From Bacteroidales bacterium (GTDB lineage Bacteria > Bacteroidota > Bacteroidia > Bacteroidales > UBA932), in contig JAFRUH010000017.1 in assembly GCA_017438975.1 (NCBI GenBank), positions 1 to 64,000 on the forward strand: 64,000 bases of DNA, given 5' to 3'. Below are positions 1-64,000 of this stretch, piece after piece. The translations under genes were made by a program, and so were the position numbers. How positions within the stretch are numbered: position 1 is the first letter of the stretch; the number at the start of each line of letters is the position of its first letter. The notes under the pieces are model-generated. The model was not told the DNA's origin and made no database searches. It saw only the letters and a list, made by a program, of their open reading frames with translations.

Positions 1-98
1 CAGAGACTACGCGGCTTAACAAACTCTTTGGAAAACCTAACTACAATATTGTCAATGAACTTGATGGTTCTACCGAACCGACTTTGTTTGATTGTTAA
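1..98 (+). CDS. possible 3' end of an unidentified gene (partial)
   Basis: Reading from base 3, the plus strand is open for 31 codons and ends with TAA at 96-98. The peptide ends in ...DGSTEPTLFDC and looks like ordinary protein rather than low-complexity noise. It converges on the C10 protease, whose stop overlaps by a few bases. Too little is present to name a family, and one other plus frame is also open here, so this could be chance. Confidence 0.3.
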   Translation, partial: ETTRLNKLFGKPNYNIVNELDGSTEPTLFDC

Positions 99-1525
99 AC
101 TTTATATAATCCGTCCGGAACTTTTACCGGACACACATGATTCCTTCTAGTTGAACTGAATCCATGACAGTAATAATCAACGAACCAACCAGAATATGAC
201 GTATCTGAATATCCCCAATTAATATGTTGTTTAAAAGTATTCGTCTCTGAGCCATACTGACCTGCCGTTTCAAATACCATCGGAGAAGATGTTGATAGAA
301 TCATTAGAATAAAAACAGAATTTGCATTTCTATATCTCCTAAACCCATCACAAATCCAAGCATGCCCTTCTCCTGAAGAATCAAGACCCGACATTATTAC
401 AGGACGATCATGTGCAACAGAATTAAACAATCTGGTCAAATCATGATAATAATATGCATCATAATGATAATCATACTCCTCATCTAATGCCGAAATGACA
501 TCTGCGAGAGAACTACTGCTATCGGTATAATCCGTATTAATCGCTTCTCCAACATCCTTTAAGAATTGCGCTGTTACCGTGGAATAACCGGAATTCGGCA
601 TTGATGACCAGGAGTATGACTGAGGCCACTCGTGAAATCTCATTATTTGTCCAAGTGCAACCGTCAAGCAACAAAGTGGATAATGATTCCCGTATTGATT
701 AGTAGGTGTATATGTATTATATGGGTACCACTGATTCCAACATGAAGTAACAAGCGGACCTTTTTGATAATAGTAATCCGGGTCTGGGGAAAGAATAAAT
801 GACAAATCCATATAATCATCAGCGTATTCAGTATTCATTAAAGATTGAGCTGTTAAACAGAAGTCATTATATGTACTGGAAGGGAGTCCATCTGGGCAGC
901 CCTCTGACAAGGACTGGTAATTGAATCCGTTTTCGGCCCATTCGGCTTGGCTATCGGAGAGAATCGACAACAAGCCATCCCTAGTCTGAACCGTTTTGAT
1001 AGCCTGGCTTTCGATTTCTGGGCGTTTGATATATTGCCCCCACAGCGCTCGAAATAGAACTGTGCTATCTTTTGGAAGAGCCGCACATTTTGCAATATCT
1101 TGTTTGTATTCTTCAAGGAGAATAGAAATCCCTGTCTTATAGATTTCATCATCAAACAGACCATTTTCAGACTCTCCAACGATAGGATAGTACTTTTTTG
1201 AAGCAGAGACAAGGGTGAAGCCACCTTCTTCGAAGTTAATTGCATACAGAATAGGTAATCCTTCATTATTAACAACAGGCATAATATTTTTTACCCTTTT
1301 TTCTATGCTATTCCTCGTTGCTGAGCCCATATTTTTCATGGCATGAAGTTTTGCGACATTTATAGCGCTATTCACGTCAAGCGTTCCTTGAAAATCTGAA
1401 ATCAGCAGGTCGTTACGATCACATGTTTGATTTTCTATTATAATACTTTCATCTACAAAGCGATTGCAAGAAATAAGTATCAGCAAGCCGAGCAACGAAA
1501 AACTTATTTTATTGATAATGTTCAT
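95..1525 (-). CDS. C10 family (streptopain-like) cysteine protease, lipoprotein
   Basis: A secreted cysteine protease of the streptopain/C10 family, 476 aa. Residues 1-20 are a lipoprotein signal ending in LILISC with Cys20 as the acylation site. Residues about 45-180 resemble the Spi-type inhibitory propeptide. The mature domain has NQWYPYN (264-270), the region HYPLCCLTVALGQIM (281-295) that aligns with the family GCVATAMAQIM block so Cys286 is the expected nucleophile, and GEGHAWICDG (385-394) with His388 as the expected base. The usual Gly before the nucleophile is Cys285 here, and the C-terminal NWG motif is NWGYS. It lies 12 bases downstream of a DUF3244-like lipoprotein, a pairing known for Bacteroides C10 proteases, and both follow the promoter at 1960-1990. 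A probable role is proteolysis at the cell surface or of host and dietary protein; the substrate cannot be inferred. Confidence 0.85.
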   Translation of the reverse strand: MNIINKISFSLLGLLILISCNRFVDESIIIENQTCDRNDLLISDFQGTLDVNSAINVAKLHAMKNMGSATRNSIEKRVKNIMPVVNNEGLPILYAINFEEGGFTLVSASKKYYPIVGESENGLFDDEIYKTGISILLEEYKQDIAKCAALPKDSTVLFRALWGQYIKRPEIESQAIKTVQTRDGLLSILSDSQAEWAENGFNYQSLSEGCPDGLPSSTYNDFCLTAQSLMNTEYADDYMDLSFILSPDPDYYYQKGPLVTSCWNQWYPYNTYTPTNQYGNHYPLCCLTVALGQIMRFHEWPQSYSWSSMPNSGYSTVTAQFLKDVGEAINTDYTDSSSSLADVISALDEEYDYHYDAYYYHDLTRLFNSVAHDRPVIMSGLDSSGEGHAWICDGFRRYRNANSVFILMILSTSSPMVFETAGQYGSETNTFKQHINWGYSDTSYSGWFVDYYCHGFSSTRRNHVCPVKVPDGLYKV

Positions 1526-1537
1526 ATTTTGATAAGA

Positions 1538-1932
1538 TTAATTAATAGCAAATTCACCTGTATAAGAAATCTGACTTCCGAACGGAATAACCAAAAGTAG
1601 GTACTCACCAGCAGTGCCGGAGATAGGACAAGAAACAATCCCATCCGAAGTATCCACGACATCATTAACGGATTCTCCAGTCGTTACATTGAGCACTGTT
1701 ACGGAAACATTGCCGAGATTAGCCGTGAAGGACAGGACGATCTCCTGGGAGATCTCATAGTACCGGGCTGAGACAGGGATGAGCACAGGGGCCTTGGGCT
1801 TAGGATTACTTGTCGGAGGAGGCGTTGTCCCGATAATAATGTCTACAAAGCCGCCTTCGTCAATAGAGGTTTTGGGGCTGCTACTACAAAGAAAAAAGCG
1901 AGCCCGAACAAAAGAAGAATAATTTTGCGCAT
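1538..1932 (-). pseudogene. small DUF3244-like lipoprotein, frameshifted near its 5' end
   Basis: The ATG at 1932 begins a typical signal (MRKIILLLFGLAFF) but this frame stops at 1843-1845 after 29 codons. The rest of the protein continues in the -1 frame: CSSSPKTSIDEGG, a Pro/Lys linker, then an 80-residue beta-rich domain ending YTGEFAIN, resembling DUF3244. One extra T in the T6 run (plus-strand A run 1892-1897) would join the parts perfectly and create a lipobox (LAFFLC) with the acylated Cys. The run read in frame is U UUU UUC, a canonical -1 slippery heptamer. So this is a sequencing or assembly error, a real inactivating indel, or a programmed or phase-variable shift; a homopolymer error or indel is the simplest. 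Such proteins often neighbour C10 proteases and may act as inhibitors or partners. A GTG at 1786 would give only the domain without a signal. Confidence 0.65.
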
Positions 1933-3709
1933 AGTAAAAAAACGATTAATTAGTATACGCAAAAATAAATGTCAGTCTCTATTAAACAAATACTATGATA
2001 TCTTGTGTTACGGAGAAAGATTTGGCTACCCACAAAAACGACTAATACTCAATAATATGCAATATTGGGCAGTTACGTTTTTTAACAAAAGAAAAAATCA
2101 ATCCTTCTTATAAACGGATGTTCTCGATGCAAAGTATGGCATCAACAGGGACCTGCTTTCTTCAGATACCGCCTCTATCTTTCTCTTCAATCGCGAGATC
2201 TGCATCCTTATTGCCGGCTTGCTCTTTCCAAGAATTAAACTGATAACGGAAATCGGCATTTTCGCTATTACGGAATACAAAACGATACGTTCTTCCGAGG
2301 TGAGTGTCTCAAATTCTGTCTTAAAATCATTCTTTATATATGAGACGAGAGCCGGATCAACGGATGCAATCAGAGATAGTACATCATTCTCCCACGTTGC
2401 TTCCTCTTTCAGATGTCGAATTTGAAGTTCGAATTCCCGAAGGAGAGCCTCGTGGTTCTCCGTATCTGAATACTTGGAGCAGAGCTTTTCAAATGCTCGC
2501 ATACCCATGGTCAAAGCCGGTAACTGCAGTGTATTCTCCTGTAGTTTGTGCCACACCGAATCCGTCTCTTCTTTTTGTTTGTCCAGGGCGGCTCTGAGCG
2601 ATAATAGTTCTGCCTTGATTTTCAATCTTTTATATCGTTGAAGAATGAATAAGGAGAATAAGCACAGAAGAAGACACAATCCAGACATAATAAAAAGAGA
2701 TCTTTCCGTGCGGATTCTTTTCCTATCGGCATCCCTTTCTGCCCTGTACAGTGAGGAAAGGCTCTTATTCATACCCTCGGACAACGAAGATCGTCCTGTT
2801 CGATCGAATAGTACGAGAAGATCTTCCATATCGTTCAGGCTGTTTTCTGGCTTGCCAAACTTCCGGTCATGATAATAACGAGCATAACTGGCAGAGGTGC
2901 TATCTCTTTGATTCTGAGCACAAGATAACGAGACTTCCAAATAGTTTGCGGACAGACCTGCATTCCCCTGCATAGAATAGAATATCGATATGGTGCTCAA
3001 GTCGTCCGAATCAGGTAAACGGCGCCACACCCTGTATGCAGAATCAAGACAGTTTGTAATCTTTTTCAAAGAATCCGGCTCTAGATGAATGAGATGTCTG
3101 GCATATTGAGAATAAGTCCTCCCTGCAAGAATTGTGTCTTGGGAGGATACTGCATAGGCAATGATTTCATTGAAAAGGCTGTCTGCCAGCGAAACTTTTC
3201 TTAGAGAAGAAGAGGCTAGAGCCAAATCCAACTTCGCGCATTTTGCATGGTGCTCCTTGCCTGCTTTATTAAACGAGGAGACAGACGCGGAATAATAGGA
3301 GAATTCATCTTCAAGATTATATACAAGAGAAGCGATATCCCCCAACGACCGCTGTGACATTCCAGCATAGAACCAGTCCTGAAGGGTTTCCGCCTCTTCC
3401 GCGGTTAGGGTGAAGAAGATGGCGGCTTGGGAGTTGTTTCCGCCGTCATAAAGCTGGTCGCCGTAGTAGTAATGCGAGAGCATGCGACGGCGAAGGTCGC
3501 GGTGTCGCTCATACCAGTCCGCTGCTGAGGCGGCTTCATGGACATAGGACCCGTCGTCAATGTTGTTCTTATCGAGAGCCATGGCCATGAGGAGCCGATA
3601 ATAGGCTCGGTCGCCTTGGGTGTGGAGCGTTGTTGTATCAAGGCTCTGAAGAGCGGTCCAGGCGCTGTCAGGGCGCTCCCGGATATAGGAGTCGATGTCC
3701 TTGAGGGCA
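1913..3709. repeat. tandem segmental duplication, copy 1
   Basis: This stretch is a diverged copy of 4886-6674. It contains nearly all of the TPR regulator gene, the intergenic region with its promoter, and the first 20 bases of the small lipoprotein gene. Similarity stops at about 1913 inside the lipoprotein signal sequence and at about 3709 inside the regulator's N-terminus, where DUF1080-like antisense sequence begins. Confidence 0.75.
1960..1990 (-). promoter_or_regulatory. Bacteroidetes promoter of the DUF3244/C10 operon
   Basis: On the minus strand TTTG (1987-1990) is followed by 19 bases and then TATTTTTG (1960-1967), matching the Bacteroidetes -33/-7 consensus TTTG-N19-TAnnTTTG. It lies 27 bases upstream of the lipoprotein ATG at 1932. 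The same arrangement is repeated at 4932-4962. Confidence 0.65.
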
Positions 3710-3777
3710 GGGCCCCGCGCAGACAGCGGCATTTTCAACCGCCTGCAGGACGAAGATAAGGTATGGCCGGACGGCAT
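2098..3777 (-). pseudogene. TPR-TM-HTH transmembrane regulator, copy 1, signal peptide lost
   Basis: From ALKDIDSY onward this matches the full-length copy at 5069-6748: TPR-like helical repeats, one membrane segment (about residues 363-384), a short coiled coil, and a C-terminal HTH in TSEERIVLYSVI...ILGKSKPAIRMQISRLKRK. The first ~25 residues are unrelated to the other copy's lipoprotein signal and are simply the antisense of a DUF1080-like fragment on the plus strand (3711-4060). The open frame may start at ATG 3777 or 3732, but neither gives an export signal. Without it the single membrane segment would probably insert the wrong way round, leaving the HTH outside the cytoplasm. The rest of the reading frame is undamaged, so the loss looks recent, or the protein has a changed role. 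It lies directly upstream of the lipoprotein/C10 operon. Confidence 0.65.
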
Positions 3778-4060
3778 CCAGCTCCAGATACGGGAGAAAG
3801 ATTTCGGTTTCCTTTTCAGCGCCCTTCCTCTTGAAGGCCTGGAAGGTCCGTTCTACCGCAAAGCGCCTCTCTGCGAAGGGGATCCCGAACTCGAAGACGG
3901 TTCCTGGAACAAAACCGAGATTACCTGCAAGGGTAACCACCTGACCTTCAAGGTCAACGGCGTCCTTGTCAATGAGGCGGTCTGCGAAGTGACCGACGGC
4001 TACATCGGCTTCCAGAGCGAAGGCGGCGCCCTTGAATTCCGGAATATCTACCTGAAATAA
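3711..4060 (+). pseudogene. 3' fragment of a DUF1080 (3-keto-disaccharide hydrolase-like) gene
   Basis: The plus-strand frame reads DSGIFNRLQDEDKVWPDGIQ at its start and ends GFQSEGGALEFRNIYLK followed by TAA. This is the C-terminal half of the DUF1080/3-keto-disaccharide hydrolase domain, a concanavalin-like fold common in Bacteroidetes secreted glycan enzymes. No signal peptide, N-terminal half or start codon belongs to it; homology begins exactly where the neighbouring regulator loses its own 5' end. It is best read as a scar of an insertion, deletion or recombination. Its higher GC than the flanks supports an outside origin. Confidence 0.7.
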
Positions 4061-4144
4061 CTGCCCGGCCCGACCAGCTCCTTCCTTCCGTCCGAAGGGC
4101 GAGTTCTGCCTTTTGAATAAAACAAGTCTTCTTTGCCGACAAGT

Positions 4145-4747
4145 TTAGAACCGGAGACCACAGGTCAGACGGAGCTGATGCAGCATACTTGCCGGCTCCT
4201 GTTCCTTATACTGCTTTATCGCGCTCGTCACACCGACTTCTGCCTCTATGCCAAATAACCAATACCGACCGCACAGGAAACTGATGCTCGGTAGAAGCCC
4301 CGTAGTGAAGCGATTAAAGATCTCCTTTTGATACAAGTAACCAGCATCCGGATCATTCGGGTCGCTAACATCATGTTTCTCCCCGACAAAACGATAGGAA
4401 ACCTCCGGTCCGAGACCGAACACAATCGCCGATTTCCCTATGGGCATCCAATACCGTCCCTGACAAAAGACCTCTCCCTGCGGACTGGGCCAGGGAACCG
4501 ACGTCTTGACAGCCAGGCCGGGAATGATGGACCATCTGTCGCCAAGCGCACAATCAAGACCATATGAAATGCGGATACAAGGACTCCAACCGAATATGAA
4601 ATCGTCCAAACTGGACGCAGCGAATGTACCTACCCCCAACTGCAGATTACTCTCAACAGGATCTCTATCCACGACATTCCCCGCCGAAAGTGAGACACCG
4701 ACACACAAGGCCAAAGCAACAAATAAGAAATGGAAAAAATGTTTCAT
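4145..4747 (-). CDS. outer-membrane beta-barrel-like protein of unknown function
   Basis: 200 aa if started at ATG 4747 (MKHFFHFLFVALALCVGVSLSAG), which gives a clean Sec signal; an in-frame ATG at 4777 would add ten residues before the signal and is less likely. The mature protein alternates hydrophobic and polar residues in strand-like stretches (for example IRISYGLDCALGDRW, FGLGPEVSYRF) and ends in the aromatic-terminated LRLTCGLRF, the usual C-terminal signature of an outer-membrane barrel. At this size an 8-stranded barrel is plausible. It lies between the two regulator copies, about 130-160 bases downstream of the duplicated promoter at 4932-4962, which may now drive it. No specific family was recognised. 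Confidence 0.6.
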   Translation of the reverse strand: MKHFFHFLFVALALCVGVSLSAGNVVDRDPVESNLQLGVGTFAASSLDDFIFGWSPCIRISYGLDCALGDRWSIIPGLAVKTSVPWPSPQGEVFCQGRYWMPIGKSAIVFGLGPEVSYRFVGEKHDVSDPNDPDAGYLYQKEIFNRFTTGLLPSISFLCGRYWLFGIEAEVGVTSAIKQYKEQEPASMLHQLRLTCGLRF

Positions 4748-4875
4748 AATTTTAGTGTTATTTGTTATTATAGACAACCAATAGATGCAAAAAAGAGACT
4801 TATTGTTGCAGATTCTTTAGATTGCATAAAAACGGCATCTGGTTTTAAGAGACAAATACTTAACCATCAAAAGGT

Positions 4876-4905
4876 CTAATCGCAGAGAAGAATGATTTTG
4901 CGCAT
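4876..4905 (-). other. orphan mini-ORF left by the duplication
   Basis: ATG at 4905 followed by RKIILL, Cys, Asp and TAG. The first seven codons copy the start of the lipoprotein gene at 1932, after which similarity ends. It marks the downstream edge of the duplicated unit and is unlikely to be functional, though it could act as a tiny leader peptide. Confidence 0.5.
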
Positions 4906-6674
4906 AATAAAAAATGGTTGATTAGTATATGCAAAAATAAAAGACCGTCTCCGTTAAACAAATACTATGATTTCTTGTGTTACGGAAAAAGATTTGGTTA
5001 TTCACAGAAGCGACTCATACTCAATAACATGCAATAATGGAGTGTTACGGTTTTCATGAAAGGAAAAATCACTCTCTTTTATAAACTGTAGTTCTCAAAG
5101 CAAAGTATGGCATCAGCAGGGATCTGCTTTCTTCAGATATCGTCTCAATCTTTTTCTTCAATCGCGAAATCTGCATTCTTATTGCCGACTTATTCTTCCC
5201 GAGAATTAAGCTGATAATGGATATCGGCATTCTCGCTATCACTGAATATAATACGATACGTTCTTCTGACGTGAGAGTTCCTATTTCTGTCTTATTCTTT
5301 ATATATGAGACAAGAGCCGGATCGACGGATGCAATCAGAGATAGTACATCATTCTCCCATGTTGCTTCCTCTTTCAGATGTCGAATTTGAACTTCGAATT
5401 CCCGAAGAAGGGCCTCAGGGTTCTCCGTATCTGAATATTTGGAACAAAGTTTTTCAAAAGCTCGCATACCTACGGACAGGGCTGGTAACTGAAGTGTATT
5501 CCCCTGAAGCTTGTGCCACAACGAATCCGTCTCTTCTTTTTGTTTGTACAAAGCGTCTCTGAGCGATAATAGTTCAGCCTTGATTTTCAATCTTTTATAT
5601 CGTTGAAAAATGAGCAGGGATAACGAACCCAGCAAAAGACATAATCCAGACAATAAAAACAAAAATCTTTCTGCGCGGATTCTTCTCCTATCGGCATCTC
5701 GTTCTGCCTTATACAGAGAGGAGAGGCTCTTATTCATACCTTCGGACAAAGAGGACCGGCCGGTTCGATCGAATAGCTCGAGCAGATCTTCCATATCCTT
5801 CAGGCTGTTTTCTGGCATACAGAATTTCCGGTCTAGAAAAAAACGAGCATAACTAATAGAGGCACTATCTCTTTGATTCTGAGCTCGGGATAATGAGATT
5901 TCCAAAAAATTCGCAGCCTGATCTACATTTCCCAGCATGGAATAGAATATCGATAAGGTGCTCAAGTCGTCCGAATCAGGAGAACGGTGCCAAACCCTGT
6001 ATGCAGAATCAAGGCAGTCTGTTATCTTTTTCAAAGAATCGGGCTCTAGATGAATGAGATGTCTGGCATATTGAGAATAAGTCCTGCCTGCAAGAATCGT
6101 ATCTTGAGAGGATACTGCATAGCCAATGACTTCTTTGAAAAGGCTGTCTGCCAGCGAAACTTTTCTTAGAGAAGAAGAGGCCAGAGCCAAATCCAACTTC
6201 GCGCATTTTGCATGGTGCTCCTTGCCTGCTTTATTGAACGAGGAGACAGACGAGGAATAATAGGAGAATTCATCTTCAAGATTATAAACAAGAGAAGCGA
6301 TATCCCCTAGCGAACGCTGCGCCATCCCCGCATAGAACCAGTCCTGAAGGTTCTCCGCCTCTTCCGCGGCAAGGGTGAAGAAGATGGCCGCATCGGTGTT
6401 GTTTCCACTGTCATAAAGTTGGTCGCCATAGTAGTAGAGGGCGAGCATGCGGTGGCGGGAAGAGCCGTGACACTGGAACCAGTCCGCAGCTAAGGCGGCT
6501 TCATGGACATACGACCCGTCGTCCATGTCGTTCTTATCGAGAGCAATAGCCGTGAGGAGCCGGTAGAGAGCTTGGTCGCTGCGGGTACGAAATACAGCCG
6601 TATCAATCGTCTGAAGGGAAGTCCATGCGCTGTCCGGGCGCTCATGGATATAAGACTCAATCTCCTTTAGGGCA
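4886..6674. repeat. tandem segmental duplication, copy 2
   Basis: Counterpart of 1913-3709. It holds the regulator from its ALKEIE position to its stop, the shared intergenic region and promoter, and 20 bases of the lipoprotein gene. Differences include a two-codon deletion near the HTH of this copy (KNKTEI against KNDFKTEF) and scattered substitutions, densest near the N-terminus. Confidence 0.75.
4932..4962 (-). promoter_or_regulatory. duplicated Bacteroidetes promoter
   Basis: TTTG (4959-4962), 19 bases, TATTTTTG (4932-4939) on the minus strand, conserved in sequence and spacing with 1960-1990. Its original gene is reduced to the mini-ORF at 4876-4905; the next intact gene is the barrel-like protein at 4145-4747. 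Confidence 0.6.
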
Positions 6675-6748
6675 CGTTGGGAGGGGTTGCTACAGGAGAA
6701 GGCAGCTAAGGAGAATAGCAGAAATAAGAGATGTCGGTAGCGGTTCAT
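5069..6748 (-). CDS. TPR-TM-HTH transmembrane regulator, full-length copy
   Basis: 559 aa. Residues 1-19 form a lipoprotein-type signal ending LAAFSC. Residues about 25-340 are helical repeats of TPR type, expected outside the inner membrane. One membrane segment lies at 361-381, then a charged coiled-coil stretch (384-410) and a C-terminal HTH around 491-535 with TSEERIVLYSVIARMPISII and a basic recognition-like helix. The layout is that of a one-component transmembrane regulator: periplasmic sensing repeats linked directly to a cytoplasmic DNA-binding domain. Such proteins occur widely in Bacteroidales but have few known targets. Its position upstream of the protease operon suggests, but does not prove, that it controls it. 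A second copy at 2098-3777 lacks the signal. Confidence 0.7.
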   Translation of the reverse strand: MNRYRHLLFLLFSLAAFSCSNPSQRALKEIESYIHERPDSAWTSLQTIDTAVFRTRSDQALYRLLTAIALDKNDMDDGSYVHEAALAADWFQCHGSSRHRMLALYYYGDQLYDSGNNTDAAIFFTLAAEEAENLQDWFYAGMAQRSLGDIASLVYNLEDEFSYYSSSVSSFNKAGKEHHAKCAKLDLALASSSLRKVSLADSLFKEVIGYAVSSQDTILAGRTYSQYARHLIHLEPDSLKKITDCLDSAYRVWHRSPDSDDLSTLSIFYSMLGNVDQAANFLEISLSRAQNQRDSASISYARFFLDRKFCMPENSLKDMEDLLELFDRTGRSSLSEGMNKSLSSLYKAERDADRRRIRAERFLFLLSGLCLLLGSLSLLIFQRYKRLKIKAELLSLRDALYKQKEETDSLWHKLQGNTLQLPALSVGMRAFEKLCSKYSDTENPEALLREFEVQIRHLKEEATWENDVLSLIASVDPALVSYIKNKTEIGTLTSEERIVLYSVIARMPISIISLILGKNKSAIRMQISRLKKKIETISEESRSLLMPYFALRTTVYKRE

Positions 6749-6781
6749 AGATGAGTTATTAGCGGTTAGCAGTGGCTAATA

Positions 6782-6817
6782 TTGAAGAAAGAGACCTCTT
6801 CGGGTCTCTTTCTTCAA
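6782..6817 (-). terminator. terminator of the ribosomal operon
   Basis: Perfect 15-base stem (6782-6796 with 6803-6817) around a six-base loop, just downstream of rplQ. The 3' arm is itself T-rich (TCTCTTTCTTCAA on the minus strand). It also separates the ribosomal operon from the lower-GC accessory segment. Confidence 0.75.
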
Positions 6818-6836
6818 TCGGACTTGCCTTTGTGAA

Positions 6837-7313
6837 TTACTCGGCGGCCGGTGCTTCAGCAGCGGGGGCCTCGGCGGCGGGAGCGGCCTCGGCAGCTTTC
6901 TTGCGGCTGCGGCGGGTCGTCTTCTTGGCCTCCTTCGGAGCGGCGAGGGCCGCTTCGTTGAAGTCGACGAACTCGACGAGGGCCATCTCGGCGGCGTCAC
7001 CCTGACGGAATCCGGTGTGGAGGATGCGGAGGTATCCGCCCGGACGGTCGGCGATCTTCGGCGCAATGGTGCGGAAGAGTTCGGAGACGGCGTTCTTGTC
7101 CTTCAGGTAGCTGAAGACGATACGGCGGGAGTGGGTGGTGTCTTCCTTGGATTTGGTTACGAGGGGTTCGAGGTACGGCTTGAGGGCCTTCGCCTTCGCA
7201 ACGGTCGTTTCAATCCTCTTGTGGAGGATCAGGGAAGAAGCCATGTTGGCAAGGGTAGCCTTGCGGTGACCGCTCTTACGTCCAAGATGATTGACGGATC
7301 TATTGTGTCTCAT
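6837..7313 (-). CDS. rplQ: 50S ribosomal protein L17
   Basis: 158 aa, last gene of the operon, two bases after rpoA. It starts with the conserved [19 protein letters not shown] and contains [10 protein letters not shown] and the [10 protein letters not shown] region of L17. The usual L17 core ends near residue 125; here it is followed by a basic patch ([10 protein letters not shown]) and a low-complexity tail of repeated Ala-Pro-Ala-Ala-Glu units to the stop. Similar Ala/Glu tails occur in other Bacteroidetes L17 proteins, so the tail is probably real and disordered. Confidence 0.95.
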
Positions 7314-7315
7314 TT

Positions 7316-8323
7316 TTAAACGATCTTTTTCTTAGGTTCAATATTATACTTGGTGACATCCATTCCGAAGGAAAGCTTCATCTTCTCGACGAGGATATCG
7401 ATCTCGTTAAGAGACTTCCGGCCGAAGTTGCGGAACTTCATCAGCTCGGCCCTCGAGTAGGAAACGAGGTCGGCGAAAGTATCGATATCGGCAGCCTTCA
7501 GGCAGTTGTAGGCCCTGACGGAGAGCCCCATGTCGGAAAGCTTGGTAAGAAGGAGATGCTTCATGCGGAGTGCCTCCTCGTCAAGCTCCTTGGTATCGGA
7601 TTCGACGGTATTCTCGATGGAGAGCTTCTTGTCGTCTGTGAAGAGCTTGAAATGGTAAATGAGGATGTTGGCTGCATCCTGGAGCGCCGCGTTCGGGGTA
7701 ATGGACCCGTCGGTGACGATCTCGAGGTTGAGTTTCTCGTAGTCGGTCTTCTGTTCGACACGCCAGGGCTCGACAGTCCAGTTGACCTTCTTGATCGGGG
7801 TGTAGATCGCGTCGACCGGAATGGTGCCGATCGGGGTGTTCTCTTCCCGCATCTCCTCGGCCGGAACGAAGCCGCGGCCCTTGGTGATGGTGATGGTCAT
7901 GACGAGTTTGACGGAAGGCTCGAGCGAGCAGATATGCAGCTCCGGATTCAACACCTTGAAAGAAGACAATCCCTTAGAGATTTCCTCTGCGGTGAACTCC
8001 TGCTGGCCGCTGACGGTGATGGTCACGACCTCGGAGTCTACAGTTTCCACCATTCTTTTGAAGCAGACACGCTTCAGGTTGAGGATGATGTCCTGCATGC
8101 TCTCGATCACGCCGGGGATGGTCGCGAATTCCTGATCCACGCCTTCGACTTTGATCTGGGAGATGGCGAAACCTTCGAGAGACGCGAGCAATATGCGGCG
8201 GAGGGCGTTGCCGATGGTCTGACCGTAACCAGGCTCAAGCGGCCTGAATTCGAAACGGCCGACGGTATCGGTGCCTTCGAGCATGATCACCTTGTCCGGT
8301 TTCTGGAATGATAAGATTGCCAT
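7316..8323 (-). CDS. rpoA: DNA-directed RNA polymerase subunit alpha
   Basis: 335 aa, of usual length. The N-terminal dimerisation domain includes [20 protein letters not shown] (residues 24-43), and the C-terminal domain has the helix-hairpin-helix around [15 protein letters not shown] and [12 protein letters not shown], which contacts UP elements and activators. It scaffolds assembly of beta and beta'. It lies between rpsD and rplQ, as in most bacteria. The ATG at 8323 is preceded by AAAAGGAA, a weak Shine-Dalgarno-like run. Confidence 0.97.
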
Positions 8324-8353
8324 AATGATTCCTTTTCTTGGTGTTAATAACTG

Positions 8354-8956
8354 TTACTTGGAGTAGAGGTCGACGATCAGCTGCTCGTTGATGTTCTCCG
8401 GAATCTCCTCGCGTGCAGGGACGTTGAGGAACTTGCCGGTGAGCTCCTTGGCGTCGAATTCAATCCAGGAATACTTGGTTGCGGCGGCAACGCTGTTCTG
8501 GACGACCTCGAGGCTCTTGGACCTTTCACGGACAGCGACGGTCTCACCCGGCTTCACCAGGACGGAAGGAACGTTGCAGATGCTTCCGTTCAGGGAAATG
8601 TGGCGGTGAAGGACAAGCTGACGGGCGGCGGCGCGGGACGGCGCGATACCCATGCGGTAAACGATGTTGTCAAGCCTCGACTCGAGAAGGAGGAGGAGGT
8701 TAACACCGGTCTGACCCTTCATGCGGGCAGCCCTTTCATAGGTGTTGCGGAACTGACGCTCGAGAAGGCCGTACATGTATTTGACTTTCTGCTTCTCCTT
8801 GAGCTGGGTACCGTATTCTTTCTGTTTCTTGCGCTTGGCGGCGAGGCCGTGCTGTCCCGGAGGCGTATTTCTCTTTTCGAACGTCTTGTCCGGACCGTAG
8901 ATAGGCTCGCCGAACTTGCGGGCGATTCTTGTAGTAGGACCAGTATATCTTGCCAT
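8354..8956 (-). CDS. rpsD: 30S ribosomal protein S4
   Basis: 200 aa. Primary 16S rRNA-binding protein of the small-subunit body. It has the S4 N-terminal region ([18 protein letters not shown]) and the S4 RNA-binding fold with [13 protein letters not shown] and [13 protein letters not shown]. It carries no zinc-binding Cys cluster, so it is the Cys-free form. It sits between rpsK and rpoA in the alpha-operon order, and in other bacteria S4 can autoregulate that cluster; no pseudoknot site was looked for here. Confidence 0.96.
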
Positions 8957-8980
8957 AGTAATCTACATTTAAACGGTTAA

Positions 8981-9370
8981 TTAAACTTTACGACGGCCTT
9001 TCGGGCGGCAACCGTTGTGGGGCATCGGGGTAACGTCAACGATCTCGGTAACGGTAATACCGGCATTGTTGATGGTACGGATGGCGGATTCACGGCCGGC
9101 GCCAGGTCCCTTGACGTATACCTTCACCTTGCGGAGGCCGGCGTCGAACGCAGTCTTGGACGCATCCTCGGCAGCCATCTGGGCGGCGTAAGGCGTATTT
9201 TTCTTGGAGCCACGGAAGCCGCACTTTCCTGCGGAAGACCAGCTGATAACCTGGCCCTGCGCATTCGTGAGCGCTACGATGACATTGTTGAAGGTCGATG
9301 AAATATGGGCCTCGCCATAAGCTTCAACCTTGACAACTCTCTTCTTTGCTGTTGTAGTTTTCTTTGCCAT
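8981..9370 (-). CDS. rpsK: 30S ribosomal protein S11
   Basis: 129 aa. Platform protein that contacts the 3' end of 16S rRNA near the mRNA exit channel. Diagnostic stretches include [19 protein letters not shown], the [22 protein letters not shown] block and the C-terminal [19 protein letters not shown] Lys-rich extension of about a dozen residues precedes the core. It lies 13 bases downstream of rpsM. Confidence 0.97.
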
Positions 9371-9383
9371 AATTCATCAATCT

Positions 9384-9761
9384 TTATTTGGTCGCTTTCT
9401 TCTTGTTGGCGACAGTCTTCTTCTTACCCTTGCGTGTACGGGCGTTGTTCTTGGTGCTCTGGCCGCGGACAGGGAGGCCTGCACGGTGACGGATGCCTCT
9501 GTAGCAACCGATATCCATGAGACGCTTGATGTCCATCTGGACGGAGGAACGGAGCTCGCCTTCGATCTTGTACTCCTCGTTGATGAGGTTACGGATCGCC
9601 GCTACCTGCTCGTCATTCCAGTCACCGACCTTGATGCTGCGATCGATTCCGCAATCGTCCAGGATCTTCTGGGCGGAGCTGCGGCCGATTCCGAAGATAT
9701 AGGTAAGTCCTATCTCTCCCCTTTTGTTGTTCGGTAAATCAACACCGGCTATTCTTGCCAT
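9384..9761 (-). CDS. rpsM: 30S ribosomal protein S13
   Basis: 125 aa. Head protein that bridges to the large subunit and contacts P-site tRNA. It has [21 protein letters not shown] at its start, an H2TH-like core, and the signature [14 protein letters not shown] followed by a strongly basic tail ([14 protein letters not shown]) that reaches the P site. It follows rpmJ in the conserved order infA-rpmJ-rpsM-rpsK-rpsD. Confidence 0.97.
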
Positions 9762-9799
9762 ATTCTATTCTCGACTTAAATTAGTTATACAAACGAATT

Positions 9800-9916
9800 T
9801 TATCCCTGGCGCATCTTGAATTTAGGATTCTTCTTGCAAATGACGTAGAGACGGCCTTTGCGTCTGACGATCTTGCAATCTTCGCTGCGCTTCTTGATGG
9901 ATGCCTTGACTTTCAT
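9800..9916 (-). CDS. rpmJ: 50S ribosomal protein L36
   Basis: A 38-aa protein. It reads [10 protein letters not shown]...[14 protein letters not shown] and ends NPKFKMRQG, the full L36 sequence. Cys14 and Cys27 are kept, but the zinc ligand set is incomplete (no second CxxC pair), so this is probably the zinc-reduced form. It lies between infA and rpsM, its standard place. Confidence 0.95.
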
Positions 9917-9928
9917 TTCTTTATGTTT

Positions 9929-10147
9929 TTATTTGTATCTGAAAGAAATTCTTCCTTTTGTTAAATCGTAAGGTGAGATTTCAACTTTAACCTTGTCGCC
10001 CAGAAGGATATGGATAAAGTTCATCCTCATCTTACCTGAAATGTTGCAGAGGAGGACGTGACCGTTTTCCAGTTCAACGCGGAACATCGCGTTGGGAAGG
10101 GTCTCGATAACTGTTCCATCCTGCTCGATAGCTACTTGTTTTGACAT
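9929..10147 (-). CDS. infA: translation initiation factor IF-1
   Basis: 72 aa, the exact usual size. A single OB fold that binds the 30S A site during initiation. Typical residues are [40 protein letters not shown] and [18 protein letters not shown]. It follows map and precedes rpmJ, as in many Bacteroidetes alpha operons. Confidence 0.97.
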
Positions 10148-10170
10148 TGGAATTCCACTTTAAAATTTAA

Positions 10171-10959
10171 CTAAACGGTCTTCTCGATGAAATCAAAGGT
10201 GGAAAGCTGTTCAGCCCGGCCTTTCCGGACAACAACCGTAAGCTCGTAATGCGCTGCGTTGCGGTGGTCCGCGGTATGTACTGCCCAACCATTTCTTGCA
10301 AGATACACACCCCTTCCACCGGCGCAGATCATCGGCTCAATGCAGATCGTCATCCCGTCAGTGAGTCTTGCCCCGTGGCCCTGCCTTCCGTAATTCGGAA
10401 TGCCGGGAGCCTCGTGCATTTCCCTGCCGATCCCGTGTCCCTCCAGTTCGCGAACGACGGAGAAACCGAAACTTTCTGCATACGATTGCACCGCGTGTCC
10501 GATGTCGCCTGTCCGGCTTCCGGCAACAGCCGCCTCGATGCCCTTGTACAGGGATGCCTTGGTGACATCCAGGAGTTTACGGGTCTCGGCGTCCACCTCC
10601 CCGACCGGGAAGGTGTAAGCCGAGTCACCGTTATATCCTTTGTACAGAGTGCCGCAATCGACGGAAACGATGTCTCCCTCCTTGAGGACGTAGTCCGACG
10701 GAAAACCGTGGACGACGACATCGTTGACCGAGATGCAAAGCGCTGCGGGGAAGCCTTCAAAACCCTTGAAGCTCGGAATGGCACCGTTATCACGGATAAA
10801 GGTCTCAGCCACCTCATTCAACTTTGCAGTTGTCACACCTGGGGCGACGATCTTACCGACCTCTGCGAGTGTCCTCGACACAAGCTCTCCGTTGATGCGG
10901 AGCAATTCGATCTCTTCTTCTGTTTTAGGCCTGACCATCCGACTCTGATTCAATTTCAA
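10171..10959 (-). CDS. map: type I methionine aminopeptidase
   Basis: 262 aa. Removes the initiator Met from nascent proteins and uses two divalent metals. The metal ligands are visible: Asp in VSVDCGTLYKGYNGDSAYTF (two Asp), His in ELEGHGIGREMHEAPG, and Glu in MTICIEPMIC plus a C-terminal Glu in AHYELTVVV. A start at residue 8 (MVRPKTEEEIELL, 10938) is also possible and would match typical family starts. It sits four bases after secY and is co-transcribed with it. Confidence 0.95.
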   Translation of the reverse strand: MKLNQSRMVRPKTEEEIELLRINGELVSRTLAEVGKIVAPGVTTAKLNEVAETFIRDNGAIPSFKGFEGFPAALCISVNDVVVHGFPSDYVLKEGDIVSVDCGTLYKGYNGDSAYTFPVGEVDAETRKLLDVTKASLYKGIEAAVAGSRTGDIGHAVQSYAESFGFSVVRELEGHGIGREMHEAPGIPNYGRQGHGARLTDGMTICIEPMICAGGRGVYLARNGWAVHTADHRNAAHYELTVVVRKGRAEQLSTFDFIEKTV

Positions 10960-10963
10960 AGAA

Positions 10964-12283
10964 CTACATACCGGAACGTCCTGTCAGACGACCTGTCTTC
11001 ATAAGTCCGTCATAATGACGCATAAGCAGATAACCTTCAATCTGCTGGAGCGTGTCGAGGACAACGCCCACGAGGATCAGGAGGGAAGTGCCTCCGAAGA
11101 AGCTCGCGAAGGAGTTGTTGACCCCCATCTTGATGGCTCCGGCAGGAAGGATCGCGATGAGTCCGAGGAAGATGGAACCCGGGAGGGTAACCCTGTCAAG
11201 GATGTCATCGAGATACTTCATCGTCTGCTTGCCGGGTTTGACACCCGGGATGAAACCGCCGTTCTTCTTCATGTCTTCGGACATCATCTGCGGATTCACA
11301 GTGACGGCCGTGTAGAAGTACGTGAAGACGACGACGAGGATGAAGAATACGAAGTTATACCAGAATCCCGTGTAGTTTCCGAACGTAGCCGCGAGTCCCC
11401 GGGTCTTGTCGCTGAGCGAGAAGAGCATCGGGAAGAGCATGAGCGCCTGCGCGAAGATGATCGGCATGACGCCCGCGGCGTTGATCTTCAGCGGGAGATA
11501 CTGGCGGACTCCGCCATACTGCTTGTTGCCGACAACCCTCTTGGCATACTGTACCGGAACTTTGCGGACAGCCTGCACCAGGGCGATGGCGGCGATGATG
11601 ACGAAGAACCAGACAATGAATTCGACGATGAGGATCAGGAGACCGCCGCCGCTGTTGGCAGAGAGCTTCTGGGAGCACTCGGCGACAACCGCATACGGGA
11701 GACGGGCGACGATACCGATCATAATGATCAGGGAGATACCGTTGCCGATGCCACGGTCGGTGATCCGCTCACCCAGCCACATGACGAACATGGAGCCGGC
11801 CATGAGGATGATCGTGGAAATCATGTTGAACGCGAAACCGCTCCAGCCGACTGCGATAGCGTTGCGCGGGATCATACCGGTAACGTACGCAGGTCCCTGG
11901 ATCGCGAGAATCAGAATGGTAAGGTACCTGGTAATCTGATTCATCTTCCTGCGGCCGCTCTCGCCTTCCATCTGCATCTTGCGGAAGGAAGGGACGAACA
12001 TGCCGAGAAGCTGGACCACGATGGACGCCGAGATGTACGGCATCACACCGAGCGCAAAGATCGAAGCGTTGCCGAACGCGCCGCCGGAGAACATGTTGAG
12101 GAGGCCGACGAGGCCTTCCTGCGTGCTTCCCTGCAGAGCGGAGAGCCGAGCCGGATCCAGGCCCGGGAGTACGATGTAGCAACCCAGGCGGTAGATCAGG
12201 ATCAGGAGGATCGTGTAACCGATCCGGGTCCGGAGCTCCTCGATCTTGTAGATGTTCTTGATTGTCTCGATAAATTTCTTCAT
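10964..12283 (-). CDS. secY: protein translocase subunit SecY
   Basis: 439 aa. Channel subunit of the SecYEG translocon in the inner membrane, with ten expected membrane segments. Recognisable regions are the N-terminal RTRIGYTILLILIYRLG, the plug region after the first helix, and the cytoplasmic loop before the last helices (MKKNGGFIPGVKPGKQT). The C-terminus ends near GRLTGRSGM. It lies ten bases after rplO and is followed by map, the standard spc order. Confidence 0.97.
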   Translation of the reverse strand: MKKFIETIKNIYKIEELRTRIGYTILLILIYRLGCYIVLPGLDPARLSALQGSTQEGLVGLLNMFSGGAFGNASIFALGVMPYISASIVVQLLGMFVPSFRKMQMEGESGRRKMNQITRYLTILILAIQGPAYVTGMIPRNAIAVGWSGFAFNMISTIILMAGSMFVMWLGERITDRGIGNGISLIIMIGIVARLPYAVVAECSQKLSANSGGGLLILIVEFIVWFFVIIAAIALVQAVRKVPVQYAKRVVGNKQYGGVRQYLPLKINAAGVMPIIFAQALMLFPMLFSLSDKTRGLAATFGNYTGFWYNFVFFILVVVFTYFYTAVTVNPQMMSEDMKKNGGFIPGVKPGKQTMKYLDDILDRVTLPGSIFLGLIAILPAGAIKMGVNNSFASFFGGTSLLILVGVVLDTLQQIEGYLLMRHYDGLMKTGRLTGRSGM

Positions 12284-12292
12284 CGCAGTATA

Positions 12293-12742
12293 CTATTCAA
12301 TTACAGTTGCCTTACCACCCGCAGCCTCGATCTTGGCGAGGGCGGATTTGGAGAACGCGTGTGCGGAGACCTCGAGGGCGGCGGTCAGTTCGCCGTTGCC
12401 GAGGATCTTGACGAGGTCGCCCTTGGCAGCGAAGCCGGCGCCGATGAGGGTCTCAGGGCCAAACGTATTGACACCGAGCTTCTCGGAGAGGGCCTGGAGC
12501 GTAGCGACGTTGACGGCCTGGTACTCTACACGGGTCGGGTTCTTGAAGCCGAACTTCGGGAGACGGCGCTGGATAGGCATCTGGCCGCCTTCGAAACCGA
12601 TCTTGTGGGAATAACCGGAACGGGACTGGGCGCCTTTGGTACCACGGGTGGCGGTACCGCCTTTGCCGGAGCCTTCTCCGCGGCCGATTCTCTTATTCTT
12701 GTGGGTTGCACCCTTGGCGGGTTTCAAATTTTCAAGTTTCAT
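12293..12742 (-). CDS. rplO: 50S ribosomal protein L15
   Basis: 149 aa from ATG 12742 (MKLENLKPAKGATHKNKRIG). An in-frame ATG at 12763 would overlap rpmD and is rejected because a strong Shine-Dalgarno sequence (12751-12756) sits eight bases before 12742. L15 features are the GRGEGSGKGGTATRGTKGAQ loop region, the RRLPKFGF motif, and a folded C-terminal half. It is a late-assembly protein of the large subunit. Confidence 0.95.
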   Translation of the reverse strand: MKLENLKPAKGATHKNKRIGRGEGSGKGGTATRGTKGAQSRSGYSHKIGFEGGQMPIQRRLPKFGFKNPTRVEYQAVNVATLQALSEKLGVNTFGPETLIGAGFAAKGDLVKILGNGELTAALEVSAHAFSKSALAKIEAAGGKATVIE

Positions 12743-12750
12743 CTCTTTCT

Positions 12751-12756
12751 CCTCCT
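12751..12756 (-). promoter_or_regulatory. strong Shine-Dalgarno site of rplO
   Basis: AGGAGG, within AAGGAGGAG, eight bases before the ATG at 12742. It lies inside the 3' end of rpmD. Such sites are rare in Bacteroidetes, and it decides the rplO start. Confidence 0.7.
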
Positions 12757-12938
12757 TAGTCAATTACTTCAACCTTGACGAGATGCTGAACTTTCTCCAA
12801 CTGACCACGGTTGATCGGAGTGTCTTCAACAACGACCGTCTGATGCATCTTGCGGATACCGAGAGAGCGGAGATTGGCGATCTGCCTCTTGGTCTCGCCG
12901 TTCTTGCTGATGACCTGGGTAATTTTAAGCTTTGCCAT
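12756..12938 (-). CDS. rpmD: 50S ribosomal protein L30
   Basis: 60 aa. Small large-subunit protein with the L30 ferredoxin-like fold. It contains KITQVISKNGE, ANLRSLGIRKMHQTVVVEDTP and RGQLEKVQHLVKVE. It follows rpsE by 14 bases and has a clear Shine-Dalgarno sequence (AAGGAG) eight bases ahead of its ATG. Its stop lies beside the rplO Shine-Dalgarno, so the two genes are probably translationally linked. Confidence 0.95.
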   Translation of the reverse strand: MAKLKITQVISKNGETKRQIANLRSLGIRKMHQTVVVEDTPINRGQLEKVQHLVKVEVID

Positions 12939-12946
12939 AATCTCTT

Positions 12947-12952
12947 CTCCTT
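12947..12952 (-). promoter_or_regulatory. Shine-Dalgarno site of rpmD
   Basis: AAGGAG eight bases before the ATG at 12938, in the short rpsE-rpmD spacer. Confidence 0.6.
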
Positions 12953-13471
12953 TTATCCGTTAAACACTTTGTTCATCGGGATACCGCGAAGGCCCGCAAC
13001 CGTGTAGGCGTCACGCATCTCGGTGAGAGCTGCGATCGTAGCCTTGACAAGGTTGTGGGGGTTCGAGGAACCCTTGGATTTTGCCAGAACGTTCTGGACG
13101 CCGGCAGACTCGAATACGGCACGCATAGCGCCGCCGGCCTTCACACCGGTACCGGGGGCGGCCGGTTTCATGAACACCTGGGCTCCGCCGAAACGGGCTT
13201 CCTGCTCGTGAGGGATCGTCGTGTTGATGATCGGAACCTTGACCAGGTTCTTCTTCGCATCTTCGACACCCTTGGCGATGGCAGCGGTAACTTCGTTCGC
13301 CTTGCCAAGACCATAGCCGACGACGCCATTCTCGTCACCGACGACGACGATGGCGGCAAAACGGAAGTGACGACCACCCTTGGTGACCTTGGTCACACGG
13401 TTGATGGCTACCAATCTGTCTTTCAGTTCGAGATCGGACGTCTTTACTCTTTTAACGTTAGAATTTGCCAT
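12953..13471 (-). CDS. rpsE: 30S ribosomal protein S5
   Basis: 172 aa from ATG 13471 ([20 protein letters not shown]); an in-frame ATG at 13483 adds four residues. S5 helps decode and lines the mRNA entry. It has the N-terminal double-stranded-RNA-binding-like half ([36 protein letters not shown]) and the C-terminal half with [18 protein letters not shown]. Normal length and normal place between rplR and rpmD. Confidence 0.95.
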
Positions 13472-13483
13472 AGTCTTATTCAA

Positions 13484-13846
13484 TTAGAAATCGAGGCCGC
13501 CTTCACGGGCAGCGTCTGCCAAACTTTTAACCCTGCCATGGAAGAGATATCCGCCACGGTCGAAAGCGACCTTGGAGATACCCGCAGCCTTGGCGCGCTC
13601 TGCAATCGCCTTGCCGACGATGGCCGCGGCTTCGATGCCGGTCTTGCCTTTGCACTCGGCGGCGAGAGCCTTATCGTTGGACGAAGCGGCTGCGAGGGTG
13701 CATCCGCGCTCGTCATCAATGACCTGAACATAGATCTGCTTGTTGCTTCTGAAAACAACCATGCGAGGGCGCTCAGCTGTGCCATTGACATGCTTGCGGA
13801 TCCTGAAGTGGATCCTTCTTCTTCTTTCTGTTCTACTCAATGCCAT
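13484..13846 (-). CDS. rplR: 50S ribosomal protein L18
   Basis: 120 aa. Binds 5S rRNA in the central protuberance. It starts with a basic stretch ([20 protein letters not shown]), then [20 protein letters not shown] and the C-terminal [21 protein letters not shown], all typical of L18. The ATG follows an AGGAGG at eight bases spacing, one of the best ribosome-binding sites in the window. Confidence 0.96.
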
Positions 13847-13854
13847 AACTTTAT

Positions 13855-13860
13855 CCTCCT
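13855..13860 (-). promoter_or_regulatory. strong Shine-Dalgarno site of rplR
   Basis: A perfect AGGAGG eight bases upstream of the ATG at 13846, in the short spacer after rplF. Confidence 0.75.
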
Positions 13861-13862
13861 AA

Positions 13863-14423
13863 TTATTTAGCGGAAGCGGTCTTGCCGGCCTTGCGACGCA
13901 GCTGCTCACCGACAAACTTGATACCCTTGCCCTTATACGGCTCAGGACGACGGAACGAACGGATCTTCGCGGCGATCTGGCCGACGAGCTGCTTGTCCGC
14001 GCTCTTGAGCACGAGGACGGGATTCTCACCCTTGCGGACCTGAGGAGTCTCGGCGGTCACCTCCTTCGGGAGAAGGAGCTGGATGTCGTGGGAATAACCC
14101 AGAGACATGGTGACGAGCTGGCCCTGGACGGCGACACGGTAACCGACGCCGACGAACTCCTGCTTGATCGTGAATCCCTCGGAAACGCCGACGACCATGT
14201 TGTGGACGAGGGCCCGATAGAGACCGTGCATGGAGCGGAACCGCGGCTGGTCGCCAGGACGGGTGAACTTGATTTCATTTCCCTCGATGGTGACGGTGAT
14301 ATCCGGATCTACCTTCTGGCAGAGCTCACCAAGAGGTCCTTTCACCTTCACAACGTTGCCGTCGAGGAGCTCTACGCTCACTCCGGCCGGAAGGTTTACA
14401 GGCAATTTACCTATTCTTGACAT
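13863..14423 (-). CDS. rplF: 50S ribosomal protein L6
   Basis: 186 aa from ATG 14423 (MSRIGKLPVNLPAGV), the family's standard start. The longer frame to 14459 would overlap rpsH and is not used. L6 lies near the factor-binding site. It has two tandem L6 folds and the C-terminal signature PEPYKGKGIKFVGEQLRRKAGK. It lies 20 bases downstream of rpsH. Confidence 0.96.
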   Translation of the reverse strand: MSRIGKLPVNLPAGVSVELLDGNVVKVKGPLGELCQKVDPDITVTIEGNEIKFTRPGDQPRFRSMHGLYRALVHNMVVGVSEGFTIKQEFVGVGYRVAVQGQLVTMSLGYSHDIQLLLPKEVTAETPQVRKGENPVLVLKSADKQLVGQIAAKIRSFRRPEPYKGKGIKFVGEQLRRKAGKTASAK

Positions 14424-14443
14424 AATATCGGATTGATTTTGGA

Positions 14444-14839
14444 TTAGTAAACATAACAAATAACCTCACCGCCGACATTGAGCTCCTTGGCCTCCTTGTC
14501 AGTGATGACACCCTTGGACGTAGAGAGGACGGCGATGCCGAGGCCGTTGAGGACGCGCGGCATGTTCTTCACGTCGACGTATTTGCGGAGACCCGGCGTG
14601 GAAACGCGGACGATCTTCTTGATCGCGGCAGTCTTGGTCTGCGGGTGATACTTGAGCGCGATCTTGATGGTGTTGAAAGGCTCGCCCTCGACTACCTTGT
14701 AGCTGAGGATGTATCCTTTCTCACAAAGGATCTTGGTGATAGCGACCTTCATGTTGGATGAAGGGATCTCGACGATCTTCTTACCAGCGAGGTAAGCGTT
14801 ACGGATTCGAGTCAGAAAATCTGCAATTGGATCAGTCAT
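14444..14839 (-). CDS. rpsH: 30S ribosomal protein S8
   Basis: 131 aa. Binds the central domain of 16S rRNA. Typical regions are MTDPIADFLTRIRNA, the SSNMKVAITKILCEKGYI helix and the C-terminal LGIAVLSTSKGVITDKEA with EVICYVY. In enterobacteria S8 is the translational repressor of the spc operon; no matching mRNA site was identified here. Confidence 0.96.
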   Translation of the reverse strand: MTDPIADFLTRIRNAYLAGKKIVEIPSSNMKVAITKILCEKGYILSYKVVEGEPFNTIKIALKYHPQTKTAAIKKIVRVSTPGLRKYVDVKNMPRVLNGLGIAVLSTSKGVITDKEAKELNVGGEVICYVY

Positions 14840-14918
14840 TTTTTTGTCTTTTTGTGGACCGGCCTGGAAAACAGGCCCGATATCCGATTGTTATTATAAA
14901 TAATGTATAAGTCCTGGT

Positions 14919-15188
14919 TTACCAGCTCGCCTTCTTGACACCCGGGATCAGACCGGAAGAAGCCATCTCGCGGAACTGGATACGGCTGATGCCGAACTCG
15001 CGCATATATCCCTTCGGACGACCGGTCAGGGAGCAACGGTTGTGGAGACGGACCGGGCTCGCATTCTTCGGGAGCTTATCAAGGGCGGCATAATCGCCGG
15101 CTTCCTTGAGGGCCTGCCTCTTCGCGGCATACTTAGCAACTAACTTCGCGCGCTTTACCTCGCGGGCTTTCATTGATTCTTTTGCCAT
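14919..15188 (-). CDS. rpsN: 30S ribosomal protein S14
   Basis: 89 aa, the longer form without the CxxC zinc motifs (only one Cys, in [10 protein letters not shown]). It has [20 protein letters not shown] at the start and the conserved C-terminal [21 protein letters not shown] with VKKASW. It binds the 30S head. It lies between rplE and rpsH. About 80 bases follow before rpsH, a longer spacer than its neighbours have. Confidence 0.96.
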
Positions 15189-15196
15189 CTTCTATC

Positions 15197-15796
15197 TTAG
15201 TTATTATGTTTCTTGAAAGGAAGACCGAAGGCCTTGAGGAGGGCGTGAGCCTCTTCGTCGGTGCGGGCCGTAGTAACGAACGTGATCTCGATACCGTGGA
15301 TGCGCGGGTTCTTGTCGATCTCGATCTCAGGGAAGATGATCTGCTCCTTGATGCCGAGGGTGTAGTTGCCCTGTCCGTCCATCTTCTCGGCGATGCCGTT
15401 GAAGTCGCGGATACGCGGGAGGGCGACACGGATGAGGCGCTCGAGGAATTCATACATCTTGACGTCGCGGAGAGTCACCTTCGCGCCGATTGGCATGCCC
15501 TTACGGAGCTTAAAGTTGGAGATATCCTTCCGGGAGGAAGTGATGACCGCCTTCTGGCCGGCGATGATGGAGAGCTCCTCAGCGGACTCCTCGACGAGCT
15601 TCTTGTCCTGGGTAGCATCGCCGACACCCTCGTTCAGGGTAATCTTGACGAGCTTCGGGACCTGCATGACGGTCGTATAGGAGAACTGCTTCACCAGAGC
15701 GGGGACGATCTCCTCTTTATAAACTTTCTTCAGGGACGGCACATAGTCCTTAGGAAGAGCCTGTACCTCGACTGCTTTGTTTGCTTTCTTTGCCAT
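15197..15796 (-). CDS. rplE: 50S ribosomal protein L5
   Basis: 199 aa. Binds 5S rRNA and contacts P-site tRNA. It has the expected [17 protein letters not shown], the [20 protein letters not shown] region, the [15 protein letters not shown] helix and [18 protein letters not shown] near the C-terminus. A Lys/Ala start ([12 protein letters not shown]) precedes the core and makes it slightly longer than E. coli L5. A Shine-Dalgarno GAGGAG lies eight bases upstream. Confidence 0.96.
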
Positions 15797-15798
15797 AA

Positions 15799-16110
15799 TT
15801 AGATCTCCTCTCCAGATTTTCTAGCGATGCGAACCTTCTTTCCGTCAACCATCTTGTGGCCGACCTTGACCGGCTTGCCGGTGGAGTCCATGAGCTGGAC
15901 GTTGGAAACGTGGATAGCAGCTTCCTGTTTAACAATACCGCCCTGCGGATTCTTGGAGTTCGGTTTGGTATGCTTGGATACCATATTGACACCCTCTACG
16001 ATGACGCGGTCCTTCTCGCGGACAACCTCGAGAACCTTTCCGGTCTTGCCCTTATCGTTGCCGGCATTTACGTAAACGGTATCGCCTTTCTTGATTTGGA
16101 ACTTTTTCAT
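15799..16110 (-). CDS. rplX: 50S ribosomal protein L24
   Basis: 103 aa. Early-assembly protein near the polypeptide exit. It has the KOW-motif start [20 protein letters not shown], then [32 protein letters not shown], and a short basic C-terminus. It follows rplN by 12 bases and is separated from rplE by two. Confidence 0.96.
15805..15810 (-). promoter_or_regulatory. Shine-Dalgarno site of rplE
   Basis: GAGGAG eight bases before the ATG at 15796, overlapping the last codons of rplX. Confidence 0.6.
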
Positions 16111-16122
16111 GATGCTTTCTGA

Positions 16123-16488
16123 TTAAAGGACCTCCGGTGCCAGTGAAACGATCTTCATATAATTCTCGCGGAGCTCACGGGCGACAGGGCCGAAAATACG
16201 GGTTCCACGAAGTTCTCCGGCGTTGTTAAGGAGAACGCATGCGTTATCGTCGAAACGGATGTAGGAACCGTCCGCTCTGCGGATTTCCTTCTTGGTACGG
16301 ACGACGACGGCCTTGGTGACAGTGCCTTTCTTCGCGTCACCTCCGGGGATGGCGCTCTTGACCGCGACGACGATCAGGTCGCCGACAGTGGCATAACGGT
16401 GGTTGGTACCGCCAAGAACACGGATGCAGAGGACTTCCTTCGCACCGCTGTTGTCAGCTACCAATAAACGAGTTTCCTGCTGTATCAT
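16123..16488 (-). CDS. rplN: 50S ribosomal protein L14
   Basis: 121 aa, the usual length. It lies at the subunit interface and forms bridges with 16S rRNA. Its signature is [40 protein letters not shown] and the C-terminal [25 protein letters not shown]. It is separated from rpsQ by only two bases. Confidence 0.97.
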
Positions 16489-16490
16489 AA

Positions 16491-16745
16491 TTACTTAGCT
16501 TTTTCTACAATTTCTACTAATCTCCAGTTCTTGGTCTTGCTGAGGGGACGGGTCTCCATAATACGGACGGTATCGCCGACACCACACTCATTCTTGTCGT
16601 CCTGAGCGACGAACTTGGTGGTCTTCTTTACGAACTTGCCGTAAATAGGATGCTTCTCATGTCTCTCGACAGCGACAACGATGGTCTTGTCCATCTTATT
16701 GCTGACCACGATTCCTATTCTTTCCTTGCGAAGATTTCTTTCCAT
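16491..16745 (-). CDS. rpsQ: 30S ribosomal protein S17
   Basis: 84 aa, OB-fold protein that binds helix 11 of 16S rRNA. It contains [38 protein letters not shown] and the motif [20 protein letters not shown]. It has normal size and position between rpmC and rplN. Confidence 0.97.
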
Positions 16746-16760
16746 AGGACATTACTCTTT

Positions 16761-16958
16761 TTAGTTCTGCGCTTTTTCCTTCTCGGCGAGGATAGTGATC
16801 ATACGAGCAATATCCTGACGGGTCTTCCTGAATTTTGAAGTGTCCTCCAACGGAGAGACAGCGTGATTGAGCTTCATCGTGTCGAGGTTGTTCTTCTCGA
16901 TTTCGATGCGGTCGCGGAGGTCGGCGATGGACATTTCGCGTGCTTCAGATACTTTCAT
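16761..16958 (-). CDS. rpmC: 50S ribosomal protein L29
   Basis: 65 aa from ATG 16958 (MKVSEAREMSIADLRDRIEI). The frame extends to 16991, but that would overlap rplP, and a strong GGAGGAG ribosome-binding site lies seven bases ahead of 16958. The protein is a two-helix hairpin at the exit tunnel that helps dock SRP and trigger factor. The C-terminal helix reads KTRQDIARMITILAEKEK. Confidence 0.95.
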   Translation of the reverse strand: MKVSEAREMSIADLRDRIEIEKNNLDTMKLNHAVSPLEDTSKFRKTRQDIARMITILAEKEKAQN

Positions 16959-16965
16959 TTTACTT

Positions 16966-16972
16966 CTCCTCC
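16966..16972 (-). promoter_or_regulatory. strong Shine-Dalgarno site of rpmC
   Basis: GGAGGAG seven bases before the ATG at 16958, just after the rplP stop region. It settles the rpmC start. Confidence 0.7.
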
Positions 16973-16977
16973 ATTGA

Positions 16978-17400
16978 TTATTCTTCAACATAGTCCCTGC
17001 GGACGACGAATTTGGTAGCGACCGGGAGCTTCTGGGCGGCCAGACGCATCGCCTCTTTCGCAGTCGCGAGCGTTACACCCTCAGCCTCGAAAAGGATACG
17101 GCCCGGAGTGACGGGGGCGACGAAGCCCTGAGGATCACCCTTACCTTTACCCATACGGGTGGAGAGCGGTTTTGCGGTAAACGGCTTGACAGGGAAGATG
17201 CGGATCCACACCTGGCCCTCACGGTTCATCCTACGGGACATCGCCTGACGGGCAGCCTCTATCTGCTGTGCAGTAAGCCAACAATTTTCAAGGGTCTTAA
17301 GGCCGAAAGAGCCGAACGCAAGCTGGTTGCCCCTTCCGGAGTTGCCCTTCATGCGGTTCTTCTGTTCCCTTCTGAATTTTGTTCTTTTAGGTTGTAACAT
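16978..17400 (-). CDS. rplP: 50S ribosomal protein L16
   Basis: 140 aa, near the A site and the 5S rRNA. Diagnostic stretches are [40 protein letters not shown] and [20 protein letters not shown]. In almost all bacteria this gene directly follows rpsC within the S10 operon. Here it is the first gene: upstream lie an 80-base leader, a promoter at 17489-17518, a palindromic gap and then pgk. None of rpsJ, rplC, rplD, rplW, rplB, rpsS, rplV or rpsC is present. Confidence 0.96.
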
Positions 17401-17488
17401 TGCTGTATTACTTTAAAAATTTCCTAACAAATCCCTAACTAATTGAAGCTCAGCTGGTTGGGTGCGTATTGCCGCAATTTTGGGATTG

Positions 17489-17518
17489 CAAAGTTACAAA
17501 AAAAATCTGAAAAGCAAA
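17489..17518 (-). promoter_or_regulatory. promoter of the rplP-rplQ ribosomal operon
   Basis: TTTG at 17515-17518, 18 bases, then TAACTTTG at 17489-17496 on the minus strand, a good Bacteroidetes promoter. Transcription would start near 17482, about 80 bases before the rplP ATG, so the operon really can begin at rplP. Confidence 0.7.
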
Positions 17519-17648
17519 TAGTTTTGAAGAATTTTTTCGCAATTTTCGACCGCCGTTTTTGATAGCTAACTCTCGCTTTTTCCGTCACTTACATTTTTCC
17601 TCCAAAAATTTTTCTCCACATTTTCGACCACGCCCCTTTCGTCGTCCC

Positions 17649-17757
17649 GGAGGAGGGTATGCCGACCGGAATCCATGGCCACCCTCGGCCATGTAAGAGG
17701 GAGGGGCCCTCCGGGAGGGGTCGCGAAGCGACGATTCCGGTCGGCATACCCTCCTCC
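17649..17757. repeat. nested palindrome with perfect 25-bp inverted arms
   Basis: The arms 17649-17673 and 17733-17757 are exact reverse complements over 25 bases. The 59-base centre contains further hairpins: catggcc/ggccatg (17674-17680 with 17687-17693) and gtcgc/gcgac (17720-17724 with 17728-17732). Outside the arms, cctttc on the left can pair with gaaagg on the right after a bulge. It is too long and elaborate for an ordinary terminator. Options are a MITE-like or REP-like palindromic element, a folded non-coding RNA, or a recombination scar. No transposase is nearby. Confidence 0.7.
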
Positions 17758-17770
17758 GAAAGGGATGGAC

Positions 17771-17805
17771 AAAAAAGAACGCCCGGAGAAGTGCTCCGGA
17801 CGTTC
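17771..17805 (-). terminator. Rho-independent terminator of pgk
   Basis: On the minus strand a 12-base stem (GAACGTCCGGAG with CTCCGGGCGTTC, one G-U pair) with a five-base loop is followed by TTTTTT. It lies about 25 bases after the pgk stop, so pgk and the ribosomal operon are separate transcripts. Confidence 0.85.
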
Positions 17806-17828
17806 CGTATGAAACGAGTTGCGGAATC

Positions 17829-19082
17829 TTATCCGCGGATGGCGGCGACACCCGGGAGTTCCTTGCCTTCGATGGCCTCGAGCATGGCTCCGCCGCCGGT
17901 GGAGACGTAGCTGACCTTGTCGGCATAGCCCATCTGGGTCACGGCCGCGACGGAATCGCCGCCGCCGACCAGGGTGTAGGCGCCGTTACGGGTCGCTTCG
18001 GCGAGGTCTTCGGCGATCTGGAGGGTTCCCTTCGCGAAGTTCGGAAGTTCGAAAACGCCCACGGGACCGTTCCAGAGGATGGTCTTGGAAGCGAGGATCA
18101 CCTTCTTCCAGCTCTCGAGGGTGACGGGAGCGGCGTCCATGCCCTCCCAGTCGTCGGCGATATCGTTCGTCTTGAAGATCCGCTGCGGCGTGTCGTTGTC
18201 GAACTTCTGGCCGGCGACGGTCTCGATGGACAGATAGACGTTGACGCCTTTTTCCTTCGCGGTGGCGAGGATCTCGAGCGCATCCGGGATGAGTTCATCC
18301 TCGTGGAGCGAGAGACCGATCTTGCCGCCCTTGGCCTTGATGAAGGTATAGCCCATGCCGCCGCCTATAATCAGGTTGTCGACCTTGCCGACGAGGTTCT
18401 TGAGGACCGCAAGCTTCGAGCTGACCTTGGAACCGCCGATGATGGCGGTCAGCGGACGCTCGGCGTGCTTGAGGACGTTGTCGATGGCGGCGATCTCGCC
18501 TTCCATCAGGTAGCCGAACATCTTGTCGTTCGGGAAATAGTCGGCGATGAGGGCGGTAGAGGCGTGGGCGCGGTGGGCCGTGCCGAACGCATCGTTGACA
18601 TAGCAGTCTGCGTAGGACGCGAGGGTCTTCACGAACTCCTTCTGGCTGGCCTTGACGGCGGCCTTCGCCGCCTTCTTTTCCTCGTCGGAAGCGTCGTCCT
18701 TCAGTCCGCGCGGCTTGCCTTCCTCTTCAGCGTAGAACCGGAGGTTCTCGAGAAGAAGGGCCTCGCCCGGCTTGAGGGCGGCCGCCTGGGCTGCTGCCTT
18801 CTGGCAGTCGGGAGCGAACTGGACGGGAACGCCGAGGCACTCGGAAACATGGTCCACGATATGCTTCAGGGAGAAAGTCGGATCGACTTTCTTCGGACGG
18901 CCGAGGTGGGACATGATGATGACGGAACCGCCGCCCGCAAGGATTTTCTTAAGGGTCGGCATCGCCCGGCGGATGCGGGTGTCGTCCGTGATTTCGAACT
19001 TCTCGTTGAGCGGAACGTTGAAATCGACTCTCACAATGGCCTTTTTGCCCGTGAAGTCATACTTGTCAATAAACTGCTGCAT
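17829..19082 (-). CDS. pgk: phosphoglycerate kinase
   Basis: 417 aa. Converts 1,3-bisphosphoglycerate and ADP to 3-phosphoglycerate and ATP in the cytoplasm. The substrate-binding signature VRVDFNVPL lies at residues 18-26, MSHLGRPK near 58-65, and the nucleotide-binding Gly-rich GGGDSVAAV near the C-terminus. It is about 20 residues longer than typical PGKs because of a charged Lys/Glu/Ala helix insert after [14 protein letters not shown], as seen in Bacteroidetes enzymes. It has its own promoter (TACCTTTG at 19120-19127) and terminator. Confidence 0.96.
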
Positions 19083-19119
19083 ACTATCTAATAATTAAAA
19101 TCATTTCGGAATAACCGGG

Positions 19120-19149
19120 CAAAGGTAATAAATTTCTTTCGTATCTTTG
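19120..19149. promoter_or_regulatory. divergent promoters of pgk and the methyltransferase
   Basis: TACCTTTG on the minus strand (19120-19127) faces pgk, and TATCTTTG on the plus strand (19142-19149) faces the methyltransferase. Both match the -7 TAnnTTTG element; clear -33 TTTG boxes were not seen. Confidence 0.5.
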
Positions 19150-19171
19150 CACGGTCCAACACCGAATTATC

Positions 19172-20161
19172 ATGACCATCGAATACCCTGCCCCCTATTG
19201 GAAAGATTATGAGCTCCTCGACAGCGGCCGCGGCGAAAAGCTGGAACGCTTCGGGCCCTACGTCATGTCCCGTCCGGAACCCAAGGCCCTGTGGGACAAA
19301 AGCCTCGGCGAGGCGGAATGGAAACGGATGTGCCATACGGTGTTCCGGCCCGGCGCCGGCTTCGGGAAAGCCGGCAAGGAAGACAGCGGAACCTGGGAGC
19401 GGCTCCGGAAGATGAACGACCAATGGACCCTTACCTACAAGGGCGAGCCCGATCCCGAAACCCATGCGGCCTCCGACCTCAACCTGACCCTTCGCCTCGG
19501 GCTCACTTCGTTCAAGCACGTCGGCGTCTTCCCCGAGCAGGCCGCGAACTGGGAATACATCTTCCGCGAAACCGGCCGCCTCGTGCGGATCAACGAGGCC
19601 AACGGGCTTCCCGCCCCGAAAGTCCTCAACCTCTTCGCCTATACGGGGGCCGCGTCCCTGGCCGCCCGGGCGGCGGGAGCCGACGTCACCCACCTCGATT
19701 CCGTCCGCCAGGTCGTAACGTGGGCCCGGGACAATATGGAACGGAGCGGGATGGACGGCATCCGCTGGGTCGTCGAGGACGCCCTGAAATTCGCCCGCAG
19801 GGAAGCGAAGCGCGGAAATGTCTACCAGGGGATCATCCTCGACCCGCCCGCCTACGGCCACGGGCCGGACGGAGAGAAATGGAAACTGGACGAACTTCTT
19901 TTCGACCTGCTGAAGAATGTCTCCGCGATCCTCAAGCCGGTCGACAGTTTCATGGTCCTGAACCTCTACAGCAACGGCTATTCCGCGATGCTCGGAGAAA
20001 CGGCGGTGCGGGAAGCCTTCGCCCTGGCTCCGGAAGCGGGCAGCCGGGCGGTCCCCGGCCACGAAGGGCGCTTCATACAACTGCAGTCGGGAGAACTCGC
20101 CCTGAAAGATCCTTTCGGCAAAGTCCTCCCGCTCAGCATTTTCGTCAGGCTGAAAAGATAA
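19172..20161 (+). CDS. class I SAM-dependent rRNA methyltransferase, RlmI/RlmK-like (COG1092)
   Basis: 329 aa. The SAM-binding motif I is VLNLFAYTGAASLAA (151-165), followed by the acidic motif HLDS (174-177), and the catalytic motif IV is DPPAYGHG (224-231). This DPPA(Y/F)-type motif is shared by the COG1092 enzymes that methylate bases of 23S rRNA. An N-terminal PUA domain, present in RlmI, is short or missing here, so the exact target base is uncertain. It converges on the GT117 gene with only three bases between the stops. Confidence 0.8.
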   Translation: MTIEYPAPYWKDYELLDSGRGEKLERFGPYVMSRPEPKALWDKSLGEAEWKRMCHTVFRPGAGFGKAGKEDSGTWERLRKMNDQWTLTYKGEPDPETHAASDLNLTLRLGLTSFKHVGVFPEQAANWEYIFRETGRLVRINEANGLPAPKVLNLFAYTGAASLAARAAGADVTHLDSVRQVVTWARDNMERSGMDGIRWVVEDALKFARREAKRGNVYQGIILDPPAYGHGPDGEKWKLDELLFDLLKNVSAILKPVDSFMVLNLYSNGYSAMLGETAVREAFALAPEAGSRAVPGHEGRFIQLQSGELALKDPFGKVLPLSIFVRLKR

Positions 20162-20164
20162 GGC

Positions 20165-23100
20165 CTACTTCTTCACGTCCAGCGTATCGGTCTGTTCGCC
20201 CTGGTATTCTCCCGAAGCGACGCTCAGGAGCAGGTTGAACTTTTTCTCGATCTCCTTCGCGAGCGTTTCCTCGCCGTGGCTGCGCAGCTCATCCGCGAGC
20301 AGGTAGACATACTGGCCGCAGACCTCGAAATCGTTGCGTGCGAAGTCGTAGAATTCCAGGTAGAAGCGCGCCGAGACCATCAGGTCGTTCGACATCCGGA
20401 CGGCCAGGTCGAGCCCCTTTTCGCGCTCCCCGAGTTCCAGGTACTGCGAGACCATCTTGACGACCATGTAGTCGTTCGACGTGAACCCGAGGGGAACCGT
20501 CTCGAGCGGGAAAACCTCGGCGGGGACATTCTCCTGGCACCGGTCGAGCATGGTAACCGCTTCGGCCTTGCGCCCTTCCTTCATCAGGGCGGCCACCGTG
20601 TTCACGTACATGGCCCGCTGGGATAGGACGCCCATGAAGGTATACATGTTCTGGTAATCCGCGAAATAGTCCTTGCGCTTCAAGGCATCCCACTTGTAGA
20701 CCGTGGTCATCTTGCGGTACAGTTCGTCCGCATCGACAAGTCCCGGATCCGTGCTTCCGATCTTGTTCTTGATCGGGATGAACTTGTAGGAGAAGCCTTC
20801 GTACATCAGATAGTCCTTGATGCCGACATTCAGGTCCCCGCCCATGTTCAGGACGTGGAGCGGACGGTCCCACTGGTAGTTGGACAGGAAGTCGAGGAGG
20901 AAGAGCTCCGGCTTGGACAGGTAGTTCTTGCCCGGGGACATCTCGAGGACGATCTGGTCCGGGATCATATCGGCAAACTTCTCGTCGAGGATGCCGTATT
21001 TCAGGACATTCTCCTTGTTGACCGGAACGATGATCTTGCGGGCGCAGATGTAATCGACGGAGCGGCCGCTGGAGAGGGGAACTTTGCGCTTGGGATCCTT
21101 GAAGATGGCCATCACCTGGCTGATCGGGGTCGGATTGCCGCTGTCCCCGTCGATGAAGATATATTCGTTCGTCCCGTAGAGGTACTGGGCCGGCGGAACG
21201 GTGAGAGGCAGGGGTTTGGACTCGTTGACCGCGTATTTCATCTGGTCGATGTGCCAGTCGGTCCCGAGGAGGGAGGTGTTGACGATCCGCACGTCGGTGC
21301 GGACGCCTTCGACCTCCTGGGCGTACCAGAGCGGGAAGGTATCATTGTCCCCGTGGGTGATCAGGATGCCGTTTTCGCCGACGGAATTGAGATAGTTCCG
21401 GGCCATCTCCGTCGAAGTCCGGCGGTTGCTGCGGTCGTGGTCGTCCCAGTTCTCCGCGGCCATCAGGGCCGGTACGCAGAGGCAGGCGAGGGTCACGGCG
21501 ACGGCGGTTCCCGTCCGGCCCTTCCCCCGGGTCCTGTCGGTAATCCAGCTGTACAGGGCGGCGACGGCGAGCCCGATCCAGATCGAGAACATATAGAAGG
21601 AACCCGCGTACGCGTAGTCGCGCTCGCGCACCTGGTACGGAGGCTGGTTCAGGTATAGGACGATCGCGATGCCGGTCATGAAGAACATCAGGAAGACGAT
21701 CCACGACCCGCGCTTGTCGCGGTCGAACTGGAACAGCAGGCCGAGGAGGCCCAGCAGCAGGGGCAGGAAGAAATAATGGTTCTTGCCCTTGTTCTCCTTC
21801 AGGCAGTCCGGGGCGTCGGACTGGTCCCCGAGGCGCAGCTGGTCGAGCGGACCGATGCCGCTCTCCCAGTTTCCGTCGAAGATATTGCCCGGCACGGGGC
21901 TGTGGACATCGTTCTGGCGCCCGACGAAATTCCACATGAAATACCGCCAGTACATCCAGTTCAGCTGGTAGTCGAAGAAATAGGCGAGGTTCGCGCCCAT
22001 GGTCGGTTTCCGGTGCTGGGAGCCCTTGACCCGGATGCCCTTCCCCTTGGTATAGGATTCATAGAAGTCGATGTACCGGTCGTCCTGTCCGGCCCACATC
22101 CGCGGGAAGAGCATCTTCCCTTCGCGGGTATAGGCGGGTTCGGCCGGCGCGTCGGCATGGATATACTTTCCGTCGAGCGGCGCCCAGTACTTGTCCAGTT
22201 TCAGGTCGTAGGGAGCGTCGTAATACTGCCCGTACACGAGCGGCGTGCTGCCGTACTGCTCACGGCTGAGATAGCGGACGAGGGTATAGGGATTGTCCGG
22301 CTGGTACTCGTTCGTCGGGGTCTTGACGGCGGAGCGGATGATCACGATGCTGAACAGGGAGAAGCCGATGATCAGCGAAGTGACGCAGAGGAGGACCGTG
22401 TTCGCAAAGACCTTCTCTTTCCTGAGGGTCCGGAAGAGACCCCAGAAGCAGGCGGCGATCAGGGCGACCATGAAGAAGGCGGCACCGCTATTGTACGGGA
22501 GGCCGAATCCGTTCACGAAGATCCGGTCGAAGAAGGCCGCGAGTTTCGGCAGGTACGGGATGAACAGGAAAACGAGGAGCGCCTCGATGACGACTCCGAT
22601 CATGAAAATGCCCAGGAGCTTCTTGAAAGGCAGTTTTTTGTCTTCGTTCTTCCGGTAATAGTACATGAACACGAAGGCCGGGAGGGTCAGGAGGTTCAGC
22701 AGGTGGACGCCGATCGAAAGGCCCATCAGCAGGGCGATCAGCACGATCCAGCGGTTGGCATGGGGCTGGTCGGCCTGTTCATACCACTTGCACATCGCCC
22801 AGAAAACGACGGCGGTGAAAAGGGAAGACATCGCATAGACCTCTCCTTCGACGGCGGAGAACCAGAAGGTGTCCGAGAAGCAGTAGGCCAGGGCGCCGAC
22901 CGCGGCGCTGCCGAAGATGACGATCGAGGAGGAGAGGCTGTACGTGCCGTCCTCCTCTTTCTTGACAAGCCGCTTGACGAAGAAAACGACCGTCAGGTAG
23001 AGGAAGAAAATCGTCAGGGCGGAGAGGAGGGCGTTCATCGCATTGACGGCGACGGCCGCGTGCTCTGCATCCGCGAACATGGAGAAGAACCGCGCAAAGA

Positions 23101-23281
23101 GCTGGAAGACAGGGTTTCCCGGCGGGTGGCCGACTTCGAGCTTATAGGATGAGGCGATGAACTCCCCGCAGTCCCAGAAAGAGGCGGTCGGTTCGATGGT
23201 CATCAGATACGTCACCGACGACACCACGAAGACGGCGAGGGCGACGATCCGGTTCCAGAGATTGAATTTCTTATTGTCCAT
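20165..23281 (-). CDS. DUF2723 / GT117 family membrane glycosyltransferase
   Basis: 1038 aa. The N-terminal half is a multi-helix membrane region of GT-C type with the acidic motif WDCGEF (36-41) in the first outside loop, followed by GHPPGNP (51-57), both typical of DUF2723. A second hydrophobic block lies around residues 520-620, and the C-terminal ~400 residues are soluble with helical repeats. These proteins are the candidate protein O-mannosyl- or O-glycosyltransferases of Bacteroidetes, which glycosylate exported proteins from a lipid-linked sugar. A promoter of the form TATTTTTG (23313-23320, minus strand) lies about 30 bases upstream. Confidence 0.8.
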   Translation of the reverse strand: MDNKKFNLWNRIVALAVFVVSSVTYLMTIEPTASFWDCGEFIASSYKLEVGHPPGNPVFQLFARFFSMFADAEHAAVAVNAMNALLSALTIFFLYLTVVFFVKRLVKKEEDGTYSLSSSIVIFGSAAVGALAYCFSDTFWFSAVEGEVYAMSSLFTAVVFWAMCKWYEQADQPHANRWIVLIALLMGLSIGVHLLNLLTLPAFVFMYYYRKNEDKKLPFKKLLGIFMIGVVIEALLVFLFIPYLPKLAAFFDRIFVNGFGLPYNSGAAFFMVALIAACFWGLFRTLRKEKVFANTVLLCVTSLIIGFSLFSIVIIRSAVKTPTNEYQPDNPYTLVRYLSREQYGSTPLVYGQYYDAPYDLKLDKYWAPLDGKYIHADAPAEPAYTREGKMLFPRMWAGQDDRYIDFYESYTKGKGIRVKGSQHRKPTMGANLAYFFDYQLNWMYWRYFMWNFVGRQNDVHSPVPGNIFDGNWESGIGPLDQLRLGDQSDAPDCLKENKGKNHYFFLPLLLGLLGLLFQFDRDKRGSWIVFLMFFMTGIAIVLYLNQPPYQVRERDYAYAGSFYMFSIWIGLAVAALYSWITDRTRGKGRTGTAVAVTLACLCVPALMAAENWDDHDRSNRRTSTEMARNYLNSVGENGILITHGDNDTFPLWYAQEVEGVRTDVRIVNTSLLGTDWHIDQMKYAVNESKPLPLTVPPAQYLYGTNEYIFIDGDSGNPTPISQVMAIFKDPKRKVPLSSGRSVDYICARKIIVPVNKENVLKYGILDEKFADMIPDQIVLEMSPGKNYLSKPELFLLDFLSNYQWDRPLHVLNMGGDLNVGIKDYLMYEGFSYKFIPIKNKIGSTDPGLVDADELYRKMTTVYKWDALKRKDYFADYQNMYTFMGVLSQRAMYVNTVAALMKEGRKAEAVTMLDRCQENVPAEVFPLETVPLGFTSNDYMVVKMVSQYLELGEREKGLDLAVRMSNDLMVSARFYLEFYDFARNDFEVCGQYVYLLADELRSHGEETLAKEIEKKFNLLLSVASGEYQGEQTDTLDVKK

Positions 23282-23312
23282 GTATCGGTTGTTTCACAAA
23301 CTACAAATTTAG

Positions 23313-23320
23313 CAAAAATA
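23313..23320 (-). promoter_or_regulatory. -7 element of the GT117 gene
   Basis: TATTTTTG on the minus strand, about 30 bases before the GT117 start and outside the upstream ubiE gene. Confidence 0.45.
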
Positions 23321-23330
23321 TGCGATTCGC

Positions 23331-24029
23331 CTATTTTTCACCCACAAACATCCGGCAGAGGCCGAAGGTCAGGGCCTTGCCCGTCACGTTCCGGAATCCC
23401 GCCGCTTCCATCATCGTCCGGAACTCCCCTTCCGGGGGGAATCCATGGACCGAAGCCGGCAGATACCGGTAGGCCTCCTTCTTCCCCGAGAGGAGACCGC
23501 CGACCTTCGGCAGGATATGGAGGAAATACAGGTCGTACAGTTTCCTCAACCCCTTCCTCTCCGGCAGGGACAGTTCGAGGATGACGGCCCGTCCCCCGTC
23601 CCGGAGCACACGATGGAACTCTTTGAGTCCAAGGTCCTTATGCTCGAAATTCCGGATGCCGAAGGCGCAGGTCACCCGGTCGAAGGACCCCTCCCCGAAA
23701 GGCAGGTCCTCCCCGTCCGCGACCTGGAGCGAGATCCGGTCGGCCACGCCCTCTTTCTCCGCCTTCGCCCGGACGAGAGCCATCATTCCTTCGGAAATGT
23801 CGACCCCGACGACCCGGCTTCCGGGCGCGGCGGACCGGGCGGCGGCGACCGTCGAATCCCCAGTCCCGCAGGCCACGTCCAGGATCTGCTGCGGAGTCCC
23901 GTCGACGATGGCGCGGATGGCATGGCGGCGCCACAACCGGTCGACATCCAGGGACAGGATGTGGTTCAGCCGGTCGTAGGTCGGGGCGATGCTGTCGAAC
24001 ATCTCCCTTACGTATTCTTTTTTCGGCAT
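23331..24029 (-). CDS. ubiE: demethylmenaquinone methyltransferase
   Basis: 232 aa. Performs the last step of menaquinone synthesis, C-methylation of demethylmenaquinone with SAM. It has [20 protein letters not shown] at the start, the SAM motif [10 protein letters not shown] (50-59), VDISEGMM and [13 protein letters not shown]. Bacteroidales lack ubiquinone, so the menaquinone role (menG) applies. It overlaps the 3' end of yidD by 22 bases and closes the run of genes that begins at lepA, which also holds menA. Confidence 0.93.
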
Positions 24030-24271
24030 AGCGTAAACTCTTCAGGGACAGGATCATACCCGGAGCCGCCCCAAGGGTGGCAGCGCAAGATCCGCCGCAC
24101 CGCGAGGATCATCCCCTTGACGGGACCGTGCTTGCGGAACGCCTCGAGGGCGTACTGGGAGCAGGTCGGGGTGAACCGGCAGGACGGGGGTTTGAGCGGA
24201 GAGATGCAGACCTGATAGAATTTTATCAGGAGAATGAACGGGAAAGAGAGTATTTTCTTCAGCAGGTTCAT
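24008..24271 (-). CDS. yidD: membrane protein insertion efficiency factor YidD
   Basis: 87 aa. A small amphipathic membrane-associated protein that assists YidC-dependent insertion. Its hallmark residues are [20 protein letters not shown] followed by [15 protein letters not shown] and the basic [18 protein letters not shown]. It overlaps rnpA by four bases (ATGA). The rnpA-yidD pair is ancient and widely conserved. Confidence 0.95.
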
Positions 24272-24627
24272 TCCGCGGATATGTCCTTGAGGGCCGTCTC
24301 CATCGCGGAGCAGATCTCCGGATAGGAGAGGATCTCCTTCGGTTGATAAATGAACATGACATCCGTCCCCGGAGCGAGAAGCTCCTTCCGGGTGCGGTAG
24401 CTCTCGCGGATCCGTCGTTTGAGGAGGTTCCGCTTCACCGCACGCTTGAAATGGCGTTTCGGGACGGAGACGAGGATGCGTCCGTACGGCAGGCCGGTTC
24501 CGGTCAGGTAACAGTATTTCAGGCAGGACGCGATTCCGTACCGGCCTTTATCCAACAGCCGGGAAATATCCGTCCTGCCGCTGAGCCGTTCCTTCTTGGG
24601 AAGGGTATGGACAGCACCGGCGGCCAT
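24268..24627 (-). CDS. rnpA: ribonuclease P protein component
   Basis: 119 aa, about the usual length. It cooperates with RNase P RNA to trim tRNA 5' leaders. It has the [14 protein letters not shown] start and the RNR motif [13 protein letters not shown] (66-78). Unlike in most bacteria, rpmH and dnaA are not adjacent; the gene instead follows hemD with a two-base gap. Confidence 0.92.
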
Positions 24628-24629
24628 TA

Positions 24630-25373
24630 TTATCGGTTATTCTCGAGATACAGTTCGATGGCGCGGGCTACCGAGGGGATTTCCGGGGCGGACGCCTTGA
24701 CGTCGATCCGCAGACCGGCTTCCTCCATGGCCCGGACGATGGACTTTCCATAGGAAACGAACCGGATGTCGCCCTGGCTGAAGTCCGGGAAATTCTCCTG
24801 CAGGGATTTGACGTCGGCGGGATTGTAGAAGACAATCATGTCGAAATCGGACAGATTGAGGTCTTTCATGTCCATGCTGACCGGCTTGACGAAGAAGCCG
24901 ACGGTATAATCGAGCCCCTGCTGGTCGAAGAGACGGGTATAGTTCCCCATGTTGGAGGCTTCCGAAGCAGTGATGAGGAATTTCTCCCCTTTGTGCTTCG
25001 GGCCGATCAGGGAGATGACGCTCTCCGGAGTTCCGGTTCCGAAAAAGATCTTGCGCTTGCGGTAGACGATATGCTTCTGCAGGTACATGGCGACGATTTC
25101 CGTCGTGCAGAAATACTTCATCGTCTCGGGGATCTTCACGCGAAGTTCTTCCGATAGTTTGAAAAAAGCGTCGATGGCCAGTCTCGATGAGAACACGATG
25201 GCCGTATATTCCGAAAGGCTGATCCGCTGGGCGCGGAATTCGCGGGACGTCAGCGGCTGGATTTTATAGAAAGGCCGGAACTCGAACTCCACGCCGAACT
25301 TCTCCGTGAGTCCCTGGTAAGGAGTGAGGACACGCGGAGCGTTCTGAGATATAAGAATCTTCTTTACTGCCAT
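24630..25373 (-). CDS. hemD: uroporphyrinogen-III synthase
   Basis: 247 aa. Cyclises hydroxymethylbilane to uroporphyrinogen III in tetrapyrrole synthesis. The family is very variable; support comes from the two-domain pattern: IVFSSRLAIDAFF, then EKFLITASEASN, then DFDMIVFYNPADVKSL and RFVSYGKSIVRAMEEAGLRI near the C-terminus. The size is typical. It lies 18 bases downstream of the DUF4271 gene, an arrangement common in Bacteroidetes. Confidence 0.85.
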   Translation of the reverse strand: MAVKKILISQNAPRVLTPYQGLTEKFGVEFEFRPFYKIQPLTSREFRAQRISLSEYTAIVFSSRLAIDAFFKLSEELRVKIPETMKYFCTTEIVAMYLQKHIVYRKRKIFFGTGTPESVISLIGPKHKGEKFLITASEASNMGNYTRLFDQQGLDYTVGFFVKPVSMDMKDLNLSDFDMIVFYNPADVKSLQENFPDFSQGDIRFVSYGKSIVRAMEEAGLRIDVKASAPEIPSVARAIELYLENNR

Positions 25374-25391
25374 TTCCTGGTCTGTTTCTTA

Positions 25392-26108
25392 CTATAATAA
25401 CAGTGCCGATGCGACAAGCAGGCCGGTCGGCAAGATTTCAAGCGCGCAAAGGTACAAAAAAACTGTCAAAGAACTGCAACCCAAGGACAAAATTTGCGCT
25501 TTCCGGACGAAATAGACAAGGTAGATGACCAGAATTTCGATCAAAATTACCGTTTTGATAGTCAACGGATTAACATGGAAAAGATTCAGGATTCCGACCG
25601 TCGGCAGCACAAGCAGGCCGATCAGGATGAAAAAGGTATAGGCCGTCCGCCGCGCCATCATGTAATTGTCCCCGCCCCGCTTCGGCCGGAAGACCACCCA
25701 GAGCAGGAGACGCAGCAGCAGATAGAGGAAGAAGACTCCGGCCACGACCATCAGGTGCACGTCCTCGTCCGCGCCCTTGATCAGATCCGGCTCATAGATC
25801 CCGTACTTGTTGATCACCATGATGCACGGAATGATCAGGATCAGCGCCACGATGTTCCGGTCCCGGCTGACCCGCACGCTGCTTTCGAGCGCGACGCTGC
25901 CCCTCGCCCGGGTGAAGTTGTCGAGGAGGTAAGGGATGATATTCAGGAAGTTCCGCAGGAACAGGATCCCGAGAAGAACGGAAATGACGACCATGACGGA
26001 CTCCAGAAACGGGGCCTGGTCGACAACCCGGACCGCCTCCGACGGACTGGTCGGAAGCAGCAGGCGCCCGCTGCGGAGTACGCTGTCTATGGCCTGGAGG
26101 ATCCGCAT
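25392..26108 (-). CDS. DUF4271 membrane protein
   Basis: 238 aa with about five or six membrane segments (for example SVMVVISVLLGILFLRNF, NIVALILIIPCIMVI, LMVVAGVFFLYLLLRLLL). Its placement directly upstream of hemD is the familiar context of DUF4271, whose function is not established. Its ATG overlaps the SUI1 gene stop as ATGA, which suggests coupled translation. Confidence 0.75.
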   Translation of the reverse strand: MRILQAIDSVLRSGRLLLPTSPSEAVRVVDQAPFLESVMVVISVLLGILFLRNFLNIIPYLLDNFTRARGSVALESSVRVSRDRNIVALILIIPCIMVINKYGIYEPDLIKGADEDVHLMVVAGVFFLYLLLRLLLWVVFRPKRGGDNYMMARRTAYTFFILIGLLVLPTVGILNLFHVNPLTIKTVILIEILVIYLVYFVRKAQILSLGCSSLTVFLYLCALEILPTGLLVASALLL

Positions 26109-26455
26109 CAGTTCCCCCTTTTGGCCTGATAGCCCATTTCTTTCAGGAGGGCGACGGTCTTGTCCCGGAAATCACCCTGGATCGTAATCTCCCCGCCCTT
26201 GGCCGTCCCGCCGACGCCAAGCTTGGTCTTCAGGGTCTTGCCGAGGGCCTTGAGGTCTTCGGGAGTGCCCGTAAAACCGGTGACGAGAGTCACCTGTTTG
26301 CCCCCGCGGTTCCGGCGGTCGATGCTGACGATCAGCTTCTGGCGTGCGGGAGGAAGGGTCTCCGGGGCGGTTTCAGCTCCGGAGGTAACATACTGAAAGT
26401 CCGGGTTGGTCGAAAAGACGACCCCGAGACGGGATTTCCAATCGTTGTCCATCAT
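26108..26455 (-). CDS. SUI1/eIF1-like translation factor (YciH family)
   Basis: 115 aa from the ATG at 26455 (or 114 from the next codon), overlapping the menA stop. The open frame runs far upstream inside menA, but that part is not similar to the family. The SUI1 core is visible in NRGGKQVTLVTGFTGTPEDL and KTKLGVGGTAKGGEITIQGD, ending in LLKEMGYQAKRGN. Such proteins bind the 30S subunit and are thought to tune start-codon choice; the role in Bacteroidetes is unproven. Confidence 0.88.
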   Translation of the reverse strand: MMDNDWKSRLGVVFSTNPDFQYVTSGAETAPETLPPARQKLIVSIDRRNRGGKQVTLVTGFTGTPEDLKALGKTLKTKLGVGGTAKGGEITIQGDFRDKTVALLKEMGYQAKRGN

Positions 26456-27360
26456 TTTATCAGATATACGAGGAAGCCTGCCCCGGCGAGGAGGCAGAAC
26501 AGGAAAGTAGACAGGACGAGAAGCGGCAGCATCGGATCGAGATCCCTGCCGGACCGTTTCCAGACTCCCCTCAGGTGCAGGATGAAAAGCGGGAGGGTCA
26601 GGACGAAGAGATAGTGCCAGGGATCGAAAATCCGGAGGAGGCAATAGGCGACCATGCAGACCCAGCCGAGAACGACGAGGACCGTCTGGTAGATCTTCGC
26701 CCTCTTTTCCCCGAGCCGGATCGCGACCGTGACCCGGGTCCCGGCATCCGTTTCCATGTCCCTTATATTATTGACATTCAGGACACCGATGCTCAGGAAC
26801 CCTACGGAAGCCGCCGGCAGGAGCAGCCGCCAGTACAGGACGTGGGAGGCGACGAAATAAGCGCCGGTCACCGCCACGATGCCGAAAAACAGGAAGACAT
26901 AGAGGTCTCCGAGGCCCCGGTACCCGTACGGGTTGCGCCCGAGGGTATACCGCATGGCCCCTCCGATCGCGGCCGCGCCGAGGAGGAGGACCATGATCGG
27001 GGTCAGGTCCAGGAGCGTCCCGAAGGAGAGCCAGGTCATGGCCGTTCCCGAAACGATACAGAGAACGACGAAAAGGCCGACCAGCCGCTTCATCCCGGGA
27101 ATGGTCAGTTCTCCGCCGTTCAGGCCGTAGGTCGGGCCGACCCGGTCCGCCGTGTCCGTTCCGTGGAGCACGTCCCCGAGTTCGTTGGAGAGATTCGAGA
27201 GAATCTGCAGGCAGACCGTCGTGACGACGGTCAGGACCGCCACGGGAAGGGAAACCTTGAAGTCCGCTGCCGCGAAGAGGATCCCCAGCAGGACCCCGCC
27301 CGTCGAAAGCGGCAGCGTGCGCAGCCGCATGGACTTTATGGATGCTCGTAAAGTACTCAT
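26452..27360 (-). CDS. menA: 1,4-dihydroxy-2-naphthoate polyprenyltransferase
   Basis: 302 aa from ATG 27360 (MSTLRASIKSMRLRTLPLST), just after the glycosyltransferase stop; the open frame to 27417 overlaps that gene and is not needed. A UbiA-type membrane prenyltransferase that joins the polyprenyl chain to dihydroxynaphthoate in menaquinone synthesis. The first Asp-rich motif is NLSNELGDVLHGTD and the second is NVNNIRDMETDAGTR, both needed for Mg-diphosphate binding. About eight or nine membrane segments are present. Confidence 0.93.
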   Translation of the reverse strand: MSTLRASIKSMRLRTLPLSTGGVLLGILFAAADFKVSLPVAVLTVVTTVCLQILSNLSNELGDVLHGTDTADRVGPTYGLNGGELTIPGMKRLVGLFVVLCIVSGTAMTWLSFGTLLDLTPIMVLLLGAAAIGGAMRYTLGRNPYGYRGLGDLYVFLFFGIVAVTGAYFVASHVLYWRLLLPAASVGFLSIGVLNVNNIRDMETDAGTRVTVAIRLGEKRAKIYQTVLVVLGWVCMVAYCLLRIFDPWHYLFVLTLPLFILHLRGVWKRSGRDLDPMLPLLVLSTFLFCLLAGAGFLVYLIK

Positions 27361-27362
27361 TT

Positions 27363-28193
27363 TCAATAGTTCCGCACAGGGAAAAGAACCTGGAAATTCA
27401 ATTTGAAGACCGTCCATATGGCCTGGAAGAGTCCTTTGCTCCTCAGGTCGAAGAGGAAATGCTCCTTCAGGGGCTTCCCCAAGGGGCTGAACAGGACCCT
27501 GTAGCGGTCCCGGAGCGATTTCCGGGGATCCCGCCAGGGAAGGACGGCCGGTTCACGGGCGCAGACCCCGAGGATGCCCGGGGCGACGACCCGGTTGATC
27601 TCCGCCTTGTAGGCACGGATCGCGTAGTCGTAATCCCCCAGTTTGTGGCGGTAGCGTCCGTCCATGGCCCCGAGCCGGTCGAACACGTATTTCGGGACGA
27701 GGACCAGACGGCCGTCGAAGATGTAGCAGGGCTTCGGGATGACCGGATCCGGTTCGATGAGACGGCTGCTGCGGGAGCGGCCGCCCCGGCACAGGATCCC
27801 GTCTTCCGATTCGATGGACCCGACGACGATCGCCCTGTGGCCGAGGAAGGAGGAATTGTCCAGCAGGGTATAAATGGCGTTGTCGTGCAGAACCATCTTG
27901 TAATCCAGCCAGAGATAGAAATCGTACTTCTCTTCGGAGGCCTCCAGCCAAACTTTCCTGAGGCCCTTGCTCCAGTAGAGCGTTCCGTCGGAATGGCTCA
28001 GATGGACCTTCGGGAAACGCAGGAGAACCGCTTCCGAGATGCCCTCCGTGCTACCGTCGTCGTTGAGCCAGATATCGACCTCATAGCGGCCCTCGGCCGA
28101 GAGCCGGTCGGCCTGGCGATAGCATTCGGCGAGACAGGCGAGGACCTTGTCCCTGCCGTTGTACGCCGTTATGAGAATCGCCAGCCGCTGCAT
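27363..28193 (-). CDS. family 2 glycosyltransferase
   Basis: 276 aa, a single GT-A domain without membrane helices. It begins ILITAYNGRDKVLACLAEC and has the nucleotide-binding NDDGSTEG and the metal-binding-region LWLDYKM. The segment KLGDYDYAIRAYKA resembles the later acidic catalytic region of GT2 enzymes. The acceptor and sugar are unknown. It sits between lepA (one base gap) and menA (two bases), so it is part of a housekeeping transcript rather than a surface polysaccharide cluster. Confidence 0.8.
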   Translation of the reverse strand: MQRLAILITAYNGRDKVLACLAECYRQADRLSAEGRYEVDIWLNDDGSTEGISEAVLLRFPKVHLSHSDGTLYWSKGLRKVWLEASEEKYDFYLWLDYKMVLHDNAIYTLLDNSSFLGHRAIVVGSIESEDGILCRGGRSRSSRLIEPDPVIPKPCYIFDGRLVLVPKYVFDRLGAMDGRYRHKLGDYDYAIRAYKAEINRVVAPGILGVCAREPAVLPWRDPRKSLRDRYRVLFSPLGKPLKEHFLFDLRSKGLFQAIWTVFKLNFQVLFPVRNY

Positions 28194-28194
28194 G

Positions 28195-29982
28195 TCAATC
28201 CAGTTTCAGGACGGCCATGAAGGCGCTCTGGGGGACCTGGACCGTACCGATCTGCCGCATGCGTTTCTTGCCTTCCTTCTGCTTCTCCAGGAGCTTGCGC
28301 TTCCGAGTGATGTCGCCGCCGTAGCACTTGGCCGTCACATCCTTCCGGACCTGGCGGACGGTCTCGCGGGCGATGATCTTCGCTCCGATGGCCGCCTGGA
28401 CGGCGATGTCGAACTGCTGGCGGGGGATCAGTTCCTTGAGCTTCAGGCATATCTTGCGCCCGAAATCATAGGCGTGGTCTTCGTGGATCAGGGTCGAAAG
28501 GGCGTCCGCGGCATCCCCGTTCAGGAGAATGTCCAGTTTCACGAGCCGGGCCGGACGGAAACCGATCAGGTGGTAGTCGAAAGAGGCGTATCCCTTGGAG
28601 ATCGACTTGAGTTTGTCGTAGAAGTCGAAGACTACCTCGGAGAGAGGCATGTCATAGTTGAGCTCGACGCGGTCGGCCGTGATGTAATGCTGGCCGATCA
28701 GGGTGCCCCGCTTGTCCATGCACAGTTTCATGATCGGGCCGTAGAAATCGGCCTTGGAGATAATCTGGGCGCGGATATAGGGCTCTTCGATATGGTCGAT
28801 GATCGTCGGGGCGGGAAGGCCCGAAGGATTATGGACATCGAGGACGTCCCCCTTCGTCGTATAGACCTTGTAGGAGACGTTCGGGACAGTCGTGATGACG
28901 TCCATGTTGAACTCGCGGAAAAGCCGTTCCTGGACGATTTCCAGGTGCAGGAGCCCGAGGAAACCGCAGCGGAATCCGAATCCGAGGGCCAGGGAGCTTT
29001 CGGGTTCATAGACGAAGGACGCATCGTTGAGCTGGAATTTCTCGAGGGTCGCCCGAAGCTCCTCGTATTTCGAGGCGTCGACCGGGTACATGCCCGCGAA
29101 GACCATCGGCTTGACCTCTTCGAACCCGGCGATCGCCTCCCGGCAGGACCGGTCGGTATGGGTAATCGTATCGCCGACCTTGACTTCCACGGCCGACTTG
29201 ATGCCGGAAATGATATAACCCACGTCTCCGGCCCGGACCTCTCCGGCGGGCTGGAGCTTGAGTTTGAGGATGCCGATCTCCTCGGCCTCGTATTCCTTGC
29301 CGGTATTGAAAAACTTGACCTTGTCGCCCTTCCGGATGACGCCGTTCACCACCTTAAAATAGGCGATGATGCCCCGGAAGGCGTTGAAGACGGAGTCGAA
29401 GATCAGGGCCTGGAGGGGTGCCTCGGGATCGCCGACGGGCGCGGGAATCTTGTCCACGATGGCGTCCAGCACGGCCGGAACCCCTTCCCCGGTCCGGGCG
29501 GAAACCCGGTACACATCCTCCGGATCGCAGCCGAGGAGGTCGCAGACCTGGTCCGTCACGACCTCGGGCTGGGCCGATTCCATATCGATCTTGTTCAGGA
29601 CGGGGATGATCTCGAGCCCGTGCTCGACGGCCTGGTAGAGGTTGGAGATCGTCTGGGCCTGGATTCCCTGGGAGGCGTCCACCACCAGCAGCGCCCCTTC
29701 GCAGGAAGCGATGCTGCGGGAGACCTCGTAGCTGAAATCGACATGGCCCGGGGTATCGATCAGGTTGAGCTTGTACGTCTCTCCCCCGCGGACATAGTCC
29801 ATCTGGATCGCGTGGCTCTTGATCGTGATTCCCTTCTCTTTCTCGAGGTCCATGTCGTCGAGGACCTGGTTCTCCATCTCGCGTTCCGACAGGGTCCTCG
29901 TGAGTTCCAGGAGCCGGTCCGCGAGGGTGCTTTTCCCGTGGTCTATGTGCGCAATGATGCAGAAGTTGCGGATATTCTTCAT
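28195..29982 (-). CDS. lepA: elongation factor 4 (LepA)
   Basis: 595 aa from ATG 29982 ([19 protein letters not shown]); a TTG at 29991 lies inside the promoter element and is rejected. A ribosome-bound GTPase that acts during initiation or elongation stress. GTPase motifs are [17 protein letters not shown] and NKIDM, and the C-terminal LepA domain contains [21 protein letters not shown]. The -7 promoter element ends only seven bases before the ATG, so the mRNA is probably leaderless. It is the first gene of a nine-gene run to ubiE. Confidence 0.96.
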
Positions 29983-29988
29983 ATTTTG

Positions 29989-29996
29989 CAAAGATA
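29989..29996 (-). promoter_or_regulatory. lepA promoter -7 element
   Basis: TATCTTTG on the minus strand ends seven bases before the lepA ATG, placing the predicted transcript start at or beside the start codon. Confidence 0.5.
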
Positions 29997-30028
29997 CGTT
30001 TTTTCTTCCTTTGGTTCGAAAAAATCAG

Positions 30029-30036
30029 TAACTTTG
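30029..30036 (+). promoter_or_regulatory. -7 element of the gpsA-like/transketolase operon
   Basis: TAACTTTG on the plus strand, 31 bases before the ATG at 30068, in the divergent lepA intergenic region. No well-spaced -33 TTTG was found. Confidence 0.45.
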
Positions 30037-30067
30037 TAAACTTCGACACAAAGAATACGTTATAATT

Positions 30068-31126
30068 ATGGCTAAGAAAATCATCACTATCATCGGATCC
30101 GGCATGATGGGATCCGCCCTCGCTTTCCCCGCGTTTGAAAACGGCAATGAAGTCCGGCTCGTCGGAACTCCGCTGGACAAGGATATCATCGATGCCTGCA
30201 AAGCCGTCGGGAAGCACCCGAAATTCGACTATCCCTTCCCGGAAGGTGTCAAGTATTATTATTACGAGCAGTGGGAGGAAGCGGCGAAGGGCGCCGATTT
30301 CATCATCGGCGGCGTTTCATCCTTCGGCGTCGACTGGTTCCTCGAGAACATCCTCTCCCGGCTCGATCCCTCCGTGCCCGTCCTGTCGGTAACCAAAGGC
30401 CTGATCAACCTCCCGGACGGCGCCTTGATCTCCTATCCGGAATACTGGAAACGGGAACTCGCCAAGAAGGGCATCCACCGCGAAATCTGCGCCATCGGCG
30501 GCCCCTGCACGAGCTATGAACTCGTCTTCCACGACCAGACGGAAGTCGCCTTCTGCGGCAAGGACACGGCGGTCATCACGATGATGAAAGAGGCCATGCA
30601 GACCTCCTATTACCATATTTCCCTGACCAACGACGTCGAAGGCCTCGAAAGCGCCGTCGCGCTCAAGAACGGCTACGCCCTCGCCATCGCGATGACGATC
30701 GGTCTGGTGAACCGCCACCATGGACCCGAGGCCGGCCTCCATTTCAACTCCCAGGCGGCCGCCTTCTACCAGGGCGTCAAGGAAATGCGCTACCTGCTCG
30801 AGATGCAGGGCGCGAGCCGCGACTGCGAGAATATCGGCATCGGAGACCTGTACGTCACCGTCTACGGCGGACGCACCCGGAAGATCGGCATCCTCCTGGG
30901 CGAAGGCAAGACCTACAAGGAAGCCCTCGACATCCTCGCCGGCGTCACCCTCGAAAGCCTCGTCGTTTCCCGCCGCGTCTATGCGGCCATGGTCCGGAAA
31001 GCCGAGCTCGGACAGGCCGACCTTTCGAAATTCCCGATGCTCTGCCATGCGGCGGCCGTCCTCGACGAAGGGAAAGACGCCGAACTCCCTTGGGAAGCCT
31101 TCACGTTCAACGAAACCAAATCCTGA
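30068..31126 (+). CDS. gpsA: glycerol-3-phosphate dehydrogenase-like oxidoreductase
   Basis: 352 aa. NAD(P)-binding GSGMMG at 10-15 opens a Rossmann fold. The family's two key lysines appear as Lys110 in SVTKGL and Lys200 in ALKNGYAL, the second being the expected catalytic residue. In the standard role the enzyme makes sn-glycerol 3-phosphate from dihydroxyacetone phosphate for phospholipids. It forms an operon with a split transketolase (three-base gap), which would also fit a role with another sugar phosphate. The GpsA assignment is by family; the true substrate is open. Confidence 0.75.
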   Translation: MAKKIITIIGSGMMGSALAFPAFENGNEVRLVGTPLDKDIIDACKAVGKHPKFDYPFPEGVKYYYYEQWEEAAKGADFIIGGVSSFGVDWFLENILSRLDPSVPVLSVTKGLINLPDGALISYPEYWKRELAKKGIHREICAIGGPCTSYELVFHDQTEVAFCGKDTAVITMMKEAMQTSYYHISLTNDVEGLESAVALKNGYALAIAMTIGLVNRHHGPEAGLHFNSQAAAFYQGVKEMRYLLEMQGASRDCENIGIGDLYVTVYGGRTRKIGILLGEGKTYKEALDILAGVTLESLVVSRRVYAAMVRKAELGQADLSKFPMLCHAAAVLDEGKDAELPWEAFTFNETKS

Positions 31127-31129
31127 GAC

Positions 31130-31981
31130 ATGACAAAGAATAAAGAACAGCTGAGAGAAATCTCGACCCAGGTGAGGCGGGACATCGTCCGGATGGTCTC
31201 GCTCGCCGGCTGCGGCCACCCGGGCGGATCGATGTCCAGTGCGGGCATCCTCACCGAACTCTATTTCAATCAGATGAAACACGATCCGGCGACCTGGACA
31301 CGCGACGGCAAGGGGCAGGATGTGTTCATCCTCTCTGCCGGCCACCTTACGCCGGTCTACTATTCCATCCTGGCCCGGACCGGCTATTTCCCGGTTTCGG
31401 AGCTGGCGACCTTCCGCCGGTTCGGCGCACGCCTTCAGGGCCATCCTTCCGTCCAGAAAGGACTTCCGGGCGTCTACCAGGCTTCGGGATCCCTCGGGCA
31501 GGGACTTTCCGTCGCCGCCGGACTCGCCCTCGCGAAGAAGATGGACGGAGCCGAAGAACGGGTCTATGTCCTTTGCGGGGACGGTGAGAGCGAGGAAGGC
31601 CAGATCTGGGAGGCCGGCATGTTCGCCGTCCATTACGGACTGGACAACCTGATCGCGATGACCGACTGGAACGGCCAGCAGATCGACGGGACCGTCGCTT
31701 CCGTCGCCGGAGAGGGGGACCTCAAGGCGAAATGGGAAGCCTGGGACTGGAACGTGATCGTCGCGGACGGCCACGACTTTGATGCGATCGCCGGAGCCAT
31801 CGCCGCCGCCAAGGCGAACCGCGGCAGCGGGAAACCGACCATGATCCTTTTCAAGACCGTGATGGGCTACGGCGTCGATTTCATGGCGGGCACGTGCAAA
31901 TGGCATGGGAAGGCCCCGAACGCCGAGCAGTGTGCGGAAGCCCTTTCCCAGTTAGGTGAAACCCCGTTAGGAGACTTTTGA
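31130..31981 (+). CDS. transketolase, N-terminal subunit
   Basis: 283 aa: only the thiamine-diphosphate-binding half of a transketolase. The ThDP/Mg motif runs from GDGES (150-154) to Asn181 in DWNG. Other conserved spots are GCGHPGGSMS and GSLGQGLS. Its partner is the next gene, whose start lies two bases after the TGA. Split transketolases are frequent in archaea and several bacterial groups. It moves two-carbon units between sugar phosphates in the non-oxidative pentose phosphate pathway or a related one. Confidence 0.92.
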   Translation: MTKNKEQLREISTQVRRDIVRMVSLAGCGHPGGSMSSAGILTELYFNQMKHDPATWTRDGKGQDVFILSAGHLTPVYYSILARTGYFPVSELATFRRFGARLQGHPSVQKGLPGVYQASGSLGQGLSVAAGLALAKKMDGAEERVYVLCGDGESEEGQIWEAGMFAVHYGLDNLIAMTDWNGQQIDGTVASVAGEGDLKAKWEAWDWNVIVADGHDFDAIAGAIAAAKANRGSGKPTMILFKTVMGYGVDFMAGTCKWHGKAPNAEQCAEALSQLGETPLGDF

Positions 31982-31983
31982 TT

Positions 31984-32937
31984 ATGAAGAAATATACTGA
32001 TACAGGTAAGAAAGATACCCGCAGCGGATTCGGTGCGGGTCTCCTCGAAGCAGGCCGGAAGGACCCGCGGGTCCTCGCGCTGACCGCCGATCTGAAGGGC
32101 TCCCTCAAGATGGACGCCTTCGCCGCCGAGTTCCCGGACCGGTTCATCCAGTGCGGCATCGCCGAAGCCAACATGGTCGGAGCCGCCGCCGGACTGGCCA
32201 TTTCGGGCAAGATTCCCTTCATAGGCTCTTTCGCCGAATTCGTCACCGGCCGGGTCTATGACCAGGTCCGTCAGGCCGTTGCCTACGGAAAGGCCAATGT
32301 CAAGATCGCCTCTTCCCATGCCGGAATCACCCTCGGCGAAGACGGCGCGACCCACCAGACGATGGAGGATATCGCCCTGATGCGCGCCCTCCCGGGAATG
32401 GTCGTGATCAATCCTTGCGATTTCAACCAGACCAAGGCGGCCACGCTGGCCGCGGCGGCCTGGGACGGTCCTGTCTATCTCCGGTTCGGCCGTCCGGGCG
32501 TTCCGAATTTCACGCCGGAAGACCAGGAATTCATTATCGGGAAAGCCCTCGTCATGAATGAAGGCGCCGACGTCACGATCCTCGCGACGGGCCATCTCGT
32601 CTGGGAATCCCTCCTGGCCGCGGAGCAGCTGGAAGCGGAAGGCATCTCGGCGGAGGTCCTGGACATCGCCACGATCAAGCCCCTCGACGAGCAGGCGATC
32701 CTCGCGTCCGTCGGAAAGACCGGCGCCGTCGTTATCGCGGAAGAGCACAACTCCGCGGGCGGACTCGGTGAAGCGGTCGCCGGGCTCCTCGTCCGGGAAG
32801 CGCCGGCTCCCGCGGAGTTCATCAACGGAGGCGACCGTTTCGGCCAGACTGGCACGCCTTCTGCATTGATGAAGGCCTACGGGCTTGACGCCGAGCACAT
32901 TGCAGAGGCGGCAAGAAAAGCCGTGGGCCGTAAATAA
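31984..32937 (+). CDS. transketolase, C-terminal subunit
   Basis: 317 aa from ATG 31984 (MKKYTDTGKKDTRSGFGAGL); a TTG at 31978 would overlap the previous gene. It carries the pyrimidine-binding domain (FIQCGIAEANMVGAAAGLA with the catalytic Glu) and the C-terminal domain (EVLDIATIKPLDEQAI). It pairs with the N-terminal subunit to form the active enzyme. The downstream sigma factor gene begins two bases after its stop. Confidence 0.92.
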   Translation: MKKYTDTGKKDTRSGFGAGLLEAGRKDPRVLALTADLKGSLKMDAFAAEFPDRFIQCGIAEANMVGAAAGLAISGKIPFIGSFAEFVTGRVYDQVRQAVAYGKANVKIASSHAGITLGEDGATHQTMEDIALMRALPGMVVINPCDFNQTKAATLAAAAWDGPVYLRFGRPGVPNFTPEDQEFIIGKALVMNEGADVTILATGHLVWESLLAAEQLEAEGISAEVLDIATIKPLDEQAILASVGKTGAVVIAEEHNSAGGLGEAVAGLLVREAPAPAEFINGGDRFGQTGTPSALMKAYGLDAEHIAEAARKAVGRK

Positions 32938-32939
32938 CC

Positions 32940-33455
32940 ATGTCCGAAAGGGAGCAGATATTCAACAAGATCGTATCGACGTACAGCGAGCGGTTGTATT
33001 GGCATGTCCGCCGCTTCGTCCTCTCCCACGAAGACACGGACGACCTTCTTCAGGAAATATTCATCAAGATCTGGACTGCGCTTCCCTCCTTCCGGGGGGA
33101 ATCACAGTTGTTCACCTGGGTCTACAAGATCGCGACCAACGAAACCCTCAACTTCCTCCGGAAGCAGAAGGTCCGGGCGGCCCTGCGGTTCCAGAGCATA
33201 GATGCCGAATTGGAAAACCGGATCGATTCCGACCCCTATTTCTCCGGGACCGAAGCCGAGCGGGAACTCTCCAAAGCCGTCGCCCGGCTCCCGGAGAAAC
33301 AGCGCCAGGTCTTTATCATGCGGTATTACGACGATCTGTCCTATGATGAAATCTCATCCGTCACCGGCACCTCCGTCGGTTCCCTGAAGGCGTCCTACCA
33401 CTTCGCCACGGAAAAGATCCGGGAGTCGTTGAAAGATATTTTGCTGCCCGATTAA
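32940..33455 (+). CDS. ECF RNA polymerase sigma factor
   Basis: 171 aa. Region 2 includes DTDDLLQEIFIKIW and the melting region FTWVYKIATNETLNFLRK; region 4 has LPEKQRQVFIMRYYDDLSYDEISSVTGTSVGSLKASYHFA, the HTH for the -35 element. It follows the transketolase by two bases and precedes a one-helix membrane protein that probably acts as its anti-sigma factor. The set resembles an envelope-stress module. Confidence 0.92.
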   Translation: MSEREQIFNKIVSTYSERLYWHVRRFVLSHEDTDDLLQEIFIKIWTALPSFRGESQLFTWVYKIATNETLNFLRKQKVRAALRFQSIDAELENRIDSDPYFSGTEAERELSKAVARLPEKQRQVFIMRYYDDLSYDEISSVTGTSVGSLKASYHFATEKIRESLKDILLPD

Positions 33456-33487
33456 ACCCTCCACTTCCAAACGTGTCAAAGAAAGCG

Positions 33488-33874
33488 ATGACCAGAAAGA
33501 ATGACATATCCGTACCCGAAGGCTATTTCGAGAACCTGCAGCAAAGGCTCTCGGGCATCGCACGTACCGAATCTCCCGCCGCAAAGGTAGGGGTTGTCCG
33601 CCGTCTGGCCCCGTACGTCGCCGTAGCGGCCAGCATGCTGATTGCGGTGACGGTCGGGAACTGGCTTCTCTCACGCACTGCAGTTCGCGACACGCAGAGC
33701 AACTATGAAAGCATGCTCATAGCTGAGGCCGATCCCCTTTACGGACCCGACGGCTACTCCTTCCTCGACGACGTGGTCGAGGAGATCACGGACGAAGATA
33801 TCGTCAACTATCTGATTTCATCCGGAATATCAATGGAACATATAAACGCAGTTCGTTATGAAGAAATCTATTAA
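33488..33874 (+). CDS. single-pass membrane protein, probable anti-sigma factor
   Basis: 128 aa from ATG 33488; a GTG at 33473 would add five residues. The N-terminal ~35 residues (starting MTRKNDISVPEGYFENLQQ) would be cytoplasmic, one membrane helix (PYVAVAASMLIAVTVGNWLL) follows, and an acidic C-terminal part (VVEEITDEDIVNYLISSGIS) would face the periplasm. It has no recognised zinc anti-sigma motif. The gene order after an ECF sigma and before a Spy-like protein is the main reason for the call. It overlaps the next gene by 17 bases. Confidence 0.6.
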   Translation: MTRKNDISVPEGYFENLQQRLSGIARTESPAAKVGVVRRLAPYVAVAASMLIAVTVGNWLLSRTAVRDTQSNYESMLIAEADPLYGPDGYSFLDDVVEEITDEDIVNYLISSGISMEHINAVRYEEIY

Positions 33875-34469
33875 ATATTTGCTTTGCTCCGCCATTGCAG
33901 TCCTGACTGCCGTCGGAGCGTTCGCCCAGGATGCGCCTGCCCGCCAGCACGGCAACCGGAAGGACGGAGAAGAGTGGAAGGAGAAATTCCAGAATGAGAA
34001 AATCGCCTTCCTGACGTCCGAAATCGACCTGACCGTCGAAGAAGCGCAGCTTTTCTGGCCGGTGTACAACGAGGTCCAGAAGAGCAAGCGCGATGCATTC
34101 AAAGATGTAACCGCCGCTTTCGAGGCTCTCCGCCAGGCTATCTCCGAAGGGAAGACCGGCAAGGAAATCGACGTTCTCCTTACCGCCTATCTCAATGCCA
34201 AGGAAGACACCGAGTCGATCGACCGGCTGAGCATCGAAAAATACAAGAAGATCATCCCCGAAGAGAAAATCGCCAAACTGATCCTCGGTGAAGAGAAATT
34301 CCGCCACCAGCAGATCAGGAGGCTGAACCGCGGCGGCCCTCAGGACGGCCAGCAGGGCCAGAGGGACGGAAACGGTAATTTCCGTGGAGGAAACCGTGGC
34401 GGAAACCGCAGCGGGAATTTCAGCGGGAACCGCGGCGGCTGGGGCCAGATGAACATGGAACAGGATTAA
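33858..34469 (+). CDS. Spy/CpxP-like periplasmic protein with Gly/Asn/Arg-rich tail
   Basis: 203 aa. A Sec signal ends at AVGAFAQ. A helical region of about 110 residues, with EKIAFLTSEIDLTVEEAQLFWPVYNE and later PEEKIAKLILGEEKF, resembles the LTxEQ-type helices of Spy and CpxP periplasmic chaperone-sensors. The last ~45 residues are a low-complexity Gly/Asn/Arg tail, which such proteins in Bacteroidetes often show. A terminator at 34513-34542 follows. A role as a periplasmic sensor or chaperone for the preceding sigma module is an inference. Confidence 0.65.
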   Translation: MKKSIKYLLCSAIAVLTAVGAFAQDAPARQHGNRKDGEEWKEKFQNEKIAFLTSEIDLTVEEAQLFWPVYNEVQKSKRDAFKDVTAAFEALRQAISEGKTGKEIDVLLTAYLNAKEDTESIDRLSIEKYKKIIPEEKIAKLILGEEKFRHQQIRRLNRGGPQDGQQGQRDGNGNFRGGNRGGNRSGNFSGNRGGWGQMNMEQD

Positions 34470-34512
34470 ACCTGGCCTGGTTAGTTAATAATAACGACTT
34501 AACAATTGAACG

Positions 34513-34542
34513 GAGGGGGCCGCAAGAGCGGCGCCCTCTTTC
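34513..34542 (+). terminator. terminator after the sigma/Spy-like module
   Basis: A GC-rich stem of about 11 pairs with one mismatch (GAGGGGGCCGC with GCGGCGCCCTC) followed by TTTCTATTTCC on the plus strand. Confidence 0.6.
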
Positions 34543-35297
34543 TATTTCCGGCCGCGGTCCTTCCGGGCACGGTCGGCCAGATCCTTGAAAAGGAGGGTCC
34601 ATTCCGGCTCGGTTTCGACCGACTTCTCCGGATGGAACTGGACGGCGAGGACAGGGCCCTTCTCGAAGGCCTCGACGACTCCGTCATCGGCGCGGGCGGT
34701 AATCGTGATTCCTTCGCCGGGGCGCTTGACGGCCTGGTGGTGGTAGGAATTGACCGTCAGGCTGTCCTTCCCGAAGATGCGGTACAGCGCGCTGCCCTTT
34801 TCTACGGCGATCCTGTGCAGGGCGCCGCCGGCATGGACCAGGCTGTCAGGCACCTGGGTCGGAATGTCCTGGATCAGCGAACCGCCGAGGGCTACGTTCA
34901 TGAGCTGCTCACCGCGGCAGATCGCGAGAATCGGCTTTCCGGATTCCAGGGCCGCCTTTGCAAGCAGGAGGTCGCTCTTGTCCCGGACCGCATCGATGCT
35001 GACCGTCTCGTTCCAGATTTCTTCCCCATAGAGCGCCGGATCGAAGTCAGGGCCGCCGGAGAACAGGATTCCGTCGACGCGGGCGACCAGATCCCGGGCC
35101 GTCTCCTCATCCTGTACGGTCGGGAAAATGACGGGAAGTCCGCCGCCGGCGAGTACGGCGTTGGGATAGGTTTCACTCAGGCGGTCCATACCGGAGTCGC
35201 TCCGGCCGCAGGAGATACCGATCAGCGGGGCGGAAGTGCCGGCGGCACAGCCGGCAAGGAGGGCGGTCGACAGAAGAAGGGACATGATTCTTTTCAT
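34542..35297 (-). CDS. class I glutamine amidotransferase-like hydrolase (peptidase C26), lipoprotein
   Basis: 251 aa from ATG 35297 ([17 protein letters not shown]). The lipobox LLAGC makes it an exported lipoprotein, unlike the cytoplasmic PuuD-type relatives. The catalytic Cys is in [11 protein letters not shown] and the His-Glu pair is in VQFHPEKSV, as in gamma-glutamyl-GABA hydrolases and gamma-glutamyl hydrolases. A probable job is removing gamma-glutamyl groups from peptides or folates outside the cytoplasm; the substrate is not known. The TTG-started longer frame overlaps a -7 promoter box and is rejected. Confidence 0.8.
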
Positions 35298-35347
35298 GGT
35301 CAGGCGTATTATGGTCTTCAAAAATACGAAAAATACGGGAAAATCGC

Positions 35348-35355
35348 TATTTTTG
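35348..35355 (+). promoter_or_regulatory. -7 element of the LolD-like ABC gene
   Basis: TATTTTTG on the plus strand ends four bases before the ATG at 35360, so the transcript would be leaderless or nearly so. Confidence 0.5.
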
Positions 35356-35359
35356 CACC

Positions 35360-36052
35360 ATGATGATCATTCAGGCAACAGGGATTGAAAAAAGTTTCGG
35401 CAGCCTCAAGGTGCTGAAGGGCGTCGATTTCGCGGTCTCCTCCGGCGAGGTCGTTTCCATCATGGGCGCTTCCGGCGCCGGAAAATCCACCCTCCTGCAG
35501 GTGCTGGGAACGCTGATGACCCCGGACGCGGGCAGCCTTCTCATCGACGGGACCGACCCGCTCCGCCTCTCCAGCCGCGAGATGGCCGCTTTCCGGAACC
35601 GCCGTATCGGCTTCGTGTTCCAGGCCCATCATCTCCTGCCCGAATTCACTGCCCTCGAGAATGTCATGATCCCCGCCCTGATTGGCGGACGCCCCGAAAA
35701 AGAAGCCAGGGCCTCCGCATCCGAACTCCTGTCCGTGGTCGGCCTGTCCGAGCGGACCGGCCACAAGCCTTCCGAACTCTCCGGAGGCGAGCAGCAGCGG
35801 GTCGCCATCGCCCGGGCCCTCGTCAACCGCCCGGCCATCCTTTTCGCAGACGAACCTTCCGGCAACCTGGACAGCCGGACCAAGGCGGAAATCCACCGCC
35901 TCTTCTTCGACCTTCGGGACAAGTTCGGACAAACCATCGTGATCGTGACCCACGACCCCGAACTGGCCGCGCTCTGCGACCGTACCTGTGTTATGAAAGA
36001 CGGGTGCTTCGACGTCCCTAGTCCGTCCCCTGAAGGTGGATCAGAGATTTGA
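35360..36052 (+). CDS. LolD-like ABC transporter ATP-binding protein
   Basis: 230 aa, single nucleotide-binding domain. Walker [10 protein letters not shown] (36-44), signature [16 protein letters not shown], Walker [13 protein letters not shown], and the switch His in [10 protein letters not shown] are all intact. The sequence type is that of the LolD/MacB family, which powers lipoprotein release or related extractions at the inner membrane. No permease lies beside it, so the partner must be encoded elsewhere. Its 3' end overlaps that of apt by 35 bases. Confidence 0.88.
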
Positions 36053-36593
36053 CCGGAGCGATATCCTTGAGAACCCCGGCGCCCTTGAGATCATCGAGCT
36101 CGACCAGGAAAACGAAATCCGTCACCTTGACCTTGTACTCTTTCCCGTCCTTTTCGACGGTCAGGGCGTTCAGCGCCTTCGCAACGCCGCAGGCCGTTCC
36201 GCCCGTCGCCAGGATATCATCGAAAATCGTCAGATAGAACGTATCCCCGTCCGGAACGCCGGCAGCGATGTCGGACTTGCGGAAGAAAACCTCGTCTTTT
36301 CCATATTCCTTGACGATGTCGACCTGGACGAGGTCGCCTTCGGCATAGGGAATTTTCCCTTTCTTCCTGAGCGTCAGGATATTCTTCACATTGTCACAGA
36401 CCGTCAGCATCGGAGCGGCGAAAAGGAAGCCGCGGGCTTCCGGTGCCACGACGTTCGGTGAATCGGCCATCTTGCCGAGATCCTTGATGATCGAGGTGAA
36501 GATTTCCTTGTCCTGCATGAATGGAAGGACGTCCACGAAATTGACTCCCTTGATCGGGAAATCGGGATAATACTTGAGATAATCCTGGTACAT
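36018..36593 (-). CDS. apt: adenine phosphoribosyltransferase
   Basis: 191 aa from ATG 36593 ([20 protein letters not shown]); seven more codons upstream are possible. Salvages adenine with PRPP to AMP. The PRPP-binding loop is [14 protein letters not shown], and [15 protein letters not shown] and LRKKGKIP fit the family. It is somewhat longer at the C-terminus than E. coli Apt. Its stop lies inside the end of the convergent ABC gene. Confidence 0.9.
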
Positions 36594-36642
36594 ATTCCTG
36601 CGATTAGGTAACAAATTTAACGTTTATTTTTGAGAAATCCCG

Positions 36643-36650
36643 TATCTTTG
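36643..36650 (+). promoter_or_regulatory. -7 element of the sulfatase gene
   Basis: TATCTTTG on the plus strand, 20 bases before the preferred ATG at 36671. It excludes an earlier ATG at 36659, which would lie at the transcript start. Confidence 0.5.
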
Positions 36651-36670
36651 AGAGGAATATGATACCGACT

Positions 36671-38359
36671 ATGAAAATAAGGAAACATACCTGCACGGCC
36701 CTCGCGCTGCTCGCTCCCGCACTCGCCGCATCCGCCCGCCAGAAGCCGAACATCGTCTTCTTCCTCGTGGACGACTACGGATGGCCGGAGAGTTCAGTCC
36801 CCTACGGCGAGGAAGTATACCCCAGAAATCTCCAGTTCCACACTCCGAACATGGAACGGCTCGCGAGAAAGGGTGTCATCCTGACCCAGGCCTACGCCTG
36901 CCCGGTCTCGACCCCGACCCGGACCAGCATCATGTCCGGGATGAACGCCGCCCACAGCCACATCACCAACTGGACCTCCATGGCCAGGGACGAACCCTCC
37001 GACGCCGTCGGCGGGAAAAACGGCGCGGCGGTCTACGAGGAACTCGACACGGACATCTTCCGGCGTCCGGAATGGAACATCAACGGACTCTGCCCCGACG
37101 GGACCGCCGCCCCCGACCAGGTGCAGGTCGCAACCCCGCTCGTCCGTCTCCTCCGGGATGCCGGATACTATACGATCCATGTCGGGAAAGCCCACTGGGC
37201 TTCCGCCGGGACGCCGGGGTCCTCCCCCTACAACATGGGCTTCACGGTCAACATCGCCGGGACCAACGCCGGCCTTCCCAAAAGCTATTTCGGGACGGAC
37301 AATTTCGGGAACACGCCCGAACTCTGGAACATGTCCGCGGTCCAGAACATGACCGAATACTACGGTGACGACATCTTCCTGACCGAGGCCCTGACCCGGG
37401 AGGCGCTCAAGACCCTCGAGTACCCGGTCTCCCGGAAACAGCCCTTCTACCTGTACCTTGCCCATTATGCCACCCACACCCCGATCCAGAAGGACAAGCG
37501 CTTCTTCAAGGGATACAAGGAGATGGGCCTTGACGACGGACAGGCCAAGTTCTCCTCGATGGTCGAGGGCGTCGACAAGAGTCTCGGGGACCTGATGGAC
37601 TTCCTCGAAGCGAAGGGCATCGCCGACAACACCATCATCATCTTCATGTCCGACAACGGCGGAAACGCCGACGTCAAGGCCAAAGGCGGTGTCCCGCATA
37701 CCCAGTGCGCCCCGCTCCGGGAAGGGAAGGGCTCCTGTTACCAGGGCGGCATCCGTGTCCCTATGATGGTCTGCATCCCAGGGAAGACCGCGCCCGGGAC
37801 CCGCATCAACACCCCCGTCGTTCCGGAAGACCTCTTCCCGACCCTCCTTGAACTCGGCGGGGTGCGCTCCTGGAAGACGGTCCAGCCGGTCGACGGAAAG
37901 AGCCTTGTCCCGCTGCTGACGAAGGGCTCGAAACTGGCGGAGAAAGCGACCCGGAAGGGCGAGATCACCAATCAGAAACAGGCCAATGCCTTCGTCGTCC
38001 CCGAAGAAGTCTCCGGGATCGACCCGCAGCGCCCCGTCCTCTTCCATTATCCGCACCAGTGGAAAGTGGAGTACAGGCAAGAGGTCGACTTCCTTTCGAC
38101 GGTCATTGTCGGCGACTGGAAACTGGTCTACGTCATGATGAACACCGTCCCGGGGCAGAAAGTCGCCGACGGAGTCCCGCTCGAACTCTACAACATCCGG
38201 GAGGATATCGGAGAGAGGCGCAACGTCGCGGCGCAGCATCCCGAAATCGTCGCCCGCCTTGCAAAGGTGCTCGGAGACCGTCTACGCGCCTGGAATGCAT
38301 CCATGCCCGTCGTCCGTGCGACCGGAAAGCCCGTTCCCTGGCCGGACGAACTCCCCTGA
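36671..38359 (+). CDS. Ser-type sulfatase, secreted
   Basis: 562 aa from ATG 36671; the ATG at 36659 adds four residues. A Sec signal ends near AASARQ. The alkaline-phosphatase-type sulfatase fold is clear: metal ligands in VFFLVDDYGWP (Asp34, Asp35), the formylglycine motif S-T-P-T-R with Ser80, HYATHTPIQ, and DNGGN in the middle. Ser rather than Cys means maturation by the radical-SAM enzyme anSME, which is not in the window. It would remove sulfate from host or dietary glycans or other esters. It stands alone, outside any SusCD locus. Confidence 0.9.
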   Translation: MKIRKHTCTALALLAPALAASARQKPNIVFFLVDDYGWPESSVPYGEEVYPRNLQFHTPNMERLARKGVILTQAYACPVSTPTRTSIMSGMNAAHSHITNWTSMARDEPSDAVGGKNGAAVYEELDTDIFRRPEWNINGLCPDGTAAPDQVQVATPLVRLLRDAGYYTIHVGKAHWASAGTPGSSPYNMGFTVNIAGTNAGLPKSYFGTDNFGNTPELWNMSAVQNMTEYYGDDIFLTEALTREALKTLEYPVSRKQPFYLYLAHYATHTPIQKDKRFFKGYKEMGLDDGQAKFSSMVEGVDKSLGDLMDFLEAKGIADNTIIIFMSDNGGNADVKAKGGVPHTQCAPLREGKGSCYQGGIRVPMMVCIPGKTAPGTRINTPVVPEDLFPTLLELGGVRSWKTVQPVDGKSLVPLLTKGSKLAEKATRKGEITNQKQANAFVVPEEVSGIDPQRPVLFHYPHQWKVEYRQEVDFLSTVIVGDWKLVYVMMNTVPGQKVADGVPLELYNIREDIGERRNVAAQHPEIVARLAKVLGDRLRAWNASMPVVRATGKPVPWPDELP

Positions 38360-38364
38360 CGACG

Positions 38365-38397
38365 AAAAAGGCCGGCTCAGTAGAGCCGACCTTTTTT
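38365..38397. terminator. bidirectional terminator between the sulfatase and acpP
   Basis: A nine-base stem (GGCCGGCTC with GAGCCGACC, one G-U pair) with a four-base loop, flanked by AAAAA on one side and TTTTTT on the other, so it can stop transcripts from both strands. Confidence 0.8.
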
Positions 38398-38415
38398 AAT
38401 AAAATGACGTTTCGA

Positions 38416-38661
38416 TTATTCGCCGAGTTTTTCAGCTACCTTCGCGATCGCGTCAGCGACAGTAGCGATTCCACTGGTTTCCTCATCGGGAATCTTGATG
38501 CCGAATACTTTTTCGAATTCCATCAGAAGTTCAACCGTGTCAAGGGAATCTGCGCCAAGATCATTGGTGAAATTTGCGGTTTCGGTGACTTCCGACTCTT
38601 CAACGCCAAGCTTGTCAACGATAATAGCTTTGACCTGCTTTACGATTTCTTCGTGTGTCAT
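38416..38661 (-). CDS. acpP: acyl carrier protein
   Basis: 81 aa, acidic. Carries growing fatty-acid chains on a phosphopantetheine arm attached to Ser39 in [16 protein letters not shown]. The helix pattern and length are those of the fatty-acid synthase ACP. The gene is monocistronic: the convergent sulfatase lies after it and pnuC is the next gene on its upstream side. The usual partner fabF is not adjacent. Confidence 0.95.
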
Positions 38662-38770
38662 GATAAAATAGATTTAGTTTATAATTTTAATATACGTACT
38701 TCCACTTATAGTTTGCAAAGTAAGTAATTTTTATTGAAAAAGAAAAGTATTTGTTCCAAAAAGCCGATAA

Positions 38771-39526
38771 TCATGGCGTAACCGCGGCCTCGGGACGGCT
38801 TAATTTCAGCCAAATACGCAGTCCGTTCAGCGAATTGATGAAATAGAACGAATACTTCAGCAACATGACGACGGCAGAGCTGTCGGCCCCTCCGTGGAGA
38901 AGGGTGGTCGCCCAGATGGTGACCGAAAACACATTGACCAGGATCCAGCAGTACCACTGCTCCATGAAGGCCAGCGAAAGCAGGACCTGGCCGAAAATAT
39001 TGAAGACGAGAGCGGCCGCATCGGTCGCGACTTTGAGGGTATCGATTTCCGTAAGGGCTCCGGAGGACAGTTTCGCCCTGTCGATTCCATAGAGGATGCC
39101 GAAAGCGGCGAGAAGGCTTGCCAGCACGGCCGGGATGAGGATCATCCATTGCTTTTTCGTGAAGCGCTTGGCGCGGACCTGCCGGTCGTGGGAGGCTCCC
39201 CGTTTCCTCCATTGCAGGAAGCCGACCAGCTGCATCGGAAGGAAATAGAAGGCGTGGAGGGCGAACTGGCCGACCACCCCGTTCTTCCAGCAGACGAAAG
39301 CGTAGATGACGACGTCGATAAAGCCGAAGAGGAAGGTCAGGATATAGCCGTTTGCCGAAAGGACCGTATTGATGACCCCCATGCAGGCGCCGATGCTCGC
39401 GATGACGAGGAGCACCTTGTCGACCTCCGGATTCCGGAATTTCAGAATATTGGACACGAGGACGGCGAGAAGCATTGCGATGACGATCGCAATATTGAAA
39501 ACCGTATTGAATGTCTTCTCTTTCAT
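38771..39526 (-). CDS. pnuC: PnuC-type nicotinamide mononucleotide/riboside transporter
   Basis: 251 aa with about seven membrane segments, the PnuC topology. Typical features are FLFGFIDVVIYAFVCWKNGV, the QLVGFLQWRKR loop and the WYCWILVNVFSVTIW segment with paired Trp residues. It imports a vitamin B3 nucleoside or a related vitamin. The relatively long loop around 105-125 is basic. It lies six bases downstream of uvrC. No riboswitch is visible in the tiny spacer. Confidence 0.85.
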   Translation of the reverse strand: MKEKTFNTVFNIAIVIAMLLAVLVSNILKFRNPEVDKVLLVIASIGACMGVINTVLSANGYILTFLFGFIDVVIYAFVCWKNGVVGQFALHAFYFLPMQLVGFLQWRKRGASHDRQVRAKRFTKKQWMILIPAVLASLLAAFGILYGIDRAKLSSGALTEIDTLKVATDAAALVFNIFGQVLLSLAFMEQWYCWILVNVFSVTIWATTLLHGGADSSAVVMLLKYSFYFINSLNGLRIWLKLSRPEAAVTP

Positions 39527-39532
39527 AGCCGT

Positions 39533-41341
39533 TTATCCGGGGAACAGTTCAGGATTGAGTTCCCGGTGGATACGCAAAGCAAGTTCCGTACCAACCAGGG
39601 CGGCGATGTCTTCGACCGGGGCGGAGGCGATCCGGGCGACGCTCCCGAAATGCAGGAGAAGGCGCTGCTCCGTCTTCTCCCCGACCCCCTTGATGTCCCG
39701 GAGAACGGAATGGATCTGGGCCTTGCTGCGGAGATTCCGGTGAAAAGTGATGCCGAAGCGGTGGGCCTCGTCGCGGATATGCTGCAGGACCTTCAGGGCC
39801 TGCGAGTTACGGTCGATGAAGAGCGGGTAGGGATCCCCGACGCGGATAACTTCCTCGAGACGCTTGGCAAGGCCTACGACGGTCAGCTGCTCGGTCAGGC
39901 CGAGCTCGGCGAGCGCCTGGTAGGCTGCGTCCAGCTGCCCCTTTCCGCCGTCGATGACGATCAGCTGGGGCAGGTCGTCCGGGGCTTCGGCGAGCATCCG
40001 CGAATAGCGCCGGTTCACGACTTCCTTCATCGAAGCGAAGTCGTTCGCTCCGATGACCGTCTTGATCTTGAATTTGCGGTAATCCTTCTTGGAAGGCTCG
40101 CCGTCGCGGAAAACGACACACGAAGCGACCGGATTGGTCCCCTGGATATTGGAATTGTCGAAGCATTCCATGTGCCGGGGCAGGACCTCCATCCCGAGGG
40201 CTTTCCGAAGGTCCTCCATGACGGACAGGCGGTACTGGTCGGGATCGGTATGTTCTTTCTGCTTGATGGAATTGAAATGGAATTCCTTGGCATTCTTGGC
40301 GCTGAGTTCCAGCAGGGCCAGTTTGTCGCCCCGGACGGGAATCCGGAACGTCACCCCTTCGATTTCGACATCCGGCAGGAAGGGGACGATGACCTCCTTT
40401 GCAAGGGTCCCGAACTTCGACTCGATTTCGGCGATGAAAGCGCTCAGGACGGCGGAGGGTTCCTCCTCGATCTGCATCCGGAAACCGAGATTGAGGGACT
40501 GTATGACGGCCCCGCCGCGGATCCGGAGGAAATTCCCGAAAGCCTCGTTGACGTCGAACACCAGCGAGAAAACGTCCGCGGCAGTATCCATAGAGGAGGT
40601 GATGATGGACTTGGAATAATGCTTCTCCAGTGAAGCCGCCTTTTCTTTATAAATCTGGGCGGTCTCGAAATCAAGTCTTTCCGCCGCCTCGCCCATCAGG
40701 GCCCGGTAGTGCTGGAGGATTTCCCCACCGCGTCCGGTCAGGAGATGGACGATCTCTTCGATCCATCCCTGGTACTCCTCTTTCGAAACGCCGCCGACAC
40801 AACAGCCGCGACAGCGCCCGAGATGGAAATTGAGGCAGGGGCGGAATTTCTTGCGGAGGATCGCCTCCGAAGTGATTTTGAGGTTGCAGTTGCGCAAGGG
40901 GTACATCTCGGAGAAGAATCCGATCAGGTTCCGGGCGTGCAGGACGGAACTGTACGGGCCGAAATAGCGGTTCCCGCCGCTCTTGTCCATCCTCCTGGTA
41001 ATGAACACCTTCGGAAACTCGTCCCCGGTCACGCAGATCCAGGGATAGGTCTTCGAATCCTTTAGGAGGATATTGTACTTGGGCTTGTACTGCTTGATGA
41101 GATTGTTCTCGAGGAGCAGCGCGTCAGCTTCGGAATCGACGACGGAATACTGGGCGTCCGCGATCCGGGAGACCAGCAGGCGGGTCTTGGTGTTCAGCCG
41201 CTCGGGCGGCACGAAATACTGGGCGACCCTTTTGTGGAGATCCTTCGCCTTCCCCACATAAATGACGTTCCCCGAGGAGTCGTAATACCGATAGACTCCC
41301 GGGGAATGTGGAAAAAGTGCGATTTTCTCTTTTACGGTCAC
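39533..41341 (-). CDS. uvrC: excinuclease ABC subunit C
   Basis: 602 aa from a GTG start that overlaps the TAG of the preceding gene by one base. Makes both incisions in nucleotide-excision repair. The N-terminal GIY-YIG nuclease (SPGVYRYYDSSGNVIYVGKA), the UVR-type motif (RLDFETAQIYKEKAASLE), the RNase H-like catalytic region (VIDGGKGQLDAAYQAL) and C-terminal HhH motifs (IKGVGEKTEQRLLLHFGS) are present in order. Confidence 0.95.
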   Translation of the reverse strand: MTVKEKIALFPHSPGVYRYYDSSGNVIYVGKAKDLHKRVAQYFVPPERLNTKTRLLVSRIADAQYSVVDSEADALLLENNLIKQYKPKYNILLKDSKTYPWICVTGDEFPKVFITRRMDKSGGNRYFGPYSSVLHARNLIGFFSEMYPLRNCNLKITSEAILRKKFRPCLNFHLGRCRGCCVGGVSKEEYQGWIEEIVHLLTGRGGEILQHYRALMGEAAERLDFETAQIYKEKAASLEKHYSKSIITSSMDTAADVFSLVFDVNEAFGNFLRIRGGAVIQSLNLGFRMQIEEEPSAVLSAFIAEIESKFGTLAKEVIVPFLPDVEIEGVTFRIPVRGDKLALLELSAKNAKEFHFNSIKQKEHTDPDQYRLSVMEDLRKALGMEVLPRHMECFDNSNIQGTNPVASCVVFRDGEPSKKDYRKFKIKTVIGANDFASMKEVVNRRYSRMLAEAPDDLPQLIVIDGGKGQLDAAYQALAELGLTEQLTVVGLAKRLEEVIRVGDPYPLFIDRNSQALKVLQHIRDEAHRFGITFHRNLRSKAQIHSVLRDIKGVGEKTEQRLLLHFGSVARIASAPVEDIAALVGTELALRIHRELNPELFPG

Positions 41342-42438
41342 TACTTCAGGCAGTCGGCGACGGCCTTGCGGATCGCTTCGCCGCGGAGGTCGCGCTTGAG
41401 GATCGTTCCGTCAGGACCGAAAAGGATGATATGGGGAATGCCCTCGATGCCGTAGAGATCGGTCGGGCCCTGCTGGGCGTTGATGATCTGATTCCAGGAG
41501 ATGCCGAGTTCTTCGGCTGCAGCCTTGCTGTCCTCGGGCTTGTCCCAGACTGCGACGCTGAGCATGTCGAACTTGTCGGAGTGGAACTCGTCATAAACGG
41601 CCTTGAGGTTCGGCATCTCGGCACGGCAGGGGCCGCACCAGGAGGCCCAGAAGTCGACGATCATATACTTGCCCTTTCCGATGAAATCGGAGAAACGGAC
41701 CGTCGTCGCCTCGGCGTTTTCGGGATCCTGGACGACCGTGAAGTCCTTGAACATCTTGCCTTCGGCCGTTTCCATCCGGATCTCGATGGCCTTTCTCTTC
41801 TGCTGGACCGGTTCCATGGCGCGGACAGTCTCGCCGAGTCCGTCGATGATGCCGATCATTTCCTCGTCGTCCGCATCGATGGTGGTGAGGGCCATCAGGG
41901 CAAGGAGGTTGTCCTTGTTGGCGGCGAGGACCTCGCGGCACCGGGTATTGATATTCCCGGAGGCGGTCTCATAGATGGCGTTCAGCCTGGATTCCTTCTC
42001 TTCGTCGGAAAGGCCTTTTTCTTTGGCGAGGGCGTCGTTGTCGGCGCGGAACTTCGTCATGATATCCTGCATACTTGCGTTGAATTCATCGTAAGCGGCC
42101 TGGACGGATTTCTTCGGATTGGAAGAGGTGATGACGGCAGCGCCTTCATCACTGAACTTCACCGTCAGCTTGGTGCCGTCGAGGATGACGCGGGCGGTAT
42201 GGTCCTCGCTGTCGATCGTCGCCATAGCGAGCACGTCGGTCGGGAGCTCAACCGTGAAAGAGCGCGTGTCAGGATTGGTCTTGACAAGGGTATCGAGGTC
42301 TCCGGAGATGATATGCACCTCGGCGGGAACTTTGCCCTCATACTGTCCGACGAGAACGGTCTTGTCGGAGGGTTTGCCGTTGCAGGCGAACAGCACGGAA
42401 GCGGCCGCCATCAGCAGGAAAAGATTTCTTGTTTTCAT
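41341..42438 (-). CDS. TlpA/ResA-like thioredoxin lipoprotein
   Basis: 365 aa. Lipoprotein signal with Cys19 (SVLFAC). The first ~220 residues resemble the DUF4369 domain often joined to thioredoxins in Bacteroidetes; the C-terminal thioredoxin fold has WASWCGPC with Cys268 and Cys271 and a cis-Pro region GIEGIPHIIL. It would reduce or isomerise disulfides in the periplasm or on the cell surface. A -7 box TATCTTTG lies at 42470-42477, about 32 bases upstream. Confidence 0.88.
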   Translation of the reverse strand: MKTRNLFLLMAAASVLFACNGKPSDKTVLVGQYEGKVPAEVHIISGDLDTLVKTNPDTRSFTVELPTDVLAMATIDSEDHTARVILDGTKLTVKFSDEGAAVITSSNPKKSVQAAYDEFNASMQDIMTKFRADNDALAKEKGLSDEEKESRLNAIYETASGNINTRCREVLAANKDNLLALMALTTIDADDEEMIGIIDGLGETVRAMEPVQQKRKAIEIRMETAEGKMFKDFTVVQDPENAEATTVRFSDFIGKGKYMIVDFWASWCGPCRAEMPNLKAVYDEFHSDKFDMLSVAVWDKPEDSKAAAEELGISWNQIINAQQGPTDLYGIEGIPHIILFGPDGTILKRDLRGEAIRKAVADCLK

Positions 42439-42469
42439 ATAAATACTTATGTCTAATTTATTTAGCCTT

Positions 42470-42477
42470 CAAAGATA
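42470..42477 (-). promoter_or_regulatory. -7 element of the TlpA-uvrC-pnuC operon
   Basis: TATCTTTG on the minus strand in the short gap after the 83-aa membrane-associated gene, upstream of three closely packed genes. Confidence 0.45.
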
Positions 42478-42482
42478 GCAAA

Positions 42483-42734
42483 TTATTTCAACAACTTCCT
42501 GCTTCGCTTGCGCAGACGGCCGAGGATCGTCAGAAGAACACCGTAGAAGGGTACGGAAGTCCCGGCCCGGCGGATACCTTCCCCGAGGAGGGCCGTCGGA
42601 GTATAGAAACCCTTCGCCAGCTGATAGTGGCGTTTCAGGCGTTTCCGCATGGTCCGAAGCTGCTCGTCCGTCCCCGCGATCGCCTGCTCCAGTTCGTCAA
42701 GATTCCGGATCGACAGGTAATTCTTCTTTTTCAT
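42483..42734 (-). CDS. small basic protein of unknown function
   Basis: 83 aa, very basic, with a helical N-terminal half (IRNLDELEQAIAGTDEQLRT) and one weakly hydrophobic stretch near 60-73 before a Lys/Arg-rich C-terminus. It overlaps the holin-like gene by 38 bases and forms a three-gene set with it and the YtxH-like gene. No family was recognised; the context suggests an envelope role. Confidence 0.55.
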   Translation of the reverse strand: MKKKNYLSIRNLDELEQAIAGTDEQLRTMRKRLKRHYQLAKGFYTPTALLGEGIRRAGTSVPFYGVLLTILGRLRKRSRKLLK

Positions 42735-43071
42735 CGAAAAACAGTTTAATGAAGAGCTTCACGAAAGTACCGCGGAAAGGCTTGTCCTTGACGATGAAGA
42801 GGATGACAAGGATGACGGCGAGGAGGCCGGCGACAATCATCGCCGCGCCGCCGTAACTGCCGATCCAGGAGCCCAGCAGCAGGGTCAGTCCGAACGAGAG
42901 GGCGAGCAGGAGGGAGGTCGTAACCCCGAGGATCAGGATCAGGCTGAGCAGCTTGGAGACGGTAATCGTCAAGCCCCGGACGGCCCGAAGCCTGATGTCG
43001 TCCACCCGGACGTCGACATAATCCTTGAGCTCGGAGGCGATATCCTCTAACGGCTTGGTAAAATCACTCAT
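42697..43071 (-). CDS. phage holin superfamily 6-like membrane protein
   Basis: 124 aa. Two long hydrophobic segments (LTITVSKLLSLILILGVTTS and SYGGAAMIVAGLLAVILVIL) follow an N-terminal amphipathic region, matching the small Actinobacterial and Bacteroidetes holin_3_6/DUF1469 layout. Despite the name, such genes are usually chromosomal and not phage related. It overlaps ytxH-like by four bases (ATGA). Confidence 0.65.
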   Translation of the reverse strand: MSDFTKPLEDIASELKDYVDVRVDDIRLRAVRGLTITVSKLLSLILILGVTTSLLLALSFGLTLLLGSWIGSYGGAAMIVAGLLAVILVILFIVKDKPFRGTFVKLFIKLFFDEKEELPVDPES

Positions 43072-43280
43072 GCCTGTTCCGGCTCTCCGGCCTCTTCCTG
43101 CAAGTCTTCCTTCTGCTGCTCATCTTCATCCAGGTCCTCAGTGAAGGCCTTTTCCCATTCATCGAGTTTGGCGCGGACGCGCTTGCGGGTTTCCGTTCCC
43201 TTGTCGGGAGCGAAGAGAAGGCCGAGGGCGGCGCCGGCGGCAAGGCCGGTCAGAAGGGAGAAAAATGATTTCGTTTTCAT
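43068..43280 (-). CDS. YtxH domain-containing protein
   Basis: 70 aa. One short membrane segment near the start with the Gly/Ala run LLTGLAAGAALGLLFAPDKG, the YtxH hallmark, followed by TRKRVRAKLDEWEKAF and an acidic tail. Such proteins are linked to general stress; the exact job is unknown. First of three overlapping genes. Confidence 0.75.
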   Translation of the reverse strand: MKTKSFFSLLTGLAAGAALGLLFAPDKGTETRKRVRAKLDEWEKAFTEDLDEDEQQKEDLQEEAGEPEQA

Positions 43281-43304
43281 GGTTATACGATTTAATAATT
43301 ACAA

Positions 43305-44369
43305 TCAAATCAGTTCCCGGATGATTTCGTCCGAGACGAAGAAGCGGCTTTCCGGTATCCGGAAACGACCGTCCTCCTCTGCAAGAGCGCCCTCATCCAA
43401 CAGGGAATCAATGACATCCGGCCTGCAATTTTCATGCAAAAAGGACGATTCGATCCCCCGGGCGGTCCGGAGCGCGAGCATCAGCGTCTCCACCCGCATG
43501 TCTTCCGGAGTCAGGACCTCCTCCGTAAAGGAACGGTCCGTCAAGGAGGAATTGTTCCATCGGCGGCGGAAACCGTCGAAAGAATGCGCTCCGGGGCCGA
43601 ATCCGACATAGGGAACGCGCCTCCAGTAGGCGCTGTTGTGGATGGCCTCCCGGCCGGGAAGGGCGAAATTGGAGATTTCGTAATGGACATAACCCGCGTC
43701 TGACAGGACCCGGCAGAGCCTGTCATATTGTCTGCGGCACTGCTCCTCGTCCGCCTCCCGGTAACGTCCTTCCGCGGTCATCCTCCCGAGCGCGCTTTCC
43801 CCTTCGACGGAAAGCTGGTAGCAGGAAATATGTTCAGGGGCGAGGGAGACGGCTTTTGCGAGGGTCTCCTCCCACAAGCCGTCCGTCAGGTGCGAGATCC
43901 CGAAAATCAGGTCGATGCTGATGTTCCGGAACCCGGCTTCCCTGGCAAGTCGGAAAGCCCGGACGGCCCGTTCCCCGTTGTGCCGCCGGTTCATCCACCG
44001 GAGCATCCCGTCGTCGAAGGACTGGACGCCCATGCTGAGCCGGTCGACGCCGAGGCGCCGGAGCCCCTCCAGGTATGGAAGACCCTTCTCGCAAAGGTCC
44101 TCAGGATTGGCTTCCAGGGTAAATTCGGTCCATTCCGTCGGCGGGAGGGCGCCGACAATCCGCTCCAAGACGGAAAGGGGCAGCACCGAAGGGGTGCCGC
44201 CGCCTATGTAAAGAGTAGGAATATCATCTGTTATCTCGCCGCTCCTTTCCGCAATCTCCCGGCAGATGGCATCTGCGTAACGGCCGGTCCGCTCTTCCGA
44301 CGCGATCTCGGAATAGAAATCGCAATACGTGCAGAAACTCCTGCAGAAAGGGACGTGGATATAGATCAC
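43305..44369 (-). CDS. hemW: radical SAM heme chaperone HemW
   Basis: 354 aa, the HemW/HemN-like family. The iron-sulfur Cys triad is CxxxCxxC at Cys9, Cys13 and Cys16, followed by Phe (CDFYS). Family features are YIGGGTPSVLP, TLEANPEDL, SMGVQSFDD and GFGPGAHSF. It supplies heme to proteins and is not a coproporphyrinogen oxidase. It lies four bases downstream of the coiled-coil membrane protein. Confidence 0.9.
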   Translation of the reverse strand: MIYIHVPFCRSFCTYCDFYSEIASEERTGRYADAICREIAERSGEITDDIPTLYIGGGTPSVLPLSVLERIVGALPPTEWTEFTLEANPEDLCEKGLPYLEGLRRLGVDRLSMGVQSFDDGMLRWMNRRHNGERAVRAFRLAREAGFRNISIDLIFGISHLTDGLWEETLAKAVSLAPEHISCYQLSVEGESALGRMTAEGRYREADEEQCRRQYDRLCRVLSDAGYVHYEISNFALPGREAIHNSAYWRRVPYVGFGPGAHSFDGFRRRWNNSSLTDRSFTEEVLTPEDMRVETLMLALRTARGIESSFLHENCRPDVIDSLLDEGALAEEDGRFRIPESRFFVSDEIIRELI

Positions 44370-44373
44370 GCCG

Positions 44374-45282
44374 CTATCGGAGCATCAGTTCGGAACGGCC
44401 GATCAGTCCCTTGGAGGTATAGGCCTCGACGGAATAGATGCCCTTGACGAACTCGCCGACATCCTTGATATAGATGCTCAGCTCGACCTCCTGGCGCTGG
44501 TAGTCGACCTCGCGGGATGCGGTAGCCATCAGGGTCTGTCCGGCAGCTTGGAACTCGACGGAAGAACCGTTGGTCAAGAGGTTGCCGTTCGGATCCTTGA
44601 CGCGGACATAGACACGGATCGCTCCGGGTTCGGCGATTTCGTTCTCGACCAGGGCAAGGGTCGCGACCATATAGGTCACGCGGCTGCTGCGGTCGGTGGA
44701 CTTGTCGGAAGCATTGTAGGCGACAAGGTTCAGCCCGCGGCCCTTGATGGCCGAGCCGGCGGCCACCTGGCCGGAGAGCTGGTCGACTTTCTGGGTCAGG
44801 GCCTCGTTGGCCCTGCGGCTCTCAGCGGCTTCCTGACGGGCTGCCGCAGCATCCGCCGTCAGTTTCTTGTTCAGGGTATTGAGCGAATCGATATCATGGA
44901 TATAGCCCTTCATGATCGTCCTGAGGGTGCCGAGTTCCTTTTCATACTGGCGGATCTTGGACCGGTTGGTCGCCTCGGTCTTCTGGAGTTTCTCAATCAA
45001 GAGTTCAACCTGCTGGCGGGAAGTGTCAAGCTGGCTGTTGATATTCTCATAGTCCGAGCTCAGCGAGTCGAAATCCGATTTCAGGGCCACCATCTGCTCG
45101 GTCAGGTCGGCCTTCTCTTCTTCGAGTTCATGGACCAGGCCGGACTTCTGCCAGAGGAGGAAACCGAGGGCAGCTGCCAGCAGGGCGGCCACCGCGGCCA
45201 GGACATACATCGCGGATTTCAATCCGCTATTCTTTTTTTCGCGCTCTTCGCGTTCGATTCTCTCGAGGGGATCTTCAGTCAT
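44374..45282 (-). CDS. single-pass coiled-coil membrane protein
   Basis: 302 aa. A charged N-terminus, one membrane segment (SAMYVLAAVAALLAAALGFLLW), then a long coiled coil rich in Glu/Lys/Leu (about residues 50-170), and a beta-rich C-terminal domain (GLNLVAYNASDKSTDRSSRV...). It is a recurring unannotated Bacteroidales protein. The C-terminal domain would be outside the inner membrane. A divergent -7 box (45306-45313) lies upstream. Confidence 0.65.
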   Translation of the reverse strand: MTEDPLERIEREEREKKNSGLKSAMYVLAAVAALLAAALGFLLWQKSGLVHELEEEKADLTEQMVALKSDFDSLSSDYENINSQLDTSRQQVELLIEKLQKTEATNRSKIRQYEKELGTLRTIMKGYIHDIDSLNTLNKKLTADAAAARQEAAESRRANEALTQKVDQLSGQVAAGSAIKGRGLNLVAYNASDKSTDRSSRVTYMVATLALVENEIAEPGAIRVYVRVKDPNGNLLTNGSSVEFQAAGQTLMATASREVDYQRQEVELSIYIKDVGEFVKGIYSVEAYTSKGLIGRSELMLR

Positions 45283-45305
45283 AACACATTAATTTTATGA
45301 ATGTA

Positions 45306-45334
45306 CAAATATAGCGCATTTTTTGCTAATTTTG
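45306..45334. promoter_or_regulatory. divergent -7 elements
   Basis: TATATTTG on the minus strand (45306-45313) faces the coiled-coil gene, and TAATTTTG on the plus strand (45327-45334) faces the gene at 45356. Confidence 0.45.
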
Positions 45335-45355
45335 TGCCTGAACAACATTTCCGTG

Positions 45356-45817
45356 ATGAAATACCTTAGAAGAGCCCTTAAATATTTCCTCCAGATCACC
45401 CTCATCTCGACCGTGATCATCGGAATCCTGATGCTCGCCGGCGTCCTCAGCCGGGACATCAACATCGTTTTCCAGAAGGGATGGACCTCCGTCGGATACA
45501 TTCTCCTGATGTTCCTCGGCGTCGCTGCCGTCTACCCCCGGTTCGGCTACGCGGCCCGGATCCTGGCCGTCCGGGGAGAATTCACCGACCTGCGCCCCGG
45601 AATCGTCGGTTTCATGGAGAACCGCGGCTATGACCTTGAAAAGGAGGACGGCGAAAACCTCTCCTTCCGTCTCCGCTCGACGAGCGGCCGTCTGGCCCGT
45701 TTCTTGGAGGACAGGATTACGTTCACCCGAGTCCTCGGAGGCTTCGAGGTTGAAGGGCTGAACAGAGACATTGTACGGATAATCAACGGTTTACAGTACA
45801 AGTATGGAGACAGATAA
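45356..45817 (+). CDS. two-helix membrane protein of unknown function
   Basis: 153 aa from ATG 45356 (MKYLRRALKYFLQI). Two hydrophobic helices (ITLISTVIIGILMLAGVL and GYILLMFLGVAAVYP) lie in the first third, then a soluble alpha/beta region ending INGLQYKYGDR. It is of the kind often seen as a conserved hypothetical in Bacteroidales. It overlaps the DUF2007 gene by 14 bases. Confidence 0.6.
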   Translation: MKYLRRALKYFLQITLISTVIIGILMLAGVLSRDINIVFQKGWTSVGYILLMFLGVAAVYPRFGYAARILAVRGEFTDLRPGIVGFMENRGYDLEKEDGENLSFRLRSTSGRLARFLEDRITFTRVLGGFEVEGLNRDIVRIINGLQYKYGDR

Positions 45818-46031
45818 ACAAACCTTCAAGACAGTGGCGACCTTTTTGGACGTCATGTCCGCCAACATCACGGCCGGCATGCTGAACGAAAACGGCATCC
45901 CGGCGGCTGTCATCGGAGCGGATTCCTCCTATCCGTCGCTCAGCTATGTGAAACCGATCGAAGTGAAAGTCAACGAAAGTGACTACGAACTCGCGATGAG
46001 CCTTCTCGCCGCCTCGGACAAGGCCGAGTAG
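45804..46031 (+). CDS. DUF2007-type small protein
   Basis: 75 aa. The pattern VATFLDVMSANITAGMLNENGIPAAVIGAD followed by IEVKVNESDYELAMSLL matches the DUF2007 domain, a ferredoxin-like fold that often occurs with putative signal-transducing roles. Its 3' end overlaps that of the convergent DUF3109 gene by 49 bases. Confidence 0.75.
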   Translation: METDKQTFKTVATFLDVMSANITAGMLNENGIPAAVIGADSSYPSLSYVKPIEVKVNESDYELAMSLLAASDKAE

Positions 46032-46588
46032 AACTCCTCGCCGAAAGCCCTGACCAAAGGTTCGCGCAAGAATTCATAGACGCGGACCTTTTCTTTTTTG
46101 CCTTTCTCGTAGGCATCCTTGCAGATATCCCAGCGGTGCAGGTTGAGCCCTACCGTGTTTCCGCCCAACTTGACGACCCGGATCGGATAGAGCTGGCAGG
46201 AAATGGGTTTCCGAAAAGAGCAGAGTCCCTGGAAATAACAGCGCTCGATCGCGCAGAAACAGTTTCCCGCCCCGTCGAAGAGCGTATAGGCGCATTCCTC
46301 GCGGCCGGGGACGACGGGCGTCACCAGGTCGCCGTCCCGGTCGATCTCGAAGAATCCTTTCTCGTCGACCGCCTTCCGGCCGGCTTCGCTCATCAGGGGA
46401 GAATAGGCCGGATAATGCTCTTCCAGCGGGTCCAGTTCCGATTCCTCCAACGGCGCGCCGCTGTCTCCGATGATGCAGCAGCAGCCTTTGCATTTTTCAT
46501 AATCGCATGCAAAGAACTCCATCACTACATCCTCGGAGACCAGCACGTCACCGATCTGCACGATCGTCCCGAAATCTCTTTTCCCCAT
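45983..46588 (-). CDS. DUF3109 family Cys-rich protein
   Basis: 201 aa from ATG 46588 (MGKRDFGTIVQIGDVLVSED); the open frame to 46639 crosses a -7 box and is rejected. The cluster CDYEKCKGCCC near residues 30-40 and further Cys in AGNCFCAIERCYFQGLCSFRKP and SCQLYP indicate metal or iron-sulfur binding, as in DUF3109/YkgJ-like proteins of Bacteroidetes. The -7 element TATATTTG (46596-46603) ends seven bases before the ATG, so the mRNA is probably leaderless. Confidence 0.85.
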   Translation of the reverse strand: MGKRDFGTIVQIGDVLVSEDVVMEFFACDYEKCKGCCCIIGDSGAPLEESELDPLEEHYPAYSPLMSEAGRKAVDEKGFFEIDRDGDLVTPVVPGREECAYTLFDGAGNCFCAIERCYFQGLCSFRKPISCQLYPIRVVKLGGNTVGLNLHRWDICKDAYEKGKKEKVRVYEFLREPLVRAFGEEFYSALSEAARRLIASS

Positions 46589-46595
46589 AGGACTG

Positions 46596-46603
46596 CAAAT
46601 ATA
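46596..46603 (-). promoter_or_regulatory. -7 element of the DUF3109 gene
   Basis: TATATTTG on the minus strand; places the transcript start at or very near the ATG at 46588. Confidence 0.45.
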
Positions 46604-46628
46604 CGATGTTATGCCGATAAACCAATTT

Positions 46629-46653
46629 ACCTCTGGCAAAAATCGCCAGAGGT
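46629..46653 (-). terminator. hairpin after the SusCD operon
   Basis: A perfect nine-base stem (ACCTCTGGC with GCCAGAGGT) around a seven-base loop, 26 bases past the DUF4998 stop. The T-run after it is short, so it is a likely but not certain terminator. Confidence 0.55.
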
Positions 46654-46678
46654 AAAAAGGATCAGCTGGTTATTCTCC

Positions 46679-47383
46679 CTATCGTTTGAAACTCTCGCCT
46701 TGGACCCAGGGCTTGAAAAAGTTCTCGCACCACAAATCATTGGCGAAAACGGAACGGTAGGAGAAGGGTTCCGCCGCAGCAAAGTCATAGTCCGGAAGAA
46801 TCGTGGTGGTGGTGGAGACACGGGTCTGCACAACCTTCTCTCCGGAGGTCGATCTGTATCGTACTTCCGTATAGGACAAGTTTGACGTCTTAGCGCCCCA
46901 TGTAATGATACAGTTCCCTTCGCCGTCAACCTGTGTGGATTCTATGGTCCGATCCGAAAGGCTTTCCAGGAAAACATCTCCGCGGACCGTGACGGAAACG
47001 TCACGCTGGATGGACCGGTTCCCTTCGGAATCTTCTGTATAAAGATAGAACGTGTAATCCGCTTCATCCAGATTCTCGATGAACAGGCCGACCGTATCCG
47101 CTACCGAGACGGGATAAGACGAACCTTCTATCAAAACGCTCTTCTTGTCCACGCCTTCATACCAGGTCACGACGGTTTTCGCTACACTGGGGTCAATGGG
47201 CTTCAGCCAGGTAAGCAATGCCTTGTAATACCCGGTTTTTCCTCCTGCATTCTCGGTCGTCTGGGGATATTTTTTGCCTCCGACCGTGATGAACTCCCTG
47301 TAGATCTCATCCTGGTCCCTGCAGGATGACAGGATGGAGCCTGCAGCAAGCAGAAGTACCCCGATAAATACGTATTTTTTCAT
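46679..47383 (-). CDS. DUF4998 lipoprotein of the SusCD locus
   Basis: 234 aa. Lipoprotein signal MKKYVFIGVLLLAAGSILSSC. Two Ig/FN3-like beta domains follow; the first has the DUF4998 look (GKTGYYKALLTWLKPIDPSV). Such proteins lie at the end of many SusCD operons and are thought to be surface glycan-binding or accessory proteins. Last gene of the operon started by FecR or SusC. Confidence 0.8.
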   Translation of the reverse strand: MKKYVFIGVLLLAAGSILSSCRDQDEIYREFITVGGKKYPQTTENAGGKTGYYKALLTWLKPIDPSVAKTVVTWYEGVDKKSVLIEGSSYPVSVADTVGLFIENLDEADYTFYLYTEDSEGNRSIQRDVSVTVRGDVFLESLSDRTIESTQVDGEGNCIITWGAKTSNLSYTEVRYRSTSGEKVVQTRVSTTTTILPDYDFAAAEPFSYRSVFANDLWCENFFKPWVQGESFKR

Positions 47384-47396
47384 ATTTCTTTATCGT

Positions 47397-48668
47397 TTAA
47401 TTGTCTTTAATGATCTGTCCCCAGAGGTATAGGTCATCAACTCCATAATAGGTGGTTGCCGCCGATTCATCTTCGTATTCAATCAGGAACGTATTGAAGT
47501 TCCGGAGGAATTTGAATCTCAGGTATCTGACCGGACGCTGGGGGTTGGGGACATCTTCCGAAGCCTCGAACGTGTATTCGCTGATATTCCTGAACCAATT
47601 CTGGTCTTCTTCCGTGATCTCTCCGACCCCGCCGTCCTCTCCGGTATAGCCCGAAGGTTTGTACGAACGGACATCTTTCAGCAGGAACCAGCTGTCGTCC
47701 CAGCTTCCGTCGGGATTCGGGTTCATGCTGCCGTAAACCTGCCAGTGCTGGGGATATACGCCGCGATAATCAAAGGAATTCTTTGAGGGCATCAGGCGCA
47801 TACGACTGAGTTGTGCCGTATATCCGAGGTCTAACGTAAACCATCTCACCACAGGCCCTTCTATAGGCGTGTAAAAGAAAGTGGAGGTGCTCCGGTCAAA
47901 CATATTGGTGAAGCGATACTTTGTATTTCTTTCGCCGCAGTCTGTCGGAAGAAGGGCGTTTTTCCACGTCGAGTAAGGCAGTTCTTCCTCATAGAGCGGG
48001 GTGATGACTTTGTACAGGGTATCGGAGGCGTTGCCCCAGCGGTCGCGGAGATAAGCTCCGTATATCTGGGGCTTGGACTCGAGATCATGCCGGATGAAAG
48101 TCCCTTTCTTCAGAGCGGTATGGAAAGTATAGAGGTCATTCCACTCCATCTCCCGGGCTTGTCTTCCATCTTCCGTAAGGAGGGAATCCGCCATCAGGAC
48201 GATGGCGAGATCACTCTCCTCCTCATTTCCTTCCATGGACACGATAATTCCTCCGAATGTCTCAAACAGGTCGAGCTTTGCCGTCATGACCATCGGGGTC
48301 TCCGGGGTGATGGTAATCTCGGTCGGTTCAGACACCTTTCCATTGGCGGAGATACTCTGGACGATGGCAGGGTGGGCCTTGGTATCCCCGAAGCCTTCAA
48401 CGATCAGGGAATCGACATATCGGGAAGACATATTCTGGCATTCCTCTCCGTTTCTTTGATAGGAAACCTGGACTCCCATGATGTTTTCGTCGTCGGGAAT
48501 GCTGTATTTGATGATGGCTCCGCCCGGTTTGGAAATCACCTGAGTGACCGTAACCTTGGACGGGACGGGAGCGTTCGGATCGATCTGGTCAATGCGCCCT
48601 TCTTCCATGCAACCGAAAAGGGAAAGGGTCGACAGAAGGATCAAGGTTGTAGTTATTCTCGTTTTCAT
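47397..48668 (-). CDS. DUF4959/DUF5000-like surface lipoprotein
   Basis: 423 aa from ATG 48668 (MKTRITTTLILLSTLSLFGC); the longer open frame runs into susD and is rejected. After the lipobox, residues about 25-120 form a beta domain with PSKVTVTQVISKPGGAIIKY (DUF4959-like), then a middle domain, then a C-terminal discoidin-like domain (RWFTLDLGYTAQLSRMRLMP and RYLRFKFLRNFN), as in DUF5000/F5-F8-type C glycan-binding modules. It would sit on the cell surface beside SusD and bind the substrate. Confidence 0.8.
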   Translation of the reverse strand: MKTRITTTLILLSTLSLFGCMEEGRIDQIDPNAPVPSKVTVTQVISKPGGAIIKYSIPDDENIMGVQVSYQRNGEECQNMSSRYVDSLIVEGFGDTKAHPAIVQSISANGKVSEPTEITITPETPMVMTAKLDLFETFGGIIVSMEGNEEESDLAIVLMADSLLTEDGRQAREMEWNDLYTFHTALKKGTFIRHDLESKPQIYGAYLRDRWGNASDTLYKVITPLYEEELPYSTWKNALLPTDCGERNTKYRFTNMFDRSTSTFFYTPIEGPVVRWFTLDLGYTAQLSRMRLMPSKNSFDYRGVYPQHWQVYGSMNPNPDGSWDDSWFLLKDVRSYKPSGYTGEDGGVGEITEEDQNWFRNISEYTFEASEDVPNPQRPVRYLRFKFLRNFNTFLIEYEDESAATTYYGVDDLYLWGQIIKDN

Positions 48669-48700
48669 TCTATTACAATTATGCGTTATATATACTCTAT

Positions 48701-50674
48701 TTACCATCCTAAGTTCTGGATGAGGTTCGGATTGTTTTCCAACGTGGCAGTCGAAAGGGGCCAGAAATAATCCTTGAGCGTAAAGTTCTGGAAGACGAGT
48801 GATGTTTTCTTGTAATATTTGGCGGCAGTTCCCGGCTGGTCCGTATTCCAGCGGAAAAATCCTTTCTGATATTCCTCCCGGGCCTCTTTCCATCGGCGGA
48901 GGTCCCAGAAACGCTGCCCCTCGAACGCCAGTTCGATCAGGCGCTCCCGGTGAATGATATCACGCATTCCGATCTGGGTCTGCCATTTGCCGGGGCTGTT
49001 GCTGTAGGTTTCCCAAGCATCCTTGACCCCGGGGATTCCCGCCCGGGAACGGACGGCATCCAGGTAGTGGAACATCTCTTCGCTGTGCGCCCCGCTCGGA
49101 CCTTCCGCTTCATTGATTGCCTCTGCATAAAGCAGGTACAGGTCGGCCAGGCGGATGTTGGGCCAGATCCAGGGGGAAATCGAATAGGTCGAATTCGACA
49201 TCACCCGGGTGTCGTATTTGGACCACTTTTTACACATGTATCCGGTAATCCAAGGGGTATTCGCCGTAAGGGAAGTCCGGTTGATCTTATACAGATTGGA
49301 CGGAGTCGGATTAGACATATTGGGCCCGAACCAAAGGCAGGTATCGAAACCCAGGTCGGCATAGAAGCGGGGCTCCCTGTCAAAATTGAACTGTGCGGTC
49401 TGGAGACCCGCCTGCATGTACCAGCGTTCCTCCGGCACGTCCGCAATGGTCCGCAGTTCGTACGGATCCACGTCGGCCCGCTCCTTATCATTTTCTACGG
49501 GAAGACCATGTTTTGTATAGAACTGATCGGCAATTTTCAGTGCGATGCCAAAACTGTCCCAACCTCTCATGTGGAGGAAACTGGGATAGGTTTCAGGGTC
49601 CAGGTTCGGGGTTGAGAGGAACGTCAGATGGGATGTCGCCGCTTTGTTTCCAGATCCGGACACGTAATACTGGGCATTCCCCCAGACACATTCCTTGTTC
49701 CAGCTGGAACAGAGGGCTTCACGGAGTGTCAGTTCCTGGATGATATGTTCATCCGCACGGATGGCACCGTCGTAATAGTAGAGCCCCTTGCCAACCTCAT
49801 GGCACAGGTCGATGGCTTCCTTGCAGGCCGTCATGGCCGCTTCCCATCTCTGTTTCACCTGGGCTTCCGTCTTGGACGGGAAAAGCTGGACGCCCCGGGA
49901 ATCCACCAGCGTAAACTGCTCCGCATTGTTATTGAACAGGGGACTGGCGGCAGTGACCGCAATCTTCGCCTTGATGGCTGCCGCGACGACTCTGTTGATC
50001 CGTCCCAGTTCTTCATCACCGGCCTCCATCAGCTCCAGGTCCGGCATCGCCTCGTCAATCAGTTCGATCATGTAGTCGAAGCAATCGTCGACGTTGTCCC
50101 TGAAAACACGGACGGTCTCGATGCCGTCACTGACATCGAAGTTCTCCCTGACAATGGGAACGGGTCCCCACTTCCGGACGAGCCAGAACAGGAAATACGC
50201 TTTCAGGACCTTGGCTTCTCCGATCCACTGCTTTTTCTCAACCTCGGTCATGTCCGGGACGGATAAGATATTATCCGCCAGCGTATTGCAGTACCGGATG
50301 CCTTGATAGAGAGAATTCCAGTCATAGTTGTAAGGGGAAGTGACATTCTGTTCCCCGCGGGCAAGGTGAATGGCTTGGACGGCGGAACTGTTGAGAGAAT
50401 AGGTCGAGGGGCTGTTCAGCACCTGCTCCCTGAACCAAAACTCATCCCCTCCGAGCATGGCAGGGGAGCCGGCATGACCCTCATAAGGCAGGAAGCTGTA
50501 GCAGGAATAGAGGTATTTGATTGCGGTCGAACGCATGTTGAACACCATCTCCAGCGTGGCCATGCCGTCATCCGGCGCGATGTCCAGGTACTTGTTGCAA
50601 GACGCTGGAAGCAGGGCCAGTACCGCGAGCGCAGAGGCACTCCACCTTCGGATTATATTTTTGAGATTCTTCAT
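48701..50674 (-). CDS. SusD/RagB family nutrient-binding lipoprotein
   Basis: 657 aa from ATG 50674 (MKNLKNIIRRWSASALAVLA). Lipobox LLPASC with the SusD start CNKYLDIAPDDGM. The internal YAEAINEAEGP and C-terminal GMRDIIHRERLIELAFEGQRFWDLRRWK are the conserved SusD blocks. It forms the lid over the SusC barrel and captures glycan at the surface. At about 657 residues it is on the long side for the family. Its start overlaps the end of susC. Confidence 0.95.
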   Translation of the reverse strand: MKNLKNIIRRWSASALAVLALLPASCNKYLDIAPDDGMATLEMVFNMRSTAIKYLYSCYSFLPYEGHAGSPAMLGGDEFWFREQVLNSPSTYSLNSSAVQAIHLARGEQNVTSPYNYDWNSLYQGIRYCNTLADNILSVPDMTEVEKKQWIGEAKVLKAYFLFWLVRKWGPVPIVRENFDVSDGIETVRVFRDNVDDCFDYMIELIDEAMPDLELMEAGDEELGRINRVVAAAIKAKIAVTAASPLFNNNAEQFTLVDSRGVQLFPSKTEAQVKQRWEAAMTACKEAIDLCHEVGKGLYYYDGAIRADEHIIQELTLREALCSSWNKECVWGNAQYYVSGSGNKAATSHLTFLSTPNLDPETYPSFLHMRGWDSFGIALKIADQFYTKHGLPVENDKERADVDPYELRTIADVPEERWYMQAGLQTAQFNFDREPRFYADLGFDTCLWFGPNMSNPTPSNLYKINRTSLTANTPWITGYMCKKWSKYDTRVMSNSTYSISPWIWPNIRLADLYLLYAEAINEAEGPSGAHSEEMFHYLDAVRSRAGIPGVKDAWETYSNSPGKWQTQIGMRDIIHRERLIELAFEGQRFWDLRRWKEAREEYQKGFFRWNTDQPGTAAKYYKKTSLVFQNFTLKDYFWPLSTATLENNPNLIQNLGW

Positions 50675-50682
50675 ATCAATCA

Positions 50683-53600
50683 TCATTTAAGAGTAATATT
50701 GACACCGAGATTGACAACCCTTTGAATCGGGTAATTGAACCCGTCTCCGCCAAGTTCTACGTCCCAAAGCTTGAATTTGCTCCAGGTCAGGAGGTTGGAT
50801 CCGCTCATATACAGGCGCAGATTGTCAATATGGGCCTTCCGGAGCCTCTTGTTGGGGAAAGTGTACCCGAGTTCGACCTGCTTCAGCCGCAGGAAGGAAC
50901 CGTCCCGCATGAACCAGGTGCTTCTGGCCGTATTGTTCTTGTTGACATTGACGCTCATCCGGGGCCAGAGCGCATAGACATTCTGGTTTTCTTCGGACCA
51001 GTGGTCGTCGGCATAAGCCTTCATCAACTGAGTCTCATTGACAAAGGGAGAAGTACTTGACGCATCGATCCAGAAGGAGACGTTCCCTTCTCCCTGGAAG
51101 AAGACGGAGGCGTCGAATCCCTTGTAACCCAGGGAAAGACCGAAACCGTAGACAATCTCAGGGGTGGTTGGATTTCCGATCGGAACCATATCGGCGGCGG
51201 TGATCACGCCGTCGTTATTGACATCCGTGAATTTGATATCTCCTCCGCCATAGGCACTGCCGAAATTCTGGGAAGGCGTATTCCTGGCCTCTGCATCGTC
51301 GACGAAGAGCCTCTCGGCGATATATCCCCATTTCTGGGAGATGGACTGCCCGATATGGCTTCTCCAGGGTTCTGCGTAGTCCGGTTCCTCAAAAACGCTG
51401 TAGACGCCACGTGCATAAGTGAAATTCAGCCGCGCCGCAGTCCAGAAATCCCGGCCCCAGGACTGCTGGAAATCGCTTTGGATATCGACGCCATGCGCTT
51501 TCGCCTCGCCGATATTGGCGCGGACCGGAGCGGTAAGGCCCATGGTCGTAGGGATGTCGGAACGGCTCTGGAGGAGGTTCGTCCTTTTCTCGGTATAGTA
51601 CTCAGCGATAATGTTCAGTTTGTCGAAGAGACCGAGTTCGAGGGCGAAATTATTCTTATAGGAAGTCTCCCAGGTAATGTTGTCGTTCGCGTAGATGTCA
51701 ACATTGATTCCGTCATAGGATGACCCTCCGTCCCGGCCGAATTTGGCCGAGCGGGAAGAATCGCTCATATCTACACTGGACAGGTAGAAGAAGCGGTCGG
51801 CGCTGGTACCGATATTATCGTTACCCACCAGACCATAAGTATAGCGGAGTTTGAGGGTGTTGACCGTTTTCTTGAGGGGTTTCCAGAAATCCTCGTTGGA
51901 GATCATCCACGCCAGACCGGCGGAAGGGAAGAAGCCCCACCTGTGCTTGGCGGCAAAGCGCTCCGAACCGTTGTAGCCGAAGTTGAACTCGGCGAAATAC
52001 CGGGATTTCCAGTTATACGTGAAACGTCCTGCCAGTCCGGCGTTGCGGGAAGGTAGGGACTGGGCCAGTGATGTGACGCTGGAGTCTGCTATCAGGGATT
52101 CGTGGGTGGTGAAAACCAGCAGGCCGCTCAGTCCGTGTCCTCCGAAGGTGCGGTTGTAATTGAGCCGCATTTCCGTATAGAGCGTATTGGTCATGCTCTT
52201 GGCACCGGGATAGTATCCCAGGTATTCCGTTCCGTTGCTGTTGATCTCGTCCAGGGTATATTTCCCGGTAAAGGAATCATAGAATCCGAGCGAGTAGTAG
52301 AACGGTTTGTAGTACCGGCTGGTGCTGAAGGACGACAGGCGCGAGATATTCAGCATGGCTGAGGCACTCAGTCCCTTGGTGATGAATTCCAGATCCTGGT
52401 TCAGGTCCAGGACGGCGAGGATCTGGGAGCGGTTGCGGTCTTTATAGCCCTTGACCATCTCCGCGTAAGGATTGGTATAGGTCGCGAGTCCATAATTGCC
52501 GAAGAGGATATGCTGCGTAAAGGTGTGCGCGGGATCCGGCTCGTAATAAGCCGGGAACATCACCGGATTGGCATGCATGACCTGGTTATAGACCTCGCTG
52601 CCGCCATTGATCGGTCCCGAATAATCGTCAAAGTTACCGGTGATGCGGACCCCCATCTTCGTCGTTTTGGTAACGTTGATGTCGATATTGGCGCGGACCG
52701 TATAGTTCTTGGAATCGATGTTGTTGTTGAACGAGTTCCGGTGGTCCACCTTGAGGATACCGTTGTCGCGGGTGAGACCCATGGAAACGTAGTACTGGGC
52801 CACCTTGCCACCACCGGTGAGGTTGATCGTCGCCCGCTGGCTGGTTGCATAGTCATTGAACAGCATATCGTACCAGTCGTTGTTCGGGTAGATATAGGGG
52901 TTCGAACCGGGTCTTCCGGTATTGGCAATCTTGTCTTTCGTGTAGAGCAGGTCGGCGGAGGGATCCCGGGTGAGGGCGGCCTCGTTGGCCAGTTTCATAT
53001 AGGTGACGTTGTCGGCCAGCTCGATGGTCCTCGTCGGGGCGGAAATCGCGTTTTCCAAGCGGGCAAAGACCTTGACCGGTCCCTCGACACCGCGTTTGGT
53101 CGTAACGAGAATGACCCCGTTCGCACCGCGGGCACCGTACAGGGCCGTGGCTGTGGCATCTTTCATCACCGAGAAACTGGCGATGTCGTCAGGTTGGAGA
53201 CGGGCGAGATCCGTTGCCGAGAGCTCGATGTTGTCAATCAGGATGAGCGGGGTCGTATTCCCTTCGAAAGTCGCGACACCGCGGATGAAGAAGTCCGTAT
53301 TGTCCTGTCCGGGCTCGCCGCTCCTGGAGAAAGCGACCAATCCGGCCATGTTTCCGGCGAGGGCGGTCGTCAGGTCGCTGGAGGGGACTTTGAGCTCTTT
53401 CACGTCGATTGACGTGATGGCGCCGATGACGCTTTCCTTTTTCTGCTTGCCGAAAGCAACGGCGACGGCTTCTTCCAACTCATTGTTCTCTTCCGAGAGC
53501 TCAATGTTGATGACCTTCTGGTCGGTAACATTGACGAGCTGAGGCTGCATGCCGACAAAGGAGAACACCAGTTGTTCTGTCGGTGCGACCTGGATTTCAT

Positions 53601-54033
53601 AGGCGCCGTCAAGGTCGGTCAACACACCCCGCGAGGTATTTCCAACCTGGACGGTTGCTCCGGGGAGAGGCTCTCCTTTTTCGTCCAGGACATACCCCTT
53701 GACAGTCTTGGTCAGACCGGTTCCGGTAATTGTCTGCGGTAACTTCTTGGAGATGATAATGTTCTTCCCCTGAATCTCATACGTCAAATCCTGCCCCTCA
53801 ATGATCTGATTGATGGCAGATGGCAGATCGTTGGCCTTGACAGAGATAATCCTCTGTGTATCAATGTCGTTTGATACATATACAAAGGAATAACCGCTCT
53901 TTTCCTTCAGTTCTGTGATCGCTTTTTTGACCGTTACGTTGACCAGATTCAACGAAACGCTCTGTGCCATCACGGATAGGCTCAAGAGAAGGCCTCCCAA
54001 GACCAGCAGCACGGATTGTTTTGTCTTATTCAT
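50683..54033 (-). CDS. SusC/RagA family TonB-dependent transporter with STN signalling domain
   Basis: 1116 aa. Signal ending SVMAQ, then an STN domain (about 25-95; VSLNLVNVTVKKAITELKEK and SAINQIIEGQDLTYEI), a carboxypeptidase-D-like beta-sandwich (about 110-185; VKGYVLDEKGEPLPGATVQV), the plug, and a 22-strand barrel ending in VNLGVNITLK. The plug holds the family-specific LYGARGANGVILVTTKRG. STN-containing SusC proteins are also signal transducers: substrate binding is passed to a FecR-type anti-sigma. The adjacent fecR gene (39 bases upstream) supports that. Confidence 0.95.
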   Translation of the reverse strand: MNKTKQSVLLVLGGLLLSLSVMAQSVSLNLVNVTVKKAITELKEKSGYSFVYVSNDIDTQRIISVKANDLPSAINQIIEGQDLTYEIQGKNIIISKKLPQTITGTGLTKTVKGYVLDEKGEPLPGATVQVGNTSRGVLTDLDGAYEIQVAPTEQLVFSFVGMQPQLVNVTDQKVINIELSEENNELEEAVAVAFGKQKKESVIGAITSIDVKELKVPSSDLTTALAGNMAGLVAFSRSGEPGQDNTDFFIRGVATFEGNTTPLILIDNIELSATDLARLQPDDIASFSVMKDATATALYGARGANGVILVTTKRGVEGPVKVFARLENAISAPTRTIELADNVTYMKLANEAALTRDPSADLLYTKDKIANTGRPGSNPYIYPNNDWYDMLFNDYATSQRATINLTGGGKVAQYYVSMGLTRDNGILKVDHRNSFNNNIDSKNYTVRANIDINVTKTTKMGVRITGNFDDYSGPINGGSEVYNQVMHANPVMFPAYYEPDPAHTFTQHILFGNYGLATYTNPYAEMVKGYKDRNRSQILAVLDLNQDLEFITKGLSASAMLNISRLSSFSTSRYYKPFYYSLGFYDSFTGKYTLDEINSNGTEYLGYYPGAKSMTNTLYTEMRLNYNRTFGGHGLSGLLVFTTHESLIADSSVTSLAQSLPSRNAGLAGRFTYNWKSRYFAEFNFGYNGSERFAAKHRWGFFPSAGLAWMISNEDFWKPLKKTVNTLKLRYTYGLVGNDNIGTSADRFFYLSSVDMSDSSRSAKFGRDGGSSYDGINVDIYANDNITWETSYKNNFALELGLFDKLNIIAEYYTEKRTNLLQSRSDIPTTMGLTAPVRANIGEAKAHGVDIQSDFQQSWGRDFWTAARLNFTYARGVYSVFEEPDYAEPWRSHIGQSISQKWGYIAERLFVDDAEARNTPSQNFGSAYGGGDIKFTDVNNDGVITAADMVPIGNPTTPEIVYGFGLSLGYKGFDASVFFQGEGNVSFWIDASSTSPFVNETQLMKAYADDHWSEENQNVYALWPRMSVNVNKNNTARSTWFMRDGSFLRLKQVELGYTFPNKRLRKAHIDNLRLYMSGSNLLTWSKFKLWDVELGGDGFNYPIQRVVNLGVNITLK

Positions 54034-54072
54034 GCCGGTTATTTAATTGTTATTATAATAGGTTTACCAGTT

Positions 54073-55116
54073 TTACTTGTGTTCCCGCATGGTTACGATT
54101 CCATCCTTGATCGTATAGTCGATCTTATTGGTGGCGGACAGCATGTCCAGGATATCTTCGATGCTCATTTCCCGGCGGACGAAGTGTCCGTAGATCCTGA
54201 GATTGCGAAGGTTGTCTCCCAGGATCGTAATCTTGACATCATAGTACCGCTCCAGCTCCTTCGCGATATCCGAAAGCAGCTCTTCATCGAAGAACAGGTC
54301 GCCGGTAGTCCATTGCATGGCGTTGGCGGCATCCTTGGATTCGATGTGCATGGTTCCGCTATGCTTGTCGAGGACCACCCGCTGGTCCGGATTGAGGAAC
54401 TTCTCGGATGTGGATGGACGCAGTTTGTTCGTCAGTGCGATCTTGCCTTCCTTGAGGGAGACGATGGCTTCCAAATCCTCCGGATAATCCCTGAAATTGA
54501 ATTTCGTCCCGACGACACGGACCTGGAGATCGTTCGAGCAGACGACCATCGGGAGCGTCTCATTCCGAGCAACCTCAAACCACCCCTCCCCGCTGAGGAA
54601 GATGTTTCGGTCGCTGACCCCGAATCCCTGCGAATAGACCATGCGGGACCCCGCGTTCATCGTGACGACGGTACCGTCCGGAAGAGTCATCCGGGTTGAA
54701 GAACCTAAAGGGGCATCGACAACGATATCCGCGAACTGGTCTTTGACCTTTTCGGCACCGTGGCGGTTTCCGCCCCAATAAGCCAGCATGGCAACAAGGA
54801 TGGCAGCGGCAGCCATGGACGCATACCGGAGCAGGCGCGCAGGCTTTCTTTTCTTTCCCGTATCCTGATGGACCGAAGAGGCAAATTCTCCGGCATGCTC
54901 AGCCTTGAACAGCTCAAACGCCCGGCGGGCACTGTACCTGTCGCGGATCTTTTCCGTTCCGGATAACAGCCAGACCTCGCACGTTTTCCGGAAATACGAG
55001 CGATTCTCTTCCGAGGACATGACCCAGGAATCCAGTGCCTGCCGTTCATTCTCCCCGATCTCCTGGTTCAGGTAATCGAGAATCCACTCATCAATTTGGG
55101 TGTTGGTTGTTTTCAT
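54073..55116 (-). CDS. FecR family anti-sigma factor
   Basis: 347 aa. The cytoplasmic N-terminal part (IDEWILDYLNQEIGENERQALDSW) would bind the sigma factor; one membrane helix (ASMAAAAILVAMLAYWGG, about residues 98-115); then the FecR domain (STRMTLPDGTVVTMNAGSRM, FEVARNETLPMVV) and a C-terminal DUF4974/STN-like domain (LERYYDVKITI... IDYTIKDGIVTM). It receives the signal from SusC. It is separated from its probable sigma partner by an opposite-strand lipoprotein gene. Confidence 0.93.
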   Translation of the reverse strand: MKTTNTQIDEWILDYLNQEIGENERQALDSWVMSSEENRSYFRKTCEVWLLSGTEKIRDRYSARRAFELFKAEHAGEFASSVHQDTGKKRKPARLLRYASMAAAAILVAMLAYWGGNRHGAEKVKDQFADIVVDAPLGSSTRMTLPDGTVVTMNAGSRMVYSQGFGVSDRNIFLSGEGWFEVARNETLPMVVCSNDLQVRVVGTKFNFRDYPEDLEAIVSLKEGKIALTNKLRPSTSEKFLNPDQRVVLDKHSGTMHIESKDAANAMQWTTGDLFFDEELLSDIAKELERYYDVKITILGDNLRNLRIYGHFVRREMSIEDILDMLSATNKIDYTIKDGIVTMREHK

Positions 55117-55194
55117 TTTCTTGTCAAAGCATTAATAAGACGAAACTTGACGATCAGTCGGGTAGTGGAAAAATATAAGAAATAATTTATTTGA

Positions 55195-55226
55195 TTTGCA
55201 TTTTCATTTCGTTCGTAGTACTTTTG
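55195..55226 (+). promoter_or_regulatory. promoter of the BACON lipoprotein gene
   Basis: TTTG (55195-55198), 20 bases, TACTTTTG (55219-55226), followed by the ATG at 55256. A good Bacteroidetes promoter in the gap between fecR and this gene. Confidence 0.65.
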
Positions 55227-55255
55227 CCCACCCCCCAAACAGCTTATTCTAAAAT

Positions 55256-56626
55256 ATGAAACGCTTAGTCAAAATCTTTATCGCCCTTCTCTTTCTCACC
55301 CTGACGCCAGGGTGCGATCAGAAAAAAGAAGAGGCTCCCCGGTTTTCCGCCTTTGCCGCGGAAGACACAACGATCGCCGCAGAAGCGACCTCGGTCACAA
55401 CCGTTTCTTTCTCCGCCACAGCGTCATGGAACACGCGAGTCGAAGTAGACTGGCTCACAGCCTCTCCGCAATCCGGGGACACGGGGGACTGGAACGTGCA
55501 GATCAAATCCACTCCGAACACGGTTACAAAGTCCCGCACCGGGAGAGTCCAATTCATTTGCGGAGAAGATAAACGCGTGCTCACCGTTACCCAGGAGGCC
55601 TCCCTCCCGGCTCCCGAACCGGAGCCGGAACCGGTTTCCGGTCCACTGCTTACCGACAGGTTCTCAAGAGACCTTCTCTTCAGCACGGGACGCATGCGCA
55701 CGACGACAGCCGTCATGCAGAGTTTCGATATCGCCAAGGATGGGGAAACCATCTTCTACAGTCAGTTGAACAATAAATTCAGGATCTATCTCTCATGGAA
55801 CAAGCGCAACAGCGAAGAAACGCCTACTTCCCGCTGCATGACCCTGTGTTACTCCGGCCACGGATCCAATTTCTCCCTGGAAGAAACGGCAAACAGCAAC
55901 TATATCTGGATCAGCAATTATGCCTCCCAGAATGCTTCCGGTGATTATTGGGATGCACAGATTATCTCCCGGATTCCCCTTGAGGCCGGAGCGACCCTCA
56001 AACCTTGGCAGAGTACCGAGAACTACTATTTCGGGGAGAAAAACATCGCTGTTGCTGTCGATATCGACGGAGACATGCTGACCATCCTGGGAGTTACGAC
56101 CGGCCGCATCAGAACCTACCGGCTCAGCCAGCTCAAAGCCCTGCCGGTGGAAGACATTACCCTGGAGCCGCTGACCTATGGCGGCGAGGCAAAATCGGAT
56201 GACCCGAAAACTACCGTTTCGCCCGTCGTCAAGGCCCGGGACGGGCGCAAGGTGACCCCTCTCGGCGATTTTACGATCAAGCGGGAACACTACAGTGACG
56301 GGACCGGAGTCTCGTGGCAGGGCTTCGACATCCATGACGGGCTGATCTATCAGTCCCAGGGCAATGGACATGCAGACGGAACGCCGTCCCCCGGCTGGCT
56401 TCAGGTCCGGAAAATTGACGGAACCGTTGTCATCCCGCTCACTAAATACAAAGCGCTCGAAGATCTGGATGCGCTGAAAGCGGCCGGCATCACTGACACG
56501 GGTTATATGGAACCGGAAGGGGTAAAATTCCGCCATGGCGCCGTATTCTGCGGATTCTGTTCCAAGAATTCCGAAGACATCCGCCGCGGGACGATCTTCC
56601 GCTATGATCCGAAATTGATCCAGTAG
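55256..56626 (+). CDS. BACON-domain lipoprotein with beta-propeller-like C-terminal region
   Basis: 456 aa. Lipobox LTLTPGC, then a BACON domain (about residues 30-118, ending RVLTVTQEAS), a Pro/Glu linker, and about 320 further residues with repeating beta pattern (AVMQSFDIAKDGETIFYSQL, RCMTLCYSGHGSNFSLE, YIWISNYASQN). The C-terminal part recalls the helveticin-J / teichoic-acid-C-like propeller family, at low confidence. BACON domains are thought to bind carbohydrate or mucin. The gene lies on the opposite strand between the ECF sigma and FecR genes, and its stop is one base from that of the sigma gene. Confidence 0.7.
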   Translation: MKRLVKIFIALLFLTLTPGCDQKKEEAPRFSAFAAEDTTIAAEATSVTTVSFSATASWNTRVEVDWLTASPQSGDTGDWNVQIKSTPNTVTKSRTGRVQFICGEDKRVLTVTQEASLPAPEPEPEPVSGPLLTDRFSRDLLFSTGRMRTTTAVMQSFDIAKDGETIFYSQLNNKFRIYLSWNKRNSEETPTSRCMTLCYSGHGSNFSLEETANSNYIWISNYASQNASGDYWDAQIISRIPLEAGATLKPWQSTENYYFGEKNIAVAVDIDGDMLTILGVTTGRIRTYRLSQLKALPVEDITLEPLTYGGEAKSDDPKTTVSPVVKARDGRKVTPLGDFTIKREHYSDGTGVSWQGFDIHDGLIYQSQGNGHADGTPSPGWLQVRKIDGTVVIPLTKYKALEDLDALKAAGITDTGYMEPEGVKFRHGAVFCGFCSKNSEDIRRGTIFRYDPKLIQ

Positions 56627-56627
56627 G

Positions 56628-57206
56628 CTACAGGGTAGAGAGGAACAGAAGCACCAGTCCCAGATACTCTCCGAATTCTTTCCGAAGCAGAGCAAGGGCC
56701 TGCCGGATATGGTATTTGACCGTACTGGGTGAAATCCCCAGCTGTTCCGCGATCTGATCGTATGTCAGCCCTTCGACCCGGCTCTTTTCAAAAACGCGCC
56801 GGGTCTGGGCGGGCATCTTATCCATGACAGCGAACAACTGTTTTTCCAGCTCTTTCTCAAGAAGAATGCCCAGCGGGTGGTCTTCATCGAAAGGAGGAGC
56901 GTTGCCGATCCCGCTCAAAGATGTCTGTTCCCGCTGCTGATAGCTGGACTTCAGATAATCGAGACACCGGTTTCGCGTTGATTGAAGCAGGTAACTCCTG
57001 AGAGAGGTGCCGATATGGATGGTGGTCCGCTTTTCCCAGAGATGGGAGATGACATCGGAGGCCAGCGCCGTCGCCAGGAAATCATCATGGACATACTGAG
57101 CGGCCAGATAGCACATGAACGGATAATGCCTTTCGTAAAGAATACGCCAGGCATCCTCCTGTCCGAGGGCAAGTTCCTGAATCAACGAACGGTCTCCTTC
57201 GTTCAT
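56628..57206 (-). CDS. ECF sigma factor (Bacteroidetes sigma-70 family 1)
   Basis: 192 aa from ATG 57206 (MNEGDRSLIQELALGQEDAW). The open frame to 57362 overlaps the rhamnosidase and is not used. Region 2 includes ILYERHYPFMCYLAAQYV and SYLLQSTRNRCLDYLK; region 4 has MPAQTRRVFEKSRVEGLTYDQIAEQLGISPSTVKYHI. It is the likely partner of the FecR protein at 54073-55116. It sits 16 bases after the rhamnosidase and so is probably co-transcribed with it rather than with fecR. Confidence 0.92.
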   Translation of the reverse strand: MNEGDRSLIQELALGQEDAWRILYERHYPFMCYLAAQYVHDDFLATALASDVISHLWEKRTTIHIGTSLRSYLLQSTRNRCLDYLKSSYQQREQTSLSGIGNAPPFDEDHPLGILLEKELEKQLFAVMDKMPAQTRRVFEKSRVEGLTYDQIAEQLGISPSTVKYHIRQALALLRKEFGEYLGLVLLFLSTL

Positions 57207-57222
57207 AAGCGATGCTCCGAGA

Positions 57223-59814
57223 TCAGGCCCCGACGGAAACGGTATAGCTTCCGGCCGCGTAATCCTTGGATTCCGTTTCGCCCGGGAGGGTGACGGTCGC
57301 CGTCGCGCCCTCGGGAACGGTGAACTCCCAGATCCACTTGTCGCCCTCATACCGCCAGGCACTCTTGATCAGGCCAGCGGCGGACTTGTACTCGGCGGTA
57401 ACGGACCCGAGGCGCTTGTCGGGGACGGGGCGCATGATGATATGCTTGAAACCGGGCTCCGCCGGATCGGCCGCAATGCCCGCCGCCGTCTCCCAGATCC
57501 ATGCGCAGACGCATCCGTAGGCGTAATGGTTGAAGCTGTTCATTCCCTTCGGGCCCATGCCGGATTCGAGCGTATAGCTGTTCCAGCGCTCCCAGATCGT
57601 GGTCGCGCCGTTGTCGATCGAATACAGCCAGCTCGGGTTCTTCCGCTGGAAGAGAAGGTCATAGGCGATATCGACCATGCCGTTGTCCGTCAGGGTTCCC
57701 ATCAGGATGGACGTTCCGAGGAAGCCGGTCTGGAGGCACTGTCCGTGGGCGGCGAAGTTCTCGCGCAGGCGGGCGATCATGGCTTCTTTCGCCTCTCCCT
57801 CGACGAGGCCGTTCTTCAAGGCGAAAAGGGCCGGGGTCTGCATGGTATTGAGGATTTCGGTAGTGAAGCCGCCTTCTCCGTCAAGGAACCGCTCCCGGAT
57901 CAACGCTTTCGCCGCCTCGACCATCGCCTCGTATTTCGCGGCGTCGCGACCGGTAGCCACGGCCATATCCCGCATCATGCCGGCGTCGATGGCCCAATAG
58001 GATGCCCCCAGATAGTTCCAATAGATGATAGCCTCGAGATGAGGGATACGCGTGCCCTTGGCGTCTTTCGTAAAGGCGCCCCCGCCATTGCTTTCCAAAG
58101 GTTCATAGCTCAGCCAGTCGGCCCATTGGTAGTTTCCGTTCTCGGCCACGAGAGCTGTATGGTCATAGTGGGTAGTGTTGACATGGTCCATGAATTTCTC
58201 CATAGCCTCCCAGTTCTCGTCGATGATCCCGGTGTCGCCGAACTGCTTCCAGACCGTCCAGGGGACGATCACGCCGGCATCCGCCCACCCGAGACGCATC
58301 ATGTTCTCCCCGTACTGCGCCCGCGGGGCGACACCGGGGAATCCGCCCAGCTCGCTCTGCGAATCGCGCATGTCGCGCATCCACTTGTGGAAGAAGCGGT
58401 CCGTGTTTGCGAAGAACGTTCCCGTCTCGGTAAAGACCTGCGTATCGGCAGTCCATCCGAGACGCTCGTTCCGCTGCGGGCAGTCGGTCGGGACAGAAAG
58501 ATAGTTCGAGCGCTGTCCCCACAAAGTGTTGGAAATCAGCTTGTTGACCATCTCGTCTCCCGTAGTGATCGTACCGGTCTCCAGATCCTTCGCGATGGAA
58601 GTCACGGGGATTGACGCAATCGAACGGATCCGGACTTTGTCCGTCGCCGTGATGGACACATACCGGTAGCCGAAGAACGTGCAGTGCGGATAGAAATCAG
58701 CATATCCCTTTTCTTTTCCGAACGTATAATCGATCCGGAGATCGTCCGGAATACGAAGGTTCAGGCGGTGGACGCTGCCCTCGGGGCCGTCCATGCCGCG
58801 GCTCTTCGCGCCGTTTCCGTCATTGAGGATCTCGGCCGGAAGGCAGGTCAGGACCGTTCCCTCCACCGCCTTGAAGGAGAAGCAGGGAACGCCGGCGCAA
58901 TTCTGGCCGAAATCGACGACCAGGGTCTCTCCGGGCAGGACGGTCATCGTCGCACCGGGAGCGAATTCCCTGACCTTCACCACTTTCCCATAGGCTTCCT
59001 CGCCGGCTCCCTCGATGTCTTTCCACACATAGGCTTCGACCGGAGCGAGGGCAAGGTCCTTCCGGAGATAGATTTCGGCGCCCTCGGAAGGCAGGATATC
59101 ACCGTTGAATTCCGTATTGATCTCGGGCTCGGAAAGAAGCTCCGGAGTGGCATATCCGGGCAGGACCCGGGCATCATACTCTTCCCCGTCGAAAATGCCG
59201 GCGTGCTTCACCGGACCGGCGATTCCGGCTTTCCAGTTTTCTGTATCCGTTCCGTAGCAGGCCTTGCCGCCGTCCTCGAAAGTCAGCTCCAGGACCCCGC
59301 GGAAGGCACATTTCTTTCCAATCATGCCCATATGGTTGCGGGGAGTGACGATCTTGTCGGCCCACCAGCCCGGAGTGACCTGGGCGGCAAGTACGTTCTC
59401 CGCTCCCGATTTCAGGGCGAAGGCGTCCGTAATATCATAGGTAAAGGAGCGCTTGGTCTTGGCATAGTGCGTAAAACCGGGTTTCAGGACCTCCTCTCCG
59501 ACCGGCTTCCCGTTGACAAAGAGCTCATAGACGCCGAGTCCGGCCGTCATCCACTTGGCCGAGACGACCTTCTTTTCATTCCGGACCGTCGAAACGAACC
59601 AGGATGCGCCGTCTGCTGCGCGTCCCTCCTTGTCGGTCACCTTGCCGGTGATGACAGGCGCATCGACGACGGAAATCCAGGATGAGGACTCCCAGGCGGC
59701 ATCCGGGAGCGCCTCCGCACGCGTACCGACGGGAGCGACGTCAGAAGTCTGGCAGGCCGCGAAGAAAAGGACCGCGGCGGCAAACAGGGTTGGGAAAGAA
59801 AGGCTGGTTTTCAT
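57223..59814 (-). CDS. alpha-L-rhamnosidase, GH78-like, lipoprotein
   Basis: 863 aa. Lipobox ending FFAAC (Cys21). N-terminal beta domains (WMTAGLGVYELFVNGKPVG, bacterial rhamnosidase N-like) lead to the (alpha/alpha)6 catalytic barrel. The core motif is DCPQRNERLGWTAD (444-457), where most relatives have RDER; the second site TTIWERWNSYTLESG is intact. It would cut terminal alpha-L-rhamnose from pectic side chains, glycosides or bacterial polymers. It is the only recognisable glycoside hydrolase of the locus and indicates a rhamnose-containing substrate. Confidence 0.93.
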   Translation of the reverse strand: MKTSLSFPTLFAAAVLFFAACQTSDVAPVGTRAEALPDAAWESSSWISVVDAPVITGKVTDKEGRAADGASWFVSTVRNEKKVVSAKWMTAGLGVYELFVNGKPVGEEVLKPGFTHYAKTKRSFTYDITDAFALKSGAENVLAAQVTPGWWADKIVTPRNHMGMIGKKCAFRGVLELTFEDGGKACYGTDTENWKAGIAGPVKHAGIFDGEEYDARVLPGYATPELLSEPEINTEFNGDILPSEGAEIYLRKDLALAPVEAYVWKDIEGAGEEAYGKVVKVREFAPGATMTVLPGETLVVDFGQNCAGVPCFSFKAVEGTVLTCLPAEILNDGNGAKSRGMDGPEGSVHRLNLRIPDDLRIDYTFGKEKGYADFYPHCTFFGYRYVSITATDKVRIRSIASIPVTSIAKDLETGTITTGDEMVNKLISNTLWGQRSNYLSVPTDCPQRNERLGWTADTQVFTETGTFFANTDRFFHKWMRDMRDSQSELGGFPGVAPRAQYGENMMRLGWADAGVIVPWTVWKQFGDTGIIDENWEAMEKFMDHVNTTHYDHTALVAENGNYQWADWLSYEPLESNGGGAFTKDAKGTRIPHLEAIIYWNYLGASYWAIDAGMMRDMAVATGRDAAKYEAMVEAAKALIRERFLDGEGGFTTEILNTMQTPALFALKNGLVEGEAKEAMIARLRENFAAHGQCLQTGFLGTSILMGTLTDNGMVDIAYDLLFQRKNPSWLYSIDNGATTIWERWNSYTLESGMGPKGMNSFNHYAYGCVCAWIWETAAGIAADPAEPGFKHIIMRPVPDKRLGSVTAEYKSAAGLIKSAWRYEGDKWIWEFTVPEGATATVTLPGETESKDYAAGSYTVSVGA

Positions 59815-59821
59815 AATAGGG

Positions 59822-62368
59822 TTATTTTACGACTTTTTCAATGCAGCTGCCCTTCGAAAGGGCCTGGAGGATCGCCTGGACGGCGGGAGCGTCGACGGCG
59901 TTGATGTTCTCCTTGTATTTCGTGACCAGGTCCTTGTTCATCGCGTAGCGCATCCGGACGGTGTTGACGACCGTTTCGGGATGGCTGAGCGCATCCGCCA
60001 TCGTGCCGGTCACACGGGCCTTGGCCGCCGTGAGCTCGGCCTTGGACAGTTTCTTCTTCGTGGCGGCGGCGATCCCCTTCCGGACGCCGGCAAGGGCCTT
60101 CTCAAGGTCGACTGGCTTCACATCGGCGGGCAGCCCGGCCGGATTGGCCGGAAGGCACGTAATCCGCACCCAGAGCCGTTCCTCGGGATATACGGAGAAC
60201 TCGGACGAAACTTCCGCGGTCAGTCCATACGGATGGAGCGCCTCGGCGAGGGAGCGCCTCAGGACCATCATCGCCATATCGGAAGCGTAGCGGCTCGAGG
60301 AGGTGAGCGCCACGTCCGAAGTCATCAGGACGTATATGCCTTTTTCCGTCCCTTCCGTGACAACGGTCGACTTCCCGGACTTGACCCCGCCCGAAGCCGG
60401 GGAGCGCCGGGCATTCGAATGGAGAGCCCGGAAACCGCCCAGCGATTTGGCAAGCTGCTTCTTGACCGTTTCTTCGTCGAGGTCGCCGACGAGGATGAGG
60501 ACCCCGTCGTTCAGCCGGGAGAACCGGTCCTCGAAATAGACGTCCGCCTTCTCGAGCAGGTCGGGGGTCAGGGCCTCCGCCTTCCGGACACCCGTATAAA
60601 TATCTTCCGGAGCGATCTGGCTGTACATGGACTCGAAAATACCCTCCCGGGTCCTTTCCCGGGCGAGGATCCTGATCTTCTCGGACGCCGCATAGGAAGC
60701 GAAGGCATCCGAATCGACCCGCCTCCGGGTCCCCGTGACCATCTGCAGCGCACCCATCAGCATCGGGAGTTTCTGGACAGGGGCGCTCCCGGTCAGGGCC
60801 ATGTCCTTGACCGACACGTCCACGTCCATCGTGATTCCGTTGGAGACCAGCGTTCGCTTGAAGGCCTTCCCTTCGACTCCTCCGAAACGGCTCAGGAACA
60901 GGAGTTCGGGAATGAAATCGGCCTCCCCGTCCCGCAGTTCCGGGATCGAGGAAAGCCCGCCGTTGAGCTGGAGGGCATAGCTGAACATGCCGCTTCCGGG
61001 CATCTTCCTGAAAATCACCCGGAGACCGTTCGTATAAGTCCACATGGACCCGCCCGAAACCGGTTCAGGTTTTTCCAGGCGGATCTTGACCTTGGACCCG
61101 TGGGGCGACAGCGAGGTCGTGTCGCCCCGGTTCCATCCGTACAGATGCGGGTCCCGGATTACGTAGCCTTGCAGGTAGGCCAGGTTATAATCGAACAGGA
61201 TCTGGTTGTCATCCAGCGAATCCCGGGAGGATGAATAGTCGATCGTCAGGTTCTTGGTCTGATCGAGAACGCCGCCCGCGATCCGGTTGAAAAAACGCCG
61301 GTCGGTCGTATCGGCCACCGTCTTGCCGGAGAACAGTTTCGCTTCCTGCGCAAAGGGGGCGAGATGGGCCCCGTACAGGAAAGAGGAGAGACAGCGGTCG
61401 ACATATTGGGCATTGGTCAGCGGTGTTTCCGCGAGCAGCTTCATTTCCGCCCCGAGCACCTTCTTGGCATCCGTGAATTCGACCGGGGTCGCCCCGAAAG
61501 CCTCGAGGGAGGCGAGGGTCCGACCGATGAGGGCCATCGCTTCGTCCTGCCGGCCTTCCGCCGTGCCGACCGTTACGGTATATTTCTCATCCCCGGCGGA
61601 TTCCGAACTCGCCTGATTGACAATCTCAAGTTTATAGCAGGGCATATTGAGTTCATCCATCCCCGTGCGGATCCGGTTCGCGACGATCGTTGCGAACTCG
61701 CGGGCGAAAATATCCATGACAAGGGGCTGGGCCGTGTTCATGTATTTCTGCGGGGTCCGCGGGGAGACATAGCTGACCGAAACCTCGGCGATATGCTCTC
61801 CCGGAGCGGGATTCAGGAAGATGAACGGGGCTACGGAGGGTTCCCAGGCATAATCGGAAACTCCGTCCTTGCGCTTGTAGATCTTCGGGACCATCATGGA
61901 AAAAATGTCCATCTTGCGCTTGACGTCCTTGGCGTCGATGTCCCCGCTGAGGATGATCGCCTGGTCGGAGCGGCTAGCGGCCATATATGAGAAGGACATC
62001 AGAAGCGTCGAATCCAGGGCGACCGGATTCCATACGGGAACGTCGTCGAACCGGCACACCGTCGCCCCGTCGACTTCCGCGAAAAGGCCTTCCGGACGGA
62101 ATCCGACACCGGTACGGGAGAGGAAACGGCCGAGATCCTCGACCTGGGAACGGGTCTCCGGGCCGGGGAGTTCATCCCTCCGGACAAGGGCCACGTCGGC
62201 GAGTCCTTTGACCGTCGGATTGGATACGATATAATAGGAAACGCCGCTGGTCAGGACCCCTTTCTGAATCTTCCCGTCGACCGGCAGCGCCGGAAGATTC
62301 TGCGCTGGCATCATTCTTGAAAAGAACAGGCAGACGACAATGAAAATTGTTTTACAAAGCGATCTCAT
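59822..62368 (-). CDS. M16 (insulinase-like) family protein without the zinc motif
   Basis: 848 aa with a Sec signal ending MMPAQ. Two M16-like halves are visible; the C-terminal half contains the typical LNDGVLILVGDLDEETVKKQL, and the central half ALQLNGGLSSIPELRDGEAD. Neither carries the HxxEH zinc-binding motif that follows this region in active enzymes. It may be a non-catalytic partner, as in the inactive subunits of M16 heterodimers. It is seven bases upstream of the rhamnosidase, in the same operon. A -7 box (62392-62399) lies about 25 bases before the ATG. Confidence 0.8.
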   Translation of the reverse strand: MRSLCKTIFIVVCLFFSRMMPAQNLPALPVDGKIQKGVLTSGVSYYIVSNPTVKGLADVALVRRDELPGPETRSQVEDLGRFLSRTGVGFRPEGLFAEVDGATVCRFDDVPVWNPVALDSTLLMSFSYMAASRSDQAIILSGDIDAKDVKRKMDIFSMMVPKIYKRKDGVSDYAWEPSVAPFIFLNPAPGEHIAEVSVSYVSPRTPQKYMNTAQPLVMDIFAREFATIVANRIRTGMDELNMPCYKLEIVNQASSESAGDEKYTVTVGTAEGRQDEAMALIGRTLASLEAFGATPVEFTDAKKVLGAEMKLLAETPLTNAQYVDRCLSSFLYGAHLAPFAQEAKLFSGKTVADTTDRRFFNRIAGGVLDQTKNLTIDYSSSRDSLDDNQILFDYNLAYLQGYVIRDPHLYGWNRGDTTSLSPHGSKVKIRLEKPEPVSGGSMWTYTNGLRVIFRKMPGSGMFSYALQLNGGLSSIPELRDGEADFIPELLFLSRFGGVEGKAFKRTLVSNGITMDVDVSVKDMALTGSAPVQKLPMLMGALQMVTGTRRRVDSDAFASYAASEKIRILARERTREGIFESMYSQIAPEDIYTGVRKAEALTPDLLEKADVYFEDRFSRLNDGVLILVGDLDEETVKKQLAKSLGGFRALHSNARRSPASGGVKSGKSTVVTEGTEKGIYVLMTSDVALTSSSRYASDMAMMVLRRSLAEALHPYGLTAEVSSEFSVYPEERLWVRITCLPANPAGLPADVKPVDLEKALAGVRKGIAAATKKKLSKAELTAAKARVTGTMADALSHPETVVNTVRMRYAMNKDLVTKYKENINAVDAPAVQAILQALSKGSCIEKVVK

Positions 62369-62391
62369 ATAAAAAATGATGGTCCGTTATG

Positions 62392-62421
62392 CAAAAATAA
62401 AACAAATATTTGCTACTTTTG
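62392..62421. promoter_or_regulatory. divergent -7 elements
   Basis: TATTTTTG on the minus strand (62392-62399) faces the M16-like gene, and TACTTTTG on the plus strand (62414-62421) faces the TPR gene. Confidence 0.45.
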
Positions 62422-62466
62422 CAAAATACGTGCTGATATTAACAATTAAACTTGATGAAAAAGGAA

Positions 62467-63399
62467 ATGAAAAGATTATTTGCTCTCATTACCGTCGCGC
62501 TCATGAGCGCAGGAATCGCAATCGCACAGGACTACAACGCTGCCATCGAAGTATTCAACAGCGCTGCGGTCGCTCTCCAGAATGAAAACAAGACCGAGGC
62601 TCTGTCTCTCTTCAAGCAGGCTCTCCCGCTTTTCGAGGCTTGCGGTGAGGAAGGTGCCGAGATGGTCGCCAAGTGCAAGGAACAGATTCCCATCGTTACG
62701 CTTTCGGTTGCAAAGGATCTGATCAACGACAAAGAATACGACAAGGCGATCGAAACCCTGAAAGAGGCCGAAAAGATTGCTAAGGAGTATGGTGCTGCAG
62801 AGGTAGTGACGGAAGTCGGCGAACTTGTTCCGAACGCTCTCTTCCGCAAGGCCGAGACGCTCCGCCAGGCAAAGAATTTCACCGGTGCTGCCGCTGTTTT
62901 CCAGGAAGTAGTAGCCCTCGAGCCTAAGAATGGACAGGCATTCCTCCTGCTCGGTCAGTCCCTCATGAACGCCGGCAAGACCGACGAGGCGATCGAGGCA
63001 CTCAAGAATGCGGCTGCCAACGGCAAGGAAGATATGGCCAACAAGCTGATCGGCAACATCTACCTCAAGGAGGGCCAGGCCCTTCTCAAGGGCGGCAAGG
63101 CTCTCGAAGCTGCTGAAACAATCCAGACGGCCCTTACCTTCATGGAGAATGCCGGCGCCTATAAGCTCCTTGCTAGTGCATGGATGAAGGGAGGAAAGAC
63201 CGCCAACGCGATCAATGCCTATAAGAAATATGTAGAGGTCGCTCCGGATGCCGAAGACGTCCCTGACATCCTCTTCACTATCGCCGCGACCGCCCATAAG
63301 GCCGGTGACAAGGCGACCGCCATCGAGTACTACAGCAAGCTGACCGGCACCAAGTACGGTGAGCAGGCCAAGACCCTCCTCGCTTCCCTCAAGAAGTAA
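62467..63399 (+). CDS. exported tetratricopeptide-repeat protein
   Basis: 310 aa from ATG 62467 (MKRLFALITVALMSAGIAIAQ), which gives a clean Sec signal; an ATG at 62455 would add four residues. The rest is TPR repeats from start to end (for example FNSAAVALQNENKTEALSLF, AFLLLGQSLMNAGKTDEAIE, LLASAWMKGGKTANAINAYK). Expected to be a periplasmic scaffold. Function unknown. It is followed with a one-base overlap (TAATG) by the U32 peptidase gene. Confidence 0.8.
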   Translation: MKRLFALITVALMSAGIAIAQDYNAAIEVFNSAAVALQNENKTEALSLFKQALPLFEACGEEGAEMVAKCKEQIPIVTLSVAKDLINDKEYDKAIETLKEAEKIAKEYGAAEVVTEVGELVPNALFRKAETLRQAKNFTGAAAVFQEVVALEPKNGQAFLLLGQSLMNAGKTDEAIEALKNAAANGKEDMANKLIGNIYLKEGQALLKGGKALEAAETIQTALTFMENAGAYKLLASAWMKGGKTANAINAYKKYVEVAPDAEDVPDILFTIAATAHKAGDKATAIEYYSKLTGTKYGEQAKTLLASLKK

Positions 63400-64000
63400 T
63401 GCAGGCTCTGGAGCTGCTGGCTCCGGCCAGAAACAAAGATATCGGCATCGCAGCCATTGACTGCGGTGCCGATGCGGTATATATCGCAGGCCCCGATTTC
63501 GGAGCCCGGCAGGCTGCCGGCAACCCGGTCGGGGACATCGCCGAACTCTGCCGGTATGCCCACCGTTTCGGAGCCCGTATCTTTGTAACGCTCAACACGA
63601 TTCTCTTCGAAGACGAACTTGACCGGGCCGGATCGCTGGTCCGGGAACTCGCCGATGCCGGCGTCGACGCGCTGATCGTGCAGGACCTCGGGGTCATCAC
63701 CCTCAACCTGGGCACTCGACTGCCGCTCCACGCCTCGACCCAGTGCTCTGTCCGGACGCCGGAAAAGGCCGCTTTCATGGAGAGCCTCGGCTTTTCCCGG
63801 ATCGTCCTCGAGCGGCAGATGTCCCTCGAAGGGATCCGTGCCGTCAGGGAAGCGGTCGGGGCGGAAATCGAATTCTTCGTCCATGGCGCCCTGTGCGTCT
63901 GCTACAGCGGGGAGTGCTACCTGTCCGAACGGATCGCCGGAAGAAGCGCCAACCGGGGCGGGTGCATCCAGGCCTGCCGCTCCCGGTATGACCTTGTGGA
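63399..64000 (+). CDS. U32 family peptidase, truncated by the window edge
   Basis: 200 complete codons are visible from ATG 63399 (MQALELLAPARNKDIGIAAI), then the window ends. The U32 pattern is clear: CGADAVYIAG, LPLHASTQCSV, and the Cys-rich signature EFFVHGALCVCYSGECYLSE with further Cys in NRGGCIQACRSRY. Relatives include the tRNA and rRNA hydroxylation proteins TrhP and RlhA, and collagenase-like peptidases; which applies cannot be told from the fragment. Confidence 0.9.
   Translation, partial: MQALELLAPARNKDIGIAAIDCGADAVYIAGPDFGARQAAGNPVGDIAELCRYAHRFGARIFVTLNTILFEDELDRAGSLVRELADAGVDALIVQDLGVITLNLGTRLPLHASTQCSVRTPEKAAFMESLGFSRIVLERQMSLEGIRAVREAVGAEIEFFVHGALCVCYSGECYLSERIAGRSANRGGCIQACRSRYDLV

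Follow-up and report, generated by a model that had tools for sequence, protein, structure and literature searches.

The S10 gene order is regarded as near-invariant, and the question raised by this locus is why rplP stands at the head of a ribosomal protein cluster with no rpsC before it. The window (64,000 bases, the first part of the 87 kb contig C12) belongs to a 2.8 Mb genome of Candidatus Cryptobacteroides assembled in 33 contigs. The host family, UBA932, consists of gut bacteria known mainly from metagenomes. A preliminary description of the window had reported the first eight S10 genes as missing, and proposed either a rearrangement into separately regulated halves or an assembly join of unrelated sequence at a palindrome.

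The rplP cluster and the relocated S10 genes

The rplP gene (L16; 16978..17400, minus strand) is a 140-amino-acid open reading frame with a PF00252 match (E = 2.7e-50), and its product has 94% identity to the best named relatives. It heads the downstream S10/spc/alpha unit. Analysis of the open reading frames, gaps and Pfam matches placed the cluster from rplP to rplQ at 6837..17400 (minus strand), in the order rplP-rpmC-rpsQ-rplN-rplX-rplE-rpsN-rpsH-rplF-rplR-rpsE-rpmD-rplO-secY-map-infA, followed by rpsM, rpsD, rpoA and rplQ. The intergenic gaps from rplP through infA were 2-79 bp by reading-frame coordinates, and Pfam supported rplP, rpmC, rpsQ, rplN, rplX, rplE, rpsN, rpsH, rplF, infA, secY and map. 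The standard rplP-rpmC-rpsQ order noted in the preliminary description was thus borne out, as was the lack of S10 genes before rplP: the window has pgk there and no rpsC.

The pgk gene (17829..19082, minus strand; PF00162, E = 9.7e-143) is the next gene upstream of rplP. Both features that had been described between the two genes were located, namely an intrinsic terminator of pgk (17806-17776, minus strand) and a palindromic repeat of 111 bp with 26-bp perfect arms (17648-17758, no strand assigned). The repeat gave 33 matches in the genome, including its own copy and the reverse of that copy. No match to it was found in the 60 named relatives' loci, and one 34-bp piece was present in G016; it looks like a genome-specific REP/MITE-like family. 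Among 29 pgk loci of the genus (1.5 kb flanks, a few limited by contig ends), pgk adjoined rplP in the window genome only, and it was beside rplP in none of the 60 named rplP loci.

The eight genes described as missing proved to be relocated. A search of the genome's own contigs, as the preliminary description had proposed, found all of them on contig C33, which rules out their loss: rplC-rplD-rplW-rplB-rpsS-rplV-rpsC lies at C33:13154-9252, and rpsJ lies behind rpsG-fusA (C33:159262-158978), with 146 kb separating it from rplC. The S10 operon of this genome is in three pieces. Divergent cdaA-mutS2-yraN genes precede rplC, and rpsC (C33:9252-10022), 9 kb inside the contig, is followed by a convergent gene for a vWA-domain protein of 738 amino acids (L013 6831-9047). 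A terminator scan near rpsC listed plus-strand terminators only. An inverted repeat with a T run (L013 9147-9115, minus strand), found by reading the sequence by eye, could mark the end of the rpsC transcript.

Distribution and origin of the breaks

The genus was surveyed with a joined RpsC and RplP query against 86 genomes, with both genes among the matches listed in 61. The remainder were left unscored (17 with one gene, six with none, and two dropped because they had partial rows only). The two genes were adjacent in none of the 61. In 31 genomes they were on the same strand, 9.9-26.5 kb apart; in four they shared a contig but were distant or on opposite strands; and in 26 they were on different contigs. 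A family-wide search of 119 genomes, 110 of them from 24 other genera, gave 30 scorable genomes of 11 other genera among the matches listed. Adjacency was again absent, the genes being on different contigs in 27 and far apart on one contig in three. In the single-contig family genome G189, rpsC and rplP are 155 kb apart. Complete separation was seen in the window genome, G016, G033, G063, G065, G105 and others.

Outside the family, rpsC and rplP were adjacent in 69/69 scorable genomes from other families of the order (77 searched; eight with one row unlisted) and in 72/72 from the rest of the phylum (75 searched; two without a match and one being the window genome itself). In the phylum set, seven genomes gave a single joined match and 65 had a gap of no more than 371 bp. 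Similarly, rpsC was directly upstream of rplP in all 20 Alistipes-like and other outgroup loci, and was absent upstream of rplP, save at 9 kb or more, in all 60 named genus-like loci, for which at least 0.77 kb of upstream sequence was examined. The comparison of relatives suggested in the preliminary description therefore showed the same breakpoint in 61/61 genus and 30/30 other-genus scorable genomes. An rpsC directly upstream of rplP was sought in the scorable family genomes, and none was found. Two rplP matches of equal score and identity were noted in G019 (C13:63567-63989 and C39:354-776), perhaps reflecting a duplicated contig end.

The operon is also broken between rpsJ and rplC. These genes were adjacent in 0/32 genus genomes with both among the matches listed (38 searched), in 0/31 genomes of other genera (33 searched) and in 10/10 outgroups. 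No rplC was found in the relative G112. In G082 and G089 all of the pieces are collinear and both inserts are present. The order is rpsL-rpsG-fusA-rpsJ, 5.5 or 6.8 kb, rplC...rpsC, 10.2 or 10.4 kb, and rplP, and the 5.5 or 6.8 kb insert carries cdaA-mutS2-yraN on the other strand.

The block between rpsC and rplP in the relatives was characterised by tblastn and Pfam. Its first part comprises genes for a tlpA-like thioredoxin, uvrC, pnuC and acpP. The middle, on the other strand, includes a lipoprotein gene and a glycogen-synthase-like gene, and the end consists of ftsX, DUF3098, uppP and a metallophosphoesterase gene, then DUF4294. The lipoprotein had no convincing Pfam match, and a DUF4270 label that had been guessed for it was unconfirmed by Pfam and was discarded. 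Insertion of a mobile element was considered; the insert genes that could be identified are housekeeping genes, and the 111-bp palindromic repeat did not occur in the named relatives' loci. The second half of the block is inverted in L051, L056, L075, L077, L078 and G097, and some relatives carry extra genes within it. The insert of G097 includes a run (L161 6053-12986) that reads as a histidine (his) operon.

In 12 outgroup genomes, uvrC, ftsX and DUF4294 (where found) were at separate places, with ftsX and uppP together in 10. Because the parts of the block lie separately in the outgroups, its assembly probably took place in this lineage. In five further genera of the family (g28, g30, g36, g41 and g43), the 6 kb preceding rplP contained parts of the ftsX-DUF4294 half, and G112 has rpsC-uvrC-...-DUF4294 with no rplP afterwards. 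The order rpsC-insert-rplP was present in none of the other-genus loci fetched, and the rpsC side of the insert was seen in the genus and G112 only. In the window, the first half of the block (tlpA-like thioredoxin, uvrC, pnuC and acpP; 38416..42438, minus strand) lies 21 kb upstream of rplP. The second half (ftsX-uppP-DUF4294) is at C27:29311-32871, so that the operon and block pieces of this genome are spread over three contigs (C33, C12 and C27).

Misassembly was considered at two levels. A false join of unrelated contigs at the palindrome, with rpsC truly preceding rplP, would fit the presence of a multi-copy repeat in the gap, a pgk-rplP neighbourhood seen in this genome alone (1/29), and an assembly of 33 contigs with 3.6% contamination. 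Such a join was ruled out as the source of the rpsC|rplP break by the absence of adjacency in all 91 scorable family genomes, including the single-contig G189. Furthermore, rpsC lies well inside C33 with a different gene following it, and the promoter and leader of rplP (17518-17401) are conserved in the genus; we regard this explanation as extremely improbable. The suspected join at the palindrome therefore fails for the rpsC|rplP break and could still apply to the pgk|rplP junction, which is unique and lies beside the repeat. Here the true neighbour of rplP would be the ftsX-DUF4294 block, as most named relatives' loci carry some part of that block, DUF4294 or another, upstream of rplP. However, in this genome the block lies within C27 and is flanked by other genes, there is no repeat copy near it among the copies listed, and the relatives show many arrangements at the same place. 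A join confined to pgk|rplP was thus considered unlikely.

The explanation that we favour, with high confidence, is that the S10 operon was split three ways in the family ancestor, likely by invasion followed by separation, and that rplP has a leader with predicted feedback. The resulting units would be rpsL-rpsG-fusA-rpsJ, rplC...rpsC and rplP...secY...rplQ. Approximately 5-7 kb (cdaA-mutS2-yraN and others) would have entered between rpsJ and rplC, and a housekeeping block of approximately 10 kb between rpsC and rplP, with inversions and insertions later pushing the pieces apart; the order of these events is inferred. The collinear arrangement of rpsC and rplP around housekeeping genes in 31 genomes of the genus fits the invasion-then-separation process described by Brandis (2021; PMC8046335).

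Promoter and leader of rplP

The promoter of the rplP unit (17489..17518, minus strand), for which the earlier coordinates were exact, reads TTTG-N18-TAACTTTG and fits the TAnnTTTG element of the Bacteroidales primary sigma type. TAnnTTTGC was present upstream of rplP in the window, in 59/60 named genus-like loci, in 18/20 family loci and in 0/20 outgroup loci. The rplC gene also has its own TAnnTTTG promoter, in 24/25 loci (L013 13155-13222; L231-L250). The Bacteroides primary promoter, as given in PMC7366714, has TTTG at -33 and TAnnTTTG at -7. The promoters of rplP and rplC share the TAnnTTTG element with it. As points of difference, the spacer in this genome is 18, and the -33 TTTG is exact in 35/60 rplP loci, with TTG in 16 and neither in nine.

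Judging from the promoter, the 5' leader of rplP (17401..17488, minus strand; 88 nt) would be transcribed. It was examined by alignment, a swap test and a leader model. The leaders of genus-like loci measured 48-113 nt. In a MAFFT alignment of 46 leaders (A1), 45 were ungapped before column 36, the start of a core CUGAnnnUCA; UG followed the core start in 45 leaders, and 42 had UCA at columns 43-45. With a loose pattern, 16/18 family leaders showed a comparable motif, equally far along the leader. A sequence-only model built from A1 gave one strong match per genus genome, located at rplP, in 8/8 genomes (E 7e-9 to 4e-20), with the next-best match at E >1e-3. The model gave weak leader matches in 12/20 family loci (E 2e-4 to 0.28), and in four family genomes of other genera it matched at rplP in G126 only, among the matches listed. 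Three of the 60 genus-like loci (L079, L085 and L086) keep the promoter, but their leader is 48 nt long and lacks the conserved core; the full leader is therefore dispensable. These are three species with natural leader loss.

Conventional searches for a structured RNA were negative. Rfam gave no match at the gathering score in the window, and a relaxed threshold over 17300-17560 gave two matches only, both far below the cut-off. RNAalifold predicted no pairs on A1, and APC-corrected mutual information showed no clean helix in the leaders. In the 12 leaders folded singly, stability exceeded that of shuffled sequences only slightly (z -0.07 to -1.71), and averaged pair probabilities indicated different helices in the genus and in other genera. 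Register shifts between lineages may explain the negative alignment tests.

An alignment-free swap test was used, in which the 5' part of one leader was folded with the 3' part of another. Own halves folded at -13.2 kcal/mol and swapped halves at -10.0 kcal/mol (n = 63, z -11.9, 0/5000 permutations). The result held after thinning to 75% identity (n = 38, z -9.9) and 65% identity (n = 22, z -7.9), each with 0/5000 permutations, and within the genus alone (n = 46, z -8.7, 0/5000 permutations). The short-range split (3-22-36) in the genus alone was weak (z -1.1 to -2.0). The control region upstream of the promoter gave z +0.6 to -3.0, with -3.0 in one geometry (10/5000 permutations), and pgk leaders gave z +0.6 to -2.0. 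The case that the rplP leader forms a structure maintained by compensatory changes is good but not final, and the 88-nt leader is a new candidate ribosomal-protein leader.

To accept the break as real leaves room for the leader to be an mRNA-stabilising 5' structure or a translation-related untranslated region rather than a protein-binding RNA, and we give this only slightly less than even weight. The rplC transcript too would begin with a short hairpin, maintained through compensatory changes (24 leaders, z -4.5), the three relatives above manage without most of the rplP leader, and the single-sequence folding is weak, with alignment-based covariation not found. On the other hand, the conservation of the A1 core exceeds the needs of a stabilising hairpin, and pgk leaders show little such pairing.

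If the rplP leader is instead regulatory, it would place the detached spc/alpha half under separate feedback by a ribosomal protein encoded there. S8 is our prior guess for the binding regulator because S8 controls spc in E. coli; the CUGAUA core of the leader may resemble the S8 site of 16S rRNA. A fuller proposal, that the split freed spc/alpha from its old control and that a new autoregulatory leader then arose before rplP in this family, is advanced tentatively, as somewhat more doubtful than not. If true, it would add a new class of ribosomal-protein leader, whose origin could be placed by the very rearrangement that created the need for it. The rearranged, separately regulated halves proposed in the preliminary description are supported, as far as sequence data allow, by the distribution of the breaks, the rplP and rplC promoters and the leader.

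Comparison with known systems

The results describe a gut-bacterial family that breaks the S10 order at two fixed places within the operon, with living intermediates that show plausible steps. The family may serve as a natural test of how ribosomal-protein dosage is balanced once an operon has been cut, and it may include a case of a regulatory RNA coming into being. In annotating these genomes, a lack of S10 genes upstream of rplP should not on its own be taken to indicate a bad assembly. No report of the rpsC|rplP break or of an rplP leader was found in the open-access literature; PMC1924603 tabulates the intact S10 operon.

In the account of Brandis (PMC8046335; main text), a few genes insert first and separation follows, with 77/115 rearrangements traced to gene insertions. 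In 75/115 events the break falls between operons and leaves them intact, and insertions within an operon are also known, such as nrdHEF in rpoBC. The present case is alike in the probable insertion followed by separation and in the insertion within an operon. It differs in having two breaks inside the S10 operon (rpsJ|rplC and rpsC|rplP), shared by all scorable family members, in another phylum; the main text of that study does not mention rplP or rpsC.

Ribosomal-protein leader RNAs, including those for L13 and S4 in Bacteroidia, were described by Eckert and Weinberg (2020; PMC7247131), in whose main text neither rplP nor L16 is named. The rplP leader resembles them as a lineage-restricted, apparently structured 5' leader directly upstream of a ribosomal-protein operon, and is at present a candidate. 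It differs in its position before rplP, a site that exists solely through the operon split, and its protein binding is putative. The split would represent a process of a known type acting at sites where it is unusual, and the leader a candidate new RNA.
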